From Pelomonas sp. Root1237 (lineage in GTDB: Bacteria; Pseudomonadota; Gammaproteobacteria; Burkholderiales; Burkholderiaceae_C), in the NCBI RefSeq assembly GCF_001425055.1, contig NZ_LMDK01000018.1:248001-312000 (forward strand): a stretch of 64,000 nt of DNA. The letters run 5' to 3'. Numbering within the stretch: position 1 is the first letter of the stretch; each line of letters starts with the position of its first letter. The position numbers and the translations under genes were made by a program. The notes below the pieces were generated by a model that was not told the DNA's origin, did not search any database, and worked only from the letters and a program-made list of their open reading frames with translations. This document shows, one piece after another, positions 1-64,000 of the stretch.

Positions 1-675
1 CGACTGGAGCGCCAGCCATTGGCCCGCGGTGGCTCCTTCCAGTGCCTTCGCGAAGTCCTCGCCATAGCTCTGTAAAAGGTTGCTGTGCGGCCTCCCCTTG
101 AAGACGCGCAACCCGGCCTTGGTGTCGCCCGGCACGCCGTTGTTCAGCAGGTCGACGAAAGCGCGCACGGTCGCCTCGTTCGCCTCGCCGCCCAGCACGG
201 CCTCCTGGAAGTCGAACCGAGCCGGCTCGTCGTAGCGGGCGCGGTGTTTCTCGAACCAGTCGCGCAGCACCGGCTCCTTGACCGGCGGCAGCTGGGTGCC
301 GCCGTCGACCACGCTGAGCGCCTTGAAGATGACGCGTTCTCGGATCGCGGTGTCGCCTTTGTCGAGCTGCAGCGCCAGGCCTTCGCGGTAGAGCACCTCG
401 TTGTCGAGCCAGACCTTGCGCAGCGCGGCGGTCTCTTCGGCGTTGGGCTCATGGCCGCGCTTGGCTTTGAACAGCTCGCGGGCCTCGCGATCGACTTCGG
501 CGCTGATGACGATCTCGTTGGACCCCGCGGTGTCGCGGTTGAGCAGGCGGTCGGCGCCGAACAGGGCAGCGCCCAGCAGCAGGAAGTGCAACAGCGGTTC
601 GCGGGTCCAGTTCGGCAGGCCGGATAGGCGGGGCGGCGCCTTGGCGGTGGGGGTCAAGGAAAGCTGGGCGGACAT
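1..675 (-). CDS. PPIase (parvulin)-like membrane-anchored protein, 3' end beyond window
   Basis: The gene reads leftward off the window edge, so only its first 225 codons are seen. After a short N-terminus comes one hydrophobic segment, REPLLHFLLLGAALFGADRL, at about residues 25-45, followed by a soluble, charged, helical region. This opening is characteristic of membrane-anchored peptidylprolyl isomerase proteins (parvulin/PpiC type). The catalytic PPIC domain would be expected further downstream and cannot be checked here. The start is the ATG at 675. It lies downstream of the DUF3604 gene on the same strand, beyond a terminator. From memory, such PPIase-like genes often sit near DUF3604 and HupE/UreJ-type genes, which fits. 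The family call rests on the N-terminal region and context only. Confidence 0.6.
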   Translation of the reverse strand, partial: MSAQLSLTPTAKAPPRLSGLPNWTREPLLHFLLLGAALFGADRLLNRDTAGSNEIVISAEVDREARELFKAKRGHEPNAEETAALRKVWLDNEVLYREGLALQLDKGDTAIRERVIFKALSVVDGGTQLPPVKEPVLRDWFEKHRARYDEPARFDFQEAVLGGEANEATVRAFVDLLNNGVPGDTKAGLRVFKGRPHSNLLQSYGEDFAKALEGATAGQWLALQS

Positions 676-770
676 CGGTCTCTGGGGGCGGGGCACAGGC
701 GGCGGATGCTATCGACGCTGCAAGACAAATTGACGACAAGCGTGGCCGCTGGGGACGCGCACGCGCGACG

Positions 771-801
771 AAAAAAAGGGCGCCGCATCGCTGCGGCGCC
801 C
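771..801 (-). terminator. Rho-independent terminator after the DUF3604 gene
   Basis: A perfect 10-bp stem (GGGCGCCGCA / TGCGGCGCCC) with a TCGC loop lies at 778-801. Read on the minus strand it is followed directly by seven T residues (771-777). It sits 37 bp beyond the stop of the DUF3604 gene and before the PPIase-like gene, so it should separate the two transcription units. Confidence 0.85.
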
Positions 802-837
802 TGGCAAGTGTTGTCGGGAGCAGGGCTCCCGGCTCCT

Positions 838-3120
838 TTACTTGACGCCTGCGACGGCGACCGAATTGGCCACTTCGACGTAGATCGGGTTGCTGTAGAA
901 CCAGAGGTCGGCCCAGGCCGCGACGTCGTAGGACACCGCCTTCTGGCCCACGATCGGGTTGCCCGCGCCGGTGGCCGTGGCCAGGTGAGCCGGGCAGCCG
1001 TTGATGGTGCCGTTGGCCTGCGTCCAGGTTGCGCCAGCGGCCGGCAGGTTGGTGGCTACCGTCGTACAGGGGATGCGAAGCATCGTCGTGTCGTTGGCGT
1101 TGGTGAACAGGTCGGCCAGCGGGTTGCCGTTGGCGTCCGTCTCGTAGGGCACGGCAGCCGGCATGTTGGTGCCGCGCAGGCGCACGTACTGCGAGGCCTG
1201 GACCGCCGGGATGCGCAAGCTCATCTTCAGGAAGACGCTGTTGTCCACGCCTGACGACACTTGAGTCCAGGCCGAGCCGCCGTTGCCGCTGAAGGTCTTC
1301 AGGATGGCGGCCGACGTGTTCTTGGCGGCGGCCGGCACGGCCGACAGGCCTGCGGTGCTGCCGTCGGCGCGCAGCCAGTCGGTGTTACGCGGCCATTCGC
1401 CGGCGTAGTCGGCCGAGCCGGGCGTCCTGTAGCCGGTCACGAGGCCACGGACGACGTCGACGTGGTCCAGCACCGGCTTGTTGATCGGCTGGTTGATGCC
1501 GACCTGCAGCAGCGATGGGTTCGGGAACGAGTAGGGGGCGAAGTTCGCACCGTCCGGGTCGCGCAGCACGACGGCCACGACGATCTCGGCACCAGGGCGG
1601 ACCGCGAGCTTCTCGCCCATGGTGGCGCAGCCGGTCTTGTCGATGTCGGTGGCGTTGGTCGCCGCGGCGACGGCAATCGCCTCGACGGAGGCGTTCGTCC
1701 GGGCGGCGATGCCCGGGTACGAAGCGCAGGCCACGAACGCCAGGCGGTCGATCAGCTGGCCGGAGGCCGCCCAGGCGTTGCCGGTGCGCAGTCCGTCGAC
1801 GATGGTCTGCGGGCGCAGCTTGTCGGCACCGTTGCGGACCAGCACGTGTGTGCGCTGGTATTCGCCGGGGTAGAAGTCCTGCGACGAGCGGCGGTCATCC
1901 GGGCCGAATTGGCCGCGGTTGTGCCAGTCGGAGCTGGCGAAGAACCAGAAGCCGCGGCCTTCGCCGAGCAGGGCGTCCCAGACGCCGCCGACCTGGCCTG
2001 CATAGACGCCGGTGCCGCCGTAGGTGGTGCCGCCGACGGAGTCGGTCAGCACGCCGCCGATATTGTTGCGCTTGACCTGGTACTCACCGCGGTTGTCAGA
2101 CGCGCCGTGGCCCGGCTGCGACTCGAAGCCGAAGGCGACGTTGGGCGCGGCGTTGTTGAAGTTGCGCAGGTGCTCGATGTTGTAGCCGTTGTTGCCGTTC
2201 GGGTTGAACGGGCCGGCGCGCTCCAGGTGGGCGGGCACGTAGTAGCTGGCATTGCCGTGGAAGTTCGCCATCCACTTCATGGCTTCGACGGTCTTGAGGT
2301 GGCCGCGCGTGCCGACGCCGGTGCCGGTGGCGGGAATGAGCTTCTGGCCGGTGGCGCTCCAGCCCAGGGTGGCGGAGGTGGAATCGGCGCTGTTCGGGTT
2401 GGCGCAAGTCCAGTTGTTGCCCGTGCTCGAGCCGGTCACGTTGCCGCGACTGGTATCGGTGTCGTTGCGGTCGAAGCAGTAGGACCACTGGGCCAGCGCG
2501 TTGGCGTTGCCGAGCGGCGAATAGCCGGGGGCGGTGGGCAGCGTGACGGAGTCGACGGAGGCCGGCATCTGGCCAGTGATCACCGACATCGAGCTGTGCT
2601 CATGGCCGGCGACGACGGACTCCAGGCCGAGGAACAGCGGCAGGTTCTTCTGGGCCGCGAGGTACTCGATGACGGGGTACTGGTACTCCTGCAGCGACTG
2701 CCAGCGCCACATGTTGCCCGTGCCGCCGACGCCGCCGCCGTTGCCCTTGAGGTTGGCCGCGCCGATGCTGTTGGCCCAGGTCGTCGTCGGGCCCTGGCCG
2801 GCGACATAGGGGAAGGCCGGCGTGGACAGCGAAGCGTCCTCGACCAATGTGCAATTGCGGTTGCCATTGCCGCCGTGGCCGGCCTGCACGAACCAGTCCA
2901 GGCCCCATGGCGTCTCGGACTTGTCGGTGACCTTCTTCACCAGCTTCTGCATCGAGATCGAGCCGTCCGAGCAGGTGGTGTGGTTGTGGAAGTCACCGGA
3001 GACGTATTTGCCCGGCGTCTTGCCTGCGGCGGTGGCGACGGTCGGCACGATGACGACGATGCTGCTGAGGGCAGCCACGGCGGCCAAGGCGATCTGGCTC
3101 TTGGTGAAATAGTGGGGCAT
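838..3120 (-). CDS. Exported DUF3604 domain protein (PHP-like)
   Basis: The product is 760 residues. An N-terminal signal peptide (hydrophobic core at about residues 10-31, ending in an Ala-rich site) indicates export. Just after it is the motif SGDFHNHTTCSDGS with His45 and His47, the HxH signature of DUF3604, a family related to PHP-type metal-dependent hydrolases. Further His-rich patches such as SSDWHNRGQFG, and HLERAGPFNP, fit a metal site in the middle of the protein. Family members are large secreted or periplasmic proteins of unproven substrate. The gene stands alone between a PCu(A)C-like gene and its own terminator. The ATG at 3120 places the signal peptide correctly. The family assignment is firm; the reaction is unknown. 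Confidence 0.85.
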   Translation of the reverse strand: MPHYFTKSQIALAAVAALSSIVVIVPTVATAAGKTPGKYVSGDFHNHTTCSDGSISMQKLVKKVTDKSETPWGLDWFVQAGHGGNGNRNCTLVEDASLSTPAFPYVAGQGPTTTWANSIGAANLKGNGGGVGGTGNMWRWQSLQEYQYPVIEYLAAQKNLPLFLGLESVVAGHEHSSMSVITGQMPASVDSVTLPTAPGYSPLGNANALAQWSYCFDRNDTDTSRGNVTGSSTGNNWTCANPNSADSTSATLGWSATGQKLIPATGTGVGTRGHLKTVEAMKWMANFHGNASYYVPAHLERAGPFNPNGNNGYNIEHLRNFNNAAPNVAFGFESQPGHGASDNRGEYQVKRNNIGGVLTDSVGGTTYGGTGVYAGQVGGVWDALLGEGRGFWFFASSDWHNRGQFGPDDRRSSQDFYPGEYQRTHVLVRNGADKLRPQTIVDGLRTGNAWAASGQLIDRLAFVACASYPGIAARTNASVEAIAVAAATNATDIDKTGCATMGEKLAVRPGAEIVVAVVLRDPDGANFAPYSFPNPSLLQVGINQPINKPVLDHVDVVRGLVTGYRTPGSADYAGEWPRNTDWLRADGSTAGLSAVPAAAKNTSAAILKTFSGNGGSAWTQVSSGVDNSVFLKMSLRIPAVQASQYVRLRGTNMPAAVPYETDANGNPLADLFTNANDTTMLRIPCTTVATNLPAAGATWTQANGTINGCPAHLATATGAGNPIVGQKAVSYDVAAWADLWFYSNPIYVEVANSVAVAGVK

Positions 3121-3223
3121 GGAAGCGGCTCCGAAAGGGAATAGGGGAGGCGTGGAACGGGGCGGATGCTAGGAAGCGGCCGTGACCCTGGCGTGACGGC
3201 ATCGCGACGCTGCTGAGACGCGT

Positions 3224-3688
3224 TCAGGGCAAGCCGGCGAAGTCGACGTTGAGCGTGGCGTTGACGGGCTCGGCAGACTCGAAGATGAGCCGCAGGGGAT
3301 AGCTGCGGCCGATCTGCAGCGGCTGCTGCAGATCGAGCAGCTCGATGTGCAGGCCGTCCTCGGTCAGCTCCAGCGTCTGGCCTGGTTGGATCGGCAGGGA
3401 CAAGTCTTGCGCCTTGGCGGGTGCGCCGGGCCCGGCCAGGCGTGCTCCAGCAGCCACCGGCGTTTCGACGCCGATCAAGCGATCCGCGCGCTGCACCTCA
3501 TCGAAGCGCATGCACAGCACAGCCGTGTCGGCGTCGACGCGGGCGGTGCGAGTCCAGGGGTGCCAGATGCGCAGATGGCTGCTGAAGAACTCGCAGGCCC
3601 GTGCCGGGCGGGCCAAGCCCAGGTAGGCAGCGCTGGCGGCGAGCAGCAGGCGGCGGCGGGGCAGGGGAGAGGCGGGCATGGGCGGCAA
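3224..3688 (-). CDS. Exported PCu(A)C-like protein with degenerate copper site
   Basis: The product is 154 residues. It begins with a twin-arginine-like signal (RRR followed by a hydrophobic stretch, cleavage near PARA at residue 31). The mature part follows the PCu(A)C (DUF461) pattern: a HPWTRTA segment, a DRLIGVETPVAAG segment, a LPIQPGQTLEL segment, a DGLHIELL segment and a final beta-rich stretch. PCu(A)C proteins normally hold Cu(I) through a conserved His/Met set and deliver it to cytochrome oxidase. Here the usual HEM-type motif is absent (GPGAPAKAQ in its place) and the later HxM reads HIE. Copper binding is therefore doubtful, and the protein may have a changed role. Confidence 0.65.
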   Translation of the reverse strand: MPPMPASPLPRRRLLLAASAAYLGLARPARACEFFSSHLRIWHPWTRTARVDADTAVLCMRFDEVQRADRLIGVETPVAAGARLAGPGAPAKAQDLSLPIQPGQTLELTEDGLHIELLDLQQPLQIGRSYPLRLIFESAEPVNATLNVDFAGLP

Positions 3689-3839
3689 CCATCGCAGGCG
3701 CAGGTGACGGCGCTGTGACGAAGGCGATGACTCTCGGGCGTCACGCGCCTGTCGTCTTTGACCACCACACTCCGGCCCGATTCAAACGCAGCGGCGTTCT
3801 TCCATTTGCCGCCTCAACCTTCAAGCTCTGGAGTTTTCA

Positions 3840-4409
3840 ATGAAGCTCGCCACTCTCGCCCTGGCCCTTGGCCTGGCCTCGCCGGCTTTCGCGGCCGCTC
3901 CGCTGTCCGTGGACTTTGAAAAGAACTGGTCCTATGGCGACGAGGTGGCCAACACCTACGCGGCCGACGGCGTGACCTTCACCAATGTGCTGGGGCTGTC
4001 CAACGACGCCAACTTCAGCTACTTCGGCAATGCACCGTCGCCGCTCGGCGTGGCCTTCGTGCAGCTCGATGGGGTCGTCAATACGGCTGCCTACATGAAT
4101 GTCGCCGCTGGCGTTGCCGGTGGGCTGAGCTTCTACTACGCCGGCACCGACACGGCCACCATCAGCGCCTATTCGGGCCTGAACGGTTCAGGCTCGCTTC
4201 TGGGCACCATCACGCTGACCGCGACCGGTGACTACTCGACCTGGTCCCAGAAGATCCTGAGCTACAGCGGCACGGCACTGTCCTTCGACCTGACTGGCAC
4301 GAACGGCGTTGCCGCGCTGGACAACATCTCCGCCGTCCCCGAGCCGAGCAGCATCGCACTGCTGCTCGCCGGTGGCGCCCTGGTGCTGGCCCGCCGCCGT
4401 CGCGCCTGA
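3840..4409 (+). CDS. PEP-CTERM sorting domain protein
   Basis: The product is 189 residues. A signal peptide covers about residues 1-19. The mature part is Gly/Ser/Thr-rich and resembles a beta-sandwich. The C-terminus has the tripartite PEP-CTERM signal: VPEPSS, then a hydrophobic helix, then ARRRRA. Such proteins are sorted and cleaved by an exosortase (XrtA in this group) and are linked to extracellular polysaccharide. No exosortase is in the window, but its TPR partner PrsT is at 44.4-47.2 kb. The gene is alone on its strand and ends in a strong hairpin terminator. I see no sigma-54-type site upstream, unlike the other PEP-CTERM gene. Confidence 0.88.
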   Translation: MKLATLALALGLASPAFAAAPLSVDFEKNWSYGDEVANTYAADGVTFTNVLGLSNDANFSYFGNAPSPLGVAFVQLDGVVNTAAYMNVAAGVAGGLSFYYAGTDTATISAYSGLNGSGSLLGTITLTATGDYSTWSQKILSYSGTALSFDLTGTNGVAALDNISAVPEPSSIALLLAGGALVLARRRRA

Positions 4410-4425
4410 TCAGCGAGCGCCAAAG

Positions 4426-4456
4426 AAAAAGCCGGCTGTTCGCAGCCGGCTTTTTG
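4426..4456. terminator. Bidirectional terminator between PEP-CTERM gene and argF region
   Basis: An 8-bp GC-rich stem (GCCGGCTG / CAGCCGGC) with a TTCG tetraloop at 4431-4450 is flanked by AAAAA on the left and TTTTT on the right. It can therefore end transcription from both the PEP-CTERM gene (plus) and the leftward argD-argF unit (minus). Confidence 0.9.
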
Positions 4457-4474
4457 CTTTCGAGATGAGGCGTG

Positions 4475-4534
4475 TCAGCCAATGCGTCCGAGCAGCAGGT
4501 ACTCCATGAGTGCCTTCTGCACGTGCATTCTGTT
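4475..4534 (-). pseudogene. Orphan duplicate of the argF 3' end
   Basis: Reading leftward, these 20 codons encode NRMHVQKALMEYLLLGRIG and a stop. That is residue for residue the same as the end of the intact argF tail at 4632-4691. Eight of the 19 codons differ and every difference is synonymous. The homology stops just upstream of the Asn codon (GAHQ precedes here, DEAE in the real gene). The fragment has no start or catalytic region of its own and is a remnant. The pattern suggests a tail from a homologous but diverged argF, left by recombination or by integration at the argF 3' end. Confidence 0.85.
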
Positions 4535-4562
4535 TTGGTGTGCACCCGCCGCGACCGCGGCT

Positions 4563-4583
4563 TCACTTTGCTGCGCAAAGTGA
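4563..4583. repeat. Short inverted repeat between the two argF tails
   Basis: A perfect 8-bp hairpin (TCACTTTG / CAAAGTGA, loop CTGCG) lies in the roughly 97-bp spacer separating the orphan argF tail from the real argF stop. There is no T tract, so it is not an obvious terminator. It may be part of the inserted material. The rest of the spacer has no recognisable gene. Confidence 0.4.
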
Positions 4584-4631
4584 GTGCACCCCGAATCGCA
4601 TGCTGGCCCTGGCGGGCCACCGTCTCGGCCG

Positions 4632-5573
4632 TCAGCCGATCCGGCCGAGCAAAAGGTACTCCATGAGTGCCTTTTGCACGTGCATGCGATTCTCCGCCTC
4701 GTCCCATACGACGGATTGCGGCCCATCGATGACGTCCGCCGCCACTTCCTCGCCGCGATGGGCCGGCAGGCAGTGCATGAAAAGGGCGTCCGGCTTGGCG
4801 CGAGCCATCATCTGCGTGTCCACGCACCAATCCGCGAACGCAGCCTTGCGAGCCTCGTTCTCGGCTTCGTAGCCCATGCTGGTCCAGACGTCGGTCGTCA
4901 CCAGGTCGGCGCCGTCGCAGGCCTCGCGCGGGTCGTTGAACACGCGGTAGCAGCTCGCGTCCTTGATACCGGCCACTGCCGGGTCCACACCATAGCCGCT
5001 CGGTGTGCTGACATGGACCTTGAAGCCAAGGATCTCGGCCGCCTGCAGCCAGGTGTTGGCCATGTTGTTGCCGTCCCCCACCCAGGCGACGACACGGCCC
5101 TTCAGGCAGTCCATGTCGATGGCGCCGCGCCGGTCCATGCCGCGGTTCTCGATGAAGGTGAACAGGTCGGCCAGGATCTGGCAGGGGTGGTACTCGTTGG
5201 TCAGGCCGTTGATGACCGGCACGCGCGAATGCGCCGCAAACGCCTCGAGCTTGCTCTGCTCGAAGGTGCGGATCATGACGATGTCGACCATGCGGCTGAT
5301 GACGCGCGCCGAGTCCTCCACCGGCTCGGCTCGGCCGAGCTGGCTGTCGCCCGTCGTCAGGTGCACAACGGAGCCGCCCATCTGGTACATGCCCGCCTCG
5401 AAGCTGACGCGCGTGCGCGTGCTGGCCTTCTCGAAGATCATGGCCAGCGTGCGGTCCTGCAGCGGCTGGTATTTTTCGTAGTTCTTGAAGCGGCGCTTGA
5501 TGATGCCGGCGCGGTCGAACAGGTGGGCGTATTCCTCGGCGCGCAGGTCTTTGAACTGCAGATAGTGACGCAT
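4632..5573 (-). CDS. argF: Ornithine carbamoyltransferase
   Basis: This cytoplasmic enzyme makes citrulline from ornithine and carbamoyl phosphate in arginine synthesis. The 313-residue product has the carbamoyl-phosphate motif STRTR (residues 51-55), the EYHPCQILAD motif and the C-terminal FMHCLPAHRGEEV motif holding the catalytic Cys. The start at 5573 is preferred because GGGGGA lies 7 bases before it. An alternative ATG at 5594 overlaps the argD stop (ATGA) and would add seven residues but has no clear ribosome site. It follows argD on the same strand, 17 bp from the preferred start. A diverged copy of its last 20 codons lies just downstream. Confidence 0.96.
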   Translation of the reverse strand: MRHYLQFKDLRAEEYAHLFDRAGIIKRRFKNYEKYQPLQDRTLAMIFEKASTRTRVSFEAGMYQMGGSVVHLTTGDSQLGRAEPVEDSARVISRMVDIVMIRTFEQSKLEAFAAHSRVPVINGLTNEYHPCQILADLFTFIENRGMDRRGAIDMDCLKGRVVAWVGDGNNMANTWLQAAEILGFKVHVSTPSGYGVDPAVAGIKDASCYRVFNDPREACDGADLVTTDVWTSMGYEAENEARKAAFADWCVDTQMMARAKPDALFMHCLPAHRGEEVAADVIDGPQSVVWDEAENRMHVQKALMEYLLLGRIG

Positions 5574-5590
5574 CAGTGCATCCCCCGGCT

Positions 5591-6796
5591 TCATGGCTTG
5601 GGCTGCGCAAGCAGCGCTTTGATCAGCGGCACGAGGCGGGCAGCGATTTCGCGCGCTTCGTCGTGCGTCAGGATCAGCGGTGGCAGCAGGCGCACCACGC
5701 GGTCGGCCGTCACGCTGATCAGCAGGCCGGCATCCAGGGCTTGACCCAGCAGCGGGCCGGCCGGGCGATCCAACTCGATGCCCAGCATCAGGCCCTGGCC
5801 GCGGATCTCGACCAGGCCCGACTCGCCAGCCAGGCCCTCGGCGAGGGCGCCGCGCAGCGTGGCGCCCACGGCTTCGGCATTGGCCAGCAGGCCGTCCTCT
5901 TCCATGATCTTCAACGTCTCGACGCCGGCGCGCATGGCCAGCGGGTTGCCGCCAAAGGTCGTGCCGTGGTTGCCGGCCTTCAGCACGCCGGCGGCGCGCG
6001 GCCCGCAGACGACGGCGCCGATGGGCACGCCCGAGCCCAGGCCCTTGGCCAGCGGCATGACGTCCGGCTTGATGCCGGCCCACTGGTGGGCGAACCACTT
6101 GCCGGTGCGGCCGATGCCGCATTGCACCTCGTCCAGCATCAGCAGCAGGTCGCGCTCGTCGCAGACGCGGCGCAGTGCCTGCAGGAACTCGACGCGGGCC
6201 GGGTTGATGCCGCCTTCGCCCTGGATGGTCTCCAGGAAGATGGCCGTGATGTTGGGGTGAGTGGCCAGGGCGGCCTCGAGGGCGGCAATGTCGTTGAGCG
6301 GCACGCGCACGAAGCCCGGCACCAGCGGCCCGAAGCCGGCCTGGATCTTGGGATTGGCCGTGGCCGACAGCGTCGCGATCGAGCGGCCGTGGAAGGCGCC
6401 CTCGAAGACCAGCACCTCGGGCGAGGTATTGCCGCGGTCATGGCCGAACTTGCGGGCGATCTTCAACGCCGCCTCGTTGGCCTCGAGTCCGCTATTGCAG
6501 AAGAAGACATTGGCCAGGCCCGAAACCTCGCAGAGCTTGGCGGCCAGTTGCTCCTGCAGCGGCACGCGGTAGTAGTTGCTGGTGTGGATCAGCTTGGAGA
6601 GCTGATCTTGCAACGCCGGCACCAGGCGCGGGTGGTTGTGGCCCAGCGTGTTGACCGCGATACCGCCCAGTCCATCCAGCAGTCGTCGGCCTTCCGTGTC
6701 CCAGACCCAGCAGCCCTGGCCGTGCGAAAGCGCAACGGGCAGGCGGCCATAGGTCGGCATGACATGGGGCTCGGACGAGGGAGGGACAGCGTTCAT
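5591..6796 (-). CDS. argD: Acetylornithine/aspartate aminotransferase family protein
   Basis: This PLP-dependent class III aminotransferase converts N-acetylglutamate semialdehyde to N-acetylornithine in arginine synthesis. The 401-residue product shows FFCNSGLEANEAALKIARK, the FEGAFHGRS motif, LLMLDEVQCGIGRTGK with the conserved Asp for the PLP ring nitrogen, and LAKGLGSGVPIGA holding the Schiff-base Lys. The ATG at 6796 has AGGAGA upstream; the reading frame extends further upstream but is not needed. It is the first gene of an argD-argF pair and is divergent from the DUF3579 gene, an arrangement I recall from other Burkholderiales. Confidence 0.94.
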   Translation of the reverse strand: MNAVPPSSEPHVMPTYGRLPVALSHGQGCWVWDTEGRRLLDGLGGIAVNTLGHNHPRLVPALQDQLSKLIHTSNYYRVPLQEQLAAKLCEVSGLANVFFCNSGLEANEAALKIARKFGHDRGNTSPEVLVFEGAFHGRSIATLSATANPKIQAGFGPLVPGFVRVPLNDIAALEAALATHPNITAIFLETIQGEGGINPARVEFLQALRRVCDERDLLLMLDEVQCGIGRTGKWFAHQWAGIKPDVMPLAKGLGSGVPIGAVVCGPRAAGVLKAGNHGTTFGGNPLAMRAGVETLKIMEEDGLLANAEAVGATLRGALAEGLAGESGLVEIRGQGLMLGIELDRPAGPLLGQALDAGLLISVTADRVVRLLPPLILTHDEAREIAARLVPLIKALLAQPKP

Positions 6797-6850
6797 CGGG
6801 TCTCCTGATGAGTCGAGAAAAAAGGAACTTTTGATTCTAAGGTTGATGCC

Positions 6851-6864
6851 GCAGCAATTGCTGC
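6851..6864. promoter_or_regulatory. Perfect 14-bp palindrome in the argD/DUF3579 divergent gap
   Basis: GCAGCAATTGCTGC is a perfect palindrome in the 150-bp intergenic region between the divergent argD and DUF3579 genes. Its position would suit a dimeric regulator. It does not resemble the ArgR consensus (TGAAT-type arms), so no regulator is named. A TAGAAT hexamer on the minus strand (6834-6839) is a possible argD -10 element. Confidence 0.3.
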
Positions 6865-6946
6865 GCCGCAGCAGATGGCTTGGCGTCGAGGCACAATACC
6901 GGTCTTTGGCAGCGGCGCCCCGCTGTACCGCGAAGCCCCTCTGTCC

Positions 6947-7285
6947 ATGACCGTTGCCCCCCCGCCGCGCGAAGTCTTCATCCAAGGTGTCACTCTGGAT
7001 GGAAAAACCTTCCGACCGAGCGACTGGGCCGAGCGGCTGGCGGGCGCAATGTCCTGCTTTCGACCCGGCGGCGCGCGCGGCGGCATTGGTGCCTACATCG
7101 GCTATTCGCCGCTGTGTGTCCCCACCGTCATCAACGGCGTGAAGTGCGTTGTCGTCAACGAAGAGCTCAAGCGCCTCGAACCCATGGCCTGGGACTTCGT
7201 CATGAACTTCGCGCGCGACAACAACCTGCAAGTTGCCGACGCCTGCCTGCTGCCCGACGGCCCAGGCGGTAAATCGGGCGCTTGA
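6947..7285 (+). CDS. DUF3579 domain protein
   Basis: The product is a 112-residue soluble protein. It contains EVFIQGVTLDGKTFRPSDWA, a glycine-rich Cys-containing stretch (SCFRPGG...GAYIGYSP), VINGVKCVVVNEELKR and a final AWDFVMNFARDNNL segment. These match the DUF3579 family of short betaproteobacterial proteins, which has no proven function. It is divergent from argD, a neighbourhood that recurs in related bacteria. The ATG at 6947 starts the conserved region; an in-frame upstream ATG at 6875 would add 24 non-conserved residues and was rejected. Confidence 0.8.
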   Translation: MTVAPPPREVFIQGVTLDGKTFRPSDWAERLAGAMSCFRPGGARGGIGAYIGYSPLCVPTVINGVKCVVVNEELKRLEPMAWDFVMNFARDNNLQVADACLLPDGPGGKSGA

Positions 7286-7349
7286 TTTCGTCTCTCCTAG
7301 CAAGAGTCCCAGGACGCACCTGGGCGGGGCGCCGTTATCCTCGCCGGCA

Positions 7350-8237
7350 ATGTTTGGAAACATGCCGATAAACGACAGCGCCGCCACCATCGCCGCAGAT
7401 CCGCTCCCCACCGCGCCGGCCGTGGCGGCGGAGCGCACGCTGACGCCGGTCTGGGTGCTGTTGCGCGGCCTGTCACGCGCCAGCGGGCATTGGGGGGTTT
7501 TCCCCGAACATCTGCTGCGCGAATTGCGTGCGTTGCAACCGGCGTCCCGGCTGCTGCTGCTGGATCTGCCCGGTACGGGTGCGCTGCGCCGCCAGGCCAG
7601 TCCTACCCAGGTGTTGGCCATCGTTGATGCTTGCCGTGAACAGTTGCAACGCCTCGGCGTCAATGGGCCGGTGTCGCTGGTCGGCATGTCGCTGGGCGGC
7701 GCGGTGCTGAGCGAATGGGCGAGCCGCTATCCCAGCGAGGTTGAGGCCGGCGTGCTGATCAACCCCAGCCTGCGGCCTTTCAGCGAGTTGTTTCGCAAGC
7801 CGCATCCGCTGAACTATCTTGGCCTGTTGCTGCTGTCCCTCAGCCGCTTCAGCGCCCGCATGCGGGAGGAGAGGGTGCTCAGCCTGACGACGCGGTTGAC
7901 GCCGACTCCGGCCATCATCGACCGCTGGGTGGAGTTGCAGCGCCAGCACCCGCTCGGTGTTCGCAACACGGCCCGCCAGTTGCTCGCCAGCATGCGCTAT
8001 CGCGCCAGCCGCACTCGCCCGGCTGCGCCCATGCTGCTGTTGTGCAGCAAAGCGGATGGGCTCGTCGACTGGCGTTGCTCGCAGGCCATCAGCCGTGCCT
8101 GGGGAGCGCCGCTGCGCCTGCACACCAAGGCCGGCCACGATCTGCCGCTGGATGACCCGCAGTGGGTGGCCCGGGCCGTCGCCGAGTGGCTGCGCGACCG
8201 CAGCATCCAGGGCGTCGTGCCAGGCGAGTGGCATTGA
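7350..8237 (+). CDS. Alpha/beta hydrolase fold protein
   Basis: The product is about 295 residues. The fold signature is clear: an LLLLDLPGTGAL strand-turn, the nucleophile elbow VGMSLGGAV with its Ser, an acid loop CSKADGLVDW, and a C-terminal KAGHDLPLDDP carrying the catalytic His. The segment between nucleophile and acid would form the lid. Family members are esterases, lipases or related hydrolases; the substrate cannot be told. The first ATG at 7350 is used; ATG 7362 is equally possible. The gene is followed by two hairpins and convergent rpsT. Confidence 0.8.
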   Translation: MFGNMPINDSAATIAADPLPTAPAVAAERTLTPVWVLLRGLSRASGHWGVFPEHLLRELRALQPASRLLLLDLPGTGALRRQASPTQVLAIVDACREQLQRLGVNGPVSLVGMSLGGAVLSEWASRYPSEVEAGVLINPSLRPFSELFRKPHPLNYLGLLLLSLSRFSARMREERVLSLTTRLTPTPAIIDRWVELQRQHPLGVRNTARQLLASMRYRASRTRPAAPMLLLCSKADGLVDWRCSQAISRAWGAPLRLHTKAGHDLPLDDPQWVARAVAEWLRDRSIQGVVPGEWH

Positions 8238-8244
8238 AATGCAA

Positions 8245-8266
8245 GCGGCCCGCAGGTGCGGGCCGC
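8245..8266. terminator. GC-rich hairpin after the alpha/beta hydrolase gene
   Basis: GCGGCCCGCA / TGCGGGCCGC form a perfect 10-bp stem with a 2-base loop 8 bp beyond the hydrolase stop. No T tract follows, so it may act as a helper or RNA-stabilising hairpin ahead of the larger one at 8271. Confidence 0.5.
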
Positions 8267-8270
8267 AGAT

Positions 8271-8302
8271 GCAAAGAGGCCCGCTTGCGCGGGCCTCTTT
8301 GC
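8271..8302. terminator. Bidirectional terminator between hydrolase gene and rpsT
   Basis: A perfect 14-bp stem (GCAAAGAGGCCCGC / GCGGGCCTCTTTGC) with a TTGC loop lies between the two convergent genes. Its foot reads CTCTTTGC on both strands, so it can serve either gene. Confidence 0.8.
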
Positions 8303-8325
8303 TTGCACCAGAGCTGGATTGCTTC

Positions 8326-8622
8326 TTAGGCGGCGAGCGCCTTGATCTTGGCGGACAGGCGGCTCTTGTGACGAGCAGCCTTGTTCTTGTGGAAGATGCC
8401 CTTGTCGGCGACAGAGTCGATGACGGCTTGGGCAGCCTTGAACAGGTCAGCGGCCTTGGACTTGTCGCCCGCGGTCACAGCCTTTTGCACGTTCTTGACG
8501 ACCGTACGGTATTTGGAGCGAAGCGCAGTATTCGCGGCGTTGAGCTTGGCGTCCTGGCGGACGCGCTTGAGACCCGACGCCAGGCGAACCGTCTTCTTCT
8601 TGGCTTTGGAGCTGGTAGCCAT
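8326..8622 (-). CDS. rpsT: 30S ribosomal protein S20
   Basis: The product is 98 residues, very rich in Lys, Arg and Ala, with the S20 pattern: basic N-terminus, [31 protein letters not shown], and [16 protein letters not shown] near the end. S20 binds the 5' domain of 16S rRNA and helps early 30S assembly. It is monocistronic, reads toward the hydrolase gene and is divergent from murJ, an arrangement common in Burkholderiales. A promoter-like pair lies at 8657-8686. Confidence 0.97.
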
Positions 8623-8656
8623 GCTGTATCTATACCCAGTTGGTGCAAAGACGACG

Positions 8657-8686
8657 AGTATAGCCCGAAATCAGGGTTAAAGCCAA
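8657..8686 (-). promoter_or_regulatory. Likely sigma-70 promoter of rpsT
   Basis: On the minus strand TTGGCT (8681-8686) and TATACT (8657-8662) are separated by 18 bases, 35 bases ahead of the rpsT start. The -10 matches five of six consensus positions. Confidence 0.6.
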
Positions 8687-8742
8687 GTGCCTGGGACGAG
8701 TATCGAAGAAGGCGCCATTCACGACACAGATAATCCGCCGCC

Positions 8743-10305
8743 ATGAATCTGCTGCGCGCTGCGTCGACCATTTCCCTGCTGACCCTGACCTCGCGCATCA
8801 CCGGCCTTGTCCGCGAAACCATGGTGGCGGGCCTTTTCGGCGCCACCGGAATGACCGATGCGTTTCTCGTCGCGTTCCGGATCCCGAACCTGCTGCGACG
8901 TCTGTTTGCTGAGGGCGCATTTTCGCAGGCCTTCGTGCCGCTGCTGGCGGCGACGCGGGCCACCGAGGGCGAAGCGGCAACGAAGCGCCTCATCGACGCC
9001 GTCGCGACCGTGCTGTTATGGGCGCTGATGGCGACCTCGGTGATTGGTGTGGTCGCAGCGCCCCTCTTGGTCTGGCTGCTCGGCGGCGGGCTGCCGGAGC
9101 CGGCGTTCGACGCATCCGTCGTCATGACGCGCTTCATGTTCCCCTATATCGGCTGCATGTCGCTGGTGGCCCTGTCGGCGGGCATCCTGAACACCTGGCG
9201 ACGCTTTGTCGTGCCGGCGGCAACGCCGGTGCTGCTCAACCTCAGCGTCGTCGCCGTCGGCTGGGCCTTGGTCGGGCCGCTTGAGCGCGCGGGCTATCCG
9301 GGTATCTATGCGATGGCCTTCGGTGTCATGCTCGGCGGCGTGCTGCAATTGCTGGCGCAGTGGCCGGCGCTGCGGGCCATCGGCGTGACGCCGCGCATGC
9401 GGTTCAGCTGGCAAGGCTTCCGGGAGGCACGTGCCAATCCGGGTGTCAGCCGCGTCATGCTGGGCATGGGGCCGGCGCTGCTGGGTGTCGGTGTGTCCCA
9501 GCTGTCGCTGATGATCAACACGCAGATCTCCAGCCGCCTCGGCGAGGGCGCGACCTCCTGGCTGAACTATGCCGACCGCCTGATGGAATTCCCCATCGGC
9601 CTGCTCGGCGTGGCGCTCAGCGCGGTCCTGACCCCGCAGTTGTCCGCTGCCCAGGCTTCGGGCGAGAGCGAGCGCTACAGCCGCCTGCTCGACTGGGGCC
9701 TGCGCATGGTGATGCTGTTCGCGTTGCCCTGCGCCGTCGCCCTGCTGGTCTTCGCCGAACCGTTGACGGCCGTGCTCTACCACCGCGGCGCCTTCACGGC
9801 GACCGACGTGGCCCACACAGCGCAGTCGGTCATGGGCTGGGGTGTTGGCCTGCTGGGCCTGATCGCGGTGAAGGTGCTGGCGCCCGGCTTCTTCGCCCGC
9901 CAGGACACCGGCACGCCGGCCAAGATCGCCGTCGCCGTGCTGGTGCTGACGCAAGGATTCAACCTTGTCTTCGTGCCCTGGATCGGTGTCGCGGGCCTGG
10001 CCCTGTCCATCGGCCTGGGCGCGCTGGTCAATGCGGGCTGGCTGTTCTGGGGGCTGAAGAAGCTGGGTAGCTACCGCCCCGAGCCTGGCTGGCTGGCCTT
10101 CGGCCTGCGTGTGGTGCTGGCTTGTGCAGCCATGGGCCTGTTGCAATGGCAGTTGGCCAGCAGGCTGGACTGGCTCGGCCTGGGCGCGCACGAGATCCGG
10201 CGCGGTCTCGTCATGGCGGCCAGCCTGGCGGGCAGCGCCCTCGTCTATTTCGCGGTGCTGCTGCTGGTTGGCATGCGGCCCCGTGCGCTCGGGCGCCCGA
10301 GCTGA
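8743..10305 (+). CDS. murJ: Lipid II flippase MurJ (MviN)
   Basis: This inner-membrane flippase moves lipid II to the periplasmic face for peptidoglycan synthesis. The 520-residue product has many hydrophobic helices (MurJ has 14) and the hallmark N-terminus: TSRITGLVRE, then FGATGMTDAFLVAFRIPNLL and RRLFAEGAFSQAFVPLLA. These carry the conserved Arg and Asp residues of the central cavity, and the GEGATSWLNYADRLMEFPIG segment is also typical. Its stop overlaps the start of the next gene (TGATG), so translation is probably coupled. Confidence 0.97.
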   Translation: MNLLRAASTISLLTLTSRITGLVRETMVAGLFGATGMTDAFLVAFRIPNLLRRLFAEGAFSQAFVPLLAATRATEGEAATKRLIDAVATVLLWALMATSVIGVVAAPLLVWLLGGGLPEPAFDASVVMTRFMFPYIGCMSLVALSAGILNTWRRFVVPAATPVLLNLSVVAVGWALVGPLERAGYPGIYAMAFGVMLGGVLQLLAQWPALRAIGVTPRMRFSWQGFREARANPGVSRVMLGMGPALLGVGVSQLSLMINTQISSRLGEGATSWLNYADRLMEFPIGLLGVALSAVLTPQLSAAQASGESERYSRLLDWGLRMVMLFALPCAVALLVFAEPLTAVLYHRGAFTATDVAHTAQSVMGWGVGLLGLIAVKVLAPGFFARQDTGTPAKIAVAVLVLTQGFNLVFVPWIGVAGLALSIGLGALVNAGWLFWGLKKLGSYRPEPGWLAFGLRVVLACAAMGLLQWQLASRLDWLGLGAHEIRRGLVMAASLAGSALVYFAVLLLVGMRPRALGRPS

Positions 10306-11162
10306 TGAAGTACGCAGCGCCGACTCCGCTGGACTACTTCGCCACGCTGGTGGCGGAGGATGAGAGCCTCAATCTGCTCGAGGCCGCCATCAGCCTGGCC
10401 CAGGACGAATATCCCCAGCTTGATGTCCAGGCTGCGCTGTCCAAGGTGGATGCGCTGGCGCGCCGCCTGCGTGAGCGCATCACGTCGGAGACTGTGCCGG
10501 CCGAGCGGCTGCACCAGCTGACACGTTTCTTCCACGGCGAACTCGGCTTTGCCGGCAATCTGAACAATTACTACGCGGCCGAGAACAGCTTCGTGCATCG
10601 CGTGCTGGAGACGCGGCGTGGCATTCCCATCACGCTGGCCGTGCTGCTGTTGGAGCTTGCCGAGCAGGCGGGCCTGCGCGCTGCGGGCGTCGCTTTCCCG
10701 GGGCATTTCCTCGTCAAATGCCGCGTCGGGCTTGGCGAGGTCGTTATCGACCCCTTCACGGGCGAATCGCTGTCAGCCACGCGGCTGGACGAGCGCCTGG
10801 CCGTCTACCGCCATGGCAGCGAGCTGCCCGCCGACCTGGAGTTGCCGCTGGAGTTCTTCCTGCGCGCTGCATCCAAGCGCCAGATCCTGGCACGCATGCT
10901 GCGCAATCTGAAGGAAGTTCACCGCGCCGCCGAGGACTGGCCGCGGCTGCTGGCCGTGCAACAGCGCCTCGTCATCCTGCTGCCGGGCGACCCGGTGGAG
11001 CGCCGCGATCGCGGCCTGGTGCTGGCGACGCTGGGCGCGTTTGCTGCTGCCGCCGACGATCTGGCCTTCTATCTTGCCGAGCGGGGCGATGCACCCGACG
11101 CCGCGGGATTGCGAACCCGCCTGGCGATGCTGCTTGACCAGGCCCGGCCGCCGCTTCAGTGA
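10305..11162 (+). CDS. SirB1 family protein (transglutaminase-like plus TPR-like tail)
   Basis: The product is 285 residues. The N-terminal half is a transglutaminase-like fold typical of SirB1 proteins: HRVLETRRGIPITLAVLLLE, GVAFPGHFLVK with a conserved His, and a DPFTGE segment. The C-terminal third (from about residue 195) is helical with TPR character, as in SirB1/YchA. The true function of the family is unsettled. It starts inside the murJ stop, and its own stop lies in the leader of the permease gene, so murJ, this gene and the permease likely form one operon. Confidence 0.82.
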   Translation: MKYAAPTPLDYFATLVAEDESLNLLEAAISLAQDEYPQLDVQAALSKVDALARRLRERITSETVPAERLHQLTRFFHGELGFAGNLNNYYAAENSFVHRVLETRRGIPITLAVLLLELAEQAGLRAAGVAFPGHFLVKCRVGLGEVVIDPFTGESLSATRLDERLAVYRHGSELPADLELPLEFFLRAASKRQILARMLRNLKEVHRAAEDWPRLLAVQQRLVILLPGDPVERRDRGLVLATLGAFAAAADDLAFYLAERGDAPDAAGLRTRLAMLLDQARPPLQ

Positions 11163-11188
11163 CAATCCGCGCCCGCCCGCCCACCACC

Positions 11189-12250
11189 ATGATGAAGCTC
11201 AGCAAGCACCAACGCACCGCCCTGGCCTGGGGCGGTGTCGCCCTGGGCGTCATTCTTCTGCTGTGGCTGCTGTCGCCCGTGCTGGCGCCCTTCATCGCGG
11301 CCCTGGTGCTGGCGTACGCGTTGGCGCCCGCGGTGCAGGCCCTGGTGAACCGGCGCGTGCCGCGGTCGCTGGCGGTGCTGATGGTCGAGCTGCTGTTTGC
11401 GATGGCCCTGCTGGCTTTGGTGCTGCTGGTGCTTCCCATCCTCAGCAAAGAGCTGCCGGCGCTGCGCGAGCAGATTCCTGCATTGGCGAAACTGGCCAAT
11501 GACAAGCTTTCACCCTGGCTGGCGGAGCACGGCATCTACATGCAGCTCGACCCGGCCAGCATCAAGGCCTTCGTGCTGAAGTACCTGGATGCCAATTTCG
11601 AAGAGTGGCTGGCGACGGCGCTGAGCTCGGCCCGCATCGGCGGCAGCTTCCTGCTCGCCTTCATCGGCAATGCGGTGCTGCTGCCCGTCGTGCTTTTCTA
11701 TCTGCTGGACGACTGGCCGGGCCTGGTCGAGCGCATGCGCGCTCTCGTGCCGCCAGCGGCGCGCGATTCGGTTGGCAGCTTCCTCGACGAATGCCATGAG
11801 ACGCTGGGCCAGTACCTGCGCGGTCAATTGCTCGTCATGGGGGCTCTGGCCATCTTCTACAGCGTCGGCCTGGCGCTGGCGCGCTTCGATCTGGCCTTGC
11901 CCATCGGCGTCTTCACCGGCTTGGCGGTTTTCATTCCCTATCTGGGCTTTGGCCTGGGCCTGGTGCTGGCGCTGCTGGCAGGCTTGCTGCAATTCGCAAA
12001 TCTTTATGGCGTTCTCGCCGTCGCCATCGTCTTTGGCATCGGCCAACTGCTGGAAAGCTTCGTGCTGACGCCGCGCTTCGTCGGCGAGCGCATCGGCATG
12101 AGCCCGCTGATGGTCATCTTCGCGCTGCTGGCCTTCGGTCATCTGCTCGGCTTTGTCGGCGTGCTGATTGCGCTGCCGCTGTCGGCTGTGGCGGCAGTCG
12201 CGGTCAAGCGCCTGCATCGCGCCTATCTCGAGAGTTCGCTGTTCCGTTAG
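11189..12250 (+). CDS. AI-2E family (PerM/TqsA-like) membrane permease
   Basis: The product is about 353 residues with seven to eight hydrophobic segments. The architecture is that of the UPF0118/AI-2E exporter family: two N-terminal helices, a soluble region around residues 95-160 (LPALREQIPALAKLAND...), then helices including VVLFYLLDDWPGL, the GQYLRGQLLVMGALA segment and a Gly-rich NLYGVLAVAIVFGIGQLLESF segment. Members move autoinducer-2, ions or other small solutes; the substrate is unknown here. The ATG at 11189 is preferred. A GTG at 11159 overlapping the previous stop (GTGA) would add ten residues. Confidence 0.82.
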   Translation: MMKLSKHQRTALAWGGVALGVILLLWLLSPVLAPFIAALVLAYALAPAVQALVNRRVPRSLAVLMVELLFAMALLALVLLVLPILSKELPALREQIPALAKLANDKLSPWLAEHGIYMQLDPASIKAFVLKYLDANFEEWLATALSSARIGGSFLLAFIGNAVLLPVVLFYLLDDWPGLVERMRALVPPAARDSVGSFLDECHETLGQYLRGQLLVMGALAIFYSVGLALARFDLALPIGVFTGLAVFIPYLGFGLGLVLALLAGLLQFANLYGVLAVAIVFGIGQLLESFVLTPRFVGERIGMSPLMVIFALLAFGHLLGFVGVLIALPLSAVAAVAVKRLHRAYLESSLFR

Positions 12251-12257
12251 CCGTTCA

Positions 12258-12956
12258 ATGAGGCAGATCCCGCTTGCGCTGCTGGCGCCGCCCGCGCACA
12301 GCTTCGACAACTTCCTGCCCGGCGCCAATGCCGAGGCTCTGGCCTACCTGCTGGGCCTGCAGCCGGGCGATCCACCCGCGCTGCTCTGGGGCCCGACCGG
12401 CTCGGGCAAGAGCCATCTGCTGCAGGCATTGGCCGAGCGCTGGCAGGCGGCCGGCCAGCGCGTCGCCTGGTACGACGCCGAGACGGCCTTGCCCTGGGAG
12501 CTGCCGGCCCACGAGAGCCTGTTGCTGCTGGACGATTGCCAGCGCTTTGACGCCGGCCAGCAGCATGCCGCTTTTGCCCTTTTTGTAGCGACGGCGGGGC
12601 AGGGCTATACCGTCGTTGCAACGGCCGATGCGCCAGCCGTCGACCTGGCCGTGCGCGAAGACCTGCGTACGCGCCTGGGCTGGGGCCCGAGCTTTGCGCT
12701 TGAACCGCTGCGCGAGGCCGAAATGCGTGCCGTGCTGCGCCGCGAGGCCGATCGCCGCGGCCTGCTGCTCGGCGACGAGGTGCTGTCCTATCTGCTGACC
12801 CGCTTCGAGCGCAATCTCAAGGGGCTGATGGCCCTGCTCGAGCGGCTGGATGAATTCGCGATGTCAGCCAAGCGCGCGCTGACACTGCCGCTGCTGAAGG
12901 CCATGCTGGCCGACGAGGCCGTTGAAGAAAAATTCGACTCTGACCCTAATTTATGA
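12258..12956 (+). CDS. hda: DnaA regulatory inactivator Hda
   Basis: Hda binds the DNA-loaded sliding clamp and stimulates ATP hydrolysis by DnaA, which limits re-initiation. The 232-residue product is a DnaA-like AAA+ domain without the DNA-binding domain IV: FDNFLPGANAEAL, Walker A GPTGSGKSHLL, Walker B LLLLDDCQ, then DLRTRLGWG and a helical lid. The first residues MRQIPLALLAP match the clamp-binding N-terminus of Hda (QxxL/F-type). The ATG at 12258 gives this start. The stop overlaps the HAD gene (ATGA). Confidence 0.93.
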   Translation: MRQIPLALLAPPAHSFDNFLPGANAEALAYLLGLQPGDPPALLWGPTGSGKSHLLQALAERWQAAGQRVAWYDAETALPWELPAHESLLLLDDCQRFDAGQQHAAFALFVATAGQGYTVVATADAPAVDLAVREDLRTRLGWGPSFALEPLREAEMRAVLRREADRRGLLLGDEVLSYLLTRFERNLKGLMALLERLDEFAMSAKRALTLPLLKAMLADEAVEEKFDSDPNL

Positions 12957-13621
12957 ATCTCACGCTGTTTGACCTGGATGGGACGCTGATCCCCATGGAT
13001 TCCGACCATGCCTTCGGTGGTTTCATGGTGGAGGTGGGCTGGGTGGACGGCGTGGTCTGGGGTGCGAAGAACGACGAGTTCTTTGCCCAGTACAACGCGG
13101 GAACGTTGGACCTGCCGGCGTATATCGACTTCGCAACGTCCGCCTGGCGCTCCCGCCCGCTGGCCGAGGCGCTGGCCATGCGGGAGCGCTTCATGGCCGA
13201 GGTCATGCGCCCGGCGCTGCGGCCCGAGGCCGTTGCGCTGGTCGAGAAGCACCGTGCAGCGGGCGACCTCATCGCCCTGGTCACGGCGACCAATGAATTC
13301 GTCACAGCGCCGATTGCAGCGGCCTTTGGCATCGCGCACCTGATCGCCGTCGAGCTGGAACGCGACGCCGAGCAGCGCTACACCGGAGCCATTCGCGGCA
13401 TCCCGAGCTTCCGCGAGGGCAAGATCGCGCGCGTCGAGGGCTGGTTGCAGGGCCTGGGGGCACAATGGCGCGATTTCGAGCGTGTGAACTTCTTCAGCGA
13501 CTCGACCAACGATCTGCCCCTGCTTGAACGCGTCAGCCACCCTGTGGCGACCAATCCCAGCCCGACCCTCGCTGCGATCGCCGCCGAACGGGGCTGGCCC
13601 CAGTTGCACCTCTTCGCATGA
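12953..13621 (+). CDS. HAD-IB family phosphatase (SerB-like)
   Basis: The product is 222 residues. HAD motif I is FDLDGTLIPMDSD with the nucleophile and general-acid Asp; motif II is at LVTATNEF; motif IV is FFSDSTNDLPLL. The cap region between (residues 20-80) is of the C1/HAD-IB type seen in phosphoserine phosphatase and related hydrolases. The substrate is not determined. It overlaps hda and pcnB by ATGA junctions, so the three are probably translated together; the same order is familiar in Burkholderiales. Confidence 0.86.
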   Translation: MNLTLFDLDGTLIPMDSDHAFGGFMVEVGWVDGVVWGAKNDEFFAQYNAGTLDLPAYIDFATSAWRSRPLAEALAMRERFMAEVMRPALRPEAVALVEKHRAAGDLIALVTATNEFVTAPIAAAFGIAHLIAVELERDAEQRYTGAIRGIPSFREGKIARVEGWLQGLGAQWRDFERVNFFSDSTNDLPLLERVSHPVATNPSPTLAAIAAERGWPQLHLFA

Positions 13622-15153
13622 TCAAAAAGTTCATCGACAAACTGCTTGGCAAACCCGCCGCAGCCCCCAAGAAGACCAGCCCGCTGGGCAAACGGGTGGA
13701 GGTGACGGCCGAGGTTCACGGCATCAACCCGGATCTGCTCGACGAGCGCGCCGTCAAGGTCGTCAAGACGTTGACCGATGCGGGTTTCGAGGCCTATATC
13801 GTCGGCGGCGCCGTGCGCGACCTGCTGCTGAACATGCGGCCCAAGGACTTCGACGTCGCGACCAATGCGACGCCCGAACAGGTCAAGGGGCTGTTTCGCC
13901 GTGCTTTCATCATCGGCCGGCGCTTTCGCATCGTTCACGTTGTCTACGGCCGCGGTCGTGAGCACGAAGTGATCGAGGTCTCGACCTTCCGCGCGCTGCC
14001 GACGGAATCAGAAGCCATCGCCGGCAACGAGAAGACGGGCAAAGCCGAGCTGGATGGCAAGCATCACGCCGTGGACGCAAGCGGCCGCGTGCTGCGCGAC
14101 AACGTCTGGGGCCCGCAGATCGAGGATGCTGCCCGTCGCGACTACACGGTCAACGCGATGTATTACGACCCGCAGCGCCAACTGGTGGTGGACTACCACG
14201 GTGGCCTCGCCGACGCCAAGGCCAAGCTGCTGCGCATGATCGGCGATCCCGAAACCCGCTACCGCGAGGACCCGGTCCGCATCATCCGCGCCGTGCGCTT
14301 CGCCGCCAAGCTGGGCTTCACGCTCGAGCCCAAGACGCTGGCGCCGGTGAAAGCCTCGTCGGCGCTGCTGGCCAATGTGCCGGCCTCGCGCCTCTTCGAC
14401 GAGATGATCAAGCTGTTGCAGACCGGCCATTCCCTGGCCAGCATCGCGCAGTTGAAGAAGCTGGGTCTGGGCCGCGGCGTGTTCGCAATGCTGGACGCCA
14501 TGCTGACCGAAACCGGTGACCTGCACGAGGGCATTCGCGGCAACTTTGTGCGGCAGGCCTTCGAGGACACCGACCGGCGCGTGCAGGAAGGCCGCGGCGT
14601 CAGCCCCAGCTTCATGCTCGCCTGCATGCTCTGGCATGAAGTGCTGGACCGCTGGACCAAGATCCGCAACGGCGGCGAACCGCCCGTGCCGGCACTGGCC
14701 CAGGCGATCGACGCCGTCTTCGATGCCCGCATCGGCGACATCTCCGGCCGCGGCAAGCTGGCGGCCGACATGCGCGAAATCTGGATGATGCAGACCCGCT
14801 TCGAGCGCCGTACCGGCTCGGGTGTGTTCAGCCTCATCGAGCAGCCGCGCTACCGTGCCGGCTTCGACTTCCTGCGCCTGCGCGCCGACGTCGGCGAGAT
14901 CGACCCGGCCCTGGCCGACTGGTGGGAGGACTTTGCGCTGGGCAGCGATGACGACCGTCAGGCCCTGCTGGCCGACGCCCGTGCGACCCAGCAGAAGCAG
15001 CCCCGCGTTGTGCGTGCACCGCGTCCCGAGGCGCCGGCCGGTGAAGAAACCGAGCCGGCGGCCGATGACGCGCCGGCCAAGAAACGCCGCCGTCGCCGCC
15101 GCAAGCCGGGTGGCGGGGAGGGCGCCGCAGCGCCCGCAACTGCCGCCGAGTGA
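13618..15153 (+). CDS. pcnB: Poly(A) polymerase I
   Basis: This enzyme adds poly(A) tails to RNA 3' ends and so promotes decay. The 511-residue product has the class II nucleotidyltransferase core IVGGAVRDLLLNMRPKDFDVATNATPEQV, then the RNA-binding/neck region with RRDYTVNAMYYDP and DPVRIIRAVRFAAKLGF. These are shared with CCA-adding enzymes, but the length, the basic N-terminus and a long C-terminal tail ending in a run of Arg/Lys (KKRRRRRRK) favour PcnB. Its start overlaps the HAD stop and its end overlaps folK (GTGA). Confidence 0.94.
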   Translation: MIKKFIDKLLGKPAAAPKKTSPLGKRVEVTAEVHGINPDLLDERAVKVVKTLTDAGFEAYIVGGAVRDLLLNMRPKDFDVATNATPEQVKGLFRRAFIIGRRFRIVHVVYGRGREHEVIEVSTFRALPTESEAIAGNEKTGKAELDGKHHAVDASGRVLRDNVWGPQIEDAARRDYTVNAMYYDPQRQLVVDYHGGLADAKAKLLRMIGDPETRYREDPVRIIRAVRFAAKLGFTLEPKTLAPVKASSALLANVPASRLFDEMIKLLQTGHSLASIAQLKKLGLGRGVFAMLDAMLTETGDLHEGIRGNFVRQAFEDTDRRVQEGRGVSPSFMLACMLWHEVLDRWTKIRNGGEPPVPALAQAIDAVFDARIGDISGRGKLAADMREIWMMQTRFERRTGSGVFSLIEQPRYRAGFDFLRLRADVGEIDPALADWWEDFALGSDDDRQALLADARATQQKQPRVVRAPRPEAPAGEETEPAADDAPAKKRRRRRRKPGGGEGAAAPATAAE

Positions 15154-15626
15154 GCTCGCGCGCCTACGTCGGACTGGGCGCCAACCTGGGCGCCGACCCT
15201 TCTGCCACGTTGACGCAGGCAGCGTTGCGCCTTGCGGCGCTGCCGGGCAGCCATGTCGCGGCGCTGTCCAGCGTCTGGCGCAGCGCGCCGGTGGATGCTG
15301 GCGGTCCGGACTTCCTGAACGCCGTCGTGGCACTGGACACGACGCTTCTACCCATTGAACTATTGGACGCGCTGCAGGCCATCGAACTGGCGCACGGCCG
15401 GGAGCGGCCCTACCGCAATGCGCCGCGCACGCTGGATCTCGACTTGTTGCTCTATGGCGAGCTGACCCTCGACACGCCACGGCTGACGCTGCCCCACCCG
15501 CGCCTTGGCGAACGCGCCTTCGTGTTGCGCCCGCTGCTGGAGATAGCGCCGGAGCTGGTGCATTTGGCGGCTGGGAAGGGCTGGCAGACCCAGCGCGTCG
15601 AGCGGCTCGGCCCGCTGTCCCTCTGA
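15150..15626 (+). CDS. folK: HPPK, 2-amino-4-hydroxy-6-hydroxymethyldihydropteridine diphosphokinase
   Basis: This folate-pathway enzyme transfers pyrophosphate from ATP to hydroxymethyldihydropterin. The 158-residue product shows YVGLGANLG, the VWRSAPVDAGGPDFLNAV segment, the ATP/Mg site RPYRNAPRTLDLDLLLYG and LPHPRLGERAFVLRPLLE. It begins with GTG in a GTGA overlap with the pcnB stop, so it depends on coupled translation. The pcnB-folK order is common in proteobacteria. Confidence 0.96.
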   Translation: MSSRAYVGLGANLGADPSATLTQAALRLAALPGSHVAALSSVWRSAPVDAGGPDFLNAVVALDTTLLPIELLDALQAIELAHGRERPYRNAPRTLDLDLLLYGELTLDTPRLTLPHPRLGERAFVLRPLLEIAPELVHLAAGKGWQTQRVERLGPLSL

Positions 15627-15641
15627 CCTGGAGATACGAAG

Positions 15642-15998
15642 ATGTTCTCGACCCTCGCCGGCTGGCAGACCGTCGGCTTGCTGCTGCTGTCCAACGTCTT
15701 CATGACTTTCGCCTGGTATGGCCATCTCAAGGGCCTGGCGACCAAGCCTTGGTGGATAGCCGCCCTCATCAGCTGGGGTATCGCGCTGTTTGAGTACTTG
15801 CTTCAGGTGCCGGCCAACCGCATCGGCCATGGCGCCGGCTTCAGCTTGGCCCAGCTGAAGATCACGCAAGAAGTCATCACGCTTGCCGTCTTCGTGCCCT
15901 TCAGCCTGTACTACATGGGTGAACCGCTGAAGCTGGATTTCCTCTGGGCGGGTTTGTGTCTGATGGGCGCTGTCTACTTCATCTTCAGGTCGGCTTGA
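15642..15998 (+). CDS. DMT family small membrane protein (DUF486)
   Basis: The product is 118 residues and almost entirely four hydrophobic helices. The pattern NVFMTFAWYGHLK, WWIAALISWGIALFEYLLQVP, ANRIGH and LYYMGEPL is typical of DUF486, a compact relative of the drug/metabolite transporter superfamily. Transport function is inferred from the fold only. GGAG lies 6 bases before the ATG. It follows folK by 15 bp and is likely in the same transcript. Confidence 0.85.
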   Translation: MFSTLAGWQTVGLLLLSNVFMTFAWYGHLKGLATKPWWIAALISWGIALFEYLLQVPANRIGHGAGFSLAQLKITQEVITLAVFVPFSLYYMGEPLKLDFLWAGLCLMGAVYFIFRSA

Positions 15999-16056
15999 TG
16001 ACGGTTCGGTGACGGCGCCCGGTAAACTCCGACCCTTCGAGAGATCAAGGACGCCC

Positions 16057-16704
16057 ATGCTGTTTGGCAAGCTGCTGCCCCGTGAGGGCAATTTTTTTGA
16101 GCTGTTCAATGAGCACGGTGGCTTCATCCTGGAAGGTGCGCGCGCCTTCCAGAAAATGATTGAAAACTATGCCGACCCAGCGCTGCGCGCGCAGTACGCC
16201 GACGAGGTCGACAAGGCCGAGCATGCCGCCGACCGCGTCACCGCCGAGGTGAACCGGCTGCTGCACCGCACGTTCATCACGCCCATTGATCGCGAGCAGA
16301 TCCACGGCCTGATCAACGCGATGGACGACATCGTCGATCTGCTGCAGGATTCATCCGAGACGCTGTCGCTCTACGATGTGCGCGCCGTGCCCGAGCAGGT
16401 TCTGCAGTTGTGCACGCTGTCGGTGCGCTGTTGCGAGCGCGTGCAGCATGCCGTGACGCTGCTGCCGCACCTCAGCAAACCTGCCACGACCGAAGCAGCC
16501 CTCAAGACCTGCGAGGAGATCGACCGCCTGGAGTCCGATGCCGACCGTGTCATGCGCTCGGCGATGTCTCGTCTGTTTCGCGAGCAGGAGGACGTGCGCG
16601 AGCTGATCAAGCTCAAGGCGATCTACGAGCAGCTCGAATCCATTTCCGATCGCTGCGAAGACGTCGCCAATCTGATCGAGGGCATCGTCCTCGAGAACTC
16701 CTGA
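16057..16704 (+). CDS. DUF47 family PhoU-like regulator of phosphate transport
   Basis: The product is 215 residues, all-helical and rich in charged residues. FFELFNEHGGFILEGA, a DEVDKAEHAADRVTAEV segment, LHRTFITPIDREQIHGL and AMDDIVDLLQDSSE match the DUF47/TIGR00153 family, PhoU-like proteins with metal-binding Glu/Asp pairs. These genes usually precede a Pit phosphate transporter and are thought to control it, as is the case here (90 bp upstream of pit). Confidence 0.9.
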   Translation: MLFGKLLPREGNFFELFNEHGGFILEGARAFQKMIENYADPALRAQYADEVDKAEHAADRVTAEVNRLLHRTFITPIDREQIHGLINAMDDIVDLLQDSSETLSLYDVRAVPEQVLQLCTLSVRCCERVQHAVTLLPHLSKPATTEAALKTCEEIDRLESDADRVMRSAMSRLFREQEDVRELIKLKAIYEQLESISDRCEDVANLIEGIVLENS

Positions 16705-16720
16705 CCGCCGAGATGAATCG

Positions 16721-16795
16721 ACCCCCACACTCACTTCGTTCGTTGCCCCCCGAGGGGGCGTGTCAGCGCCTTCGGACGGCCGCGCGCCGCTGACA
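16721..16795 (+). repeat. Modular intergenic repeat, copy C, ending at the pit start codon
   Basis: This gap holds a C-rich stretch, the palindrome GCCCCCCGAGGGGGC (16745-16759) and a TTCGGACGGCC module (16771-16781). The palindrome and the GGACGGCC module also occur in the repeats at 22817 and 35400. In addition TGTCAGCG (16761-16768) pairs perfectly with CGCTGACA (16788-16795), whose last base is the A of the pit start codon. No Shine-Dalgarno sequence is visible before pit. Confidence 0.65.
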
Positions 16796-17805
16796 TGGCA
16801 TCCGCTGAGATCGCCTTTTGGGTGGTGGCCCTGCTGGTCGTGCTGGCCCTGCTGTTCGACTTCATGAACGGCTTCCACGACGCGGCCAACTCCATCGCCA
16901 CGGTGGTATCCACTGGCGTGCTGAAGCCGCAGCAGGCCGTGCTGTTCGCCGCCTTCTTCAACGTCGTCGCGATCGCCATCTTCCAGCTCAAGGTGGCGGC
17001 CACCGTGGGCAAGGGCATCGTCGAGCCGGGCGTGGTGGATCACCACGTCGTCTTTGGAGCGCTGATCGGCGCCATCGCCTGGAACTTCATCACCTGGTGG
17101 TGGGGCATCCCGTCCAGTTCCTCGCATGCGCTGATCGGTGGCATTGCCGGCGCCGTCGTCGCCAAGGCGGGGCCGTCGGCCCTTGTCGCTGGTGGCATCT
17201 GGAAGACCGTCGCCTTCATCATCGTGTCGCCTTTGCTGGGCTATCTACTGGGTTCACTGATGATGGTCATCGTGGCCTGGGTTTGCCGGCACAAGTCACC
17301 GATACGCATCGACCGCTGGTTCCGGCGGCTGCAGCTCGTGTCGGCTGGCCTGTACAGCCTGGGCCACGGTGGCAACGACGCGCAGAAGACCATCGGCCTG
17401 ATCTGGATGCTGCTGATCGCCGCCGGCATGGTCAGCGTCGGCGACAAGGCGCCGCCCAGCTGGGTCATCGTCGCCTGCTACATCGCCATCGGCATGGGCA
17501 CGATGTTTGGCGGCTGGCGCATCGTGCAGACGATGGGGCAGCGCATCACCAAGCTCAAACCGGTGGGCGGCTTCTGCGCCGAGACGGGCGGGGCCATCAC
17601 GCTGTTCCTGGCGACGGCTCTGGGCATCCCGGTGTCGACGACGCACACCATCACCGGCGCCATCGTCGGCGTGGGCTCGGTGCAGCGTCCGTCGGCCGTG
17701 CGCTGGGGCGTGGCCGGCAGCATCGTCTGGGCCTGGATCTTCACGATCCCGGCCGCGGCGCTGATGGCCGGCATCTGCTACTGGGTCAGTTTCATTCTCT
17801 ACTGA
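16795..17805 (+). CDS. Low-affinity inorganic phosphate transporter (Pit family)
   Basis: This inner-membrane permease takes up metal phosphate or phosphate with protons. The 336-residue product carries the two inverted Pit signature repeats: DFMNGFHDAANSIATVVSTGVL near the N-terminus (the full match is longer) and HGGNDAQKTIGLI in the middle. GIPVSTTHTITGAIVGVG also fits. About ten hydrophobic helices are present. It follows a DUF47 regulator. Its start codon lies in a hairpin arm formed by an upstream repeat, so initiation may be structure-dependent. Its end overlaps the convergent TM2 gene by 7 bp. Confidence 0.93.
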   Translation: MASAEIAFWVVALLVVLALLFDFMNGFHDAANSIATVVSTGVLKPQQAVLFAAFFNVVAIAIFQLKVAATVGKGIVEPGVVDHHVVFGALIGAIAWNFITWWWGIPSSSSHALIGGIAGAVVAKAGPSALVAGGIWKTVAFIIVSPLLGYLLGSLMMVIVAWVCRHKSPIRIDRWFRRLQLVSAGLYSLGHGGNDAQKTIGLIWMLLIAAGMVSVGDKAPPSWVIVACYIAIGMGTMFGGWRIVQTMGQRITKLKPVGGFCAETGGAITLFLATALGIPVSTTHTITGAIVGVGSVQRPSAVRWGVAGSIVWAWIFTIPAAALMAGICYWVSFILY

Positions 17806-18227
17806 CCGGCCTGCGATTCGAAATAGCGCTGGGCGCTGAAGGCGATGGTCGCCATCAGCGCCGTGCCGCCGAACAGCAGGCAGAGCACGACGCCGATGAC
17901 GGCGGCCCAGCCGCCCGTGCTGGCCGGCCGGCCGGCATTGAAGCGGGCGTTCCAGCGCTCATCCGGCATCAGCCCGTAGACGATGCCGCCGAGCAGGGCG
18001 GCGACGAGGCTGGCGCCCAGCAGCGGAATCAGCAGCCACGCCAGGCGATCGTCCTGGCCGAGGGTGTCCATGCGCTGTACGCCGAGCAGACCGAGCAGCG
18101 TCGGCACGGGGAACAGCCAAGCCCAGCGGTCCTTGAGCCCATACAGATAGAAGCGGTGCAGGCCGAAGACACCGACCAGCAAGGCCAGCCAGGTCGCAAC
18201 GGCCTTGTGTTTGGTGACGCCGCTCAT
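17799..18227 (-). CDS. TM2 domain membrane protein
   Basis: The product is 142 residues. It starts with the TM2 pattern: KHKAVATWLALLVGVFGLHRFYLYG (given here in abridged sense: HK...GVFGLHRFYL), where a helix precedes a conserved HRFYLG-type turn. A second helix follows, then two more hydrophobic segments (about residues 63-88 and 105-130). TM2 proteins are small membrane proteins of unclear role. The ATG overlaps the stop of the upstream GNAT gene (ATGA), so the two are co-translated. Confidence 0.78.
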   Translation of the reverse strand: MSGVTKHKAVATWLALLVGVFGLHRFYLYGLKDRWAWLFPVPTLLGLLGVQRMDTLGQDDRLAWLLIPLLGASLVAALLGGIVYGLMPDERWNARFNAGRPASTGGWAAVIGVVLCLLFGGTALMATIAFSAQRYFESQAGQ

Positions 18228-18772
18228 TCGGCGGCGGCGCTGTCACCCAGGCCCAAGGTGTGCTGCATCAACACGACGTCCAGCCAGCGGCCGAACTTCC
18301 AGCCTGCGCTTTTCAGCACACCGGTGTGTTCGAAGCCCAGCGCCTTGTGCACGCCGACGGAGCCGGCATTGGCCGCGTCGCCGATGACGGCCAGCATCTG
18401 GCGCGCACCGGCCGCTTCGCAGCGGGCCATCAGTTCGGCCAGCAGCAGCCGGCCCATGCCCTGGCCCTGTGCGGCGGGCGACAGGTAGATCGAGTCTTCG
18501 ACACAGAAACGATACGCCAGGCGGGGGCGGAAGTAGTTGGCATAGGCATAGCCCAGCACTTCGCCGCCGCGCTCGGCCACCAGCCAGGGTAGATTGCGGC
18601 TCAGCACCTCGGCGCGGCGGCGGCCCATCTCGTCGACTCCGGGCACCTCGGTTTCGAAGGTGCCGGTGCCTTCCAGCACGGCGTGGGCGTAAATGGCCTG
18701 GATGGCGGCCAAGTCGGCGTCAGTGCTGGGGCGGATCGTCAGGGGCAGGGTGATGGGGGCGGGCTGTGACAT
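18224..18772 (-). CDS. GNAT N-acetyltransferase, phosphinothricin acetyltransferase-like
   Basis: The product is 182 residues. LTIRPSTDADLAAIQAIYAH opens a GNAT fold; GTGTFETEVP, YFRPRLAYRFCVEDSIYL and the acetyl-CoA motif QGQGMGRLLLAEL resemble the Pat/Bar and YncA-type enzymes that acetylate small amines or amino-acid analogues. The real substrate is unknown. The ATG at 18772 is chosen over an in-frame upstream start because the family begins here. It is divergent from rpsP. Confidence 0.85.
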   Translation of the reverse strand: MSQPAPITLPLTIRPSTDADLAAIQAIYAHAVLEGTGTFETEVPGVDEMGRRRAEVLSRNLPWLVAERGGEVLGYAYANYFRPRLAYRFCVEDSIYLSPAAQGQGMGRLLLAELMARCEAAGARQMLAVIGDAANAGSVGVHKALGFEHTGVLKSAGWKFGRWLDVVLMQHTLGLGDSAAAE

Positions 18773-18814
18773 TTGTCGGTTTTGGGGACTGCGCAAGAGG
18801 AGCTTGATCGAGTT

Positions 18815-18820
18815 TATAAT
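18815..18820 (+). promoter_or_regulatory. Candidate -10 element (TATAAT) for the rpsP operon
   Basis: A perfect TATAAT lies 136 bases before the rpsP start codon in the divergent gap. I see no good -35 hexamer at 16-18 bases upstream. If used, it gives a leader of about 130 nt containing the hairpins at 18832-18892. Confidence 0.5.
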
Positions 18821-18831
18821 GCTGGGTTTTC

Positions 18832-18892
18832 GGCTCTGGTCGCAGATGGCTGCGGCGTATCTACAGAGCCTACCCCGGCAGGGGTTCCTGCC
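18832..18892 (+). other. Structured leader of the rpsP operon
   Basis: Two elements follow each other. The first is a nested stem: GGCTCTG (18832-18838) with CAGAGCC (18864-18870) enclosing CGCAG (18841-18845) with CTGCG (18850-18854). The second is GGCAGG (18877-18882) with CCTGCC (18887-18892). They lie in the untranslated leader about 60 nt before the rpsP ribosome site. A regulatory role is inferred, not known. Confidence 0.4.
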
Positions 18893-18955
18893 ATTCGACT
18901 TGTCGCTACTTGAGTGTCTCCTCGTGCGGTGGTCACCCAATTTTTAGGAAACATC

Positions 18956-19213
18956 ATGGTTGTGATTCGTCTGGCCCGCGGCGGCTCCAAGAAGCGCCCC
19001 TTCTACAACATCGTCGTCGCCAACAGCCGCCAGCGCCGTGACGGCCGCTTCATCGAGCGCGTCGGCTTCTACAACCCCGTCGCTTCCGGTTCCGCCGAGA
19101 AGCTGCGCGTCGAGCAGGACCGCGTGAGCTACTGGATCGGTGTCGGCGCCCAGCTGTCGCCCACGGTGGCCCGCCTGGTTGGCGATGCCAAGACGGCTGC
19201 TGTCGCCGCCTAA
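18956..19213 (+). CDS. rpsP: 30S ribosomal protein S16
   Basis: The product is 85 residues with the S16 signature: [40 protein letters not shown] and a final [12 protein letters not shown] segment. S16 is an early-binding 30S assembly protein. AGGAA lies 5 bases before the ATG at 18956. It is the first gene of the classical rpsP-rimM-trmD-rplS operon. Confidence 0.98.
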
Positions 19214-19219
19214 GCAGGC

Positions 19220-19810
19220 GTGGCAGGCAACAAGCCTCAGCAAGACGGCGCCTCGGCGCCGTCTTTTGCTTCCTGGCCCGAAGATCTGCTGCCGGTGGGC
19301 CGCATCCTTGATGCCTGGGGCATCAAAGGTGGCCTGAAGGTGCAGGCCTACTCGGCCGACGCGGACGCGTTGTTCAGCGCCAAGCGCTGGTATCTGAAGT
19401 CGACCGGCCCCAAGCCCAGCCAACTGGTGTTGGCCGTGAAATCGGTGCGCGAGCAGGGCGAGGGCATCGTCGCCGTCGCCGAAGGGGTGGACGACCGCAA
19501 TGCCGCCGAAGCGCTGCGTGGCCACGAGATCTACATTCCCCGCAGTGACTTCCCGCGCACACCCGACGGCGAGTACTACTGGGTTGACCTGATCGGCCTG
19601 GACGTCATCAATCGCGAGTCTGAGGCTTTGGGCCGAGTGATCGGCCTGATCGACACCGGCCCGCATGCCGTGCTGCGCATCCTGCCGCCAGGAGTGGAAG
19701 AGCCCGCCAAGCCGGACCAGGAGCGCTTGATCCCCTTCGTCGGGCGTTTCATCGACGACGTCAGCCTGGAAGACCGGCGTATCCGCGTCGACTGGGGCCT
19801 GGACTTCTGA
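19220..19810 (+). CDS. rimM: Ribosome maturation factor RimM
   Basis: RimM binds S19 and helps the 30S head mature. The 196-residue product has an N-terminal RimM domain ([20 protein letters not shown], conserved GxxGxxGxxK-type loop), a [11 protein letters not shown] linker and a C-terminal PRC barrel ([13 protein letters not shown], then [16 protein letters not shown]). The start is GTG at 19220, six bases after the rpsP stop. The first 24 residues are an unconserved Gln/Ala/Ser-rich extension, so a later start cannot be excluded, but no ATG is available before the domain. Confidence 0.94.
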
Positions 19811-19818
19811 CCGAAGCC

Positions 19819-20559
19819 ATGCGCTTCGATGTCCTGACGATCTTCCCGGAGCTGTTCGCGCCGCATCTGACGCATGGCGTCACGCGGCGCGCCTTCGAGA
19901 GCGGTCAGGTCGACGTGCGGCTGTGGCCGCTGCGCGATTTCGCCGAGGACAACTACCGCCGCGTTGACGACCGCACCTATGGCGGCGGCCCTGGCATGGT
20001 CATGCTGGCCGAGCCGCTTGAAAAGGCACTCACCGCCGTCAAGGCGGATCGTGGCGAGGCGGCGCCCGTCGTCATCCACTTCACCCCGACCGGCGCGCGA
20101 ATCGATCAGGCCCGCGTGCAAGGTCTTGCTGGGAGCCCGGGTGCCGTCCTGCTTTGCGGCCGCTACGAGGGCATCGACCAGCGCGTGCTGGACCGTCATG
20201 TGACCTTGGAACTCAGCCTGGGCGACTTCGTGCTTTCGGGCGGCGAACTGCCGGCGCTCGCTCTCCTGGACGCCGTCGCACGGCTGCAGGAGGGGGTCCT
20301 TGGCGACGCCAAATCCCATGAGCAGGACAGCTTCTCTGATGGCCTGCTGGACTGCCCGCACTACAGCCGCCCCGAAGTCCTGGCCGATGGTCGCGGCGTG
20401 CCGCCCGTGCTGCTGTCGGGCCACCACGCCGACATCCGGCGCTGGCGCCGCGAGCAGTCGCTGGCGCTGACGGCGGCGCGCCGGCCCGACCTGATTGCTG
20501 CCGCCCGCGCCGCCGGCCGCCTCAGCAAGGCCGATGAATCCTTCCTGGCCAAACTCTAG
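19819..20559 (+). CDS. trmD: tRNA (guanine-N1-)-methyltransferase
   Basis: TrmD methylates G37 of tRNAs with SAM and prevents frameshifting. The 246-residue product shows the SPOUT/trefoil-knot landmarks: [58 protein letters not shown] and [16 protein letters not shown]. It is third in the rpsP operon, eight bases after rimM. Confidence 0.98.
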
Positions 20560-20692
20560 GCTAAACCCGCAGTCCAGGCTACACTAGCGGGCTGTCCGAT
20601 CCTCTGGCGGGTCGAGTGGCTGAGTTCCTTTGCTGGAGCCAGCTGCAAACATCCCGATAAATAGCGTCCCGCCAAGATCTCCAGGAGTACAG

Positions 20693-21046
20693 ATGAACCT
20701 GATCCAAACCCTTGAGCAAGAAGAAATTGCTCGCCTGAACAAGACCATCCCGCCCTTCGCCCCTGGCGACACGGTGATCGTCAGCGTCAACGTCGTTGAA
20801 GGCACCCGCAAGCGCGTGCAGGCCTACGAAGGCGTCGTGATTGCCAAGCGCAATCGCGGCCTGAACAGCAGCTTCATCGTCCGCAAGATCTCCAGCGGCG
20901 AAGGCGTCGAGCGGACCTTCCAGCTCTACAGCCCGCTGATCGCCACGATCGAAGTCAAGCGCCGCGGTGACGTCCGTCGCGCCAAGCTGTACTACCTGCG
21001 CCAGCGTTCGGGCAAGTCGGCTCGAATCAAAGAGAAGCTGGCTTAA
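20693..21046 (+). CDS. rplS: 50S ribosomal protein L19
   Basis: The product is 117 residues with the L19 pattern: [56 protein letters not shown] and [19 protein letters not shown]19 sits at the 30S-50S interface. AGGAG precedes the ATG at 20693. It is 133 bp after trmD; a TACACT hexamer at 20580-20585 could be an internal -10. A strong terminator closes the operon. Confidence 0.98.
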
Positions 21047-21065
21047 TCAGCCGGTTCCTACCGCC

Positions 21066-21107
21066 AAAGCCGCCAGGGCGTACGCTCTCGGCGGCTTTTG
21101 TTTTTTT
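21066..21107 (+). terminator. Terminator of the rpsP-rplS operon
   Basis: AAAGCCGCC (21066-21074) pairs with GGCGGCTTT (21090-21098 region), and a T-rich tract with seven consecutive T follows. It lies 20 bp after the rplS stop. Confidence 0.85.
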
Positions 21108-21112
21108 GTCGC

Positions 21113-21796
21113 ATGACCCGCCCCGCCATCACCCAGCCCCAACTCGTGCCGGTCACGAGCATCGACGATCATCTTCCTGCGGTGCCAGACTTGGCGCTGA
21201 CGGCTTCGGCCATACGGGCGCGCCTGGCGGAGGTAGCGGCCTGGACGCCTGAGTTCGTCGGCGACGGTGGGCTCTTCGCCAATCGCGAGCCGTCTGGTGC
21301 CGCTGTGCTCATCCCGCTGGTGCAGCGAGAGGCAGGCTTGAACCTGCTGCTGACCCGGCGTACCGACCATCTGCGCGATCACGCCGGCCAGATCAGCTTC
21401 CCCGGCGGCCGTGTCGAGCCCGAGGACGATGGTCCCGTCGCGACCGCGCTGCGGGAGACCGAGGAGGAGATCGGCCTGTCGCGCCAGCACATCGAGATCA
21501 TTGGCCAGTTGCCGGTCTATTCGACAGTGACGGCCTTTCAGGTGACGCCGGTGGTAGCTCTTGTCGAACCCGGCTTCACGCTGACGCTGGATGATTTCGA
21601 GGTCGCCGAAGCCTTCGAGGTGCCACTGGCCTTCCTGATGGATCCGGCCCACCACCGCCATCACCGTTTCGAGTTCGCGGGCGCCGAGCGGCGCTTTCTG
21701 TCCATGCCCTGGCAAGGGCCCGAACGCGAGTACTTCATCTGGGGCGCGACCGCCGCGATGTTGCGCAACTTCTACCGTCTTCTCAGCGGCGCCTGA
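21113..21796 (+). CDS. Nudix hydrolase, CoA pyrophosphatase-like (NudL)
   Basis: The product is 227 residues. The Nudix box is intact: GGRVEPEDDGPVATALRETE followed by EEIGL, with the metal-binding Glu cluster. The upstream segment LLTRRTDHLRDHAGQISFPGG is the NudL/CoAse-type UPF0035 signature, which points to hydrolysis of CoA or related nucleoside diphosphates. The ATG at 21113 starts immediately after the rplS terminator; an earlier in-frame ATG at 21098 lies within the terminator stem and was rejected. Confidence 0.88.
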   Translation: MTRPAITQPQLVPVTSIDDHLPAVPDLALTASAIRARLAEVAAWTPEFVGDGGLFANREPSGAAVLIPLVQREAGLNLLLTRRTDHLRDHAGQISFPGGRVEPEDDGPVATALRETEEEIGLSRQHIEIIGQLPVYSTVTAFQVTPVVALVEPGFTLTLDDFEVAEAFEVPLAFLMDPAHHRHHRFEFAGAERRFLSMPWQGPEREYFIWGATAAMLRNFYRLLSGA

Positions 21797-21819
21797 GCGC
21801 GCCACTATCATCCCGGCCC

Positions 21820-22809
21820 ATGAATTTCTTCGCGGTGCTGCTGGCCCTGTTGTGTGAGCAACTCAAGCCCCTGAGGCATGGCAACCGCGTGCACCAGTCG
21901 GTCATCGGCTGGGTGCGCTGGACGGGCCGCAACTTCGACGCTGGCGACGAGCACCATGCTGCCGTCGTCTGGGCCATCACGGTTCTGGTGCCGGGCCTGG
22001 CCGTTGCGCTGATCTACTGGGCGCTGCGCCATTTCAGCGTGCTGCTCGCCCTAGGGCTGGACGTCCTCATCCTGTATCTGACGCTGGGCTTCCGGCAGTT
22101 CAGCCACTACTACACCGACATCCGTGATGCCCTCGAGCGCGGCGACGACGCCACCGCGCGCCAGTTGCTGGCCGAATGGCGCCACCTGGATGCCAGCGAG
22201 TTGCCGCGCACCGAGCTGATCCGACATGTCATCGAGCATTCGCTGCTCGCCGCGCATCGCCACGTCTTTGGCGTGTTCTTCTGGTTCATCGTCTGCTCGA
22301 CCATCGGCCTGGGGCCGGCAGGCGCGGTGGTCTACCGCATGGCCGAGTTCGCTGGCCGCTACTGGGCCTTCAAGAGCCGCACGCTGGACGCACCGACCAA
22401 CACCCGCCTGTTGGCCTTGTCGCGTCAGGCTTTCACCTGGATTGACCACCTGCCCGCCCGGCTGACAGCCACCGGCTTTGCCATCGTAGGCAACTTCGAA
22501 GAGGCTGTGAATGGCTGGCGCCGCGACGCCAGCCTCTGGCTGCATTCCAACGAGGGCATCATCCTCGCGTCGGCCGCTGGCGCTGTGGGCCTGCAGCTCG
22601 GCGGCGCTGCGGCGCCTGGCGTCACGCCGGATCGCAGCAAGACCTTCGATGCCGGTACCGAACCCGAGTTCACCGGCGCCGCCGGCTCCACGGCCGGCGC
22701 ACCGCCGCAGCTCGGTCATCTGCAAAGCGTCGTCGGCCTAGTCTGGCGTTCCGTCGTGCTGTGGATGCTGCTGCTCGCGTTGCTGACCCTGGCCAACCTC
22801 GTCGGCTAG
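21820..22809 (+). CDS. CobD/CbiB family membrane protein
   Basis: The product is 329 residues with hydrophobic segments at about residues 1-12, 45-65, 70-90, 145-170 and at the very end. FSHYYTDIRDALERGD, ARQLLAEW and VIEHSLLAAHRHVFGVFFWF are those of the CobD/CbiB-like family (the region also resembles AmpE). In cobalamin synthesis CbiB makes adenosylcobinamide phosphate. The gene stands 168 bp before cobT, supporting that role, but several betaproteobacterial members are only loosely related, so I give no symbol. Confidence 0.75.
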   Translation: MNFFAVLLALLCEQLKPLRHGNRVHQSVIGWVRWTGRNFDAGDEHHAAVVWAITVLVPGLAVALIYWALRHFSVLLALGLDVLILYLTLGFRQFSHYYTDIRDALERGDDATARQLLAEWRHLDASELPRTELIRHVIEHSLLAAHRHVFGVFFWFIVCSTIGLGPAGAVVYRMAEFAGRYWAFKSRTLDAPTNTRLLALSRQAFTWIDHLPARLTATGFAIVGNFEEAVNGWRRDASLWLHSNEGIILASAAGAVGLQLGGAAAPGVTPDRSKTFDAGTEPEFTGAAGSTAGAPPQLGHLQSVVGLVWRSVVLWMLLLALLTLANLVG

Positions 22810-22816
22810 TCATGGT

Positions 22817-22945
22817 GCCCCTCGTCCAGTCTCGCCGCGCTGAACGCGGGCGAGCCCGGCCGGTCCCCCAAGGGGACGGCGATGCTTGCCGGTTTGACCG
22901 GCAAGCACATCGCCTGAGCGGGCCGGCTCGGGAGCGGCCCAGCGC
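22817..22945 (+). repeat. Modular intergenic repeat, copy A
   Basis: The copy starts GCCCCTCGTCC, eight bases after the CobD/CbiB-like stop, and fills the gap before cobT. It contains CCCCCAAGGGGACGGCGATGC, abridged here as CCCCC(A)AGGGGAC then GGCGATGC. A hairpin follows with left arm 22878-22892 (GGCGATGC then TTGCCGG), loop TTTGA and right arm 22898-22914 (CCGGCAA then GCACATCGCC, with a two-base bulge). It ends with a CTCGGGAGCGGCCC module. The layout matches copy B at 35400. Confidence 0.75.
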
Positions 22946-22977
22946 TCGGCCCGTCGATATCAAGCAAAGCAATTGAA

Positions 22978-24003
22978 ATGAACTTCCCTGACCTGCCGGC
23001 GCTGGCCGAGCCCGGACTTGCTGCGCGCGTGCAGCACGCCATCGACCACAAGACCAAGCCTCTGGGCGCCCTCGGCCGCATCGAGGCCCTGGCCCTGCAG
23101 CTCTCGCTGATCCAGGGTGTGGAGCGGCCCGCGCTGCGCGAGCCGCAGCTTGTCGTCTACGCGGCCGACCATGGCCTGTCCCGGCGCGGCGTATCGGCCT
23201 ACCCGCGTGAGGTCACCCCGCAAATGGTGGCCAACATGCTGGCCGGCGGTGCGGCCGTGTCCGTGCTGGCGCGTCAACAAGGTCTGGCGCTGACGATCGC
23301 CGACTGTGGCGTCGATGCGCCGCTGGCCGACGGGGCCGTCGACCTGCGCATTGCTGCGGGCACGGCCGACGCGAGCGTCGGGCCGGCGATGACGGCCGAA
23401 CAAGCCGAGCGTGCGCTGCGCAATGGCATGGCCCTCGTCGAGCGCTTGCCCGGCAATGCGCTGCTGCTGGGTGAGATGGGGATCGGCAACACTTCGTCGG
23501 CCAGCCTCTTGATGCAGCGCCTGACGGGTTTGCCGCTGGCCGAATGTGTGGGGCGCGGCACCGGTCTGGATGACGCCGGCCTGGGCCGCAAGCTTGGCGT
23601 GCTTGCAGAGGCGCTCGCGGCCAACACTGACGCCGAGACCCCGTTGCAGCTCGCCGCGGCTCTCGGCGGTTTCGAAATCCTCACCATGGCCGGCAGCGTC
23701 ATGGCCGCCGCCGCGCAGCGCCGAGTCATCGTCGTCGATGGCTTCATCACGACGGCTGCCGTCGCGCTGGCCGAGGCGCTGCGCCCCGGCTTGTTGGCGG
23801 CCTGCGTGTTCGCCCATCGCTCGGCCGAGGGGCCCCATGCGCGCTGGCTGCAACAACTGGGTGTGCGCCCGCTGCTGGACCTGGACCTGCGCCTGGGCGA
23901 GGGCAGTGGTGCGGCGCTGGCCTGGCCACTGCTGACGGCCGCCTGTGCGCTGCTGGCCGACATGGCCAGCTTCGACAGCGCCGGCGTCAGCAACCGCGAG
24001 TAG
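22978..24003 (+). CDS. cobT: Nicotinate-nucleotide--dimethylbenzimidazole phosphoribosyltransferase
   Basis: CobT makes alpha-ribazole phosphate for the lower ligand of cobalamin. The 341-residue product contains KTKPLGALGRIEALALQL, VVYAADHGLSRRGVSAYP, the GEMGIGNTSSA motif, VGRGTGLDDAGL and VDGFITTAAVAL, all typical. No clear ribosome site precedes the ATG (AAGCAATTGAA), and a repeat hairpin occupies the leader. It begins the cobT-cobS-cobC run. Confidence 0.96.
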   Translation: MNFPDLPALAEPGLAARVQHAIDHKTKPLGALGRIEALALQLSLIQGVERPALREPQLVVYAADHGLSRRGVSAYPREVTPQMVANMLAGGAAVSVLARQQGLALTIADCGVDAPLADGAVDLRIAAGTADASVGPAMTAEQAERALRNGMALVERLPGNALLLGEMGIGNTSSASLLMQRLTGLPLAECVGRGTGLDDAGLGRKLGVLAEALAANTDAETPLQLAAALGGFEILTMAGSVMAAAAQRRVIVVDGFITTAAVALAEALRPGLLAACVFAHRSAEGPHARWLQQLGVRPLLDLDLRLGEGSGAALAWPLLTAACALLADMASFDSAGVSNRE

Positions 24004-24007
24004 CCCT

Positions 24008-24769
24008 GTGCGGCTTTTCCTTGTTGCATTGCAGTTCCTGACGCGGCTGCCGGTGCGGCTGGAGGGCTTCGAGCCGGCCTGGCTGAACGATTGCGTGCGG
24101 CACTTCCCGCTGGTGGGCGCGCTGGTCGGCGGCGTCGGCGCAGTGGTGCTGGCGGGGGCCGGTCATTTGTGGCCGGCCTGGGTGGCCGCGGTGCTGGCAC
24201 TGGCGGCCACCGTCGCGTTGACCGGCGGGTTTCACGAGGATGGCCTGGCCGACACCTTCGATGCCTTGGGCGGCGTGGTCAGCCGCGACAAGGCGCTGGC
24301 GATCATGAAGGACTCGCGCATCGGCAGCTATGGCGCTTTGGCGCTGGGCCTGAGCTTGTTGCTACGCGCCGCGCTGTTGGCCGTATTGGCGACGCGGCCG
24401 CTGCTGGGTGCCGTGGCCGCCTTGCTGGCCAGCCACGCCTTTGCTCGCGCGGCGGCCGTGGGCGTGATGGTCAGCCTGCCCTACGGCGGCGATGCGGAGC
24501 ATGCCAAGGCCAAGCCACTGGCAATGGCCGTGGCGCCCCGCAATTTCGCCATCGCGCTGGGCTGGTGCGGCTTGCTGTTGCTGGCGCTCGCCGCCGGAGG
24601 CGTTGATCTGCCGCGCTTGCTGGCCACCGCAGGCGCAGCAGCGGTTGCCGCAGTACTGATGCACCAATGGCTGAAGCGCCGCCTCGGCGGCTACACCGGC
24701 GATGGGCTGGGCGCGACCGAGCAACTGGCCGAGATCGCCGTGCTGCTGGCCTTCACGGCCTCGTTCTGA
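24008..24769 (+). CDS. cobS: Adenosylcobinamide-GDP ribazoletransferase (cobalamin synthase)
   Basis: This membrane enzyme joins adenosylcobinamide-GDP and alpha-ribazole. The 253-residue product begins VRLFLVALQFLTRLPV, has a GGFHEDGLADTFDALGG motif with conserved acidic residues, DSRIGSYGALAL, and several hydrophobic helices. GTG at 24008, five bases after the cobT stop, starts the conserved region. Confidence 0.95.
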   Translation: MRLFLVALQFLTRLPVRLEGFEPAWLNDCVRHFPLVGALVGGVGAVVLAGAGHLWPAWVAAVLALAATVALTGGFHEDGLADTFDALGGVVSRDKALAIMKDSRIGSYGALALGLSLLLRAALLAVLATRPLLGAVAALLASHAFARAAAVGVMVSLPYGGDAEHAKAKPLAMAVAPRNFAIALGWCGLLLLALAAGGVDLPRLLATAGAAAVAAVLMHQWLKRRLGGYTGDGLGATEQLAEIAVLLAFTASF

Positions 24770-24774
24770 AGCCT

Positions 24775-25290
24775 GTGTTCACGATCTGGCGCCACCCCAA
24801 GCCCATCGGTGCTGCGAGTCGCTGCATCGGTGGCCGCACCGACCTTCCCGTCGACCCGCGCAAAGCCAAGCGCCTGGCCCATCGCATTCGCACGCATGCA
24901 CGCCTGCAGGGGCTGCCGCGCGAGGTCGTCACGTCGCCGCTCGCGCGCGCCGCGTCGGTGGGGCATTGGCTGAAGCGATGGGGCTTCCTGTGGTGCGTCG
25001 ACCCAGCCTTGGCGGAGATGGACTTCGGCCGCTGGGACGGCCAGCCCTGGAGCGCCATCTCCGCGGCGGAATTCGAGCGCTGGACGCGCGACTTCTGCGG
25101 CTTCGAGTTCGACGGTGGCGAGTCGCTCAATGCGCTGCTGCTGCGCGCGGCCGCCTGGCAGCCCCCATGTGCCCTGGCCGTGGGCCATGGCGGCTGGATC
25201 AATGCCCGGGCGTGGCGCGGCGATCCGCCCACGCCGGCCCGGTGGCCCAAGCCGTTGGCCTATGCAGCCAGCCGGTCCGGCGATTTCTGA
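24775..25290 (+). CDS. cobC: Histidine phosphatase family protein, probable alpha-ribazole phosphatase
   Basis: The product is about 171 residues. The usual RHG active-site motif reads RHPKPIG, followed by CIGGRTDLPVD, SPLARA and the second catalytic His in AVGHGGWI. The acid-containing EMDFGRWDGQPW segment is typical of CobC/phosphoglycerate mutase-like enzymes. Position right after cobS (five bases) supports removal of the alpha-ribazole phosphate. GTG at 24775 is the likely start. Its last 31 bp overlap the convergent acyltransferase gene. Confidence 0.82.
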   Translation: MFTIWRHPKPIGAASRCIGGRTDLPVDPRKAKRLAHRIRTHARLQGLPREVVTSPLARAASVGHWLKRWGFLWCVDPALAEMDFGRWDGQPWSAISAAEFERWTRDFCGFEFDGGESLNALLLRAAAWQPPCALAVGHGGWINARAWRGDPPTPARWPKPLAYAASRSGDF

Positions 25291-26459
25291 AACCGGCGGC
25301 GCAAGGCCGCCGTGACGGCAGGCGTGGCCCGCATCGCCGGGGCCTCGATGAAGCGATAGCTGGCATGGCTGACCAGCACGAGGACCGGCGCCAGTGCCAG
25401 CACCCAACCCCAGTGCACGGCCGCAGGCAAGGCGGCTCCCGGCTGATCCGCCCCCAGCACGAAATGGAAGAGGCTGAACAGCAAAAAGCCGTGCAGCAGA
25501 TAGATGCTGTAGGCCGACTCACCCAGCAGGCGCGAGACCGGGTGCAGCAGCAGGCCGAAGAGGCTGTTGCCGCAGGCGATCAGCACGAAGGCCAGCGCCA
25601 TCAGCGCAAGCGCACCATAGTCCGTACCCAGGGGGAACAGCGTGACCGCCGCTGCCAGGCATGCCAGGATCAACACGCTGGCCAAGCGGCTGGCGGCCCA
25701 GCGGCACAGCCGTGCCGAGCGGCAGCCCGCCGCGGCCGCAATGCCGCCGGCAAACGCCCACAGGTACACAGGTTGCGCGGGCCAGTTCAGCAGGGCGGTG
25801 ACAGACACCAGGCCCAACAGCAGATAGGGCCAGCGCGGCAGCACGCCGACCGTCAGCGCGAGCAGCGGCAGGGCGCCGTAGAAGAACCACTCATAGGGCA
25901 GGGACCAGGTCACGCCGGCGACAACGATCTTGGTCACCTCGATCTGGTTGATCGGTGGGTTGCCGTACATCGTGAAGCCCAGCCAGCGCAGGGCCTGCTT
26001 GGTGACGGTGCGGGCCGGCTCATGCAACTCGCCGCCTGACAGCACGGCGACCGTCGTGAACAGCAGCAGCATGACGAAGAGATACAGCGGCACGAGGCGC
26101 AGCACGCGCGACACGACGAGCTGCAGCCAGTCCAGCGGCCGCTGGCGGGCGGCGATCAGCTTGGAGAAGAACAGGAAGCCCGTGATCATGAAGAACAGGG
26201 CGACGCTGCTGTGACCCAGATGGGTGTAGAGCCGCGACGGTGGCAGCTTCCACTCACCGCTGTGCTGATAGAAGTACCAGATGCAGCCGTGATGCAGGAA
26301 GACGCCCAGGGCCAGATAGCCGCGCAAGCCGTCGATGCTCGCGAAGCGGCCTGGTGCGGGCGGCGCACCGACGCGCCGCTGCAGCAGCGCCGCCGTGGCA
26401 AAAGCCAGCAGCAGCGCCGCAACCGCAGGCAGCGGGCTGACCGGGCCGAGCAGGTCCAA
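25260..26459 (-). CDS. Acyltransferase 3 (OafA/YrhL) family membrane protein
   Basis: The product is 399 residues with about ten hydrophobic helices. SIDGLRGYLALGVFLHHGCIWY carries the catalytic His region of the family, here shortened in citation to GLRGYLALGVFLHH; SVALFFMITGFLFF and RVLRLVPLYLF follow as expected. Such enzymes acylate cell-surface sugars, exopolysaccharide or lipids at the inner membrane. The acceptor is unknown. The stop lies inside the 3' end of cobC on the other strand. Confidence 0.85.
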   Translation of the reverse strand: MDLLGPVSPLPAVAALLLAFATAALLQRRVGAPPAPGRFASIDGLRGYLALGVFLHHGCIWYFYQHSGEWKLPPSRLYTHLGHSSVALFFMITGFLFFSKLIAARQRPLDWLQLVVSRVLRLVPLYLFVMLLLFTTVAVLSGGELHEPARTVTKQALRWLGFTMYGNPPINQIEVTKIVVAGVTWSLPYEWFFYGALPLLALTVGVLPRWPYLLLGLVSVTALLNWPAQPVYLWAFAGGIAAAAGCRSARLCRWAASRLASVLILACLAAAVTLFPLGTDYGALALMALAFVLIACGNSLFGLLLHPVSRLLGESAYSIYLLHGFLLFSLFHFVLGADQPGAALPAAVHWGWVLALAPVLVLVSHASYRFIEAPAMRATPAVTAALRRRFQKSPDRLAA

Positions 26460-26467
26460 AGCCGGGC

Positions 26468-28486
26468 CTACTTCAGCACCGTCTGCTGCATGAACAGCAC
26501 GGTCGCGTAGAACTGGAAGTCCTGGTTGTCCTTCTTCTGGAAGCCATGGCCTTCGTTTTCGGCGCGCAGATACCAGACCGGCGTGCCACCCTGGCGCACG
26601 GTCGCGACGATCTGCTCGGCCTCGGTGTAGGGCACGCGCGGGTCGTTCTTGCCCTGGATGACGAAGAGGGGCTTCTTGATCCGGACCGCGTTGGTCAGCG
26701 GCGAGATCTTGTCCAGGTGGGCCTTCATCGCCGGGTCGCGCTCATCGCCGTATTCAACCCGGCGCAGGTCGCGGCGGTAGCTCTCGGTGTTGTTCAGGAA
26801 GGTCACGAAGTGCGAGATGCCGACGACGTCGATGGAGCCGGCGATGCGGTCGGCGTAGTTCGTCGACACGGCCAGCGTCATGTAGCCGCCGTAGCTGCCG
26901 CCGGTGACGAGCACGCGCGAGGCGTCGAGGTCGGGTTGGGTGGCGATCCAGTCAAGCAGGGCGCCAATGTCCTTGACCGAGTCCTCGCGCTTGAAGCCGT
27001 TGTCCATCGCCAGGAAGCTCTTGCCGTAGCCGCTGGAGCCTCGCACATTGGGCTGGATCAGTGCCATGCCGAGCTCCTGCACGTAGTAGGCGTTGCGGCC
27101 CAGGAAGCCGAAACTGGCCTGGGACTCGGGGCCACCATGGATGGAAATCAGCACCGGGCGCTTGCCGGAGAACTTCTTCGGTGGGGCGGTGAGCAGGCCC
27201 GAGATCATCGTGCCGTCAAAGCTCTTCCAGCGCACGATCTTCTGCTCGCTGAAAGCGGCAGTGTCGACACCAGGCGCGGCTGTGGCGCGCGTCCATTGCT
27301 GGACCTTGCCGTCCGTGCCCAGCGAGTAGATCTGGCTCGGGCCCTGGGCATTGCTGATTGAGAAAGCGAGCTCACCGCGACCGTGGTGGTAGGAAGCGGC
27401 GCCGACATTGCCCTCGGGCAGTTTCGGCAGGGCGGCGGCCGGTACTTCCTTGGCAGTCGCCGCATCGAAGAAATGCAACTCGTCGCGGCCATCCACATTG
27501 AACTGGGCCGCCAGCCTGGCACCGTCCTCGGTCAGCGTGACACCGCTGACGTCCCAAGGGATGTGGCTGCTGACACGGTCGATGCGGCCGCTGGCGAGAT
27601 CCAGCTTCATCAGCTCGCGGAACTCGCCGGCGCGGTCGCTGGCAATCCACAGCGAGCGGCCATCGGGCGCCCAGCCGGCGGGCGAGTAGGTGGCCTTGGC
27701 CTCCTGGCTGTCAACGGCCGGTGCGACCTGCTTGGCAACGCCGCTAGCGAGGTCCAGCATCCAGATCTGCGATTCATTGGCCGACAGATAGCGCGTCAAG
27801 GACACCAGACGCTCGTCGGGCGAGGGGCGGCCGGCAAACCAGCCGCCGCCGTCCAGCTCGGCCAGCTTGCGCCGCGCTTCGGGCTTGTCGGGGTCCATCA
27901 GCCACAGCGTGGTGGTGATCTTGGTACGCGTGCCGCCCTGGGCGGTGCGGTCGATGGGCACCGAGGAGTAGACGAGCCGGCCGCTCCTGCGCAGCCAGGT
28001 GTTGATGGAGTGGCGCTCGTCGGGGTTGGTCAGCAGCACTGGCTGAGCGCCAGCCTGGTTCAGCGGCAGGCGATAGAGCTGCGCGACTTCGTTGCCACCG
28101 GTGGCGCGCTCGAAGACGATGTACCGACCGTTGCGCGGTTCGTAGGTCGCGCGCACGACCGGGTCGATGCCGTCGGTGAGCTGCTCGCCATCGGTCAGCG
28201 GCGTCGTCACGCGAAAGATCTGCGCCGTGTTGGCATCGGCCTTGCGGTGGCTGACCAGCATCTCGCGCTGGGTCGGGTGCCAGTCGGCGAAGGCATGGCC
28301 GCGGAAGTCGTTGTAGCGGCCGATGGCGTCAGCCAGGCTCTGGGGCACGGGCGGGATGCCCTGGATGACCAGGTTCGCATTGGGCGCAACGACGGCCGTG
28401 GAGACCGGTGCCGGCGCAGGAGAAGAGGCGCAGGCGGCCAGCACAGCCGTGCCGAGTGCGCAAAGAGAAAGACGCAAACGAATCAT
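26468..28486 (-). CDS. S9 family prolyl oligopeptidase-like lipoprotein
   Basis: The product is 672 residues. It starts with a lipoprotein signal (LAAC, Cys19). An N-terminal beta-propeller (about residues 50-400, with WMLDLASG and LWIASDRAGEFRELMKLD repeats) is followed by the catalytic alpha/beta-hydrolase domain. That domain has ISIHGGPESQ, the nucleophile VTGGSYGGYMTLA, the acid GKNDPRVPYTEAEQ and the His in NEGHGFQKKDN. It should cleave short peptides in the periplasm. The ATG at 28486 gives the lipobox; longer in-frame starts were rejected. It lies downstream of the Tim44-domain gene, separated by a terminator. Confidence 0.9.
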   Translation of the reverse strand: MIRLRLSLCALGTAVLAACASSPAPAPVSTAVVAPNANLVIQGIPPVPQSLADAIGRYNDFRGHAFADWHPTQREMLVSHRKADANTAQIFRVTTPLTDGEQLTDGIDPVVRATYEPRNGRYIVFERATGGNEVAQLYRLPLNQAGAQPVLLTNPDERHSINTWLRRSGRLVYSSVPIDRTAQGGTRTKITTTLWLMDPDKPEARRKLAELDGGGWFAGRPSPDERLVSLTRYLSANESQIWMLDLASGVAKQVAPAVDSQEAKATYSPAGWAPDGRSLWIASDRAGEFRELMKLDLASGRIDRVSSHIPWDVSGVTLTEDGARLAAQFNVDGRDELHFFDAATAKEVPAAALPKLPEGNVGAASYHHGRGELAFSISNAQGPSQIYSLGTDGKVQQWTRATAAPGVDTAAFSEQKIVRWKSFDGTMISGLLTAPPKKFSGKRPVLISIHGGPESQASFGFLGRNAYYVQELGMALIQPNVRGSSGYGKSFLAMDNGFKREDSVKDIGALLDWIATQPDLDASRVLVTGGSYGGYMTLAVSTNYADRIAGSIDVVGISHFVTFLNNTESYRRDLRRVEYGDERDPAMKAHLDKISPLTNAVRIKKPLFVIQGKNDPRVPYTEAEQIVATVRQGGTPVWYLRAENEGHGFQKKDNQDFQFYATVLFMQQTVLK

Positions 28487-28496
28487 GTGGGGCCTC

Positions 28497-28526
28497 AAAA
28501 GGAAATGGGCGCTCGAAGCGCCCATT
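28497..28526 (-). terminator. Terminator of the Tim44-domain gene
   Basis: On the minus strand AATGGGCGC and GCGCCCATT form a perfect 9-bp stem (loop TTCGA), followed by TCCTTTT. It lies 42 bp beyond the Tim44-domain stop and just ahead of the S9 peptidase start. Confidence 0.75.
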
Positions 28527-28568
28527 CTCGACTGGCCCGGACTCGGGTCTAACCCGCTATGCCTTGGG

Positions 28569-29417
28569 TCATGCGGTCTGCTGGATGCCGGCAATCAGCC
28601 AGCCGTCACCGGCCTTGACCAGATGCCAGATCTCGTCGAAGTTCTCCGCGGCCTGTTCGCTCTTCTCGCGCACCAGGCCCGAGAAGCGCACGGAGACGAT
28701 CTGTTCCCCGGTCTCCGTCGCGACGTCGACGACGCTGGCATCGAGCTGCAGCACTTCGGTGCGCTGAGCCTGTGCGCCGCGCTCCAGCAGGTCGTGCTGG
28801 ATGCTGGCGTACATCTGCGGCGTCGTGAAGCGGCGCAGGTCGGCCTGGTCGCCGGCGTCGTTGGCGGCCTGCAGGCGGATGAAGACCTGCTTGGCGAGCT
28901 TCTCGAAGCCTGCGGCGTCGAAGCCTGCGGGGGCGGCGGCAGCGCCGGAAACCGTGGCCGCTGCCGGATTCCACGCCGGCTCGGCCGCCCGGAGGCTGGC
29001 GCTGTTGGCGCCGGCGAGCTGCGGCTTCGGCGCGGCGAAGCGGCGCACCAGAAAGCGAATCACGAAGACCGCCACCAGGCCGAGCAGCACCATCGTCATG
29101 ATGCTGGCCAGTTCGCCGCCAAAACCGAAGTGGCTGGCCAGCGCGGCCAGGCCCAGGCCTGCGGCCAGGCCGGCAATGGGGCCAAGCCAGGAGCGTTTGG
29201 GCGCCGCAGCGGGAGCGGCCGCGGGTGTTGCGGCAGCCTGTTTGCCGGGAGCGGCCTGCTGGGGCGCAGGCTGCTGGGCCGGCGGCGTTTGTGGCGCGGT
29301 CTGGGTAGGCACGCTGCGCTTCAGGCCACCACTGGAGAGGCGCTTGGCCTCTGCGTCATGGGCGGGCAGCGTGACGGCCAGCAGGGTGGCGAGGGTCACA
29401 GCAAAGATGCGGTTCAA
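28569..29417 (-). CDS. Tim44 domain (Tim44-like) membrane protein
   Basis: The product is 282 residues. A signal or anchor (residues 1-24) is followed by a Pro/Gln/Ala-rich linker, then two hydrophobic helices (about 75-125) and a C-terminal Tim44-like alpha/beta domain from about residue 165 (FEKLAKQVFIRLQAAND, RFTTPQMYASI, NFDEIWHLVKAGDGWLIAGI). The family is widespread in proteobacteria, and its bacterial role is not settled; the domain is a lipid- and protein-binding fold. It is transcribed ahead of the S9 peptidase but ended by its own hairpin. Confidence 0.85.
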   Translation of the reverse strand: MNRIFAVTLATLLAVTLPAHDAEAKRLSSGGLKRSVPTQTAPQTPPAQQPAPQQAAPGKQAAATPAAAPAAAPKRSWLGPIAGLAAGLGLAALASHFGFGGELASIMTMVLLGLVAVFVIRFLVRRFAAPKPQLAGANSASLRAAEPAWNPAAATVSGAAAAPAGFDAAGFEKLAKQVFIRLQAANDAGDQADLRRFTTPQMYASIQHDLLERGAQAQRTEVLQLDASVVDVATETGEQIVSVRFSGLVREKSEQAAENFDEIWHLVKAGDGWLIAGIQQTA

Positions 29418-29474
29418 GCGAGTTCTCCAGAAGCTTGGAAACGAGCCGGCAGATGCAGGTCCGGATCAGGATTT

Positions 29475-30179
29475 TCAAGCGTCTCTGATATCGGAAACCA
29501 CGGTTTTTCCGAAGTCTGGCCGCATGAGAAAGCGAACAATCGCCGCAGCCGTGTCGGCCGCCGTCTGCAGTTGGCCGCCATCTTTCAGGCCCTGGAAGCG
29601 GGTTTGCTCCGGGAAGCGGGTGGGGTCGGCGCCGCGCAATTGCACCTGCATGTCGGTGTCGATGACGCCCGGCGCCAGTGAGACGACGCCGACGCCAGGC
29701 TCTTCCAGGGCCAGGGCGCGGCTGAGATGGTCCAGCCCGGCCTTGATGGCGCAATAGGCCGCGCTGCCGGCCATGGCGCGACGGCCCAGGCCCGATGAAA
29801 TGTTCAGGATGCGTCGCGTCGGCACGCCCACCGTTTCGGCCAGGAAGACACGACTCAGCAGCGTCGGCGCCTCCAGGCCGACGCGCAGCGCAGCCGACAG
29901 GCTGGTGAGGTCGGAGGCCGCCAGCGGGCCGGGCTCGCTGAGCAGGGCGGCGTTGTTGACCAGCGTTGCACTTTCCCAGCGCTTGTTGGCGCGCAACCAG
30001 GCCTGCAGGTGTTCCGCAGCAGCAATCGGGTCCGCCAGATCAAGCGCCCATTGCTCCGCTTGCAGCGCCGGGTTGGTCTTGCGAGCGATGCCGATCACCG
30101 TGTTCTCGGCTTGCGTGAGCTGTTGAACCAGTGCCGCGCCCAGGCCGCGTGAACTGCCGGTGACGATGTAGAGATGCAT
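29475..30179 (-). CDS. Short-chain dehydrogenase/reductase
   Basis: The product is 234 residues. TGSSRGLGAALV is the NAD(P)-binding Gly motif, LVNNAAL the structural NNA motif, ILNISSGLGRR holds the catalytic Ser, and YCAIK is the YxxxK pair. The C-terminal part resembles sepiapterin reductase/YueD-type SDRs (DTDMQVQLR). Substrate unknown. It lies three bp beyond the pseudouridine synthase gene end, on the same strand. Confidence 0.85.
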   Translation of the reverse strand: MHLYIVTGSSRGLGAALVQQLTQAENTVIGIARKTNPALQAEQWALDLADPIAAAEHLQAWLRANKRWESATLVNNAALLSEPGPLAASDLTSLSAALRVGLEAPTLLSRVFLAETVGVPTRRILNISSGLGRRAMAGSAAYCAIKAGLDHLSRALALEEPGVGVVSLAPGVIDTDMQVQLRGADPTRFPEQTRFQGLKDGGQLQTAADTAAAIVRFLMRPDFGKTVVSDIRDA

Positions 30180-30181
30180 GC

Positions 30182-30772
30182 TCAGAACTCCGGTGGGCAG
30201 ATGAAGTGATGGTCGCCGATTCGCAGTTCGCTGGCATGCAGCAGCAGGCGTGGGCTGGCGGCAGCGATGTCGGGCGCGGCATAGAGCGTGTCGCCCAGCA
30301 TGGCATGCCCGATGGCGGCGAGATGCACGCGCAATTGATGGGTGCGACCGGTCAGGGGCTCGAGGGCCACGCGCGTGTGATCGCCTTCATGGCCGAGCAC
30401 GCGCCAACGCGTCTGCGAGGGCTTGCCGTGTTCGAAGTTGACCTGCTGGCGCGGCCGGTTGGGCCAGTCGGCGCCGACCGGCAGGTCGATGAGGCCTTCG
30501 CCCTCGAGATGGCCGGCGACGACGGCGACGTAGAGCTTGTCGATGCGGCGCCCGGCGAAGTCGGCGCTGAGATCGCGTTGGGCGTCGAGGCCGCGGGCGA
30601 ACAGCAGCAGGCCCGAAGTGGCCTGGTCGAGGCGATGCACGACCAACGCGTCGGGGTAGAGCATTTGCACGCGTGCGCTGGCGCAATCGGGCTCGCTGCG
30701 GCCCGGTACGCTGAGCAGGCCGGCGGGCTTGTCGATGACGACCAGGCGGTCGTCGGCGTGCAGCACCCGCAT
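30182..30772 (-). CDS. RluA family pseudouridine synthase, short form
   Basis: The product is 196 residues. VVIDKPAGLLSVPGR and VHRLDQATSGLLLFARG (catalytic Asp in HRLD), then KLYVAVVAGHLEGEG and PLTGRTHQLRVHLAAIGH are the RluA-family motifs. There is no N-terminal S4 domain, so it resembles the short RluA/YqcB type acting on 23S rRNA or tRNA. The reading frame extends far upstream, but the ATG at 30772 begins the domain and overlaps the EamA stop by one base (TGATG). Confidence 0.88.
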   Translation of the reverse strand: MRVLHADDRLVVIDKPAGLLSVPGRSEPDCASARVQMLYPDALVVHRLDQATSGLLLFARGLDAQRDLSADFAGRRIDKLYVAVVAGHLEGEGLIDLPVGADWPNRPRQQVNFEHGKPSQTRWRVLGHEGDHTRVALEPLTGRTHQLRVHLAAIGHAMLGDTLYAAPDIAAASPRLLLHASELRIGDHHFICPPEF

Positions 30773-31674
30773 CAACGTGAAGAGACGAGGATGCCTGCTG
30801 CGATCAGCGCGAAGGCGACTCCGTGATACCAGGCCGGCGCGACGCCCAGCAGCGCCGCCGAGATGACGGCGGCAAACACCGGCGTGAGATTGACGAAGAA
30901 GCCGGCCAACGCCGGCCCGGCCTCGGCCACGCCCAGGCCCCAGCAGCGGTAGGCAATCAGCGACGGACCGATGGCGACATAGGCGAGCACGGCGACCAGG
31001 GTCGGGCTCCAGTGGATGGCGGCCGGTGCAACGCCCTGTTCCACGCCCGCCGCCACGCCCGAGAACACCACGCCGAACATCAGCTGGGCCATCAGCATCT
31101 CGGCCCAGTTCCAGTCCGGCCGTTCGCCTGGGCGCAGCCCGCGCACCGGCCGCGCCAGCATCCAGGAGTAGATGGCCCAGGTGAAGAGGGCCAGGAGCAT
31201 CAACAGGTCGCCGGGTACAAATTGCACGGCCAGCAGGGCGGCGGGGTCGCCGCGTGCGATGACGACGGCCACGCCGAGCAGCGACAGGGCTGCGCCGGCC
31301 AGCTGGCGGCGAGTCGGCTTCACGCCGTAGAAGACGGCACCCACGCCGAGCATCCAGACCGGCATGCTGGCGGTGATCAGCGTGACGTTCAGCGGCGACG
31401 AGGTGTGCAGCGCCAAGTATTGCAGCGAGTTGTAGCAACCCATGCCAAGAAAGCCCAGCCAGGCCAGACCACGCCAGCGCTTCAAGGCCTCCCGCGGGTC
31501 GGCCAGCAGGCGGCGGGCCAGCGGAGCCAGCAGCACGAAGGCGAGCAGCCAGCGCAACGCGTTCAGCGCCATCGGCGGGATGTCGTTGCGCACCATGCGG
31601 CCGATGACGGCGTTGCCGGCCCACAGCAGTGGTGGCAGCGTCAACAGCAGAGCAAGGCGTGGGGTCAGTTTCAT
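30772..31674 (-). CDS. EamA/DMT family transporter
   Basis: The product is 300 residues with ten hydrophobic helices in two EamA repeats. LPPLLWAGNAVIGRMV and SPLNVTLITASMPVW are in the first repeat, and the second carries PSLIAYRCWGLGVAEAGPALAGFFVNLTPVF (quoted in parts: LIAYRCWGLGV and FFVNLTPVFA). These are typical RhaT/EamA permeases of the inner membrane, exporting or importing small metabolites. The ATG at 31674 is used although the frame is open upstream. It is co-directional with the RluA gene and divergent from the quinone oxidoreductase. Confidence 0.87.
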   Translation of the reverse strand: MKLTPRLALLLTLPPLLWAGNAVIGRMVRNDIPPMALNALRWLLAFVLLAPLARRLLADPREALKRWRGLAWLGFLGMGCYNSLQYLALHTSSPLNVTLITASMPVWMLGVGAVFYGVKPTRRQLAGAALSLLGVAVVIARGDPAALLAVQFVPGDLLMLLALFTWAIYSWMLARPVRGLRPGERPDWNWAEMLMAQLMFGVVFSGVAAGVEQGVAPAAIHWSPTLVAVLAYVAIGPSLIAYRCWGLGVAEAGPALAGFFVNLTPVFAAVISAALLGVAPAWYHGVAFALIAAGILVSSR

Positions 31675-31737
31675 CAGGCGCCGCCGCGTGGGCCAAAGGG
31701 CTGGCACGATACCGGACTCGCGAACAGGAGACGCCGC

Positions 31738-32727
31738 ATGAGTGAAAAAGCCGTTGTCATCGAAGCTCCGGGCGGGGCCGAGCAACTGAAGCTGATGGAC
31801 GTGGAGGTCGGCGCCCCAGGTCCGGGCGAGATCCGCATCCGCCACGAGGCCTGCGGGCTGAACTACATCGACGTCTACCACCGCAACGGCACCTACGCCT
31901 TGCCGCTGCCGGCGCGGCTGGGCATGGAAGGCGCGGGCGTTGTCGAGGCGGTGGGCGAGGGTGTCACCCACCTGAAGGCCGGCGACCGCGCGGCCTATGC
32001 CAGCAATCCACCGGGGGCATACGCGACCGCTCGTGTGATGCCCGCCAAATGCGTGCTCAAACTGCCTGACGCCATCGATTTCGAGACCGCCGCGGCCATG
32101 ATGCTCAAGGGTCTGACGGTGCAATACCTGCTGCGCAAGACCCTGCCCCAGGGTGGCCTGCAGCCGGGCGACTTTGTGCTCTTTCACGCGGCGGCCGGCG
32201 GTGTCGGGCTGATTGCCTGCCAGTGGGCGCGCGCACTGGGCCTGCAGCTCATCGGCACCGCAGGCAGCGACGAGAAATGCCAGCTGGCGTTGGACAACGG
32301 CGCGGCACATGCCATCAACTACCGCCGTGATACGGACTTCGCCGCCAAGGTGCGCGAGATCACCGGCGGGCGCGGCGTGAAGGTGGTCTACGACTCGGTC
32401 GGCGCCGACACCTGGGAGGGCTCGTTGAACAGCCTGGCGCCCTTCGGCCTGCTGGCCAGCTTCGGCGGCGCCTCGGGCCCCGTGCCGCCCTTCAGCGTGA
32501 GCACGCTGGCGGCCAAGGGCTCCGTCTATGTGACACGGCCGACGCTGTTCACGCACATCGCCACGCGCGAGGCCACGCAGGCCATGGGCGACGAGCTGTT
32601 CGAGATGGTGGCCAGCAGCCAGGTCAAGATCCGCATCGACAAGCGCTATGCATTGGCGGACGCGGCCCAGTCCCACCGCGATCTGGAAGCCCGCCAGTTG
32701 GTGGGCAGCGCCGTGCTGCTGCCCTGA
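31738..32727 (+). CDS. NADPH:quinone reductase (zinc-free MDR family)
   Basis: The product is 329 residues. An N-terminal GroES-like domain (CGLNYIDVYHRNGTY, GMEGAGVVEAVGEGV) and a Rossmann domain (VLFHAAAGGVGLIACQWA, YDSVGADTWEGSLNSL) match QOR/zeta-crystallin enzymes, which reduce quinones with NADPH. No structural-zinc Cys set is present. AGGAG precedes the ATG at 31738. The gene ends 4 bp from the convergent histidine kinase gene. Confidence 0.92.
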   Translation: MSEKAVVIEAPGGAEQLKLMDVEVGAPGPGEIRIRHEACGLNYIDVYHRNGTYALPLPARLGMEGAGVVEAVGEGVTHLKAGDRAAYASNPPGAYATARVMPAKCVLKLPDAIDFETAAAMMLKGLTVQYLLRKTLPQGGLQPGDFVLFHAAAGGVGLIACQWARALGLQLIGTAGSDEKCQLALDNGAAHAINYRRDTDFAAKVREITGGRGVKVVYDSVGADTWEGSLNSLAPFGLLASFGGASGPVPPFSVSTLAAKGSVYVTRPTLFTHIATREATQAMGDELFEMVASSQVKIRIDKRYALADAAQSHRDLEARQLVGSAVLLP

Positions 32728-32731
32728 AACT

Positions 32732-34201
32732 TTAAGCCGGCGCCCGGCCGAGTTGCAGCTCGAAGCTGAAGGAGGAGCCGACGCCGGGCTCGCTCTCGAC
32801 GGTGATCTCGCCACTCATCAGACTGACGAGTCGCTGCACGATGGTCAGCCCCAGGCCCGTGCCACCGTAGCGGCGCGTGATGCTGCCATCGGCCTGGGTG
32901 AAGGGGTCGAAGATCTGGCCGATCTGGTCGCGCGTCATGCCGATGCCGGTGTCGGTGACGGCCACGCGCAGCCGCAGGCGGTCGGGGCCGTCACCGTCGC
33001 GCGCGTCGGCCAGGGCGATTTCGATGCGCACTTCGCCGCGCTCGGTGAACTTCAATGCGTTGCCAATCAGGTTGATCAGCACCTGACGCAGCCGCAGCGC
33101 GTCGCCGACCAGCCACGACGGCACGCCGGGCTGTACGCGGGCGTGCAGCTGGATGCCCTTGTCATGCGCCTGTAGCAGCAGAGGCTGCAGGGATTCGCCG
33201 AGGCAGTCGTGCAGGCTGAAGGGCTGCTCGTCGATGACGATGCGGCCGGCCTCGATCTTGGCCACGTCCAGCAGGTCGTTGATGATGGTCATCAGCCCCT
33301 TGGCCGACTGGTGGGCCATGCCGATGAAGCGGCGCTGGCGCTCGTTGAGTTCGGTCTGCAGCACCAGTTCGGTCAGGCCGAGCACGCCATTCATCGGCGT
33401 GCGGATCTCGTGGCTCATATTGGCCAGGAAGCTGCTCTTGGCCTGGCTGGCAGTCTCGGCGGCCTCGCGTGCGGCGACCAGGGCCGCCTGGCTGGCCTTG
33501 AGATCGGCGATGTCGTGGGCATTGAAGAGCATGACCGTGTCGCCAGTGACCGGGTCGCGCATGGGCCGCGCGTCCAGTGCATGCCAACGCAGGCCGGCCA
33601 GCGTCTGCAACTCGACGTCCTGGTGGCAGGTCTGGCCGCGCTCCACGCGGCCCAGGATGCTGGCGGCATCGCCAATGTGAGCAAACAGGCGGGTGAACTC
33701 GGTCTGGTCGGGGCCGGGCGGCGTATCACCGAACGTCAGGGCCGCGGCCGGGTTGCGCATCAGCAGTTCGCCCTGGCCGAGGCCGAAAACGGCGATGCGC
33801 ACCGAGGTGTGTTGCACAGCCTCAACGCCGCGCAGCATGGCGAGATCGGCACCACCGCCCAGCGAATCGGCCGCGAACAGCATGACCTGACGGCGTTCCG
33901 GCGTGCGCATGCCGCGCGACACCAGCATGACCGTCGTCGGCTCGCCCTTGGGATAGAGAGTCCACTGCTCGCGGACGATCTTGCCCTGCGCATGGTCGGC
34001 CGCCGTGACGGCCAGGCGCTCGCGCACGGCATCGCCATGCTCGGAAAAGTCGCGCGACAGGAATTCCTCGGCGCTGTCGGCATGCCAGAAGCGCAGGGCT
34101 GCGGCATTGGCCCAGAGGTTGCGCTGTTGTTCGGGGTCGAAGACCCACAGAGGAACGTCGAGCCAGTCGTAATGGCTCAGGCTGGCGAAGTCGAGGAGCA
34201 T
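32732..34201 (-). CDS. Soluble PAS-type sensor histidine kinase
   Basis: The product is 489 residues. Two PAS-like sensing regions (about 15-110 and 130-230) have no membrane helices, so it is cytoplasmic. The HisKA box is NMSHEIRTPMNGVLGLTELV with His264; N box LINLIGNALKFTERG, G1 VTDTGIGM, F box IFDPFTQAD and G2 YGGTGLGLTIV complete the ATPase domain. No receiver or HPt domain is fused and no response regulator gene is adjacent, so the partner is unknown. It lies downstream of lspA on the same strand (83 bp). Confidence 0.9.
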   Translation of the reverse strand: MLLDFASLSHYDWLDVPLWVFDPEQQRNLWANAAALRFWHADSAEEFLSRDFSEHGDAVRERLAVTAADHAQGKIVREQWTLYPKGEPTTVMLVSRGMRTPERRQVMLFAADSLGGGADLAMLRGVEAVQHTSVRIAVFGLGQGELLMRNPAAALTFGDTPPGPDQTEFTRLFAHIGDAASILGRVERGQTCHQDVELQTLAGLRWHALDARPMRDPVTGDTVMLFNAHDIADLKASQAALVAAREAAETASQAKSSFLANMSHEIRTPMNGVLGLTELVLQTELNERQRRFIGMAHQSAKGLMTIINDLLDVAKIEAGRIVIDEQPFSLHDCLGESLQPLLLQAHDKGIQLHARVQPGVPSWLVGDALRLRQVLINLIGNALKFTERGEVRIEIALADARDGDGPDRLRLRVAVTDTGIGMTRDQIGQIFDPFTQADGSITRRYGGTGLGLTIVQRLVSLMSGEITVESEPGVGSSFSFELQLGRAPA

Positions 34202-34284
34202 GTGGGCGCGTTGAGAGGCGCGCGATTGTCACCGCTCGTCACATCTGTCGCCCGTGAACTACTGCGCGGCCGCGCCGCGCAGGT

Positions 34285-34779
34285 TCAACCGCGGCGCACT
34301 CGGCGCAATTCGTCCAGGATCAGCAGGATGGCGCCGACGGTGATGGCGCTGTCGGCGACGTTGAAAGCAGGGAAATACCAGCTTCGAGCGTGAACCTGGA
34401 TGAAGTCGACGACGTAGCCGTGGATGGCGCGGTCGATGACATTGCCTAGCGCGCCACCCAGAATCAGCGTCAACGCCCAAGCGAACAGCTTCTGGTGGCC
34501 GTGGCGGCGCAGCATCCAGATGATGAAGCCGGCCGCGGCCAGGCCCAGGCCGAGGAAGAACCAGCGTTGCCAGCCGGAGGCGCCATGCAGGAAGCTGAAA
34601 GCGGCGCCGAAGTTGTGGGCGCGCACGACGTCGAAGAAGCTGGTGACTGGGTGCACGTCACCGAGCTGGAAGGTGCGCAGGATGAGCACCTTGGTGAGCT
34701 GGTCGGCCAGGATGATGAGGGCGGCAATCAGCAGCCAGGAAGTCAGGCCGGAGGACGAGGACGACGAGCGAGAAGGCAT
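34285..34779 (-). CDS. lspA: Lipoprotein signal peptidase (signal peptidase II)
   Basis: LspA cleaves prolipoprotein signal peptides in the inner membrane. The 164-residue product has four hydrophobic helices and the catalytic aspartates in [15 protein letters not shown] and FNVADSAI. A Ser-rich N-terminus precedes the first helix. ATG at 34779 is chosen; an upstream TTG at 34809 would add ten residues. LspA is normally the third gene after ribF and ileS; here a plus-strand gene and a repeat separate it from ileS. Confidence 0.93.
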
Positions 34780-34892
34780 GGAATGGGGTCGCGAGGCGAG
34801 GGCCGCCAATGTAACTTGCCGCCGAGCCGGGGCTTGTAGGCGCAGGAGAAGCGGCGTAGAAGCGGAACTCTCCCTGCTCGCTGGAGGATCCC

Positions 34893-35399
34893 ATGCGAAA
34901 GCGCATCTACTGGTTGCTGCCCCACCTGAGCAGCGCGCGGCGCACGATGGACGAGCTGTTGCTCGCCCGCATCACCGAACACCACATCCATTTCGTCGCC
35001 GCCGAAGGTGCCGCGATGGACGGTCTTCACGCGGCCAATGTGCTGCAGACCTCTGACCTGGTCGAGGCGGCCCAGAACGGCGCGCTGATCGGCTCCGGCC
35101 TCGGCGCCGCGGGCGGCGTTGCGGCGGCCCTGGCGATCAGCGCGGCCTCTCCGGCGGCGGTCGTCATCGGCCTGGCGGCCGTAGGCGCCATGCTGGGCAC
35201 CTGGTCGTCCAGCATGATCGGCAGCTCCACGCCGAGCCGGCGCTTGAAACGCTTCGAGGCGGCCATCGAGCAAGGCCAATACCTGCTCATCGTCGACGTG
35301 CCTCGCTCGCGCATCACCGAGATCGAGGAACTGCTGGCTCGCACCCACCCCGAAGCGCACTTCGAGGGGATGGAGCCGAACGTGCCTGCGTTCCCGTGA
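34893..35399 (+). CDS. DUF1269-like glycine-zipper membrane protein
   Basis: The product is 168 residues. [20 protein letters not shown] and [11 protein letters not shown] form an N-terminal alpha/beta domain. A Gly/Ala-rich hydrophobic region (about 64-112, [18 protein letters not shown] then [15 protein letters not shown]) looks like a glycine-zipper hairpin, and the C-terminus [19 protein letters not shown]...[17 protein letters not shown] (quoted in pieces) is conserved in the DUF1269 group. Function unknown. GGAGG precedes the ATG. It is oriented opposite to ileS and lspA and has a repeat copy directly at its stop codon. Confidence 0.72.
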
Positions 35400-35496
35400 G
35401 CCCCTCGTCCGGCCTCAGCCCCCGAGGGGACGGCGATGCATGCGGCATTGAGCCGCATGCACATCGCCTGCGGGCCGACTTGGGACGGCCCGGCGT
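35400..35496 (+). repeat. Modular intergenic repeat, copy B
   Basis: It begins GCCCCTCGTCC at the last base of the preceding stop codon. CCCCCGAGGGGAC leads into a hairpin: left arm 35432-35446 (GGCGATGC then ATGCGGC), loop ATTGA, right arm 35452-35468 (GCCGCAT then GCACATCGCC with the same two-base bulge as copy A). A TTGGGACGGCCC module closes it. Compared with copy A the inner stem is different on both sides but still fully paired. Confidence 0.75.
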
Positions 35497-35523
35497 CGGT
35501 CCGCGTCAAAAACCAGCGCGTGC

Positions 35524-38346
35524 TTACGCGACGGTGCGGGTCTCGCCCGCGCCGTAGAGGTTGCTGTCGCAGCGCCCGCAGAGCGTCGGGTGAGCCGCAA
35601 TGCTGCCGACGTCGGCGCGGTAGTGCCAGCAGCGCTCACACTTGGCATGGGCGCTGGGCGTGACGACGACGCCCAGTTCGCCTGCTGATGCCAAGCGCAC
35701 GGCCGACGTGATGAAGACGAAGCGCAGGTCGTCACCCAGGCTGGCCAACAGCATCTGGTCCTGCTCGTTTACCTTGAGCACCAGTTCGGCCTGCAGCGAG
35801 GCGCCGACAGCACCCGTCGTGCGCACCGCCTCGATGGCCTTGTTGACCTCATCGCGGATCTCGTGGATGCGATGCCATTTGGCCAGCAGCGCTAAATCCG
35901 TCTTGCCGAAGTCCCAATAGGTCTCCGTGAAGATGCTCTCGCCCTTGCCGAAGATCGTCCAAGCCTCCTCGGCCGTGAAGCTGAGGAAAGGCGCCATCCA
36001 GCGCAGCATGGCGTGCGTGATCTGCCACAGCGCCGTCTGTGCGGATCGGCGGGCCAGGCTCTTGGGCGCGGTCGTGTAGAGGCGGTCCTTCAGCACGTCC
36101 AGGTAGAAGGCGCCGAGGTCCTCGGAGCAGTAGACCTGGAGTTTCGACACCACCGGGTGGAACTCGTAGCGCTCGAAGTGGCTCAGGATGTCGGCCTGCA
36201 ATTCGGCGGCACGAGCCAACGCGTAGCGGTCGACTTCCAGCAGATCGCCGGGTGCGACCGTGTCCGTTGCCGGGTCGAAGTCGCTGACGTTGGCGAGCAG
36301 GAAGCGCAGCGTGTTGCGGATGCGGCGGTAGCTGTCGACGACGCGGGCCAGGATCTTTTCGTCCAGGCCGAGGTCGCCCGAGTAGTCGGTTGCGGCCGTC
36401 CACAGGCGCAGGATCTCGGCGCCGAACTTGTCCGACACGGCTTGCGGCGCGACGACGTTGCCCATGGACTTGCTCATCTTGCGGCCCTGGCCGTCAACGA
36501 CGAAGCCGTGCGTCAGCAGCCCCCGGTAGGGCGCGCGGCCATAGAGGGCGCAGGCGATCAGCAGCGACGAATGGAACCAGCCGCGGTGCTGGTCGTGGCC
36601 TTCGAGATAAAGGTCGGCCTCGGGGCCGCTGTCGTGGCCCGCTCCCTGGTGGCTGCCCTTGAGCACATGCTCGAAGGTGGAGCCGGAGTCAAACCAGACG
36701 TCGAGGATGTCGTTGCCCTTGGTGTACTGGGCCGCCTCAGCACCCAGCCACTCGACGGCGTCGAGCTTGGACCAGGCCTCGATGCCGTTCTGCTCCACCA
36801 GCTGGGCCGCGCGCTCGATGAACTCCAGCGTCTTCGGATGCGCCTCGCCCGTGTCCTTGTGCAGGAAGATAGGCAGCGGCACGCCCCAGCTGCGCTGGCG
36901 GGAGATGCACCAGTCGGGACGGCCGGCGATCATGTCGTGCAGGCGGGCGCGGCCGTTCTCGGGGTAGAAGCTGGTGGCTTCGATAGCGGCCAGCGCGGTC
37001 TTGCGCAGGCTGTCGGGCGCCTTGTTCGTCGTGAACAAGCCGTCGCCCTCATCCATGCGCACGAACCACTGCGCCGCCGCACGGTAGATGACCGGCGTCT
37101 TGTGCCGCCAGCAGTGTGGGTAGCTGTGGGTCAGCTTGCTTTGCGCCATCAGGCGGCCGGCGTCCTGCAGCGCCTGGGCGATGACGGGGTTGGCCTTCCA
37201 GATGTGCTGGCCGCCGAACAGCGGCAGGTCGGCGGCGTAGGCGCCGTTGCCCTGCACGGGGTTGAGGATGTCGTCGAAGGCCAGTCCGTGGGCGACGCAG
37301 GACTGGAAGTCGTCCAGGCCATAGGCGGGTGCGGAGTGGACGACGCCGGTGCCGTCTTCGGCAGTCGCGTAGTCGGCCAGGTAGACCGGGCTTTCGCGGT
37401 CATAGCCGGGGTCGACGTGGGCCAGCGGATGCTTGAACTTCTGCAGCTCCAGCTTGCGGCCTGGCACCACGGCGACGACGCTGCCTTCGAGCTGCCAGCG
37501 CGCCAGGCACTTCTCCACCAGCGCCTCTGCGACGACGAAGTAGCCCTTGGCCGTGTCGACCAGCGCGTAGGGCAGCTCGGGGTTCAGGTTGAGCGCCTGG
37601 TTGGCGGGGATGGTCCAGGGCGTGGTCGTCCAGATGACGGTGAAGGCGTCCTTCGTCAGCGGCGCCACGCCAAACGCGGCGGCCAGCTTCTCGGGCTCGG
37701 CCGACAGGAAGGCCACATCGACGGCCGGCGACTGCTTGTCCGCGTACTCGATCTCGAACTCGGCCAGGGACGAGCCGCAGTCGAAGCACCAGTACACAGG
37801 CTTCAAGCCGCGGTAGACGAAACCGCGCTCGAACATCCGCTTCAGCACGCGGATCTCGCCGGCCTCGTTGGCGTAGTTCATCGTCTTGTACGGGTTGTCC
37901 CATTCGCCCAGCACGCCCAGGCGCTTGAAGTCCGTGCGCTGGCCGTCGATCTGCTCGGTGGCGTAGGCGCGGCTCTTGGCCTGCACCTCGTCGCGCGGCA
38001 AGCCGCGACCGAAGGTCTTCTCGATCTGGTTCTCGATCGGCAGGCCGTGGCAGTCCCAGCCTGGGATGTAAGCCGCGTCGAAGCCCGCCAGCTGGCGCGC
38101 CTTGACGATCATGTCCTTGAGGATCTTGTTGGCCGCGTGGCCGATGTGGATCTGGCCATTGGCATAAGGCGGGCCGTCGTGCAGCACGAACTTCGGCGCG
38201 CCGCAGCGGGCGTCGCGCAGGCGCTTGTACAGGCCTTGCTCGTCCCAGGCCTTGACCCAGCCCGGTTCGCGCTTGGGCAGGTCGCCGCGCATCGGGAAGG
38301 GCGTGTCGGGCAGGTTGAGCGTGGAGCGGTAGTCCGGGGTGGTCAT
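35524..38346 (-). CDS. ileS: Isoleucyl-tRNA synthetase
   Basis: The 940-residue cytoplasmic enzyme charges tRNA-Ile. HIGH is at residues 67-70 ([11 protein letters not shown]); the editing domain holds the [13 protein letters not shown] segment; [28 protein letters not shown] and KMSKSMGN follow. The C-terminal zinc finger has [12 protein letters not shown] and [10 protein letters not shown]. Length and class Ia layout are normal. The ATG at 38346 starts the conserved protein, although the frame is open further upstream. It lies 73 bp after ribF on the same strand. Confidence 0.98.
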
Positions 38347-38419
38347 GGCATGCGGCCAGGCGGCGTGCCTGGCGATCAAGAAGCGGGGAGGGCGGAGCGA
38401 AGAGCGGCGGGGAGCCGCT

Positions 38420-39436
38420 TCAAATTCGGTCGCGCGTGGTCTGGCGTCGCTGGGCGGCGTGGGTGGCCAGGAAGGCGCGCGCCGCCGCCGTGTCGGCTGC
38501 GATGGCAGCCGTGAGCGCTTCAAGCCCGTCGTACCTGGCTTCGTCGCGAAGTTTGTGCAGCAGTTCCACGCGGGCGAGTTTACCGTAGCCCCCCTCGGGG
38601 CCGAGGGGCCACCGCAGGCAATGCACCTCCAGCAGCACGCGGCCGGCATCTTCGACGGTGGGCCGCCGGCCCAGGCTGGCGACGCCCGGCAGCGGCTCGG
38701 GCGTCAGGCCATGCACCAGCACCGCGAAGATGCCCTGGGCGGCCGGCTTGTCATGGTCGAAGCGCAGGTTCAAGGTGCGAAAGCCGTCGGCCGCGCCGGG
38801 GGCGCTCTCGCCCAGTTGGCGGCCCAGCTTGCGCCCGTGCGTGATGTGGCCCGAGATGGCATAGGGCCGACCCAGCAGCGCCGCGGCGGCCGCCATGTCG
38901 CCCGCGGCCAGCGCCTCGCGCACGGCCGAGCTGCTGACGCGCAGGCCGTGCACCTCGTAGCTCATCATGCGGGCCACGTCGAAGCCGCGCGCCTGGCCGG
39001 CGGCATCCAGCGTCGCATAGTCGCCCTGGCGCTTGGCACCAAAGCGGAAGTCGTCACCGACCAGCACATAGCGAGCGCCCAGGCCGTCGACAAGCACCTG
39101 GCGGATGAAGTCCGGCGCCGGCAGTGAGGCCAGGGCCTCGTCGAAGCGCAGGATGACGACCTGGTCGACACCGCAGCGCTCCAGCTCGACGAGCTTGTCG
39201 CGCAGATTGGCGATGCGGGCGGGCGCGAGTTCGGGCTTGTGGGCCTTGGCGGCGAAGAAGTCGCGCGGATGCGGCTCGAAGCTCAGCACGCAGGTCGGCA
39301 GCCCGCGGTGGCGGGCCTCTGACTGCAGCAGCGCCAGCATGGCCTGGTGCCCGCGGTGCACGCCGTCGAAGTTGCCGATGGTCAGTGCGCAGGCAGGTGC
39401 GATGCCGGGGTGGTGAAAGCCTCTGAAAACTCGCAT
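38420..39436 (-). CDS. ribF: Bifunctional riboflavin kinase/FAD synthetase
   Basis: RibF makes FMN and then FAD. The 338-residue product has the N-terminal FAD synthetase domain ([51 protein letters not shown]) and the C-terminal riboflavin kinase domain ([21 protein letters not shown], then [12 protein letters not shown]). It is the first gene of the ribF-ileS pair and follows the RsuA-type gene with a 21-bp gap. Confidence 0.96.
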
Positions 39437-39457
39437 GGGCTCATTGTCCCCGCTGCG

Positions 39458-40195
39458 TCATTGGCCCCAGACCTCCGCAGGGCTCGCCACCCAGCGCCAT
39501 TGGCCGGGCGCCAGGTCGGCCGGCAGCGTCAGCGCGCCGAACCGCGGCCGGTGCAGGGCCTCGACGCGGTTGCCGACGGCCGCGACCATGCGCTTGACCT
39601 GGTGGTATTTCCCTTCGACAAGGGTCAGCCGCAGCAGCGTCTCGTCGGCGATCTCGGCGCCTTCGGCCTTGCTGATCTCGGGCGGTCGCTGGAACTTGGC
39701 CGGAAGCTTGCTCTCTGGCTCCTTCAGCTCGACGCCGGCCAGCAACTGCTCGACCATGGTCGCCGTCAGCGGATGCTTGCAGCGCGCTTCGTAGACCTTG
39801 GGCACATGGTGCTTGGGCGAGGTCAGCTTGTGGATCAAGGTGCCGTCGTCGGTCAGCAGCAGCAGGCCGGTCGTGTCTTCATCGAGCCGACCGATGGGCT
39901 GCACGCCGCGCTCGCGCAGCGGCGCTGGCAGCAGGCTGAGCACGCTGGGGTGGTGCTTGGGCTTTTGCGAGCATTCGTAGCCGGCCGGCTTGTTCAGCAG
40001 GATCAGTGCCTTGTCGTAGCAGGGCCACTCCAGGCCACCGACCGTGAAGCGCATGCCTTGAGTCTCGAACTCGGCCTCCGGGTCGTCGACGACTTCGCCG
40101 TTGACCGACACCTCGCCGTTCCATACCAGCCCTGCGCACAGGCGCCGCGTTCCGAAGCCCTGGCTGAAGAGGATCTGTGAGAGCCGCTGCTTCAC
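39458..40195 (-). CDS. RsuA-type 16S rRNA pseudouridine synthase
   Basis: The product is 245 residues. An S4 RNA-binding domain (RLSQILFSQGFGTRRLCAGL, GEVSVNGEVV) is followed by the RsuA/RluB/E/F catalytic domain: ILLNKPAGYECSQ, IGRLDEDTTGLLLLTDDG with the catalytic Asp, and LVEGKYHQVKRMVAAVGNRV. The form is closest to RsuA, which makes pseudouridine 516 of 16S rRNA. The start is GTG at 40195 overlapping the DUF3617 stop (GTGA), implying coupled translation. Confidence 0.88.
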   Translation of the reverse strand: MKQRLSQILFSQGFGTRRLCAGLVWNGEVSVNGEVVDDPEAEFETQGMRFTVGGLEWPCYDKALILLNKPAGYECSQKPKHHPSVLSLLPAPLRERGVQPIGRLDEDTTGLLLLTDDGTLIHKLTSPKHHVPKVYEARCKHPLTATMVEQLLAGVELKEPESKLPAKFQRPPEISKAEGAEIADETLLRLTLVEGKYHQVKRMVAAVGNRVEALHRPRFGALTLPADLAPGQWRWVASPAEVWGQ

Positions 40196-40746
40196 GGCGT
40201 GGCTTTGGGCCGAGCCTGAATGGGCTGGATGTTGCCGCAGTCGGCGCTGATCCAATGGCCTTCGCCGCTGACGGCCGTGGTCACGGTCTTGCCGTCGCGC
40301 TGGCGGGTCAGCTTGACGTCGCTGGTGAAGGCGGTGTTGCCTTGCAAGGTGGTCGTGCCCTCACCCTCGGTGGCCGGGTCGGTGCAGACGAAATGGCTGT
40401 GGATGACATTGCCGCTGCGGCGGACATCGTGGGTGCAGTTGCCGGCCGGATGAGAGGGCGTGAGGTCGCGCTTGACCTGCTCCTCGGTGAGGCAGCTCTT
40501 GACAGTGACCGCACCACCCGCGAAATCCATGCTGACGCCGCGCTTGGCCATCATCTCCTGCATCATCTGCTTCTGAGCCGGGGGCATGCTCTCCATGGCC
40601 TTCTGGGCCTTTTCCATCTGCGCCTTGCGCTCGGGGTCGACCTGGGTGGTTTGTTTCATCTCCCACAGGCCCGGCTTCATCATCTGGGCCGAGGCGGAAG
40701 TCGCCAGCGCGACCAGGGAAAGGGCAATACAGCGAGCAGCGATCAT
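40192..40746 (-). CDS. Exported DUF3617 domain protein
   Basis: The product is 184 residues. A signal peptide (cleavage near ASA at residue 20) is followed by MKPGLWEMKQTTQ, a Met/Gln-rich helix (residues 40-70) and a CTHDVRRSGNVIHSHFVC segment. Four Cys may form disulfides. DUF3617 proteins are periplasmic and uncharacterised. GGGAGA precedes the ATG at 40746. It lies in one unit with the downstream RsuA-type gene. Confidence 0.8.
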   Translation of the reverse strand: MIAARCIALSLVALATSASAQMMKPGLWEMKQTTQVDPERKAQMEKAQKAMESMPPAQKQMMQEMMAKRGVSMDFAGGAVTVKSCLTEEQVKRDLTPSHPAGNCTHDVRRSGNVIHSHFVCTDPATEGEGTTTLQGNTAFTSDVKLTRQRDGKTVTTAVSGEGHWISADCGNIQPIQARPKATP

Positions 40747-40795
40747 GGCAAGGTCTCCCGAATGAAAGCGTGGTGAGACCTTGGCTCCTTCACGC

Positions 40796-41923
40796 TCAGG
40801 CAAACACGCCCGCAGTATCCAACATGCTCTGGCTGACCTGACCCAGGTGATGCATGGTGTCGCCCCATTGCATCTCCATGACGGTCAGGCGCTTGAAGTA
40901 GTGGCTGCCGGCGTATTCGTCGGTGACGCCGATGCCGCCGTGCAGCTGGGTGCACTGCTGGCCAACGAAGCGCATCGAGTTGCCAAGCTGCACCTTGGCC
41001 TGCGACAGCGCGCGGCGGCGCACGGCGGGCGCGTCACCCAGGCGCAGCGTGGCGTAGTAGCTCATCGAACGGGCCAGTTCGAGCTGCATCTTCACGTCGG
41101 CGATGCGGTGCTTGAGTGCCTGGAAGCTGGAGATCACGACGCCGAACTGCTTGCGCGTGTTCATGTACTCGACGGTCAGCGCGAGGTACTTCTCCATGAC
41201 GCCGATGGCCTCGGCAGCCTGCGCGGCAATGCCGATGTCGGCGGCCAGTTCCAGCAGGGCCAGGCCTTGGTCGGGACCGGCGATGAGCTGGGCGGGCGTG
41301 TTGTCGAAGTGGACCTCGGCCGCGCGCGAGCCGTCATAGAGCGAATAGGGCCGCGTGTGCACGCCAGCCGCCGAGCGCTCAACGAGGTAGAGGGCCACGC
41401 CGTGCGGGGCGTCGTCGGTGCCGGACACGCGGGCCGGCACGATGAAGGCGTCGGCGATGTCGCCAGCCGGCACCAGGCTCTTCACGCCGGTCAGCTTGCC
41501 GTCGACGGCGCGCGTGGCTACCTGATTCAGGCGGTAGCGCGATTTGGCCTCCTGGTGCGCGAGCACGACGAGGGCCTCGCCACCGGCGATGCGTGGCAGC
41601 CAGGTGGCCTGCAGTTCATCGGGCGCGCGTCCGAGCAGCGCCGGCGCGATCAGCGCGCCCTGCGCCACCGGCTCCATGACGAGGCCGCGACCGAGCTCTT
41701 CCATGACCACCATCGCCTCGACGGCGCCGAAGCCCATGCCGCCGTGTGCCTCAGGCACTGCCAGCGCGGTCAGGCCCAGGCCCGCCAGGCCGTCCCAGGC
41801 GGCGCGGTCGAAACCGCCAGCGCGCTCGATCTTTGTTCGGCGCTCGAAGGCGTAGTCCTTGTCGACAAAGCGGCGCACCGCGTCGCGCAGAGCTTCCTGG
41901 TCTTCACTGAAATCGAAATCCAT
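40796..41923 (-). CDS. Acyl-CoA dehydrogenase, PimD-like small partner
   Basis: The product is 375 residues with an acyl-CoA dehydrogenase fold: FDFSEDQEALRDAVRRFV, AVPEAHGGMGFG, MNTRKQFGVVISSFQALKH and QLHGGIGVTDEY. The middle flavin-binding region is less conserved than in the neighbouring gene. It is downstream of a larger dehydrogenase (16 bp), and the pair resembles pimeloyl-CoA dehydrogenase PimC/PimD or other two-subunit enzymes. Substrate inferred only. GGGAGA precedes the ATG. Confidence 0.85.
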   Translation of the reverse strand: MDFDFSEDQEALRDAVRRFVDKDYAFERRTKIERAGGFDRAAWDGLAGLGLTALAVPEAHGGMGFGAVEAMVVMEELGRGLVMEPVAQGALIAPALLGRAPDELQATWLPRIAGGEALVVLAHQEAKSRYRLNQVATRAVDGKLTGVKSLVPAGDIADAFIVPARVSGTDDAPHGVALYLVERSAAGVHTRPYSLYDGSRAAEVHFDNTPAQLIAGPDQGLALLELAADIGIAAQAAEAIGVMEKYLALTVEYMNTRKQFGVVISSFQALKHRIADVKMQLELARSMSYYATLRLGDAPAVRRRALSQAKVQLGNSMRFVGQQCTQLHGGIGVTDEYAGSHYFKRLTVMEMQWGDTMHHLGQVSQSMLDTAGVFA

Positions 41924-41939
41924 TTGTCTTGTCTCCCGC

Positions 41940-43139
41940 TCAGCCAAGCACCGTCTGCGCGACGATGTTGCGTTGCACTTCGTTCGAGCCGCCGTAGATC
42001 GTCGTCTTGCGGACGTTCAGGTAGTTGCCGGTCAGCGGGATGGCGTGCATGGCGCCGCCGATCCAGGCACCGCCCAGCCACTGGTCGCCTCGCCAGCCGG
42101 CCTCCATGGCCTCGTGCACATAGGGCAGGGCCAGCGGGCCACCGGCCAGCATCATCAGCTCGGTGTAGCGCTGCTGCAGTTCGCTGCCGCGGATCTTGAG
42201 CAGGCCCGCGACGTCCAGCGGCTGCTTGCCGGTGCGCTCGCCCGAAAGCACGCGCAGCACCATCATCTCCAACGCGACGACGTCGACTTCGCACAGCGCG
42301 ATCTGGTCGCGGAAGCGCTGGTCGTCCATGAGGCCTTCGGCCTTGGCGATGCGCTTGAGCCGCTCGAGTTCGCGCTTGGCGCGGTTCACGTCGGCGATGT
42401 TGGTGCGCTCGTGGGAGAGCAGGTGCTTGGCATAGGTCCAGCCCTTGTTTTCCTCGCCGATCAGGTTCTCGGCGGGCACCTCGACGTTGTCGAACCAGAC
42501 CTCGTTCACCTCGTGCTCGCCGTCGAGCATGATGATGGGCTTGACGCTGACGCCGGGCGTCTTCATGTCGATCAACAGGAATGAGATGCCGGTCTGCGGC
42601 TTGCCTTCGGTCGATGTGCGCACCAGGCAGAAGATCCAGTCGCCGTACTGGCCCAGCGTCGTCCAGGTCTTTTGGCCGTTGACGATGAACTTGTCGCCCT
42701 GGCGCTCGGCGCGGCACTTCAACGAAGCCAAGTCAGAGCCCGAACCGGGTTCGCTATAGCCCTGGCTCCACCAGACCTCGCCGCTCATGATGCCGGGCAG
42801 GAAGCGCTGCTGCTGCTCCGGCGTGCCAAAGGCCATGATGACCGGCGCGACCATGACCGGGCCGAAGGGCACGATGCGCGGCGCGCAGGCCAGCGCACAT
42901 TCCTCTTCGAACAGATGGCGCTGCACGGCGTTCCATCCTGGGCCGCCGAACTGCTTGGGCCAGGCCCAGCCATGCCAGCCCTTGGCGCCGAGGATCTTGG
43001 CCCAGCGCTGCAGATCGTCCTTGTTCAAGCGCAGCGCGTTGCGTACCTTGTGGGCGATATCGGCCGGCAGGTTGGCGCGCACCCAGTCGCGCACCTCGGC
43101 GCGGAAGGCCAGCTCCGCATCGGTGAAGTTGAGGTCCAT
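41940..43139 (-). CDS. Acyl-CoA dehydrogenase, PimC-like large partner
   Basis: The product is 399 residues. DLNFTDAELAFRAEVRDWVR, GWAWPKQFGGPGW, the flavin motif WWSQGYSEPGSGSDLASLK, VNGQKTWTT and the C-terminal YGGSNEVQRNIVAQTVLG are complete. This looks like the catalytically normal member of the pair with the gene downstream. Such enzymes oxidise acyl-CoA esters (for example dicarboxylic or branched). It is the first gene of the two. Confidence 0.9.
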   Translation of the reverse strand: MDLNFTDAELAFRAEVRDWVRANLPADIAHKVRNALRLNKDDLQRWAKILGAKGWHGWAWPKQFGGPGWNAVQRHLFEEECALACAPRIVPFGPVMVAPVIMAFGTPEQQQRFLPGIMSGEVWWSQGYSEPGSGSDLASLKCRAERQGDKFIVNGQKTWTTLGQYGDWIFCLVRTSTEGKPQTGISFLLIDMKTPGVSVKPIIMLDGEHEVNEVWFDNVEVPAENLIGEENKGWTYAKHLLSHERTNIADVNRAKRELERLKRIAKAEGLMDDQRFRDQIALCEVDVVALEMMVLRVLSGERTGKQPLDVAGLLKIRGSELQQRYTELMMLAGGPLALPYVHEAMEAGWRGDQWLGGAWIGGAMHAIPLTGNYLNVRKTTIYGGSNEVQRNIVAQTVLG

Positions 43140-43243
43140 GTCTCGCCGTATTGTCGTGATGGGAATACCCGGCTTTTAGCACGGTCGTTCGCATCCTGGC
43201 TGTCCGGCCTGGGACAGAACAGCGAGCTGGTTTCCAGAAAGCA

Positions 43244-43267
43244 GAAAGCCGCCCGGAGGCGGCTTTC
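43244..43267 (-). terminator. Terminator hairpin of the second PEP-CTERM gene
   Basis: GAAAGCCGCC and GGCGGCTTTC form a perfect 10-bp stem with a four-base loop, 17 bp past the PEP-CTERM stop on the minus strand. The following tract (TGCTTTC) is only moderately T-rich. Confidence 0.65.
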
Positions 43268-43284
43268 AGTCGAGATGACTCGGA

Positions 43285-44193
43285 TCAGGCGGCGAGCTTT
43301 GCCTTGCGGCGACGCAGGCCGGCGACACCGACCAGAGCGACGCTGGTCAGGGCCAGCGAGGCGGGCTCGGGCAGCTTGAGGTTGGTGCCACCGCAGACGC
43401 CCTTGGAATCGACGGCTTGCGTGCACTTGGTGCCGGCCACGGCGTAGAGCTTGAAGAAATCGTCGCCATTGGTCAGCGTGGCGCGGTTTTCGGTCGCGAT
43501 GCTGTTGGCGCCACCGGCCGTCTGAGCAAAACCGGAGTTGTAGGCGCTAATCAGCCACCAGCTGGACGTCTTGCCGGCGCCGTTGACCGAGTTGTAGGGA
43601 TTGCTGGTGTCCTGAACCATGTCGCCATAGTTGCCAACCAGTTCCCAGCCAGCCATCGTGCCGGCTGCAGCGCCAGTCAGCGTGGGCGCTGCGGCACCGG
43701 TCCAGCGGAACACGGACACATCAACCAGGCCGGTGCCGACTTGCGTGGTACCTGCACCGCAGGTGCCGCCGTTCTGGTACGTCATCGCCTGCGTGGTGGT
43801 GTTCTTGCAGCTGATCTCGACGTTGGACGTGAAGCCAAGGCCGACGCTGCTCAGCACGGTCGAAGCGCTGAAGCTCAACAGCACCGCCTCGGTATTCTGG
43901 TTATTGTCCAATGCGTGATAGGGCGAGCCGTTGTCGGTGCCGGTGTACATGCCCTGGCCGTTGCCCGCGAACTGGGTCAGCGCGCTGCTGGTCCAGTTGC
44001 CATTGACCTTGTTGTTGACGTCGTTGGAGGCGTAGAAGCCCGACATCTGAACCGTGTAGGCGGCGTTGCCGCTATCGCCGACCGTGGTGGTGGGCGTGGT
44101 GTCCAGGCCCCAGTAGGCTTGGGCGCTCGAAGCCAGGCTCAAGCCGGCGACGAGGGCGCTCAGGGCAATCCAGCGGGACTTTTGGGCTTTCAT
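43285..44193 (-). CDS. PEP-CTERM sorting domain protein
   Basis: The product is 302 residues. A signal peptide ends near AQA (residue 26). The mature part is Asn/Gly/Thr/Ser-rich, as expected for an exported matrix protein, and has Cys pairs at CKNTTTQ...GGTCG and CTQAVDSKGVCG. The C-terminal sorting signal is LPEPAS, a hydrophobic helix, then LRRRKAKLAA. AAGGAAAA precedes the ATG at 44193. It is processed by an exosortase elsewhere in the genome (inference). A -24/-12 promoter lies 53 bases upstream, and prsT is the next gene upstream on the same strand. Confidence 0.92.
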   Translation of the reverse strand: MKAQKSRWIALSALVAGLSLASSAQAYWGLDTTPTTTVGDSGNAAYTVQMSGFYASNDVNNKVNGNWTSSALTQFAGNGQGMYTGTDNGSPYHALDNNQNTEAVLLSFSASTVLSSVGLGFTSNVEISCKNTTTQAMTYQNGGTCGAGTTQVGTGLVDVSVFRWTGAAAPTLTGAAAGTMAGWELVGNYGDMVQDTSNPYNSVNGAGKTSSWWLISAYNSGFAQTAGGANSIATENRATLTNGDDFFKLYAVAGTKCTQAVDSKGVCGGTNLKLPEPASLALTSVALVGVAGLRRRKAKLAA

Positions 44194-44245
44194 CGGTTTT
44201 CCTTTTGGGCTGTCACCAGCTTTTATTCGCATTCGAGAGGTTTCT

Positions 44246-44262
44246 AGCAAGCTTGATGCCAA
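44246..44262 (-). promoter_or_regulatory. Sigma-54 (-24/-12) promoter of the PEP-CTERM gene
   Basis: On the minus strand TTGGCATCAAGCTTGCT has the GG and GC dinucleotides exactly ten bases apart and matches TGGCAcg-N4-TTGCT at all but two positions. The -12 GC lies 54 bases before the ATG, giving a leader of about 40 nt. RpoN with the PrsK/PrsR pair is reported to control PEP-CTERM genes in a related floc-forming betaproteobacterium, so the site is functionally sensible. Confidence 0.7.
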
Positions 44263-44365
44263 ACCAGAAAACTCCTTGACTTTCAATGTCTTGCCAATTT
44301 GATCAGGGTGGTGACTGTTGGAAATTGTAAGAACAACCGACAGCCAAATAAGGCCTTTCGCCCCC

Positions 44366-47170
44366 TCAGTTGAGGGTGGCCAGCAATTTCTTGGCGTCCT
44401 CGGCCGAGGCAAAACTCACGGTGCGCAAAGCGGCGCGGAGTTCCTCGCGCGCTTCACCGCTGCGCCCCGCCTTGGCGAGCACCGCGGCAAGGTGGTAGCG
44501 AATGTCGGGGTTGTCGGGCGCGCGCAGGCGGGCGTCGCGCAGCAATTGCAACGCGCGATCGGGTTTCCCGGCGAGGTGGTTGGCCCAACCGGCGGTGTCC
44601 ATCAACATGGGGTTGCGGATGTCGACCTTGTAGGCGCGCTCGGCCATCTCCAAGGCGCCGGGGTCTTTCGACTCCATCAGCACGTTGGCGAGGTTGTTCA
44701 GCGTTTCGGCATGGTTGGGACGCTGCTTCAGGATGGCTTCGTACTGCTTGCGCGCAGCGGCGAAGTCGCGCGCGTGCAAGTGCTGCACAGCGACGGCGTT
44801 GCGCACCGCGAGGTCGCTGGGGCTGCGCTTGAGCCAGGCGTCTCCCAGCTCGACGGCGGCCTTGGGACCACTCTGGTTGCCGACGGCGCGCATCAAACGC
44901 ACCAGGCTGGCCTGGGATTTCTCGATGTCATGGGCCTTGCGCAGCGCGTCGATGGCGGCCGTGGCCTGGCCCCGGTAGGTGGCGACTTCGGCAAGCAGGT
45001 TGTAGCCGAGCGCCGACTTGGGCGCTGCCTGGATGACCTGTTTGGCGCGCTGCTCCGACTTCGCCGCATCGCCCTGCGTCAGCTCGATGCTGGCGAGCAT
45101 GGCCTGGGCCGGCAGATAGTCGGGGTTGCCGCTCAGAGCCTTGTCAAGGCTGTAGGCAGCGCCGGCGTAGTCCTTGATGCCGACTTGCTGGCGCGCGACT
45201 TCCAGCAGGCGCGGTGCATCGAAGGCGGCGCGGCGGGCGGCATTGGTCAATGTGGTCTTGGCCCCGGCCGCGTCGCCGTTGGCAGCCTGGGCGCTGGCAT
45301 AGGCCTGCAGGGCTTCGACATCCTCGGGCAGCTTGGCCAGCAAGAACTTGGCCGCGTCGACCGCGCGGGCCGGCTGGCCTTTGCGCAGGTGCCAGGCGAC
45401 GAGGGCGAAATTGGCGCGCGTTTCGCGGGCGCTGCTGGCCTCTGCGGCACTTTCCAGCCATTTGAGTGCCTCGTCGTCCTTGCCCCACAGTTCGTTCAGC
45501 AGGGCCAGTTCGAACAGCACATTGGTATTGCGCTCGTCATTTTTCAGAACTTCCCGCAGCCGCTTGTTGGCGGCTTCGAAATTGCCAGTCACGGTGTCGA
45601 TGCGAACCAGGCCCAGGCGGGCCTCCATCAGCTGCGGATCGAGCTTGAGCGCCTTCTCATAGCCGGAGCGTCCGCCGGGATAGTCGCCCGCCTGGGTCTT
45701 GGCATAGGCCTGGACCATGAGGACGGTTGCATTGTTCGGGTTGGCGCGCGCCAGGGTATCGGCCACGGCCAGGGCCTTGGGGGCCTGGCCTTCGCGCAGA
45801 TACAGGGTGACCAGCGCCAGCCCGGCATAGGTCTGCTTGGGGTCGCTCTTGTAGGCCTTGGCAAGTTCGTCGGCTGCGGGTGTCGCCTTCCCGCTTTGCA
45901 GCAGGGACAGGCCCAAAGCCGTGCGGTACTCCGGCGAATCCTTGGCCTTGATCGCGTCCTGCATCAGCGCGACGGCGCGCGAGTGCCGCCCCTGGCTCAT
46001 GTGGGCGGAAGCCAGCATCAGCAATGCCTGGCCGTCGCCCGGCCGGGCCTTCACGTAGGCGTCCAGCAATTCGACGGCGCGGTTGACGTTGGGTTCCTTC
46101 AATGCGACCTGGGCCAGCAGCTTGACGAGAGGGCTGCCGGGTTGCTGGCGGGAGGCCAGTTCCAGGAAGGGCTTGGACTTTTCCAGCTCGCCCAGGCTGT
46201 AGTGCGCCAGGCCGTTGAGCATCAGCAACTGGGTGCGGTAGCGGATGTACTCGATGGGGACGGGGTCCAGCAGGTCGGTGATCCGTTTCAACGCGGCCCG
46301 TGAAGTGGGCGCGTCGTTGGCGCGCTCGGCCAGCACAGCACGCAGATAGGCGCCGCGCGGATCGTTGGGCTTGATGGTCTGGAGCTCGTTGACCTCGGCC
46401 AGCGCCTCGGCGTCGCGGTTCAGGTCGATCAGCAGGCCGGCGCGGCCCAGGTGGGATTCGGCATGCTTGGGCTGGGCCTTGAGGGCACGCTCATAGCCGG
46501 CCAGCGCCGGGGCGACCTGGCCGTTGGCATGGAAGACGGATGCCTTTTGATAGAGAGCCTCGGCGTTGTCGGGTGAGAGCTTGAGTGCCTGGTCGGCCGC
46601 GGCATGGGCCTCGTTGAACTGGCGCCCGCGCACCCGCAGCGGGACTTCGGCGATCCAGCTGTTCACGTCGCTGGTGTTCAGCGCACGTGCATCCAGCACG
46701 CTTGCCAGTGCGGCCTTGGTATCGCCCATATCGGACTGAGCCAGAGCGCGCTCCAGCATGAGCTGCTGTTGGATGCCGGATGGCAGGCCGGCGGGCTGAA
46801 TGCGTGGGTCCTCCAGCGCCTGGGACTGCTTGCCCTGGGCATTCAGCGCCATGACCAGGGCGACGGCAACCTCGGCGCGGTTGACGCCCATGCGGATGGC
46901 CTCGCCCAGCTCGAATTCGGCCGCCGCCGGCTGGCTGTCGGCCAGCAAGGCCTTGCCCAGCAGCACGTGGACCGAGAGCTGGCTCTTGTCGGCCTGCAGC
47001 GCGTTCTTCAGCTGCACGATGGCGCCGGGAATGTCCCGCTTTTCATACCGCTGCAGAGCGTCTTCGTAGAAGCGCGAGGCCTTGGCGGCGTCCTGGGCGA
47101 GCGCGGCGGGGGCGCCGGCAATCAACAGGGCGGCCAGCAGGCCAGACAGCAAGGCGGGTTGAAGGGGCAT
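44366..47170 (-). CDS. prsT: XrtA/PEP-CTERM system TPR-repeat protein PrsT
   Basis: The product is 934 residues. An export signal ends near ALAQ (about residue 25) and nearly all the rest is tandem TPR repeats: SRFYEDALQRYEKRDIPGAI, ALLADSQPAAAEFELGEAIR and so on to AGRSGEAREELRAAL. Length, repeat style and the opening match the PEP-CTERM TPR protein (PrsT), often a lipoprotein; here no lipobox Cys is visible. It likely supports exopolysaccharide or PEP-CTERM protein handling in the cell envelope. It is upstream of a PEP-CTERM gene, but exosortase, prsK and prsR are not in the window. Confidence 0.88.
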   Translation of the reverse strand: MPLQPALLSGLLAALLIAGAPAALAQDAAKASRFYEDALQRYEKRDIPGAIVQLKNALQADKSQLSVHVLLGKALLADSQPAAAEFELGEAIRMGVNRAEVAVALVMALNAQGKQSQALEDPRIQPAGLPSGIQQQLMLERALAQSDMGDTKAALASVLDARALNTSDVNSWIAEVPLRVRGRQFNEAHAAADQALKLSPDNAEALYQKASVFHANGQVAPALAGYERALKAQPKHAESHLGRAGLLIDLNRDAEALAEVNELQTIKPNDPRGAYLRAVLAERANDAPTSRAALKRITDLLDPVPIEYIRYRTQLLMLNGLAHYSLGELEKSKPFLELASRQQPGSPLVKLLAQVALKEPNVNRAVELLDAYVKARPGDGQALLMLASAHMSQGRHSRAVALMQDAIKAKDSPEYRTALGLSLLQSGKATPAADELAKAYKSDPKQTYAGLALVTLYLREGQAPKALAVADTLARANPNNATVLMVQAYAKTQAGDYPGGRSGYEKALKLDPQLMEARLGLVRIDTVTGNFEAANKRLREVLKNDERNTNVLFELALLNELWGKDDEALKWLESAAEASSARETRANFALVAWHLRKGQPARAVDAAKFLLAKLPEDVEALQAYASAQAANGDAAGAKTTLTNAARRAAFDAPRLLEVARQQVGIKDYAGAAYSLDKALSGNPDYLPAQAMLASIELTQGDAAKSEQRAKQVIQAAPKSALGYNLLAEVATYRGQATAAIDALRKAHDIEKSQASLVRLMRAVGNQSGPKAAVELGDAWLKRSPSDLAVRNAVAVQHLHARDFAAARKQYEAILKQRPNHAETLNNLANVLMESKDPGALEMAERAYKVDIRNPMLMDTAGWANHLAGKPDRALQLLRDARLRAPDNPDIRYHLAAVLAKAGRSGEAREELRAALRTVSFASAEDAKKLLATLN

Positions 47171-47226
47171 CGAGGCGGACCGGCTAGGGAGGGGCGCCGG
47201 ATTCTTGCAGAAGCCGCCCGCTGCTA

Positions 47227-47895
47227 TCAGTGCTGCAGCTCCAAAGTCATGACGTCGTTCTCGCGCCGCATCTGGAAGCGGTTCAGAAAGCTGTTGCCAA
47301 GCAGCACATGGCTCATCAGGCCGGGGATGACGATGGCCTCGACGTCGCGAACCTCGACGCTGCCGATGCGCACGCTCGCCAACTGGAGCTGATAGGCCGG
47401 CACGACGCCATTGGCCGTCTGGGTGACGATGCGCCTGCCGTACATATAGCGCAGGCCCAGCTTTTCGGCCTCGATCTGGCCGATGGAGATGCTGGTCGCC
47501 CCGGTGTCGACGAGGAAGCTCGTGACCTGGCCGTTGATCATGCCCAGCGTCGTGAAATGTCCGCCGGGGCCTACGGGCAGCACGATCTGGCGCGGCGGCG
47601 CGGCATTCTGCGCAAGCACTCGGCCCGGTGCGGCGCCGAGGGCGAGAGCCTGGCGCCGACCGCCGTATTCCACGACGGCGCGACCATCCTCCAGTGAGAT
47701 CAACCGGACGCCCTTGACCATGGCGCCGACCTCGACAGTGCGCGGCTCACCGTCGATGACCAACAGGGCCGCGCGTGATCCCAGCATGCCATTGAGCTGG
47801 ACCTGCGATGGCGGGGGTGGCAGCGGCTGCGCCGGGGCGCGGCTCGTGGCCAGCAACAGGAGAAGGGGCGCAATGAGCCCCGTAAAGCGGCGCAT
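47227..47895 (-). CDS. Exported retropepsin-like aspartic protease
   Basis: The product is 222 residues. After a signal peptide (to about residue 23) and a region of unknown fold, the C-terminal half carries FLVDTGATSISIG, the single catalytic DTGA motif of the retroviral-type TIGR02281 clan AA family. GNSFLNRFQM near the end is also typical. It should act as a dimer in the periplasm. The ATG at 47895 is three bases beyond the yajQ stop on the same strand; prsT follows 56 bp downstream. Confidence 0.86.
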   Translation of the reverse strand: MRRFTGLIAPLLLLLATSRAPAQPLPPPPSQVQLNGMLGSRAALLVIDGEPRTVEVGAMVKGVRLISLEDGRAVVEYGGRRQALALGAAPGRVLAQNAAPPRQIVLPVGPGGHFTTLGMINGQVTSFLVDTGATSISIGQIEAEKLGLRYMYGRRIVTQTANGVVPAYQLQLASVRIGSVEVRDVEAIVIPGLMSHVLLGNSFLNRFQMRRENDVMTLELQH

Positions 47896-47897
47896 GC

Positions 47898-48386
47898 TCA
47901 ATCGCGGAAATTGTTGTAGGTGAGCGGCGTGTCGCTGAAGTTCTTCTTCAGGTGGGCGATGCCGGTCTGCAGGTCGTCGCGGTTCTTGCCGGTCACGCGC
48001 ACGGCATCACCCTGGATGCTGGCCTGGACCTTGAGCTTGCTTTCCTTCAGCGAGTTCACGATCTTCTTGGCCAGCGCTGCCTCGATGCCTTCCTTGATCT
48101 TGTAGACCTGGCGCACCTTGTCGCCACCGAGCTTTTCGATCTTCTCGGCCTTGTCGAGGAAGCTGATCACCACGTCCTGCTTGGTCAGCTTGCCGTACAA
48201 CACAGCCTCGATCTGCTCCAGCTGGAACTCGCTGTCGCCCGTGGCGTGGATTTCCTTGTCCTTGAGCTCGACCTTGGCGCCCGTGCCCTTGAAGTCAAAA
48301 CGGGTGCCGATTTCCTTGATGGCGTTGTCCACGCCATTGCGGATCTTGACGTGATCGGGCTCGAGAACAGTGTCGAAGCTGGGCAT
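47898..48386 (-). CDS. YajQ family nucleotide-binding protein
   Basis: The product is 162 residues: [58 protein letters not shown] and the C-terminal [25 protein letters not shown] region (last part YNNFRD). This is the YajQ (UPF0234) family, two RNA-binding-like ferredoxin folds. Some members bind cyclic di-GMP and act in virulence regulation. It starts at the ATG at 48386, is divergent from murB and is the first gene of the unit with the aspartic protease. Confidence 0.94.
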
Positions 48387-48459
48387 TTGGGAGGTCGGTA
48401 GATGAATCGGCGAAAATTTTGCTGTTTGCGCGCCGCGCAAACCATCCAAAAATTGTCCC

Positions 48460-49533
48460 ATGTCCACGCAGTTACAGACCCCCTCGAACGGAGTGCCGCT
48501 CCCCCTCCATATCGAGGCGGACGTCAATCTCAAGCCCTACAACACCTTCGGCCTGCCGGCCGTGGCGAAGCGCCTGGTGCGCATCCGCGAGGCGGCCGAC
48601 GTCCGCCGCGTCGTCGATCACCCCGAACTGGGCCGTGCGCCCAAGTTCGTGCTGGGCGGCGGCAGCAACCTCGTCTTGACCAAGGATGTCGATGCCGTCG
48701 TGCTGAAGGTGGAAATTACCGGCATCCGGCTGTTGGAAGCGCGCGACGACGCCTGGATCGTCGAGGCAGGTGCCGGCGTCGTCTGGCATGAGCTGGTCAC
48801 CTGGACGCTGGACCACGGCTACCCAGGCCTGGAGAACATGGCGCTGATCCCCGGCACGGTGGGGGCCGCACCGGTGCAGAACATCGGCGCCTACGGTATC
48901 GAGGTCAAGGACCGGCTGGAGGCCGTCGAGGTCATGGATCTCATCACCGGGCGGCCGGCCCTGCTGCCGGCGGAGGTCTGCCGCTTCGGCTACCGCGACA
49001 GCGTGTTCAAGCACAGCGACTTCGGCGGTCTGGCGGGCAAGAGCGTCATCACCCGTGTGCGCTTTCGCCTGCCCCGGCCCTGGCAGCCGGTGCTCGGTTA
49101 CCTCGAAATTGAACGCAAGATGGCCGAGACCGGCATCACCGCGCCGGATGCGCGCCAGATCTACGACTGGATCTGCGCCGTGCGCCGCGCCAAGCTGCCC
49201 GACCCTGCCGTCATCGGCAATGCCGGCAGCTTCTTCAAGAACCCGGTCGTCACGGCCGAGCAGTGCCGCGACATCATTGGCCGCGACCCCGGCATCGTTC
49301 ACTATCCCATGCCCGACGGAAGCGTGAAGCTGGCCGCCGGGTGGATGATCGACGCCTGCGGCTGGAAGGGGAAGACAGTGGGCGGAGCGGCGGTTTACGA
49401 AAAACAAGCCTTGGTGCTGGTCAACAAGGCGGACGCGCGCGGCGCGGAAGTCGTGACGCTGGCACGGGCCATCCAGGAGAGCGTCTACGGGCGCTTTGGC
49501 ATCCGGCTGGAGCCGGAGCCGGTCGTCCTATGA
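48460..49533 (+). CDS. murB: UDP-N-acetylenolpyruvoylglucosamine reductase
   Basis: MurB is the NADPH/FAD enzyme that completes UDP-MurNAc in peptidoglycan synthesis. The 357-residue product has [64 protein letters not shown] with the catalytic Ser, and [16 protein letters not shown]. It is type I MurB. The stop overlaps the ligase gene start (ATGA). Confidence 0.97.
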
Positions 49534-50348
49534 GGCTAACCCGGCGTGCACTCTTGGGCCTGCTGGGGGCTGCCGGGCTTCCAGCTTGGGCGCTGGAGCC
49601 GCTGCTAGCGCGCAATGCGCCGGCCGGCATCGACCCGCGGCCCTATCTCGTCAGCGAGAAGTTCGATGGCGTGCGGGCGTTGTGGGATGGGCAGGCTTTG
49701 AAGTTCCGCAGCGGTCGCACCGTCGCTGCGCCGGCCTGGTTCCTGGCCGAACTTCCCAGGCAGCCGCTCGACGGTGAACTGTGGATGGGGCGGCGCAGCT
49801 TTGATGCGCTATCGGCGGCCGTACGGCGCACCGAGCCGGTGGACGCCGAATGGCGGCTCGTCAGCTATCGCGTCTTCGAGCTGCCAGCGGGCGACGGGGA
49901 TTTCGAGCGGCGCGCGGCCAAGCTCGCGACGATGGCTGGCGGCGTCGTCATGCCGGTGCAGCAACAGCGCCTCAGCTCCAACGCCGAACTTCGGGCCAGG
50001 CTCAAGCAGGTGGTCGACGCCGGTGGCGAGGGCCTGATGCTGCACCGGGCCGACGCGCCGCTGGCCTCGGGCCGCAGCGACCTGCTGCTCAAGCTCAAGC
50101 CGCTGGCGGATGCCGAAGCCGTTGTCGTCGGCCATGAGCCGGGCAAGGGACGGCTGGCGGGTCAGCTGGGGGCACTGGAGTTGCAGACACCCGAGGGCCA
50201 GCGCTTCAAGCTGGGCACCGGCTTCAGCGACGCCCAGCGCCGCGACCCGCCGCCCATCGGCTCGACTGTCACCTATCGCTATCGCGACCTGACGCCGAGT
50301 GGCAAGCCCCGCTTCGCGAGCTTCCTGCGGGTGGCCGAGGCGTTCTGA
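49530..50348 (+). CDS. Secreted ATP-dependent DNA ligase (Lig E type)
   Basis: The product is 272 residues. RRALLGLLGAAGLPAWA is an export signal with twin arginines, so the enzyme acts outside the cytoplasm. The adenylation domain has the nucleotidyl-Lys motif SEKFDGVRALWDG, then DGELWMGRRSFD, GGEGLMLHR and LLLKLKP. A C-terminal OB domain follows (FKLGTGFSDAQR and the VTYRYRDLTPSGKPRFASF stretch, cited as TYRYRDLTPSG). This is the minimal LigE/LigB-like layout without extra domains. Family members are found in proteobacteria including naturally competent ones; the role is debated. Translation is coupled to murB. Confidence 0.88.
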   Translation: MRLTRRALLGLLGAAGLPAWALEPLLARNAPAGIDPRPYLVSEKFDGVRALWDGQALKFRSGRTVAAPAWFLAELPRQPLDGELWMGRRSFDALSAAVRRTEPVDAEWRLVSYRVFELPAGDGDFERRAAKLATMAGGVVMPVQQQRLSSNAELRARLKQVVDAGGEGLMLHRADAPLASGRSDLLLKLKPLADAEAVVVGHEPGKGRLAGQLGALELQTPEGQRFKLGTGFSDAQRRDPPPIGSTVTYRYRDLTPSGKPRFASFLRVAEAF

Positions 50349-50355
50349 AGGCTTG

Positions 50356-50436
50356 TCAAAGCCAGCTCAGCAGCTTCTGCAACCACAGAGGCAGCGGGCG
50401 GCCGGGGACGTAGTTCTGGCGGTACTGGCTGTGCAT
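50356..50436 (-). CDS. LexA-controlled 26-residue microprotein (new candidate)
   Basis: An ATG at 50436 is preceded by GAGGAG with a six-base spacer, an excellent ribosome site, and leads to a 26-codon frame ending in TGA. The peptide is basic (two Arg, one Lys, one His, no acidic residue). It has a Tyr/Pro-rich first half and an amphipathic, Trp-rich end, LPLWLQKLLSWL. A perfect LexA-type operator ends 18 bases before the start. I know no family for it. The layout recalls LexA-controlled small membrane-active peptides such as TisB, although this one is shorter in hydrophobic length. It ends 8 bp from the convergent DNA ligase gene. Confidence 0.7.
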   Translation of the reverse strand: MHSQYRQNYVPGRPLPLWLQKLLSWL

Positions 50437-50454
50437 GGCGGGCTCCTCAAAAGC

Positions 50455-50480
50455 GAATACTGTTGATTTATACAGTATTC
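50455..50480 (-). promoter_or_regulatory. LexA (SOS) box
   Basis: GAATACTGT-N8-ACAGTATTC has two perfect 9-bp inverted arms and contains the full CTGT-N8-ACAG LexA core with flanking TA. On the minus strand the spacer includes TATAAA, a possible -10 element, so LexA would cover the promoter of the microprotein gene. The box starts beyond the argG stop and faces only the microprotein gene. Confidence 0.88.
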
Positions 50481-50510
50481 ACCCGGGCCTCGCCAGTGTT
50501 CAGCGGGAAA

Positions 50511-51836
<1,326 letters not shown>

Positions 51837-52100
51837 TTAGACGAGGTTCTGCCACTCGGGGTGGCGCTGGATGTAGAGCTGGACGTAGCTGCAGGCGGGC
51901 ACGACCTTGAGGCCTTCTGCGCGGGCCCATTGCAGGCCGGCCTCAACCAACTTGGCGGCGAGACCTTGGCCACGATAGGCCGGCGGCACGCCGGTGTGGG
52001 TGAACACGACGCGGCCAGCGCTCAGCTCGTAGTCGAGCACGCTGAGGGGCGTGGTCGGCAGCGTGAAGCGCTGGTGGCCGGGTTCGTGCCGGGGTGTCAT
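51837..52100 (-). CDS. Small GNAT-fold protein (YjdJ/COG2388 type)
   Basis: The product is 87 residues. VLDYELSAGRVVFTHTGVPP, AYRGQGLAAKLVEAGLQWAR (acetyl-CoA-binding loop RGQGLA) and KVVPACSYVQLYIQRHPEW are the pattern of the short acetyltransferase-like COG2388 proteins. Enzymatic activity is unproven. ATG at 52100 overlaps the yaeQ stop (ATGA), and argG follows 12 bp later, so yaeQ, this gene and argG are likely co-transcribed. Confidence 0.85.
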   Translation of the reverse strand: MTPRHEPGHQRFTLPTTPLSVLDYELSAGRVVFTHTGVPPAYRGQGLAAKLVEAGLQWARAEGLKVVPACSYVQLYIQRHPEWQNLV

Positions 52101-52657
52101 TCGGTGGGTGCCTTCAGGGCAACCGGGTGGACCTCCACCGATGCGCTGGCGGTCGACACGTAGACGCTGCCGTCCTGGATGCTGATCTGCAGCTGCATGC
52201 TGCGTTCGGCCAGGGCTGCCAGGGCCTGGGACTGCTCGGCGGGAATCTGCCATACGGCCAGGCGTGGCGCGCGCGTCAGCTTGTTTTCGATGCCGCTCCA
52301 CCACACCGGCGTGCTGGATGCGAAGCTGTAGACGCTGACGCGGCGGGCGCGGCCATGGGCCTTCATCAGACGGCGTTCGTCGGGCTGGCCGAGGTCGATC
52401 CAGTGCTGCAGCTCGCCCGTCAGGTCGGGTTGCCAGAGATCGGGTTCGTCCACGTCGGACAGGCCCTTGGTGAATTCGAGCCGGCCGTTGAGATCGTCGG
52501 CCGGCACATTCAGTGCATAGGCCAGCACGCGGATCATCATGCGCTCGTCGGTCTCGCTCGGGTGGCGGGCGATCGTGAGGGCGTGGTCGCCGTAGACATG
52601 GCGGTCCATGTCGGCGATCTGCAGCTGGGCTTTGTGGATGGTGGCTTTGAGCGCCAT
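52097..52657 (-). CDS. YaeQ family protein
   Basis: The product is 186 residues: MALKATIHKAQLQIADMDRH, HPSETDERMMIRVLAYALN, DVDEPDLWQPDLTGELQHWI and GQPDERRLMKAHGRA are typical YaeQ blocks, with the PD-(D/E)xK-nuclease-like fold of the family. The biological role is unknown. It is first in a unit with the small GNAT gene and argG. Confidence 0.92.
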   Translation of the reverse strand: MALKATIHKAQLQIADMDRHVYGDHALTIARHPSETDERMMIRVLAYALNVPADDLNGRLEFTKGLSDVDEPDLWQPDLTGELQHWIDLGQPDERRLMKAHGRARRVSVYSFASSTPVWWSGIENKLTRAPRLAVWQIPAEQSQALAALAERSMQLQISIQDGSVYVSTASASVEVHPVALKAPTE

Positions 52658-52772
52658 GGGGAAGGGGCCGGGGCCCCTGTAACGAAGAGCAGCCGAGGAT
52701 TATCGCGGCGAAGCCTCGTGGCATCATTCCGCCTCCCGCTTTGAACCTTCGCAACCCGGTTGCGCCCTCTTC

Positions 52773-53435
52773 ATGAAACGCATTCTTCTTACGTTGGCCT
52801 TGGGTCTCGCTGTCTCCGCCCAGGCACAAGTCACCACCAATTCCAAGGCCAAGGTCGACCCGAAGAACAACAAGGTCAGCAACCCGGTTGTCGAGAAGCC
52901 CAAGGCCAAACTGATGTCGCGCGACGAATTGCGCGCCTGCATCACCCAGCAGGACAACAACAGCAAGGAAGCCGAGGCCATCAAGGCCGAGCAGGCTTCC
53001 TACAAGGCCAATGCCGACAAACTCAAGTCGGAGAAGGCCACCCTTGAGGCCGCCGAGGCCGTGCTGGGCAAGCAGATCGCCGACGTGAAGGCCGAGAAGG
53101 AAGCCATCCTGAAGGCGCACGAGGCGCTGACGGCCGAGGCCCCCAAGCTCGAGAAGGCCGAACTGAAGGCTCGCAACGACGCCTATACGGCGCGCACCAC
53201 AGCTTTCGGCACGGCGGTCGAGGCCGTCAAGGCCGCGGATGCCGAGCAAGGCATCAAGCGCAAGGGCTTCTCTGACAAGGTGGACGCGTTGGATGCCCAG
53301 TTCAAGGCGCTCGAAGAGCGCACCGAGAAGCACTTCGACGGCAACGACAAGTGGAAGGCCGAGTGCCAGAACAAGGCCTACGACGAGAACGACGAGAAGG
53401 CCATCCGCAAGGAAAAGGCGGCCGCGGGCAAGTGA
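52773..53435 (+). CDS. Exported coiled-coil protein, unknown family
   Basis: The product is 220 residues. A signal peptide ends at AQA (residue 18). The mature protein is Lys/Glu/Ala-rich with long heptad-like helices (about residues 55-190): EAEAIKAEQASYKANADKLK, EAAEAVLGKQIADVKAEKE and AEQGIKRKGFSDKVDALD. Two Cys near the ends (CITQQ at about 58 and CQNK at about 200) could bridge. I do not recognise a family. It likely forms an extended periplasmic rod. A good terminator follows. Confidence 0.75.
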   Translation: MKRILLTLALGLAVSAQAQVTTNSKAKVDPKNNKVSNPVVEKPKAKLMSRDELRACITQQDNNSKEAEAIKAEQASYKANADKLKSEKATLEAAEAVLGKQIADVKAEKEAILKAHEALTAEAPKLEKAELKARNDAYTARTTAFGTAVEAVKAADAEQGIKRKGFSDKVDALDAQFKALEERTEKHFDGNDKWKAECQNKAYDENDEKAIRKEKAAAGK

Positions 53436-53463
53436 TCCGCGCCGTTCACTGACCCTTGCAAGC

Positions 53464-53500
53464 GGGCCGCCTCCGGCAGGAAGCGGCCCTTTTTGTTTTC
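53464..53500 (+). terminator. Terminator of the coiled-coil gene
   Basis: GGGCCGC (53464-53470) pairs with GCGGCCC (53483-53489), and TTTTTGTTTT follows. It lies 29 bp after the stop and just ahead of the M3 peptidase gene. Confidence 0.8.
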
Positions 53501-53513
53501 TGAAGGACTTTGC

Positions 53514-55553
53514 ATGAGCAACCCGCTGCTGCACGACTGGGCCGGCCCACACGGCCTGCCGCCCTTCGCCGACATCACCCCGGCGCATTTCCAACCTGCC
53601 TTCGACGCCGCGCTGGCTGCCCACCGCGCCGAGATCGACGCCATCGCGGCGCAGGCCGCGGCGCCGGACTTTGCCAACACCGTGGCCGCCTTCGACGCCG
53701 GCGGCCGCCAGCTCACCCGGCTCGAACACCTCTTCTACACCCTGGCTGCCTCGGCCACCTCGCCCGAGCTGCAGGCCGTGCAGCGCGCCCTGGCCGCGCC
53801 GCTGGCCGAACACGGCAGCGCCATCTACATGCACCAGGGCTTGTTTGCCCGGGTCGACGCCTTGTTCGAACAGCGCAAGCGCCTGGGGCTGACGCCCGAG
53901 CAGCGCCGGCTGCTGGAGCGCGTGCACCTGGACTTCCTGCGTGCCGGAGCCCGCCTGGCGCCCGAGGCGCGCACCCGGTATGCCGCTGTCATGGCCCGCC
54001 TGGCTGAGCTGAACACGCGCTTTGCGCAGAACGTGCTGGCCGCGGAGAGCGGCTACCAACTGCGGTTGACGACCGAGGAGGAGCTCGCCGGCCTGCCCGG
54101 CTTCGTGCGTGCCGCCGCCCGCCAGGCTGCCGTCGACCGTGGCCTTCAAGAGGGTGTCCACGTCATCACGCTGTCGCGCTCGTTGATCGTGCCCTTTTTG
54201 TCCTTCAGCGCACGGCGCGACCTGCGTGAGCAGGCCTGGCGTGCCTGGGTCGGCCGCGGCGATGACACCGGTGACACGGACAACCGAGAAATCTGCCGTG
54301 AGATCCTTGAGCTGCGCGCCGAGCAGGCGAAGCTGCACGGCCATGCCTGCTACGCCGACTATGCGCTGGAAGACACCATGGCACGCAGCCAGGGCGCCGT
54401 CATGGGCCTGCTGGAGCGCGTCTGGCACCCGGCGCTGGCCGCTCAGGCCCGCGAGCGCGAGGCGGTACTCGGTGCCATGGCGGCGGCCGGTGCCACACAT
54501 GAACTTGAGCCCTGGGACTGGCGCTTCTACGCCGAGCAGGCCAGGCGCGCCCGCTTCGAGCTGGACGAGGCCGAGGTCAAGCCCTACTTCTCGCTGGAGC
54601 GCATGGTGGCGGCGATGTTCGACTGCGCCAGCCGCCTGTTCGGCCTGCAATTCAAGGCCCGGCCCGACCTCGCCGGCTACCACGCCGACGTGCGCGCCTA
54701 TGAGGTCTTCAACGCCGACGGCAGTCTGCGCGGCCTTTTCCTGCAGGACAACTTCGCCCGCCCGACCAAGCGCAGCGGCGCCTGGATGAACGCGATGCGC
54801 AACCAGAGCCGCGCGCTGGGCGCGACGCCGGTCATCCTGAACAACAACAACTTCGCCCGTGGCGCCGCTGGCGAGCCCACGCTGCTGAGCTTCGACGATG
54901 TGCGCACGCTCTTCCACGAATTTGGCCACGGCCTGCACGGCCTGCTGTCCAGCGTCGAGCATGAGCGCCTGGCGGGCACCCAGGTGCTGCGCGACTTTGT
55001 CGAGCTGCCCTCCCAGCTCTACGAGCACTGGATGGCCGAGCCCCAGGTGCTGAAGACCTTCGCCCGTCACTGGCAGACCGACGAGCCGCTGCCCGATGCG
55101 CTGCTGGCCAAGCTGCAGGCCGCGCGCCAGTTCGGCCAGGGCTACGAGACGCTGCGCTACACGGCCAGCGCCCTCGTCGACATGGCCGCGCACGCGCTGC
55201 CGGCAGCACCTGATGACGTGGTTGCATTCGAGCGCGAAACGCTCGAAAAGTGGCAGCTGCCCAGCGAGGTCGGCCTCAATCACCGATTGACGCACTTCCA
55301 GCACTTGTTCAGCAGCGCTGGCTATGCGGCGGGCTACTACGTCTACCTGTGGGCGGAGGTGCTGGACTGCGACGCCTTCGACGCCTTCGTCGAGACCGGC
55401 AATGTGTTCGATGCGGCGGTCGCTGCGCGGCTGCGCGAGTGCATCTATTCGACTGGCAACAGCCGCGAGCCGGGCGAGGCTTTCCGGGCCTTCCGCGGCC
55501 GTGACCCGGTCGTGGAGCCCATGTTGAAGGATAGGGGTCTGCTGCCCGCCTGA
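53514..55553 (+). CDS. prlC: M3 family metallopeptidase, oligopeptidase A type
   Basis: This cytoplasmic zinc peptidase degrades signal peptides and short peptides. The 679-residue product has HEFGHGLHGLLS (HExGH zinc site) with EHERLAGTQVLRDFVELPSQ downstream, and the M3-specific FARPTKRSGAWMN and PTLLSFDDVRTLFHEFG segments. The length matches PrlC/OpdA. The start at ATG 53514 begins MSNPLLHDW; the region just upstream is the terminator of the previous gene. Confidence 0.92.
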   Translation: MSNPLLHDWAGPHGLPPFADITPAHFQPAFDAALAAHRAEIDAIAAQAAAPDFANTVAAFDAGGRQLTRLEHLFYTLAASATSPELQAVQRALAAPLAEHGSAIYMHQGLFARVDALFEQRKRLGLTPEQRRLLERVHLDFLRAGARLAPEARTRYAAVMARLAELNTRFAQNVLAAESGYQLRLTTEEELAGLPGFVRAAARQAAVDRGLQEGVHVITLSRSLIVPFLSFSARRDLREQAWRAWVGRGDDTGDTDNREICREILELRAEQAKLHGHACYADYALEDTMARSQGAVMGLLERVWHPALAAQAREREAVLGAMAAAGATHELEPWDWRFYAEQARRARFELDEAEVKPYFSLERMVAAMFDCASRLFGLQFKARPDLAGYHADVRAYEVFNADGSLRGLFLQDNFARPTKRSGAWMNAMRNQSRALGATPVILNNNNFARGAAGEPTLLSFDDVRTLFHEFGHGLHGLLSSVEHERLAGTQVLRDFVELPSQLYEHWMAEPQVLKTFARHWQTDEPLPDALLAKLQAARQFGQGYETLRYTASALVDMAAHALPAAPDDVVAFERETLEKWQLPSEVGLNHRLTHFQHLFSSAGYAAGYYVYLWAEVLDCDAFDAFVETGNVFDAAVAARLRECIYSTGNSREPGEAFRAFRGRDPVVEPMLKDRGLLPA

Positions 55554-55567
55554 TGTAAAACCCTGGC

Positions 55568-55590
55568 GCGACCGCATTGCGGGCGGTCGC
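55568..55590. terminator. Hairpin after the M3 peptidase gene
   Basis: GCGACCGC and GCGGTCGC form an 8-bp stem with a seven-base loop 14 bp after the M3 stop. No T tract follows, so it is at best a weak terminator or a leader element of the next gene. Confidence 0.35.
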
Positions 55591-55615
55591 GACGTTATCC
55601 AGGGAGTTCCAACAA

Positions 55616-56632
55616 ATGTCGACACATCGCATCCTCCTGTCTGCTCCCGTGCTGGCCGGCATGCTCGGCCTCGCCGCCTGCGGTGGCGGCGGCGGCACCG
55701 CCGGCGTGCCCAACCTGCCGGCGCCGCCCGACTCGTCGCTGCTGGCAGTCAGCGCGAGCAACTACGAGGCCATCGGCCAGGCGACGGTGTCCAGCGCCTT
55801 CTACCTCGGCAACACCGGAGGCACGCTGACCGGTACCCAGGTCGGCGGCGAGGCAGGCCTGTTGCGCCGCGCGATCGTCGTCGCGCGCCGCACGGTGCTT
55901 GAGGCGCGCGTTCAGCCTGCGCTGCCGATGGGCATCGAGCTGCGCCAGACCATCAGCTGCAGCCAGGGCGGCAATGTTGTGTTGAACATCAGCGATGCCA
56001 ACAACAACGGCAACGTCGACGTCGGCGATGCCATCACCCTCGACGCCCAGGCCTGCAAGGAAGATGGCTCCGTCATGCAGGGGCGCATCGGCTTGGGGCT
56101 GCAGGTATTGACCGGCGTCTTCGACAGCAACAGCTACAGCGCGACGCTGGCGATGACGCTGACCGCCTTCAGCGCCACCCGCGGCACGGACACCGTGCAG
56201 GGCGACGGCACGCTCAATCTCACGTTGAGCCAGACGCCTGCCGGCGTCAGCGAACTGAGCCTGTCCACGCCTCGTCTCGTCCTCAGTGGTCGCTTGAGCG
56301 GCCAGGCGTTCTCGACCACGCTGATCGACGCCCAGCTGACCCTGCGCGTCGAACCGCTGGGCGGCGGCCAGAAAAGCAGCTTCAGTTACGCCGGCGGCCT
56401 GGCCAGCAGCCGCTTTGGCGACAAGCAGGTGCTGATCACGACGCGCCTGCCCCTCGTGGCCACGGGCAACGACGCCTATCCGAGCAGCGGCCAGTGGGTG
56501 ATCAAGGGCAGCGACAACTCGACGCTTCGCATCACCCCGGTCAGCTCGACCCAGGCCCGCCTGGAACTGGATACCCAGGGCGACGGCATCAACGAGACGC
56601 AGGTGCTGAAGACCTGGGCCGAGTTGCGGTGA
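55616..56632 (+). CDS. Predicted lipoprotein with EF-hand-like loop
   Basis: The product is 338 residues. The lipobox is LAAC (Cys22), followed by a Gly-rich linker. The mature part is rich in beta strands and Ser/Thr. Residues 127-138 read DANNNGNVDVGD, an exact EF-hand-type calcium loop (acidic or Asn at positions 1, 3, 5, 9 and 12, Gly at 6), and a TSP3/dockerin-like DTQGDGINE lies near the C-terminus. I do not recognise a named family. GGGAG precedes the ATG at 55616. It probably faces the periplasm or cell surface. Confidence 0.75.
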   Translation: MSTHRILLSAPVLAGMLGLAACGGGGGTAGVPNLPAPPDSSLLAVSASNYEAIGQATVSSAFYLGNTGGTLTGTQVGGEAGLLRRAIVVARRTVLEARVQPALPMGIELRQTISCSQGGNVVLNISDANNNGNVDVGDAITLDAQACKEDGSVMQGRIGLGLQVLTGVFDSNSYSATLAMTLTAFSATRGTDTVQGDGTLNLTLSQTPAGVSELSLSTPRLVLSGRLSGQAFSTTLIDAQLTLRVEPLGGGQKSSFSYAGGLASSRFGDKQVLITTRLPLVATGNDAYPSSGQWVIKGSDNSTLRITPVSSTQARLELDTQGDGINETQVLKTWAELR

Positions 56633-56657
56633 AGCCCTGCGCGCGTGTTGGCGTGAC

Positions 56658-57566
56658 TTAGCGGCCGGCCCATTGGTGGGCCAGCGCGATGACGGCGCAC
56701 ATCGTCGCGAAGGCCATCCAGGCGTAGGGCCACAGCAGAGGCAGGCCGAGCAGGATGAGGCCGTCATTGCCACCGGGGATCAGCAGGCTGCCCCAGCCCA
56801 TCAGCAGGCCGCCGATCAGGCAACGCGCCAGGCCGGCCGCGCTCGGTGGGCGGGTTTTCAACAGCCCGGCGTGCCAGCCGCCGAAGATGGCGCCGGCCAG
56901 CAGGCAGGCGAACAGGGTCAGGCGCGCGGCGCTGCGCATGGTCATGCCATGGGCCAGCTCGGCCAGCGCGTCGGTGTAGGCCCAGGCGCCTTCGAGCAGC
57001 AGCAGTGCCAAAAAGCTCAGGCCGATGGAGACGGTGGCCGTGTGCGGCGTCCACCACGGCTGGCGCCTGCGCATGAAGGCGCGCCACAACGCAAAGGCGG
57101 CAAACACCAGCCCCAGCGCGGCGGGTGCCACCCACAGCGCGGAGCCAGCCGGCAGCGGTTGTGGCCGGGCCGCGGCGAACAGGCCATCCACGCTGGCGCA
57201 GCCGACATAGAAGCCCAGCGGCGTTGCCAGATAGGCCCACTCGCCATTGCCCAGCCGCGCGATGGCGCCGAAGACGCAGGCCTGGTTGACGAAGGCGCCC
57301 AGGCCCAGCAGAGCGGCGCCCAGCAGCGTCCAAACGGTCAGTGCAAAGGGCGCGGGCAGGATTGGGTGGGGAAGAGGCAGCAGGCGCAACAACAGCAGTC
57401 CGCCGGCCACCCACAGCGAGGCTTCCAGCAGGCTGCGCAGGCGGCTGGCCTTGCGCTGGTCAACGAGTTCGCCCACGGCGGCGACGGTACAGGTGGCGCC
57501 GCGCTGGATGGCCGCGCCCATCAGCAGCGCGCAGGCCGCGGCGCCGATGAACGCCAAAGGGTTCAT
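56658..57566 (-). CDS. YeeE/YedE family membrane protein
   Basis: The product is 302 residues with eight to nine hydrophobic helices. AAIQRGATCTVAAVGELVDQ (conserved Cys), LGLGAFVNQACVFGAIARLG and LMGWGSLLIPGGNDGLILLG are the repeated YeeE/YedE motifs. This family imports thiosulfate or other sulfur compounds via Cys residues. Its start overlaps the patatin stop (ATGA), so it belongs to the same unit, but a functional link to lipid metabolism is not evident. Confidence 0.85.
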   Translation of the reverse strand: MNPLAFIGAAACALLMGAAIQRGATCTVAAVGELVDQRKASRLRSLLEASLWVAGGLLLLRLLPLPHPILPAPFALTVWTLLGAALLGLGAFVNQACVFGAIARLGNGEWAYLATPLGFYVGCASVDGLFAAARPQPLPAGSALWVAPAALGLVFAAFALWRAFMRRRQPWWTPHTATVSIGLSFLALLLLEGAWAYTDALAELAHGMTMRSAARLTLFACLLAGAIFGGWHAGLLKTRPPSAAGLARCLIGGLLMGWGSLLIPGGNDGLILLGLPLLWPYAWMAFATMCAVIALAHQWAGR

Positions 57567-58675
57567 GCCGCCTCTTCCAACACGTGCTCGATGACGCCCT
57601 CGATCGGGTCCACTGGCGCCTGCCAGGGCGCTCGTTCGATCATGCGGCGGGCGTCCACCAGGCCTGCGGAGCGGCGCGCCTTGACGCCGGCGGGCGTGAA
57701 GTCGATGTCCTTGGTGTGGTCTTCGCCCTCGATGCGCGGCGCCAGCAGGTGAGCCACGTGCATGGTGGTGCCGCAGCCCCAGGCGGTGAGCTCCTTGGCG
57801 GCGCGCTGCTGCGCGGGCGACAGCAGGCCGCCGAGCTCGCGAATGATGTGGCGCAGCCGGTGGATCTGCTTCTGGCGGGTGATGTGGCTGTCGGCCCGGC
57901 TGGCGTACTGGATGTCCTTCTGGCGGCCCATCACCTGCCAGATCGACTCAGGCTGTGGCGCCGTCTGGTGCCAGACGTTGACGGCAAAGATCAGCGCGTC
58001 GCGGCGCGGGTTGTCGTCCAGCACGGCCTCGATGGGCGTGTTGGAGTAGAGGCCGCCATCCCAGTAGGCCTCGCCGTCGATGACGACGGCCGGGAAGGCC
58101 GGCGGCAATGCGCCTGAGGCCATGACGTGCTCCAGGCCGACGGGTTCTTCGCGCGAGTCGAAGTAGCGCATCTGGCCGCTGCGCACATTCACCGCGCCGA
58201 CAGTGAGGCGCATGCCGCCGCGTTGCAGTTGCTCGAAGTCGACCAGGCCGCGCAGTGTCTCGCGCAGCGGCTCGGTGCTGTAGTAGGACGCCTTGTCCAC
58301 GCCCAGCTGCGCCTGGCTGCCGCGCAGGGCCGCCAGGTTGGGCTCGAAGAAGGCCGGGATGCCACGCATCACCGTCGTCATGTTGGCCATCAGGTTGCCC
58401 ATACCCAGCCAGTCCAGCGGCCCGGCCAGGCGGTTCTGCTGCTCGACGTGGCGCCAGAAGTCGTTGAGCCTCTCCATGCGCCGCTCCGGTGGGTTGCCGG
58501 CGATCAGCGCGGCGTTGATGGCGCCGATGGACGTGCCGATGACCCAGTCCGGCTCGATGCCGGCTTCGTGCAGCGCCTGGTAGACGCCGACCTGGTAGGC
58601 GCCCAGCGCACCGCCGCCCTGGAGCACCAGGACGACCTGCGGACGCGATGTGGGAGAAGCATTCTTGGTGGCCAT
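57563..58675 (-). CDS. Patatin-like phospholipase family protein
   Basis: The product is 370 residues. The oxyanion segment LVLQGGGALGAYQVGVYQAL, nucleophile GTSIGAINAAL and dyad Asp in YWDGGLYSNTPIEAVL are all intact. The C-terminal third (KQIHRLRHIIRELGG...) is that of the bacterial group often placed beside 3-hydroxybutyrate dehydrogenase, sometimes with a C-terminal DUF3734 region. It should hydrolyse acyl esters. Cupin and bdhA genes lie upstream on the same strand. Confidence 0.9.
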   Translation of the reverse strand: MATKNASPTSRPQVVLVLQGGGALGAYQVGVYQALHEAGIEPDWVIGTSIGAINAALIAGNPPERRMERLNDFWRHVEQQNRLAGPLDWLGMGNLMANMTTVMRGIPAFFEPNLAALRGSQAQLGVDKASYYSTEPLRETLRGLVDFEQLQRGGMRLTVGAVNVRSGQMRYFDSREEPVGLEHVMASGALPPAFPAVVIDGEAYWDGGLYSNTPIEAVLDDNPRRDALIFAVNVWHQTAPQPESIWQVMGRQKDIQYASRADSHITRQKQIHRLRHIIRELGGLLSPAQQRAAKELTAWGCGTTMHVAHLLAPRIEGEDHTKDIDFTPAGVKARRSAGLVDARRMIERAPWQAPVDPIEGVIEHVLEEAA

Positions 58676-58727
58676 GGTGGGTCTCGGCTGGGTAGGTGGG
58701 CGTGGGTCGGCGGGCTGGGGCGCGGGC

Positions 58728-59228
58728 TTACATGTGTTCCTTCATCGTGGCGGGCTTGCCGTCGTTGACGATGTCGGCGATGGTCAGCTCGACGGGCGCG
58801 TTGGTGCTGTTCTTCCACCAGTGCTTGGTGCCGAGGAACTCGCGCGAGATGTCGCCGGCCTTGTGCAGGATGGGCACGGCGCATTTGCTGGAGTTCTCGT
58901 AGATCTCGCCGCTGTTGACCATGATCAGCGCGGGCCGGTCCTCGTGGCTGTGGAAGGGCACGACGCCGCCGGGCGCAATGGTCATGTGGCGCATGCGCAG
59001 GCGGCGCTGGGCCAGGTGCACGTTCTCCTTGGCCAGGTCGATGGACGCCAGCTCGGTGTCGGTCACGCCGATGGGGGCCGTGGCGGCGTCGGCCAGCGCG
59101 TTGGCCATGACCTTGTCGGCGGGGCAATCGCCTGCGTGCGCGCTGCCGCCTGCCAGGCTGGCGACGAGGGCGGCAACGGCGGCCACGAGGTGGCTGAAGC
59201 GGGAAGTGCGGGTGCGGATGGTCTTCAT
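58728..59228 (-). CDS. Exported cupin domain protein
   Basis: The product is 166 residues. A signal peptide ends near AHA (residue 32). The cupin motif PFHSHEDRPALIMVNSGEIY carries the metal-binding His/Glu pattern, and KHWWKNSTNAPVEL belongs to the second motif. Cysteines at CPADK and KCAV may form a disulfide. The substrate is unknown. It is between patatin and bdhA on the same strand, 52 bp from patatin. Confidence 0.82.
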   Translation of the reverse strand: MKTIRTRTSRFSHLVAAVAALVASLAGGSAHAGDCPADKVMANALADAATAPIGVTDTELASIDLAKENVHLAQRRLRMRHMTIAPGGVVPFHSHEDRPALIMVNSGEIYENSSKCAVPILHKAGDISREFLGTKHWWKNSTNAPVELTIADIVNDGKPATMKEHM

Positions 59229-59268
59229 GGGATGCTCCTGGAGCGTTGGGGGGAAGGGGAGGAAAGAA

Positions 59269-60051
59269 TCACTGCGCCGTCCAGCCGCCCTCGATGGGCA
59301 GCACGGCGCCGGTGATGGAGGCGGCGTCGTCGGAACAGAGGAAGGACGTCAGCGCCGCGACCTGTTCGACGGTGACGAATTGCTTGGTGGGCTGGGCGGC
59401 CAGCAGCACGTCGCGGATGACGGCCTGCTCGCTGATGCCGCGGGCGCGGGCGGTGTCGGGGATCTGCTGCTCGACCAGCGGTGTCAGCACATAGCCCGGG
59501 CAGACCGCGTTGACCGTGATGCCGGCCTCGGCCAACTCCAGCGCCACGGTCTTGGTGAAGCCAGCCACGCCGTGCTTGGCCGCCACGTAGGCCGACTTGT
59601 ATTTGCTGGCCACCAGCGCATGCGCCGAAGCCACGTTGACGATGCGGCCCCAGCCCTTCTTCTTCATGGCCGGCACGACCAGGCGGGTGGTGTGAAAGCC
59701 CGCACTGAGGTTGATCGCCAGGATGGCGTACCACTTGTCGATCGGAAACTCTTCGACCGGCGCCACATGCTGGATGCCGGCGTTGTTGACGAGCAAGTCG
59801 ATGGCGCCGAACTCGGCAATCGCCTTGCCCATCATGCGGTCGATCTGGTCGGGCTGGCTCATGTCGGCCGGGTCGTAGCGCACCTGCACATCGTGCTGCT
59901 CGATCAGGGTCAGGCGCAGTTTCTCGATGTCGTGCGGGTCGCCGAAGCCGTTGAGCACGACGTTGGCGCCCTGGGCGGCCAGCGAGCGGGCGATCCCGAG
60001 GCCGATGCCCGACGTGGAGCCGGTGACGAGGGCGGTCTTGCCGATGAACAT
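59269..60051 (-). CDS. bdhA: 3-hydroxybutyrate dehydrogenase
   Basis: This SDR oxidises 3-hydroxybutyrate to acetoacetate in polyhydroxybutyrate use. The 260-residue product has TGSTSGIGLGIA, NNAGIQHVAPVEEFP, VNVASAHALVASKYKSAY with catalytic Ser, Tyr and the YxxxK Lys (YVAAK), and the substrate-specific PGYVLTPLVEQQI and ITGAVLPIEGGWTAQ. These features fit BdhA closely. It lies 11 bp after the FAD oxidoreductase gene and upstream of cupin and patatin. Confidence 0.93.
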   Translation of the reverse strand: MFIGKTALVTGSTSGIGLGIARSLAAQGANVVLNGFGDPHDIEKLRLTLIEQHDVQVRYDPADMSQPDQIDRMMGKAIAEFGAIDLLVNNAGIQHVAPVEEFPIDKWYAILAINLSAGFHTTRLVVPAMKKKGWGRIVNVASAHALVASKYKSAYVAAKHGVAGFTKTVALELAEAGITVNAVCPGYVLTPLVEQQIPDTARARGISEQAVIRDVLLAAQPTKQFVTVEQVAALTSFLCSDDAASITGAVLPIEGGWTAQ

Positions 60052-60062
60052 GAGGGTTCTCC

Positions 60063-61379
60063 TTACTTGGAAACTGAAGGGGGTGGGGTGCCGCGGTCAA
60101 CCTCGGTCGTGCGGGTGAAGCGCAGGTGCGTGATGTCGAGCGGGAAGAACAGGCCCCAGGTCCACTCGACCCAGATGCGCGTCTTGCGGCCCAGCGTGGG
60201 CATGCGCAGCAGGTAGTAGCCGCGCCACAGCAGCCAGGCGGGCAGGCCGGAAAGCCGCAGGCCGAACAGCAGCGCCACGCCCTTGAGGTGACCGGTCGTG
60301 GCCATCATTCCGCGGGCTGCATGAGCGAAGGGCCGGGTCGGCTGGCCGCTGAGGCAGCGCAGCAGGTTGTCGGCGAGGGCCTTGGCCTGGGCGACGGCAA
60401 ACTGCGCCGTCGGTGGACAGGTCTGGCCATCCCGGGCGTTGGGTTGGGCGGCACAGTCGCCCAGCGCCCATAGGCCGGGCTCGCCTGACACGCGGCCGTC
60501 CGCGCCGGTGGCGACGCGGCCACGTTGCAGCGGCAAAGCCAGCGCCTCCACCAGCGGATTGGGGCGGGTTCCGACGGTGCAGACGACGGTCGCGCTGGGC
60601 AGCTTCTGGCCGCCCGACAGTTCGACGGCATCGGCGCTGATGCGCGCCGCCCGCGTGCCGCAGCGCACGTGCACGCCGCGGCGCGACAGCGAGCGTGCGG
60701 CGGCGTCGCCCAGGGCCGGCGGCAGTTCGGGCAGCAGGCGGTCGCCGTCGTGCAGCAGCGTGATGCCGAAGCCGGCGGCGCGGGTGCGTGGGTAGTGGCG
60801 GCTGGCGCTCTTGACGAAGTCGGCCAGCGCGCCGGCCACCTCGACGCCGGAGAAGCCGCCGCCGATGACGACGAAGTGGGCGAGGGCCCGCCGCTGCGTC
60901 GCGTCATCGCAGAGTTCCACGCGAGCCAGCGCCTGCAGCACGCGGTTGCGGATGTGCATCGCGTCGCCCACCAGCTTCAGCGGCAGCGCGTGCTCGGCCA
61001 TGCCGGGCAGCAGGTCCAGCCGGGCGCGCTGGCCCAGGGCCAGCACGAGGTGGTCGTAGCCGAATGTCAATGGGCCGTGCAGGGTGTCGCAGGTCAGGCG
61101 CTGCGCGGCCTTGTCGATGCGGCTGACGGCGCCCATCACAAAGCGCACGCCGGGCAGCATCTCGCGGATGGGTGCCACCACATGCTCCGGAAAGACACCC
61201 GCGCCGACCACCTCGGGCAGCATGGGGTTGAAGGTGGTGTAGCTCTCCTCGCTGATCAGCAGCAGCTGCCAGCCCGCGGGCAGGCGGCCATGCAGGGACT
61301 TGGCCAGCGTGGTGCCGGCAAAGCCGCCGCCGATGATGGCGAGCGTGCGGACTGGCGGGTTAGGTGCTGTGGTGGACAT
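60063..61379 (-). CDS. NAD(P)/FAD-dependent oxidoreductase, type II NADH dehydrogenase-like
   Basis: The product is 438 residues. AIIGGGFAGTTLAKSL is the FAD-binding motif, VIGGGFSGVEVAGALADF the second Rossmann motif for NADH, and GLWALGDCAAQPN the C-terminal FAD site. The C-terminus has hydrophobic patches for membrane attachment (WLLWRGYYLLRMP). NDH-2 enzymes pass electrons from NADH to quinones. It is the first gene of the minus-strand group, divergent from lysR. Confidence 0.87.
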   Translation of the reverse strand: MSTTAPNPPVRTLAIIGGGFAGTTLAKSLHGRLPAGWQLLLISEESYTTFNPMLPEVVGAGVFPEHVVAPIREMLPGVRFVMGAVSRIDKAAQRLTCDTLHGPLTFGYDHLVLALGQRARLDLLPGMAEHALPLKLVGDAMHIRNRVLQALARVELCDDATQRRALAHFVVIGGGFSGVEVAGALADFVKSASRHYPRTRAAGFGITLLHDGDRLLPELPPALGDAAARSLSRRGVHVRCGTRAARISADAVELSGGQKLPSATVVCTVGTRPNPLVEALALPLQRGRVATGADGRVSGEPGLWALGDCAAQPNARDGQTCPPTAQFAVAQAKALADNLLRCLSGQPTRPFAHAARGMMATTGHLKGVALLFGLRLSGLPAWLLWRGYYLLRMPTLGRKTRIWVEWTWGLFFPLDITHLRFTRTTEVDRGTPPPSVSK

Positions 61380-61436
61380 GGCGGCTGGAGGAAGCGAGGG
61401 CCGCAGTGTCTGGATCGCCGCGTCAGCCGTGAAATC

Positions 61437-61450
61437 TCATCAATTCATGA
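61437..61450. promoter_or_regulatory. Dyad TCAT-N6-ATGA in the lysR divergent gap
   Basis: A perfect TCAT/ATGA dyad lies near the middle of the 134-bp gap between the oxidoreductase and lysR genes. LysR-type regulators usually bind such dyads between divergent genes, so it is a candidate operator. The arms are short. Confidence 0.35.
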
Positions 61451-61513
61451 CCCGATGCGTGTCGGTTATCGCGGTTTGTGTAAGGAAACCACCGGCCCGT
61501 GCGACCGCCGCGC

Positions 61514-62395
61514 ATGGAGCTCTACCAGATCCGCTACTTCCTGGCCGTGGCCGAAACGCTGAACTTCACGCGCGCGTCGGAGCGTTCCTTCGTGTCCCAG
61601 CCCGCGCTGACCAAGGCCATCCAGCGCCTGGAAGAGACCATCGGCGGGCGGCTGTTTGACCGCACCAAGAACTCCGTGCAGCTCAGCGAGCTGGGCCAGG
61701 CCATGCTGCCCAACTTCCGCCAGATCTTCGACACCGCCCAGGCCACCCGCGAACAGGCGCGGCGCTTCAAGCGCGAGAAGCGCGAGGTGGTGCGCGTGGG
61801 CGTCATGTGCACCATCGACTTCCATCAGGTGCTGCCAGGCTTTGTCGACAGCCAGGATCGGCATGCCATCGAACTGCATTTCCGCGAGGGCAACCTGGAG
61901 GCGCTGACCGACGAGCTGGACCGTGGCGACGTCGACATCGGCATCATGTGCTCGCCCTACGAAACGCCGCGGCGCTTTGACGCGCGGCTGCTGTTTCGCG
62001 AGGACTATGTCGTCGCCATCGGCGAGGATCACCGCTTCAGCGGCCGCGACGCCATCGCCATGGCCGAACTGGACCGGGAGCGCTACTGCGAGCGCATCTA
62101 TTGCGAGTTCTCAAGCTACATCGAGCGCCTGCTGGACGAGCGCGGCGTGCGCCTGGAGGTGGTACAGCAGTCCCACCGCGAGGACTGGATCCAGGCCTTC
62201 GTGCGCTCCAACTTCGGTGTCGCCTTTATGCCCCGGTCCATCGCCGACGCGGCCGGGCTGATGCATGTGCGCACGGCCGACTGCCCGATCGTCCGAGAGG
62301 TCAAGCTGCTGGTGCAGTCGGAGCGGCCGCTGAGCACGGCGCAGCAGGCCGTCATCGATTCACTGGTGGCCCACGACTGGCGGCCGGTGGCCTAG
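61514..62395 (+). CDS. LysR family transcriptional regulator
   Basis: The product is 293 residues. The winged helix-turn-helix is MELYQIRYFLAVAETLNFTR, then SFVSQPALTKAIQRLEETIGG and LFDRTKNSVQLSELGQ. A periplasmic-binding-like effector domain follows (about residues 90-293). ATG at 61514 starts the DNA-binding domain; a GTG at 61499 would add five residues. It is divergent from the FAD oxidoreductase - bdhA group and is the natural candidate for its control. Confidence 0.93.
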   Translation: MELYQIRYFLAVAETLNFTRASERSFVSQPALTKAIQRLEETIGGRLFDRTKNSVQLSELGQAMLPNFRQIFDTAQATREQARRFKREKREVVRVGVMCTIDFHQVLPGFVDSQDRHAIELHFREGNLEALTDELDRGDVDIGIMCSPYETPRRFDARLLFREDYVVAIGEDHRFSGRDAIAMAELDRERYCERIYCEFSSYIERLLDERGVRLEVVQQSHREDWIQAFVRSNFGVAFMPRSIADAAGLMHVRTADCPIVREVKLLVQSERPLSTAQQAVIDSLVAHDWRPVA

Positions 62396-62760
62396 GCTTC
62401 CGGGCGGCGCCACAGCCAGATCGCCACGGCGGCCATCATGGCGGGCACGGCGATCTTCACGGCCAGCGGCGCCGGTGTCAGCCCCAGCATGACGGCACTG
62501 CAGGCCATCATCACGACCGCCAGCCACTTGGCGCGACGCGGCACGGCGCCGCGCTCGCGCCAACGGCGGATGCCGGGGCCGAAGTGCGCGTGGTTGAGCA
62601 GCCAGGTCTCCAGCGCCGGCCAGCCCTTGCCGGCCGCCCAGGCGGCCAGCAGCAGGAAGGGCACCGTCGGCAGCACCGGCAGCACGACGCCGATCATGGC
62701 CAGCACGAGGCTCAGCGCCGCCAGCGCGCGCCACAGCAGTCGGGCCAGCGCGCGGTGCAT
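62392..62760 (-). CDS. DUF454 (YbaN) family membrane protein
   Basis: The product is 122 residues. IGVVLPVLPTVPFLLLAAW and the following WLLNHAHFGPGIRRWRERGA are the DUF454/YbaN pattern, with three hydrophobic segments. Function unknown. ATG at 62760 begins the conserved part. The stop overlaps the lysR stop by four bases in a convergent layout. Confidence 0.85.
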   Translation of the reverse strand: MHRALARLLWRALAALSLVLAMIGVVLPVLPTVPFLLLAAWAAGKGWPALETWLLNHAHFGPGIRRWRERGAVPRRAKWLAVVMMACSAVMLGLTPAPLAVKIAVPAMMAAVAIWLWRRPEA

Positions 62761-62768
62761 GCCGCTGC

Positions 62769-63539
62769 CTACTTCAACCCGCCGCTGAGGAACTGCTGCA
62801 ATCGCTCGCACTGCGGGCGCAGCAACATTTCCTTGGGGTTGCCTTCCTCTTCGACCTTGCCCTGGTGCAGGAACAGGCAGTGGTTGGAGACCTCGCGCGC
62901 AAAGCCCATTTCATGGGTCACGACGATCATCGTGCGGCCTTCCGCCGCCAGGTCGCGCATGACCTTGAGGACCTCGCCGACCAGTTCCGGGTCCAGCGCC
63001 GACGTGGGCTCGTCGAACAGCATGACCTCGGGGTCGACCGCCAGCGCCCGGGCAATGGCCACGCGCTGCTGCTCGCCGCCCGACAGCTGGGCCGGGTAGA
63101 CGTTCGCGCGATGCGAGACGCCGACGCGCGCCAGCAGCGCCTGCGCGCGCTCGATGGCCTCGGCCTTGGGCTTGCCCAGCACGTGGATGGGTGCCTCGAT
63201 GACGTTCTCCAGCACTGTCATGTGAGCCCAGAGGTTGAAGTTCTGGAACACCATGGCCAGTTTGGCGCGCCACAGCTGCAGCTGCTGAGGCGAGGCGGCC
63301 TTGAGCGTGCCGTCGCGGTCACGGGTCAGCTTCAGCGCCTCGCCGCACAGGCTCAATTCGCCTTCGTTGGGCTGCTCCAGCAGGTTGAGGCAGCGCAGGA
63401 AGGTGCTCTTGCCCGAGCCCGAGGAGCCGATCAACGTGACGACGTCGCCGCGCCGCGCCGCGAAGGAGATGCCCTTGAGCACCTCGCGATCGCCGAAGCG
63501 CTTGTGGATATTGGTGGCCTGGAGTTGGATATCGCTCAT
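62769..63539 (-). CDS. Amino-acid ABC transporter ATP-binding protein (HisP/ArtP type)
   Basis: The product is 256 residues. Walker A IGSSGSGKST, Q loop MVFQNFNLWAHMT, signature LSGGEQQRVAIA, Walker B VMLFDEPTSALD and H loop VVTHEMG are complete. The insertion between Walker A and Q loop is that of polar amino-acid importers for His, Arg or ornithine. ATG at 63539 is used; GTG 63557 is possible. It follows the AstE-like gene on the same strand. Confidence 0.92.
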   Translation of the reverse strand: MSDIQLQATNIHKRFGDREVLKGISFAARRGDVVTLIGSSGSGKSTFLRCLNLLEQPNEGELSLCGEALKLTRDRDGTLKAASPQQLQLWRAKLAMVFQNFNLWAHMTVLENVIEAPIHVLGKPKAEAIERAQALLARVGVSHRANVYPAQLSGGEQQRVAIARALAVDPEVMLFDEPTSALDPELVGEVLKVMRDLAAEGRTMIVVTHEMGFAREVSNHCLFLHQGKVEEEGNPKEMLLRPQCERLQQFLSGGLK

Positions 63540-63549
63540 GTTGTTCTTG

Positions 63550-64000
63550 TCATGCACCGAGCAGCTTGCCGGTGCGCAGCGCCTCGCGCCCCGCCACTTT
63601 GGCGATGCGCATGCCGGCGCTCGCGAAGCGCACGAAGTCGCGCGCGAAGAACAGGCCGTCCACGGGGCTCTTCAGATCCGTGATCTCGGCGGTGACGGGG
63701 TCGATGACCTGGGCCAGCACATCGCCGGCCCGTACCTCGGCACCCACCTCCTTCAGGAAGGTCAGCACGCCGGCCACGGGCGCCTTGATCGGCATGCTGC
63801 CGGCCAGTGGGCGGGCGTCGCCGACGGCCTCGGGCAGGGCCGGCCTGTCGCCTTTGATCAGGCCACGCCAGCGCAGGAAGTCGACGATGTTCTGCGCGTC
63901 CGCAGCGGCCAACTCGTGCGTCACGTCGACGGCACCGCGCAGCTCCACGGTGACGGACAGGCAGGCCTGCGGGATGGGGAAACGGCCGGCGAAATGCCTG
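63550..64000 (-). CDS. Succinylglutamate desuccinylase/aspartoacylase family protein, 5' end beyond window
   Basis: Only the last 150 codons are seen. TVELRGAVDVTHELAAADAQ and the C-terminal beta barrel, PIKAPVAGVLTFLKEVGAEV and ITDLKSPVDGLFFARD, match the AstE/AspA-type M14-like zinc deacylases. The zinc-binding N-terminal domain lies outside. Next to an amino-acid ABC ATPase it probably belongs to an amino-acid or acyl-amino-acid uptake and hydrolysis operon (inference). Confidence 0.82.
   Translation of the reverse strand, partial: RHFAGRFPIPQACLSVTVELRGAVDVTHELAAADAQNIVDFLRWRGLIKGDRPALPEAVGDARPLAGSMPIKAPVAGVLTFLKEVGAEVRAGDVLAQVIDPVTAEITDLKSPVDGLFFARDFVRFASAGMRIAKVAGREALRTGKLLGA

Follow-up and report, generated by a model that had tools for sequence, protein, structure and literature searches.

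A putative LexA-controlled microprotein family in Pelomonas and other Burkholderiales related to Roseateles

Background

Is the 26-codon frame that follows a perfect LexA-type operator in Pelomonas sp. Root1237 a gene, and if so, what could its product do in the SOS response? Genes for 24-40 residues are easily missed by annotation, and those LexA-controlled microproteins whose role is known (TisB, DinQ, SidA) stem from a small number of model bacteria. The window considered here is a stretch of 64,000 nucleotides (contig NZ_LMDK01000018.1, positions 248,001 to 312,000), in which an earlier reading of the letters, hereafter the original prediction, had proposed an SOS-induced, membrane-active or regulatory peptide.

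Operator, frame and neighbouring genes

The LexA-type operator (50455..50480, assigned to neither strand) is formed by two perfect 9-bp inverted arms, GAATACTGT at 50455-50463 and ACAGTATTC at 50472-50480, around the 8-bp spacer TGATTTAT; the LexA core CTGT-N8-ACAG inside it takes up positions 50460-50475. Direct reading confirms core and arms as they had been predicted. A candidate -10 element, TATAAA, lies in the operator on the minus strand (50472-50467) and recurs in 19 of the 20 boxes of the genus, the exception being L009 with TATACA. It had been placed in the spacer, but this is true of five of its bases only, the sixth belonging to an arm. On the same strand follow a Shine-Dalgarno-like GAGGAG (50448-50443), whose predicted distance of six bases 5' of the start codon proved right, and the frame itself (50356..50436, 26 codons, MHSQYRQNYVPGRPLPLWLQKLLSWL), which runs from the ATG at 50436-50434 up to and including the stop TGA at 50358-50356. 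An SD-like tetramer is present in 58 of the 70 family members described below. The lack of acidic residues, likewise predicted, is a property of the window peptide but not of the family, in which it holds for only 32 of 70 members.

The microprotein gene occupies part of a gap of 162 bp (predicted at about 160 bp) between the stops of a ligase gene (50348) and of argG (50511); it lies downstream of argG and is convergent with the ligase gene. The argG neighbour has argininosuccinate synthase domains. The ATP-dependent DNA ligase (window positions 49530-50348, plus strand) is matched by NCBIfam PRK09125 'DNA ligase', and its N-terminus displays, by eye, an export-signal-like stretch of RR plus hydrophobic residues. 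We infer the promoter in the window, because a consensus scan of positions 50200-50600 gave no sigma-70 promoter and no terminator; -35-like elements (TTGGCA, TTGCA) can be seen by eye upstream of several family members.

The bare 8-base core is not significant on its own in 64 kb. CTGT-N8-ACAG is expected 0.65 times per stretch of this length and occurred at least once in 47 of 100 shuffles, a rate that would allow for a chance ORF behind a true or false LexA box. However, frame, start, stop and box are conserved in 20 of 20 genus genomes and are found in 30 genera, which refutes a chance ORF for practical purposes. The joint conservation of operator, start and frame in all 20 genus genomes is not given by chance; the original prediction had argued against chance from the order and spacing of the elements.

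Conservation and selection within the genus

A tblastn-type search, of the kind suggested with the original prediction, found the frame, free of internal stops, in the own genome as well as in each of the 19 other genus genomes searched (69-100% identity). A perfect CTGT-N8-ACAG box accompanies it in all 20, the nearest copy lying 20-24 nt before the ATG. The window peptide recurs unchanged in Pelomonas sp. Root1217 (L170). Substitutions among the 20 genus copies fall mostly on third positions (0.22, 0.14 and 0.31 per site by codon position). In frame, pN/pS is 0.40 and dN/dS 0.31, and the five other frames have pN/pS values of 1.05 and 1.91 (forward) and of 0.95, 0.64 and 1.65 (reverse). Judged by these ratios, purifying selection is confined to the microprotein frame among the six. 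A frame drifting beside a conserved LexA box had been named beforehand as the outcome that would speak against a gene; what was found is a conserved frame, start, stop and operator, with purifying selection in this frame only. On this comparison of copies, the 26-codon gene looks real.

The surroundings of the gene are less constant. argG is found in the same locus in 14 of the 20 genus genomes and is absent from it in six, and a ligase match is present in 12 of the 20 loci. Because box and ORF both persist where the argG neighbour is missing, we interpret them as the unit under selection. A functional link to the ligase or to argG was rejected on these counts, neither gene being shared by the loci of other genera.

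Distribution of the family

Profile A1, built from the genus members and one distant relative without using the LexA box, was applied to 399 genomes of the taxonomic family; beyond the genus it led to 18 loci that proved to be members when read. Fifteen of these 18 have a perfect box at most 70 nt from the ATG. The wider profile A3, seeded partly with members selected by the box pattern, matched 71 of the 399 genomes in 33 of 141 genera (E<=0.002). We kept 70 of the 74 A3 places as credible genes, which code for peptides of 24-40 residues in 67 genomes and 30 genera; dropped were L271, which begins with GTG and has 14 residues, L275, for which the scan gave no start, and L277 and L278, which are without the family pattern. 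The remaining 328 of the 399 genomes gave no A3 match at E<=0.002 with about 20 candidates scored per genome, and the microprotein may either be dispensable for SOS in many relatives or have been missed by the search. As 20-30 candidates per genome were scored in the profile searches, the reach of the family given here is a lower bound.

A scan of named genomes for the pattern of box, ATG and YRQxY yielded at least 33 members among the 118 matches listed, the other 85 of which are not members. The members among the matches listed come from Roseateles, Pelomonas, Paucibacter, Rhizobacter, Rubrivivax, Albitalea, Aquincola, Schlegelella and further Burkholderiales/Betaproteobacteria; the NCBI taxonomy assigns Roseateles, Rubrivivax gelatinosus and the Schlegelella member to Sphaerotilaceae. 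One contig of a MAG labelled Methylotenera (L143) codes for the same peptide as Roseateles puraquae (L130), and for this reason its bin is probably mislabelled or mixed. The order-level search matched four of 399 genomes, two of them genuinely and both within the same taxonomic family, and the class-level search matched one of 274, namely the own genome. With 20-30 candidates scored per genome, neither search found a member outside the taxonomic family. The pattern scan of viral sequence gave no members among 43 stretches. Phage or plasmid cargo was considered and rejected after tblastn had found no match in either a phage or a plasmid collection, a search in which short queries are insensitive.

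Several further candidates were excluded. From the A1 search, the frames L042, L047, L050, L052 and L053 lie antisense to uvrA-like genes (uvrA by eye), and L048 has the same score and coordinate pattern as L047. On the strand opposite such uvrA-like genes, PVRPLPIWLARRMRW-like stretches resemble the profile in its C-terminal half and cause false matches around E 1e-3. We regard L224 and L225 from the order-level search, and L280, L281 and L284 from a motif search in the own genome, as chance matches.

No named family was matched at E up to 10 in Pfam, NCBIfam or PHROGs (three peptides each) or in PADLOC (two peptides), and one profile search against PDB chains remained without significant match (best E 0.14). 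Searches of the open-licence literature brought up no title or abstract describing such a microprotein family. The surmise that the peptide may be undescribed holds for these libraries and for the literature at that level. By these searches, the family is apparently without a name; its members are found in relatives of Roseateles that live in soil and water.

Probable LexA control

Across the family, 52 of 70 members have a perfect LexA box at most 70 nt from the ATG; the other 18 comprise nine with a one-mismatch box (within 150 nt) and nine with two or three mismatches. At control ATGs from the same loci (n=5,877), a box within 150 nt is perfect in 0.15% and has up to one mismatch in 2.3%. 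Among the 47 members whose peptide was not in A3, 32 possess a perfect box and eight a one-mismatch box. Since A3 was partly seeded with pattern-selected members, the fairest figures are 20 of 20 in the genus, 15 of 18 outside it, and 32 plus 8 of 47. The neighbouring genes vary among genera, and the same operator-ORF arrangement is found in 30 genera; as the neighbours change from genus to genus, box and ORF present themselves as the conserved unit. LexA control of the microprotein gene is well supported by these sequence comparisons.

The boxes vary in number and form. Tandem perfect cores precede the ATG in L016, where they end 42 and 21 nt before it, and in L046 (38 and 19 nt). Three microprotein copies in one genome (L272, L274 and L276 in G108) carry Phe in place of the first Trp; none has a recognisable LexA box, and all three belong to the nine members with two or three mismatches. 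A CTGG-N8-ACAG variant is the best box of members L231, L238, L264 and L268, as it is for the own lexA.

LexA is present in the own genome, with LexA_DNA_bind and Peptidase_S24 in one frame of 228 residues, and the best box of its gene (L222, upstream of 1719, minus strand) is CTGG-N8-ACAG with one mismatch. The LexA box of most beta- and gamma-Proteobacteria is given as CTGTatatatatACAG in the account of PMC3108266. In the 6.43-Mb genome, TACTGT-N8-ACAG occurs at four places only, listed in six rows of the scan because two of them are read on both strands. Apart from the microprotein operator, one place precedes a PA0069-family radical SAM gene, another is situated where an integron-integrase-like frame begins (L219, around 1020-1541, minus strand), and a further one lies just upstream of a short frame without Pfam or NCBIfam match (L216, around 1052-1471, minus strand). 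Integron integrases are a class described as being under LexA control (PMC3108266). The family match in L219 extends over only about 77 residues, and the gene looks broken; the short protein of L216 is, by eye, GIY-YIG nuclease-like.

Peptide structure

The family signature consists of [YFL]RQxYxP and, further on, PxWLxxxWxW[LF] followed by the stop. Counted from the C-terminus over 83 distinct peptides of 24-40 residues, Pro at -10 is present in all 83, Trp at -8 in 80, Leu at -7 in 63, one of L, V, I or F at -4 in all 83, Trp at -3 in 61 and Trp at -1 in 80; the last residue is L or F in 81. Arg, Tyr and both Pro are invariant in A3, and the Q of the first motif is not universal, as later members such as L256 and L261 differ. 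Net charge is positive in all 83 peptides and ranges from 1 to 7 (median 4).

GRAVY values of the same peptides lie between -1.43 and -0.05 with a median of -0.71. With a highest GRAVY of -0.05 and a model helix of 9 residues, a hydrophobic transmembrane helix could not be recognised. Averaged across peptides, the hydrophobicity of the ten C-terminal residues shows its largest moment at 100 degrees, which is the helix angle (permutation p 0.009); the helix wheel of single peptides against their own shuffles is marginal (median p 0.051). AlphaFold2 on A3, with a 32-residue member as the first row, returned one helix at residues 23-31 (block pLDDT 87-88) in a model of modest overall quality (mean pLDDT 73.9, pTM 0.26), the N-terminus being extended and of lower confidence. 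Profile and model suggest that the C-terminal half forms a short cationic amphipathic helix of about nine residues after the invariant Pro. A nine-residue Trp helix of a hydrophilic peptide would be unable to span a membrane, but could lie on it or fill a groove.

Possible function

The wiring of the gene, a LexA box in front of 26-30 residues, is that of TisB and DinQ, which the original prediction had cited as precedent. It would suit an SOS-induced membrane toxin, one that would disturb the inner membrane, reduce the proton-motive force and make the cell grow more slowly while repair proceeds, as would the net positive charge in 83 of 83 peptides and the approximately three Trp in the amphipathic C-terminal helix. 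The precedent, however, extends to the wiring and not to the peptide, which is hydrophilic on average (median GRAVY -0.71) and whose helix of about nine residues is too short to span the membrane. R, Y and P of the non-helical half are strictly conserved, yet would be needless for an unspecific membrane activity. Moreover, the operator-to-stop RNA (121 nt) is not unusually folded, its fold being weaker than that of shuffles (z +1.34), and the leader of about 20-25 nt, as judged by sequence, is unlike those of the tisB and dinQ mRNAs. We consider a toxin of this kind unlikely.

That two halves are conserved points to a specific protein as partner. A soluble regulator would bind, by its helix and the RQxYxP segment, a cytosolic SOS protein and modulate it; candidates would be a Y-family polymerase, the sliding clamp or RecA. 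In L049 and L051, both of one genus, a Y-family (IMS) polymerase gene follows on the same strand, 54 nt downstream of the microprotein gene (1642-2868, plus strand, in L049). This neighbourhood was seen in that one genus, however, other genera having other neighbours, and a search of the own genome brought up no larger protein that carries the motif more than chance would give (best other match E 0.27). A soluble regulator appears to us rather improbable. Microprotein and polymerase genes of L049 and L051 possibly form an SOS operon.

A short ORF with several Trp codons near a promoter is also what would be expected of a Trp-rich leader peptide, which attenuates a downstream gene and is no effector itself. 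The next downstream gene in the window is convergent, however (the ligase, with its stop at 50348), and among genera the downstream genes vary in strand and identity, with neither a conserved downstream gene nor a conserved hairpin. No terminator-like hairpin was found at 50200-50600, and nonsynonymous sites beyond the Trp codons are conserved too, all of which makes a leader peptide most improbable.

We lean, with a little more confidence than doubt, towards a LexA-repressed, monocistronic microprotein gene, belonging to a family of Sphaerotilaceae-type Burkholderiales, whose product is a reversible SOS effector docked at the inner membrane, with the division machinery as its likeliest target. 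Frame, purifying selection, operator, family and helix pattern are carried by the sequences themselves, and from these we propose how induction, translation, location and target might follow. In the undamaged cell, LexA would sit on the operator, which overlaps the core promoter. Upon damage, RecA-stimulated cleavage of LexA would free the promoter and give rise to an mRNA with a short leader and a good ribosome-binding site, which would then be translated. With its Trp face, the helix might dock on the inner-membrane surface or in a groove of an inner-membrane protein, and the extended, cationic RQxYxP segment could provide the specific contact; we assume a specific partner because the polar half is equally conserved. 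The peptide would act as a reversible SOS effector on a target that we judge most likely to be the division machinery, as for SidA of Caulobacter, although this choice of target, taken alone, is a tentative one.

The SulA model (PF03846) matches two of 35 carriers of the microprotein and three of 35 genomes without it (5 of 70 overall). As SulA is absent in 33 of the 35 carriers, a division inhibitor of another kind would find room there. However, the absence of SulA was rejected as evidence for a role in division, since non-carriers lack it alike (32 of 35); it amounts to an opportunity. The family might be the missing SOS division-checkpoint effector of a large Burkholderiales group nearly without recognisable SulA, stopping septation or another membrane-bound machine, a suggestion which we regard as speculative. 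Part of it, and to be taken with the same reserve, is that a bipartite microprotein acting by contact, with RQxYxP as anchor and PxWLxxxWxW[LF] as helix, would be new among described SOS peptides.

A microprotein family with its own signature, spread over 30 genera of one taxonomic family, becomes recognisable only when operator and peptide are read together. It would be worthwhile to look systematically for perfect LexA boxes in front of short frames that lack annotation. The family likewise offers a handle on how bacteria of this group, with a SulA profile in 5 of 70 genomes, hold division or tune repair in SOS.

Comparison with known systems

SulA (PF03846) would be the functional counterpart of the microprotein if the latter is a division inhibitor, but the two have no relation by profile. 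SidA of Caulobacter crescentus, a 29-residue SOS-induced inner-membrane protein (PMC4211646), is by its description similar in size and control. It differs in being an inner-membrane protein that binds FtsW, whereas the present peptides are hydrophilic and have a helix of about nine residues.

DinQ of Escherichia coli is described as a LexA-controlled peptide of 27 residues (PMC3567139), so that LexA-type control and a similar length are shared with the DinQ/AgrB system. In contrast to the present peptides, which are without a transmembrane stretch and have a short leader, DinQ is hydrophobic with a single transmembrane segment, is countered by an antisense RNA and has a processed mRNA. TisB of Escherichia coli, LexA-controlled as well, is described with 29 residues, an amphiphilic helix and a net positive charge (PMC8309996); the TisB/IstR-1 system thus resembles the present one in LexA-type control, amphipathic helix and net positive charge. 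TisB, however, passes lengthwise through the bilayer, and both IstR-1 and an inhibitory 5' UTR keep it in check. The present peptides differ from it in that their invariant Pro is followed by a helix of about nine residues, and that a second half, which is non-helical, is conserved as well. Taken together, sequence and model suggest that the wiring is of the kind known from TisB, DinQ and SidA, and that the peptide, by the transmembrane-helix feature, is not of the TisB/DinQ type.
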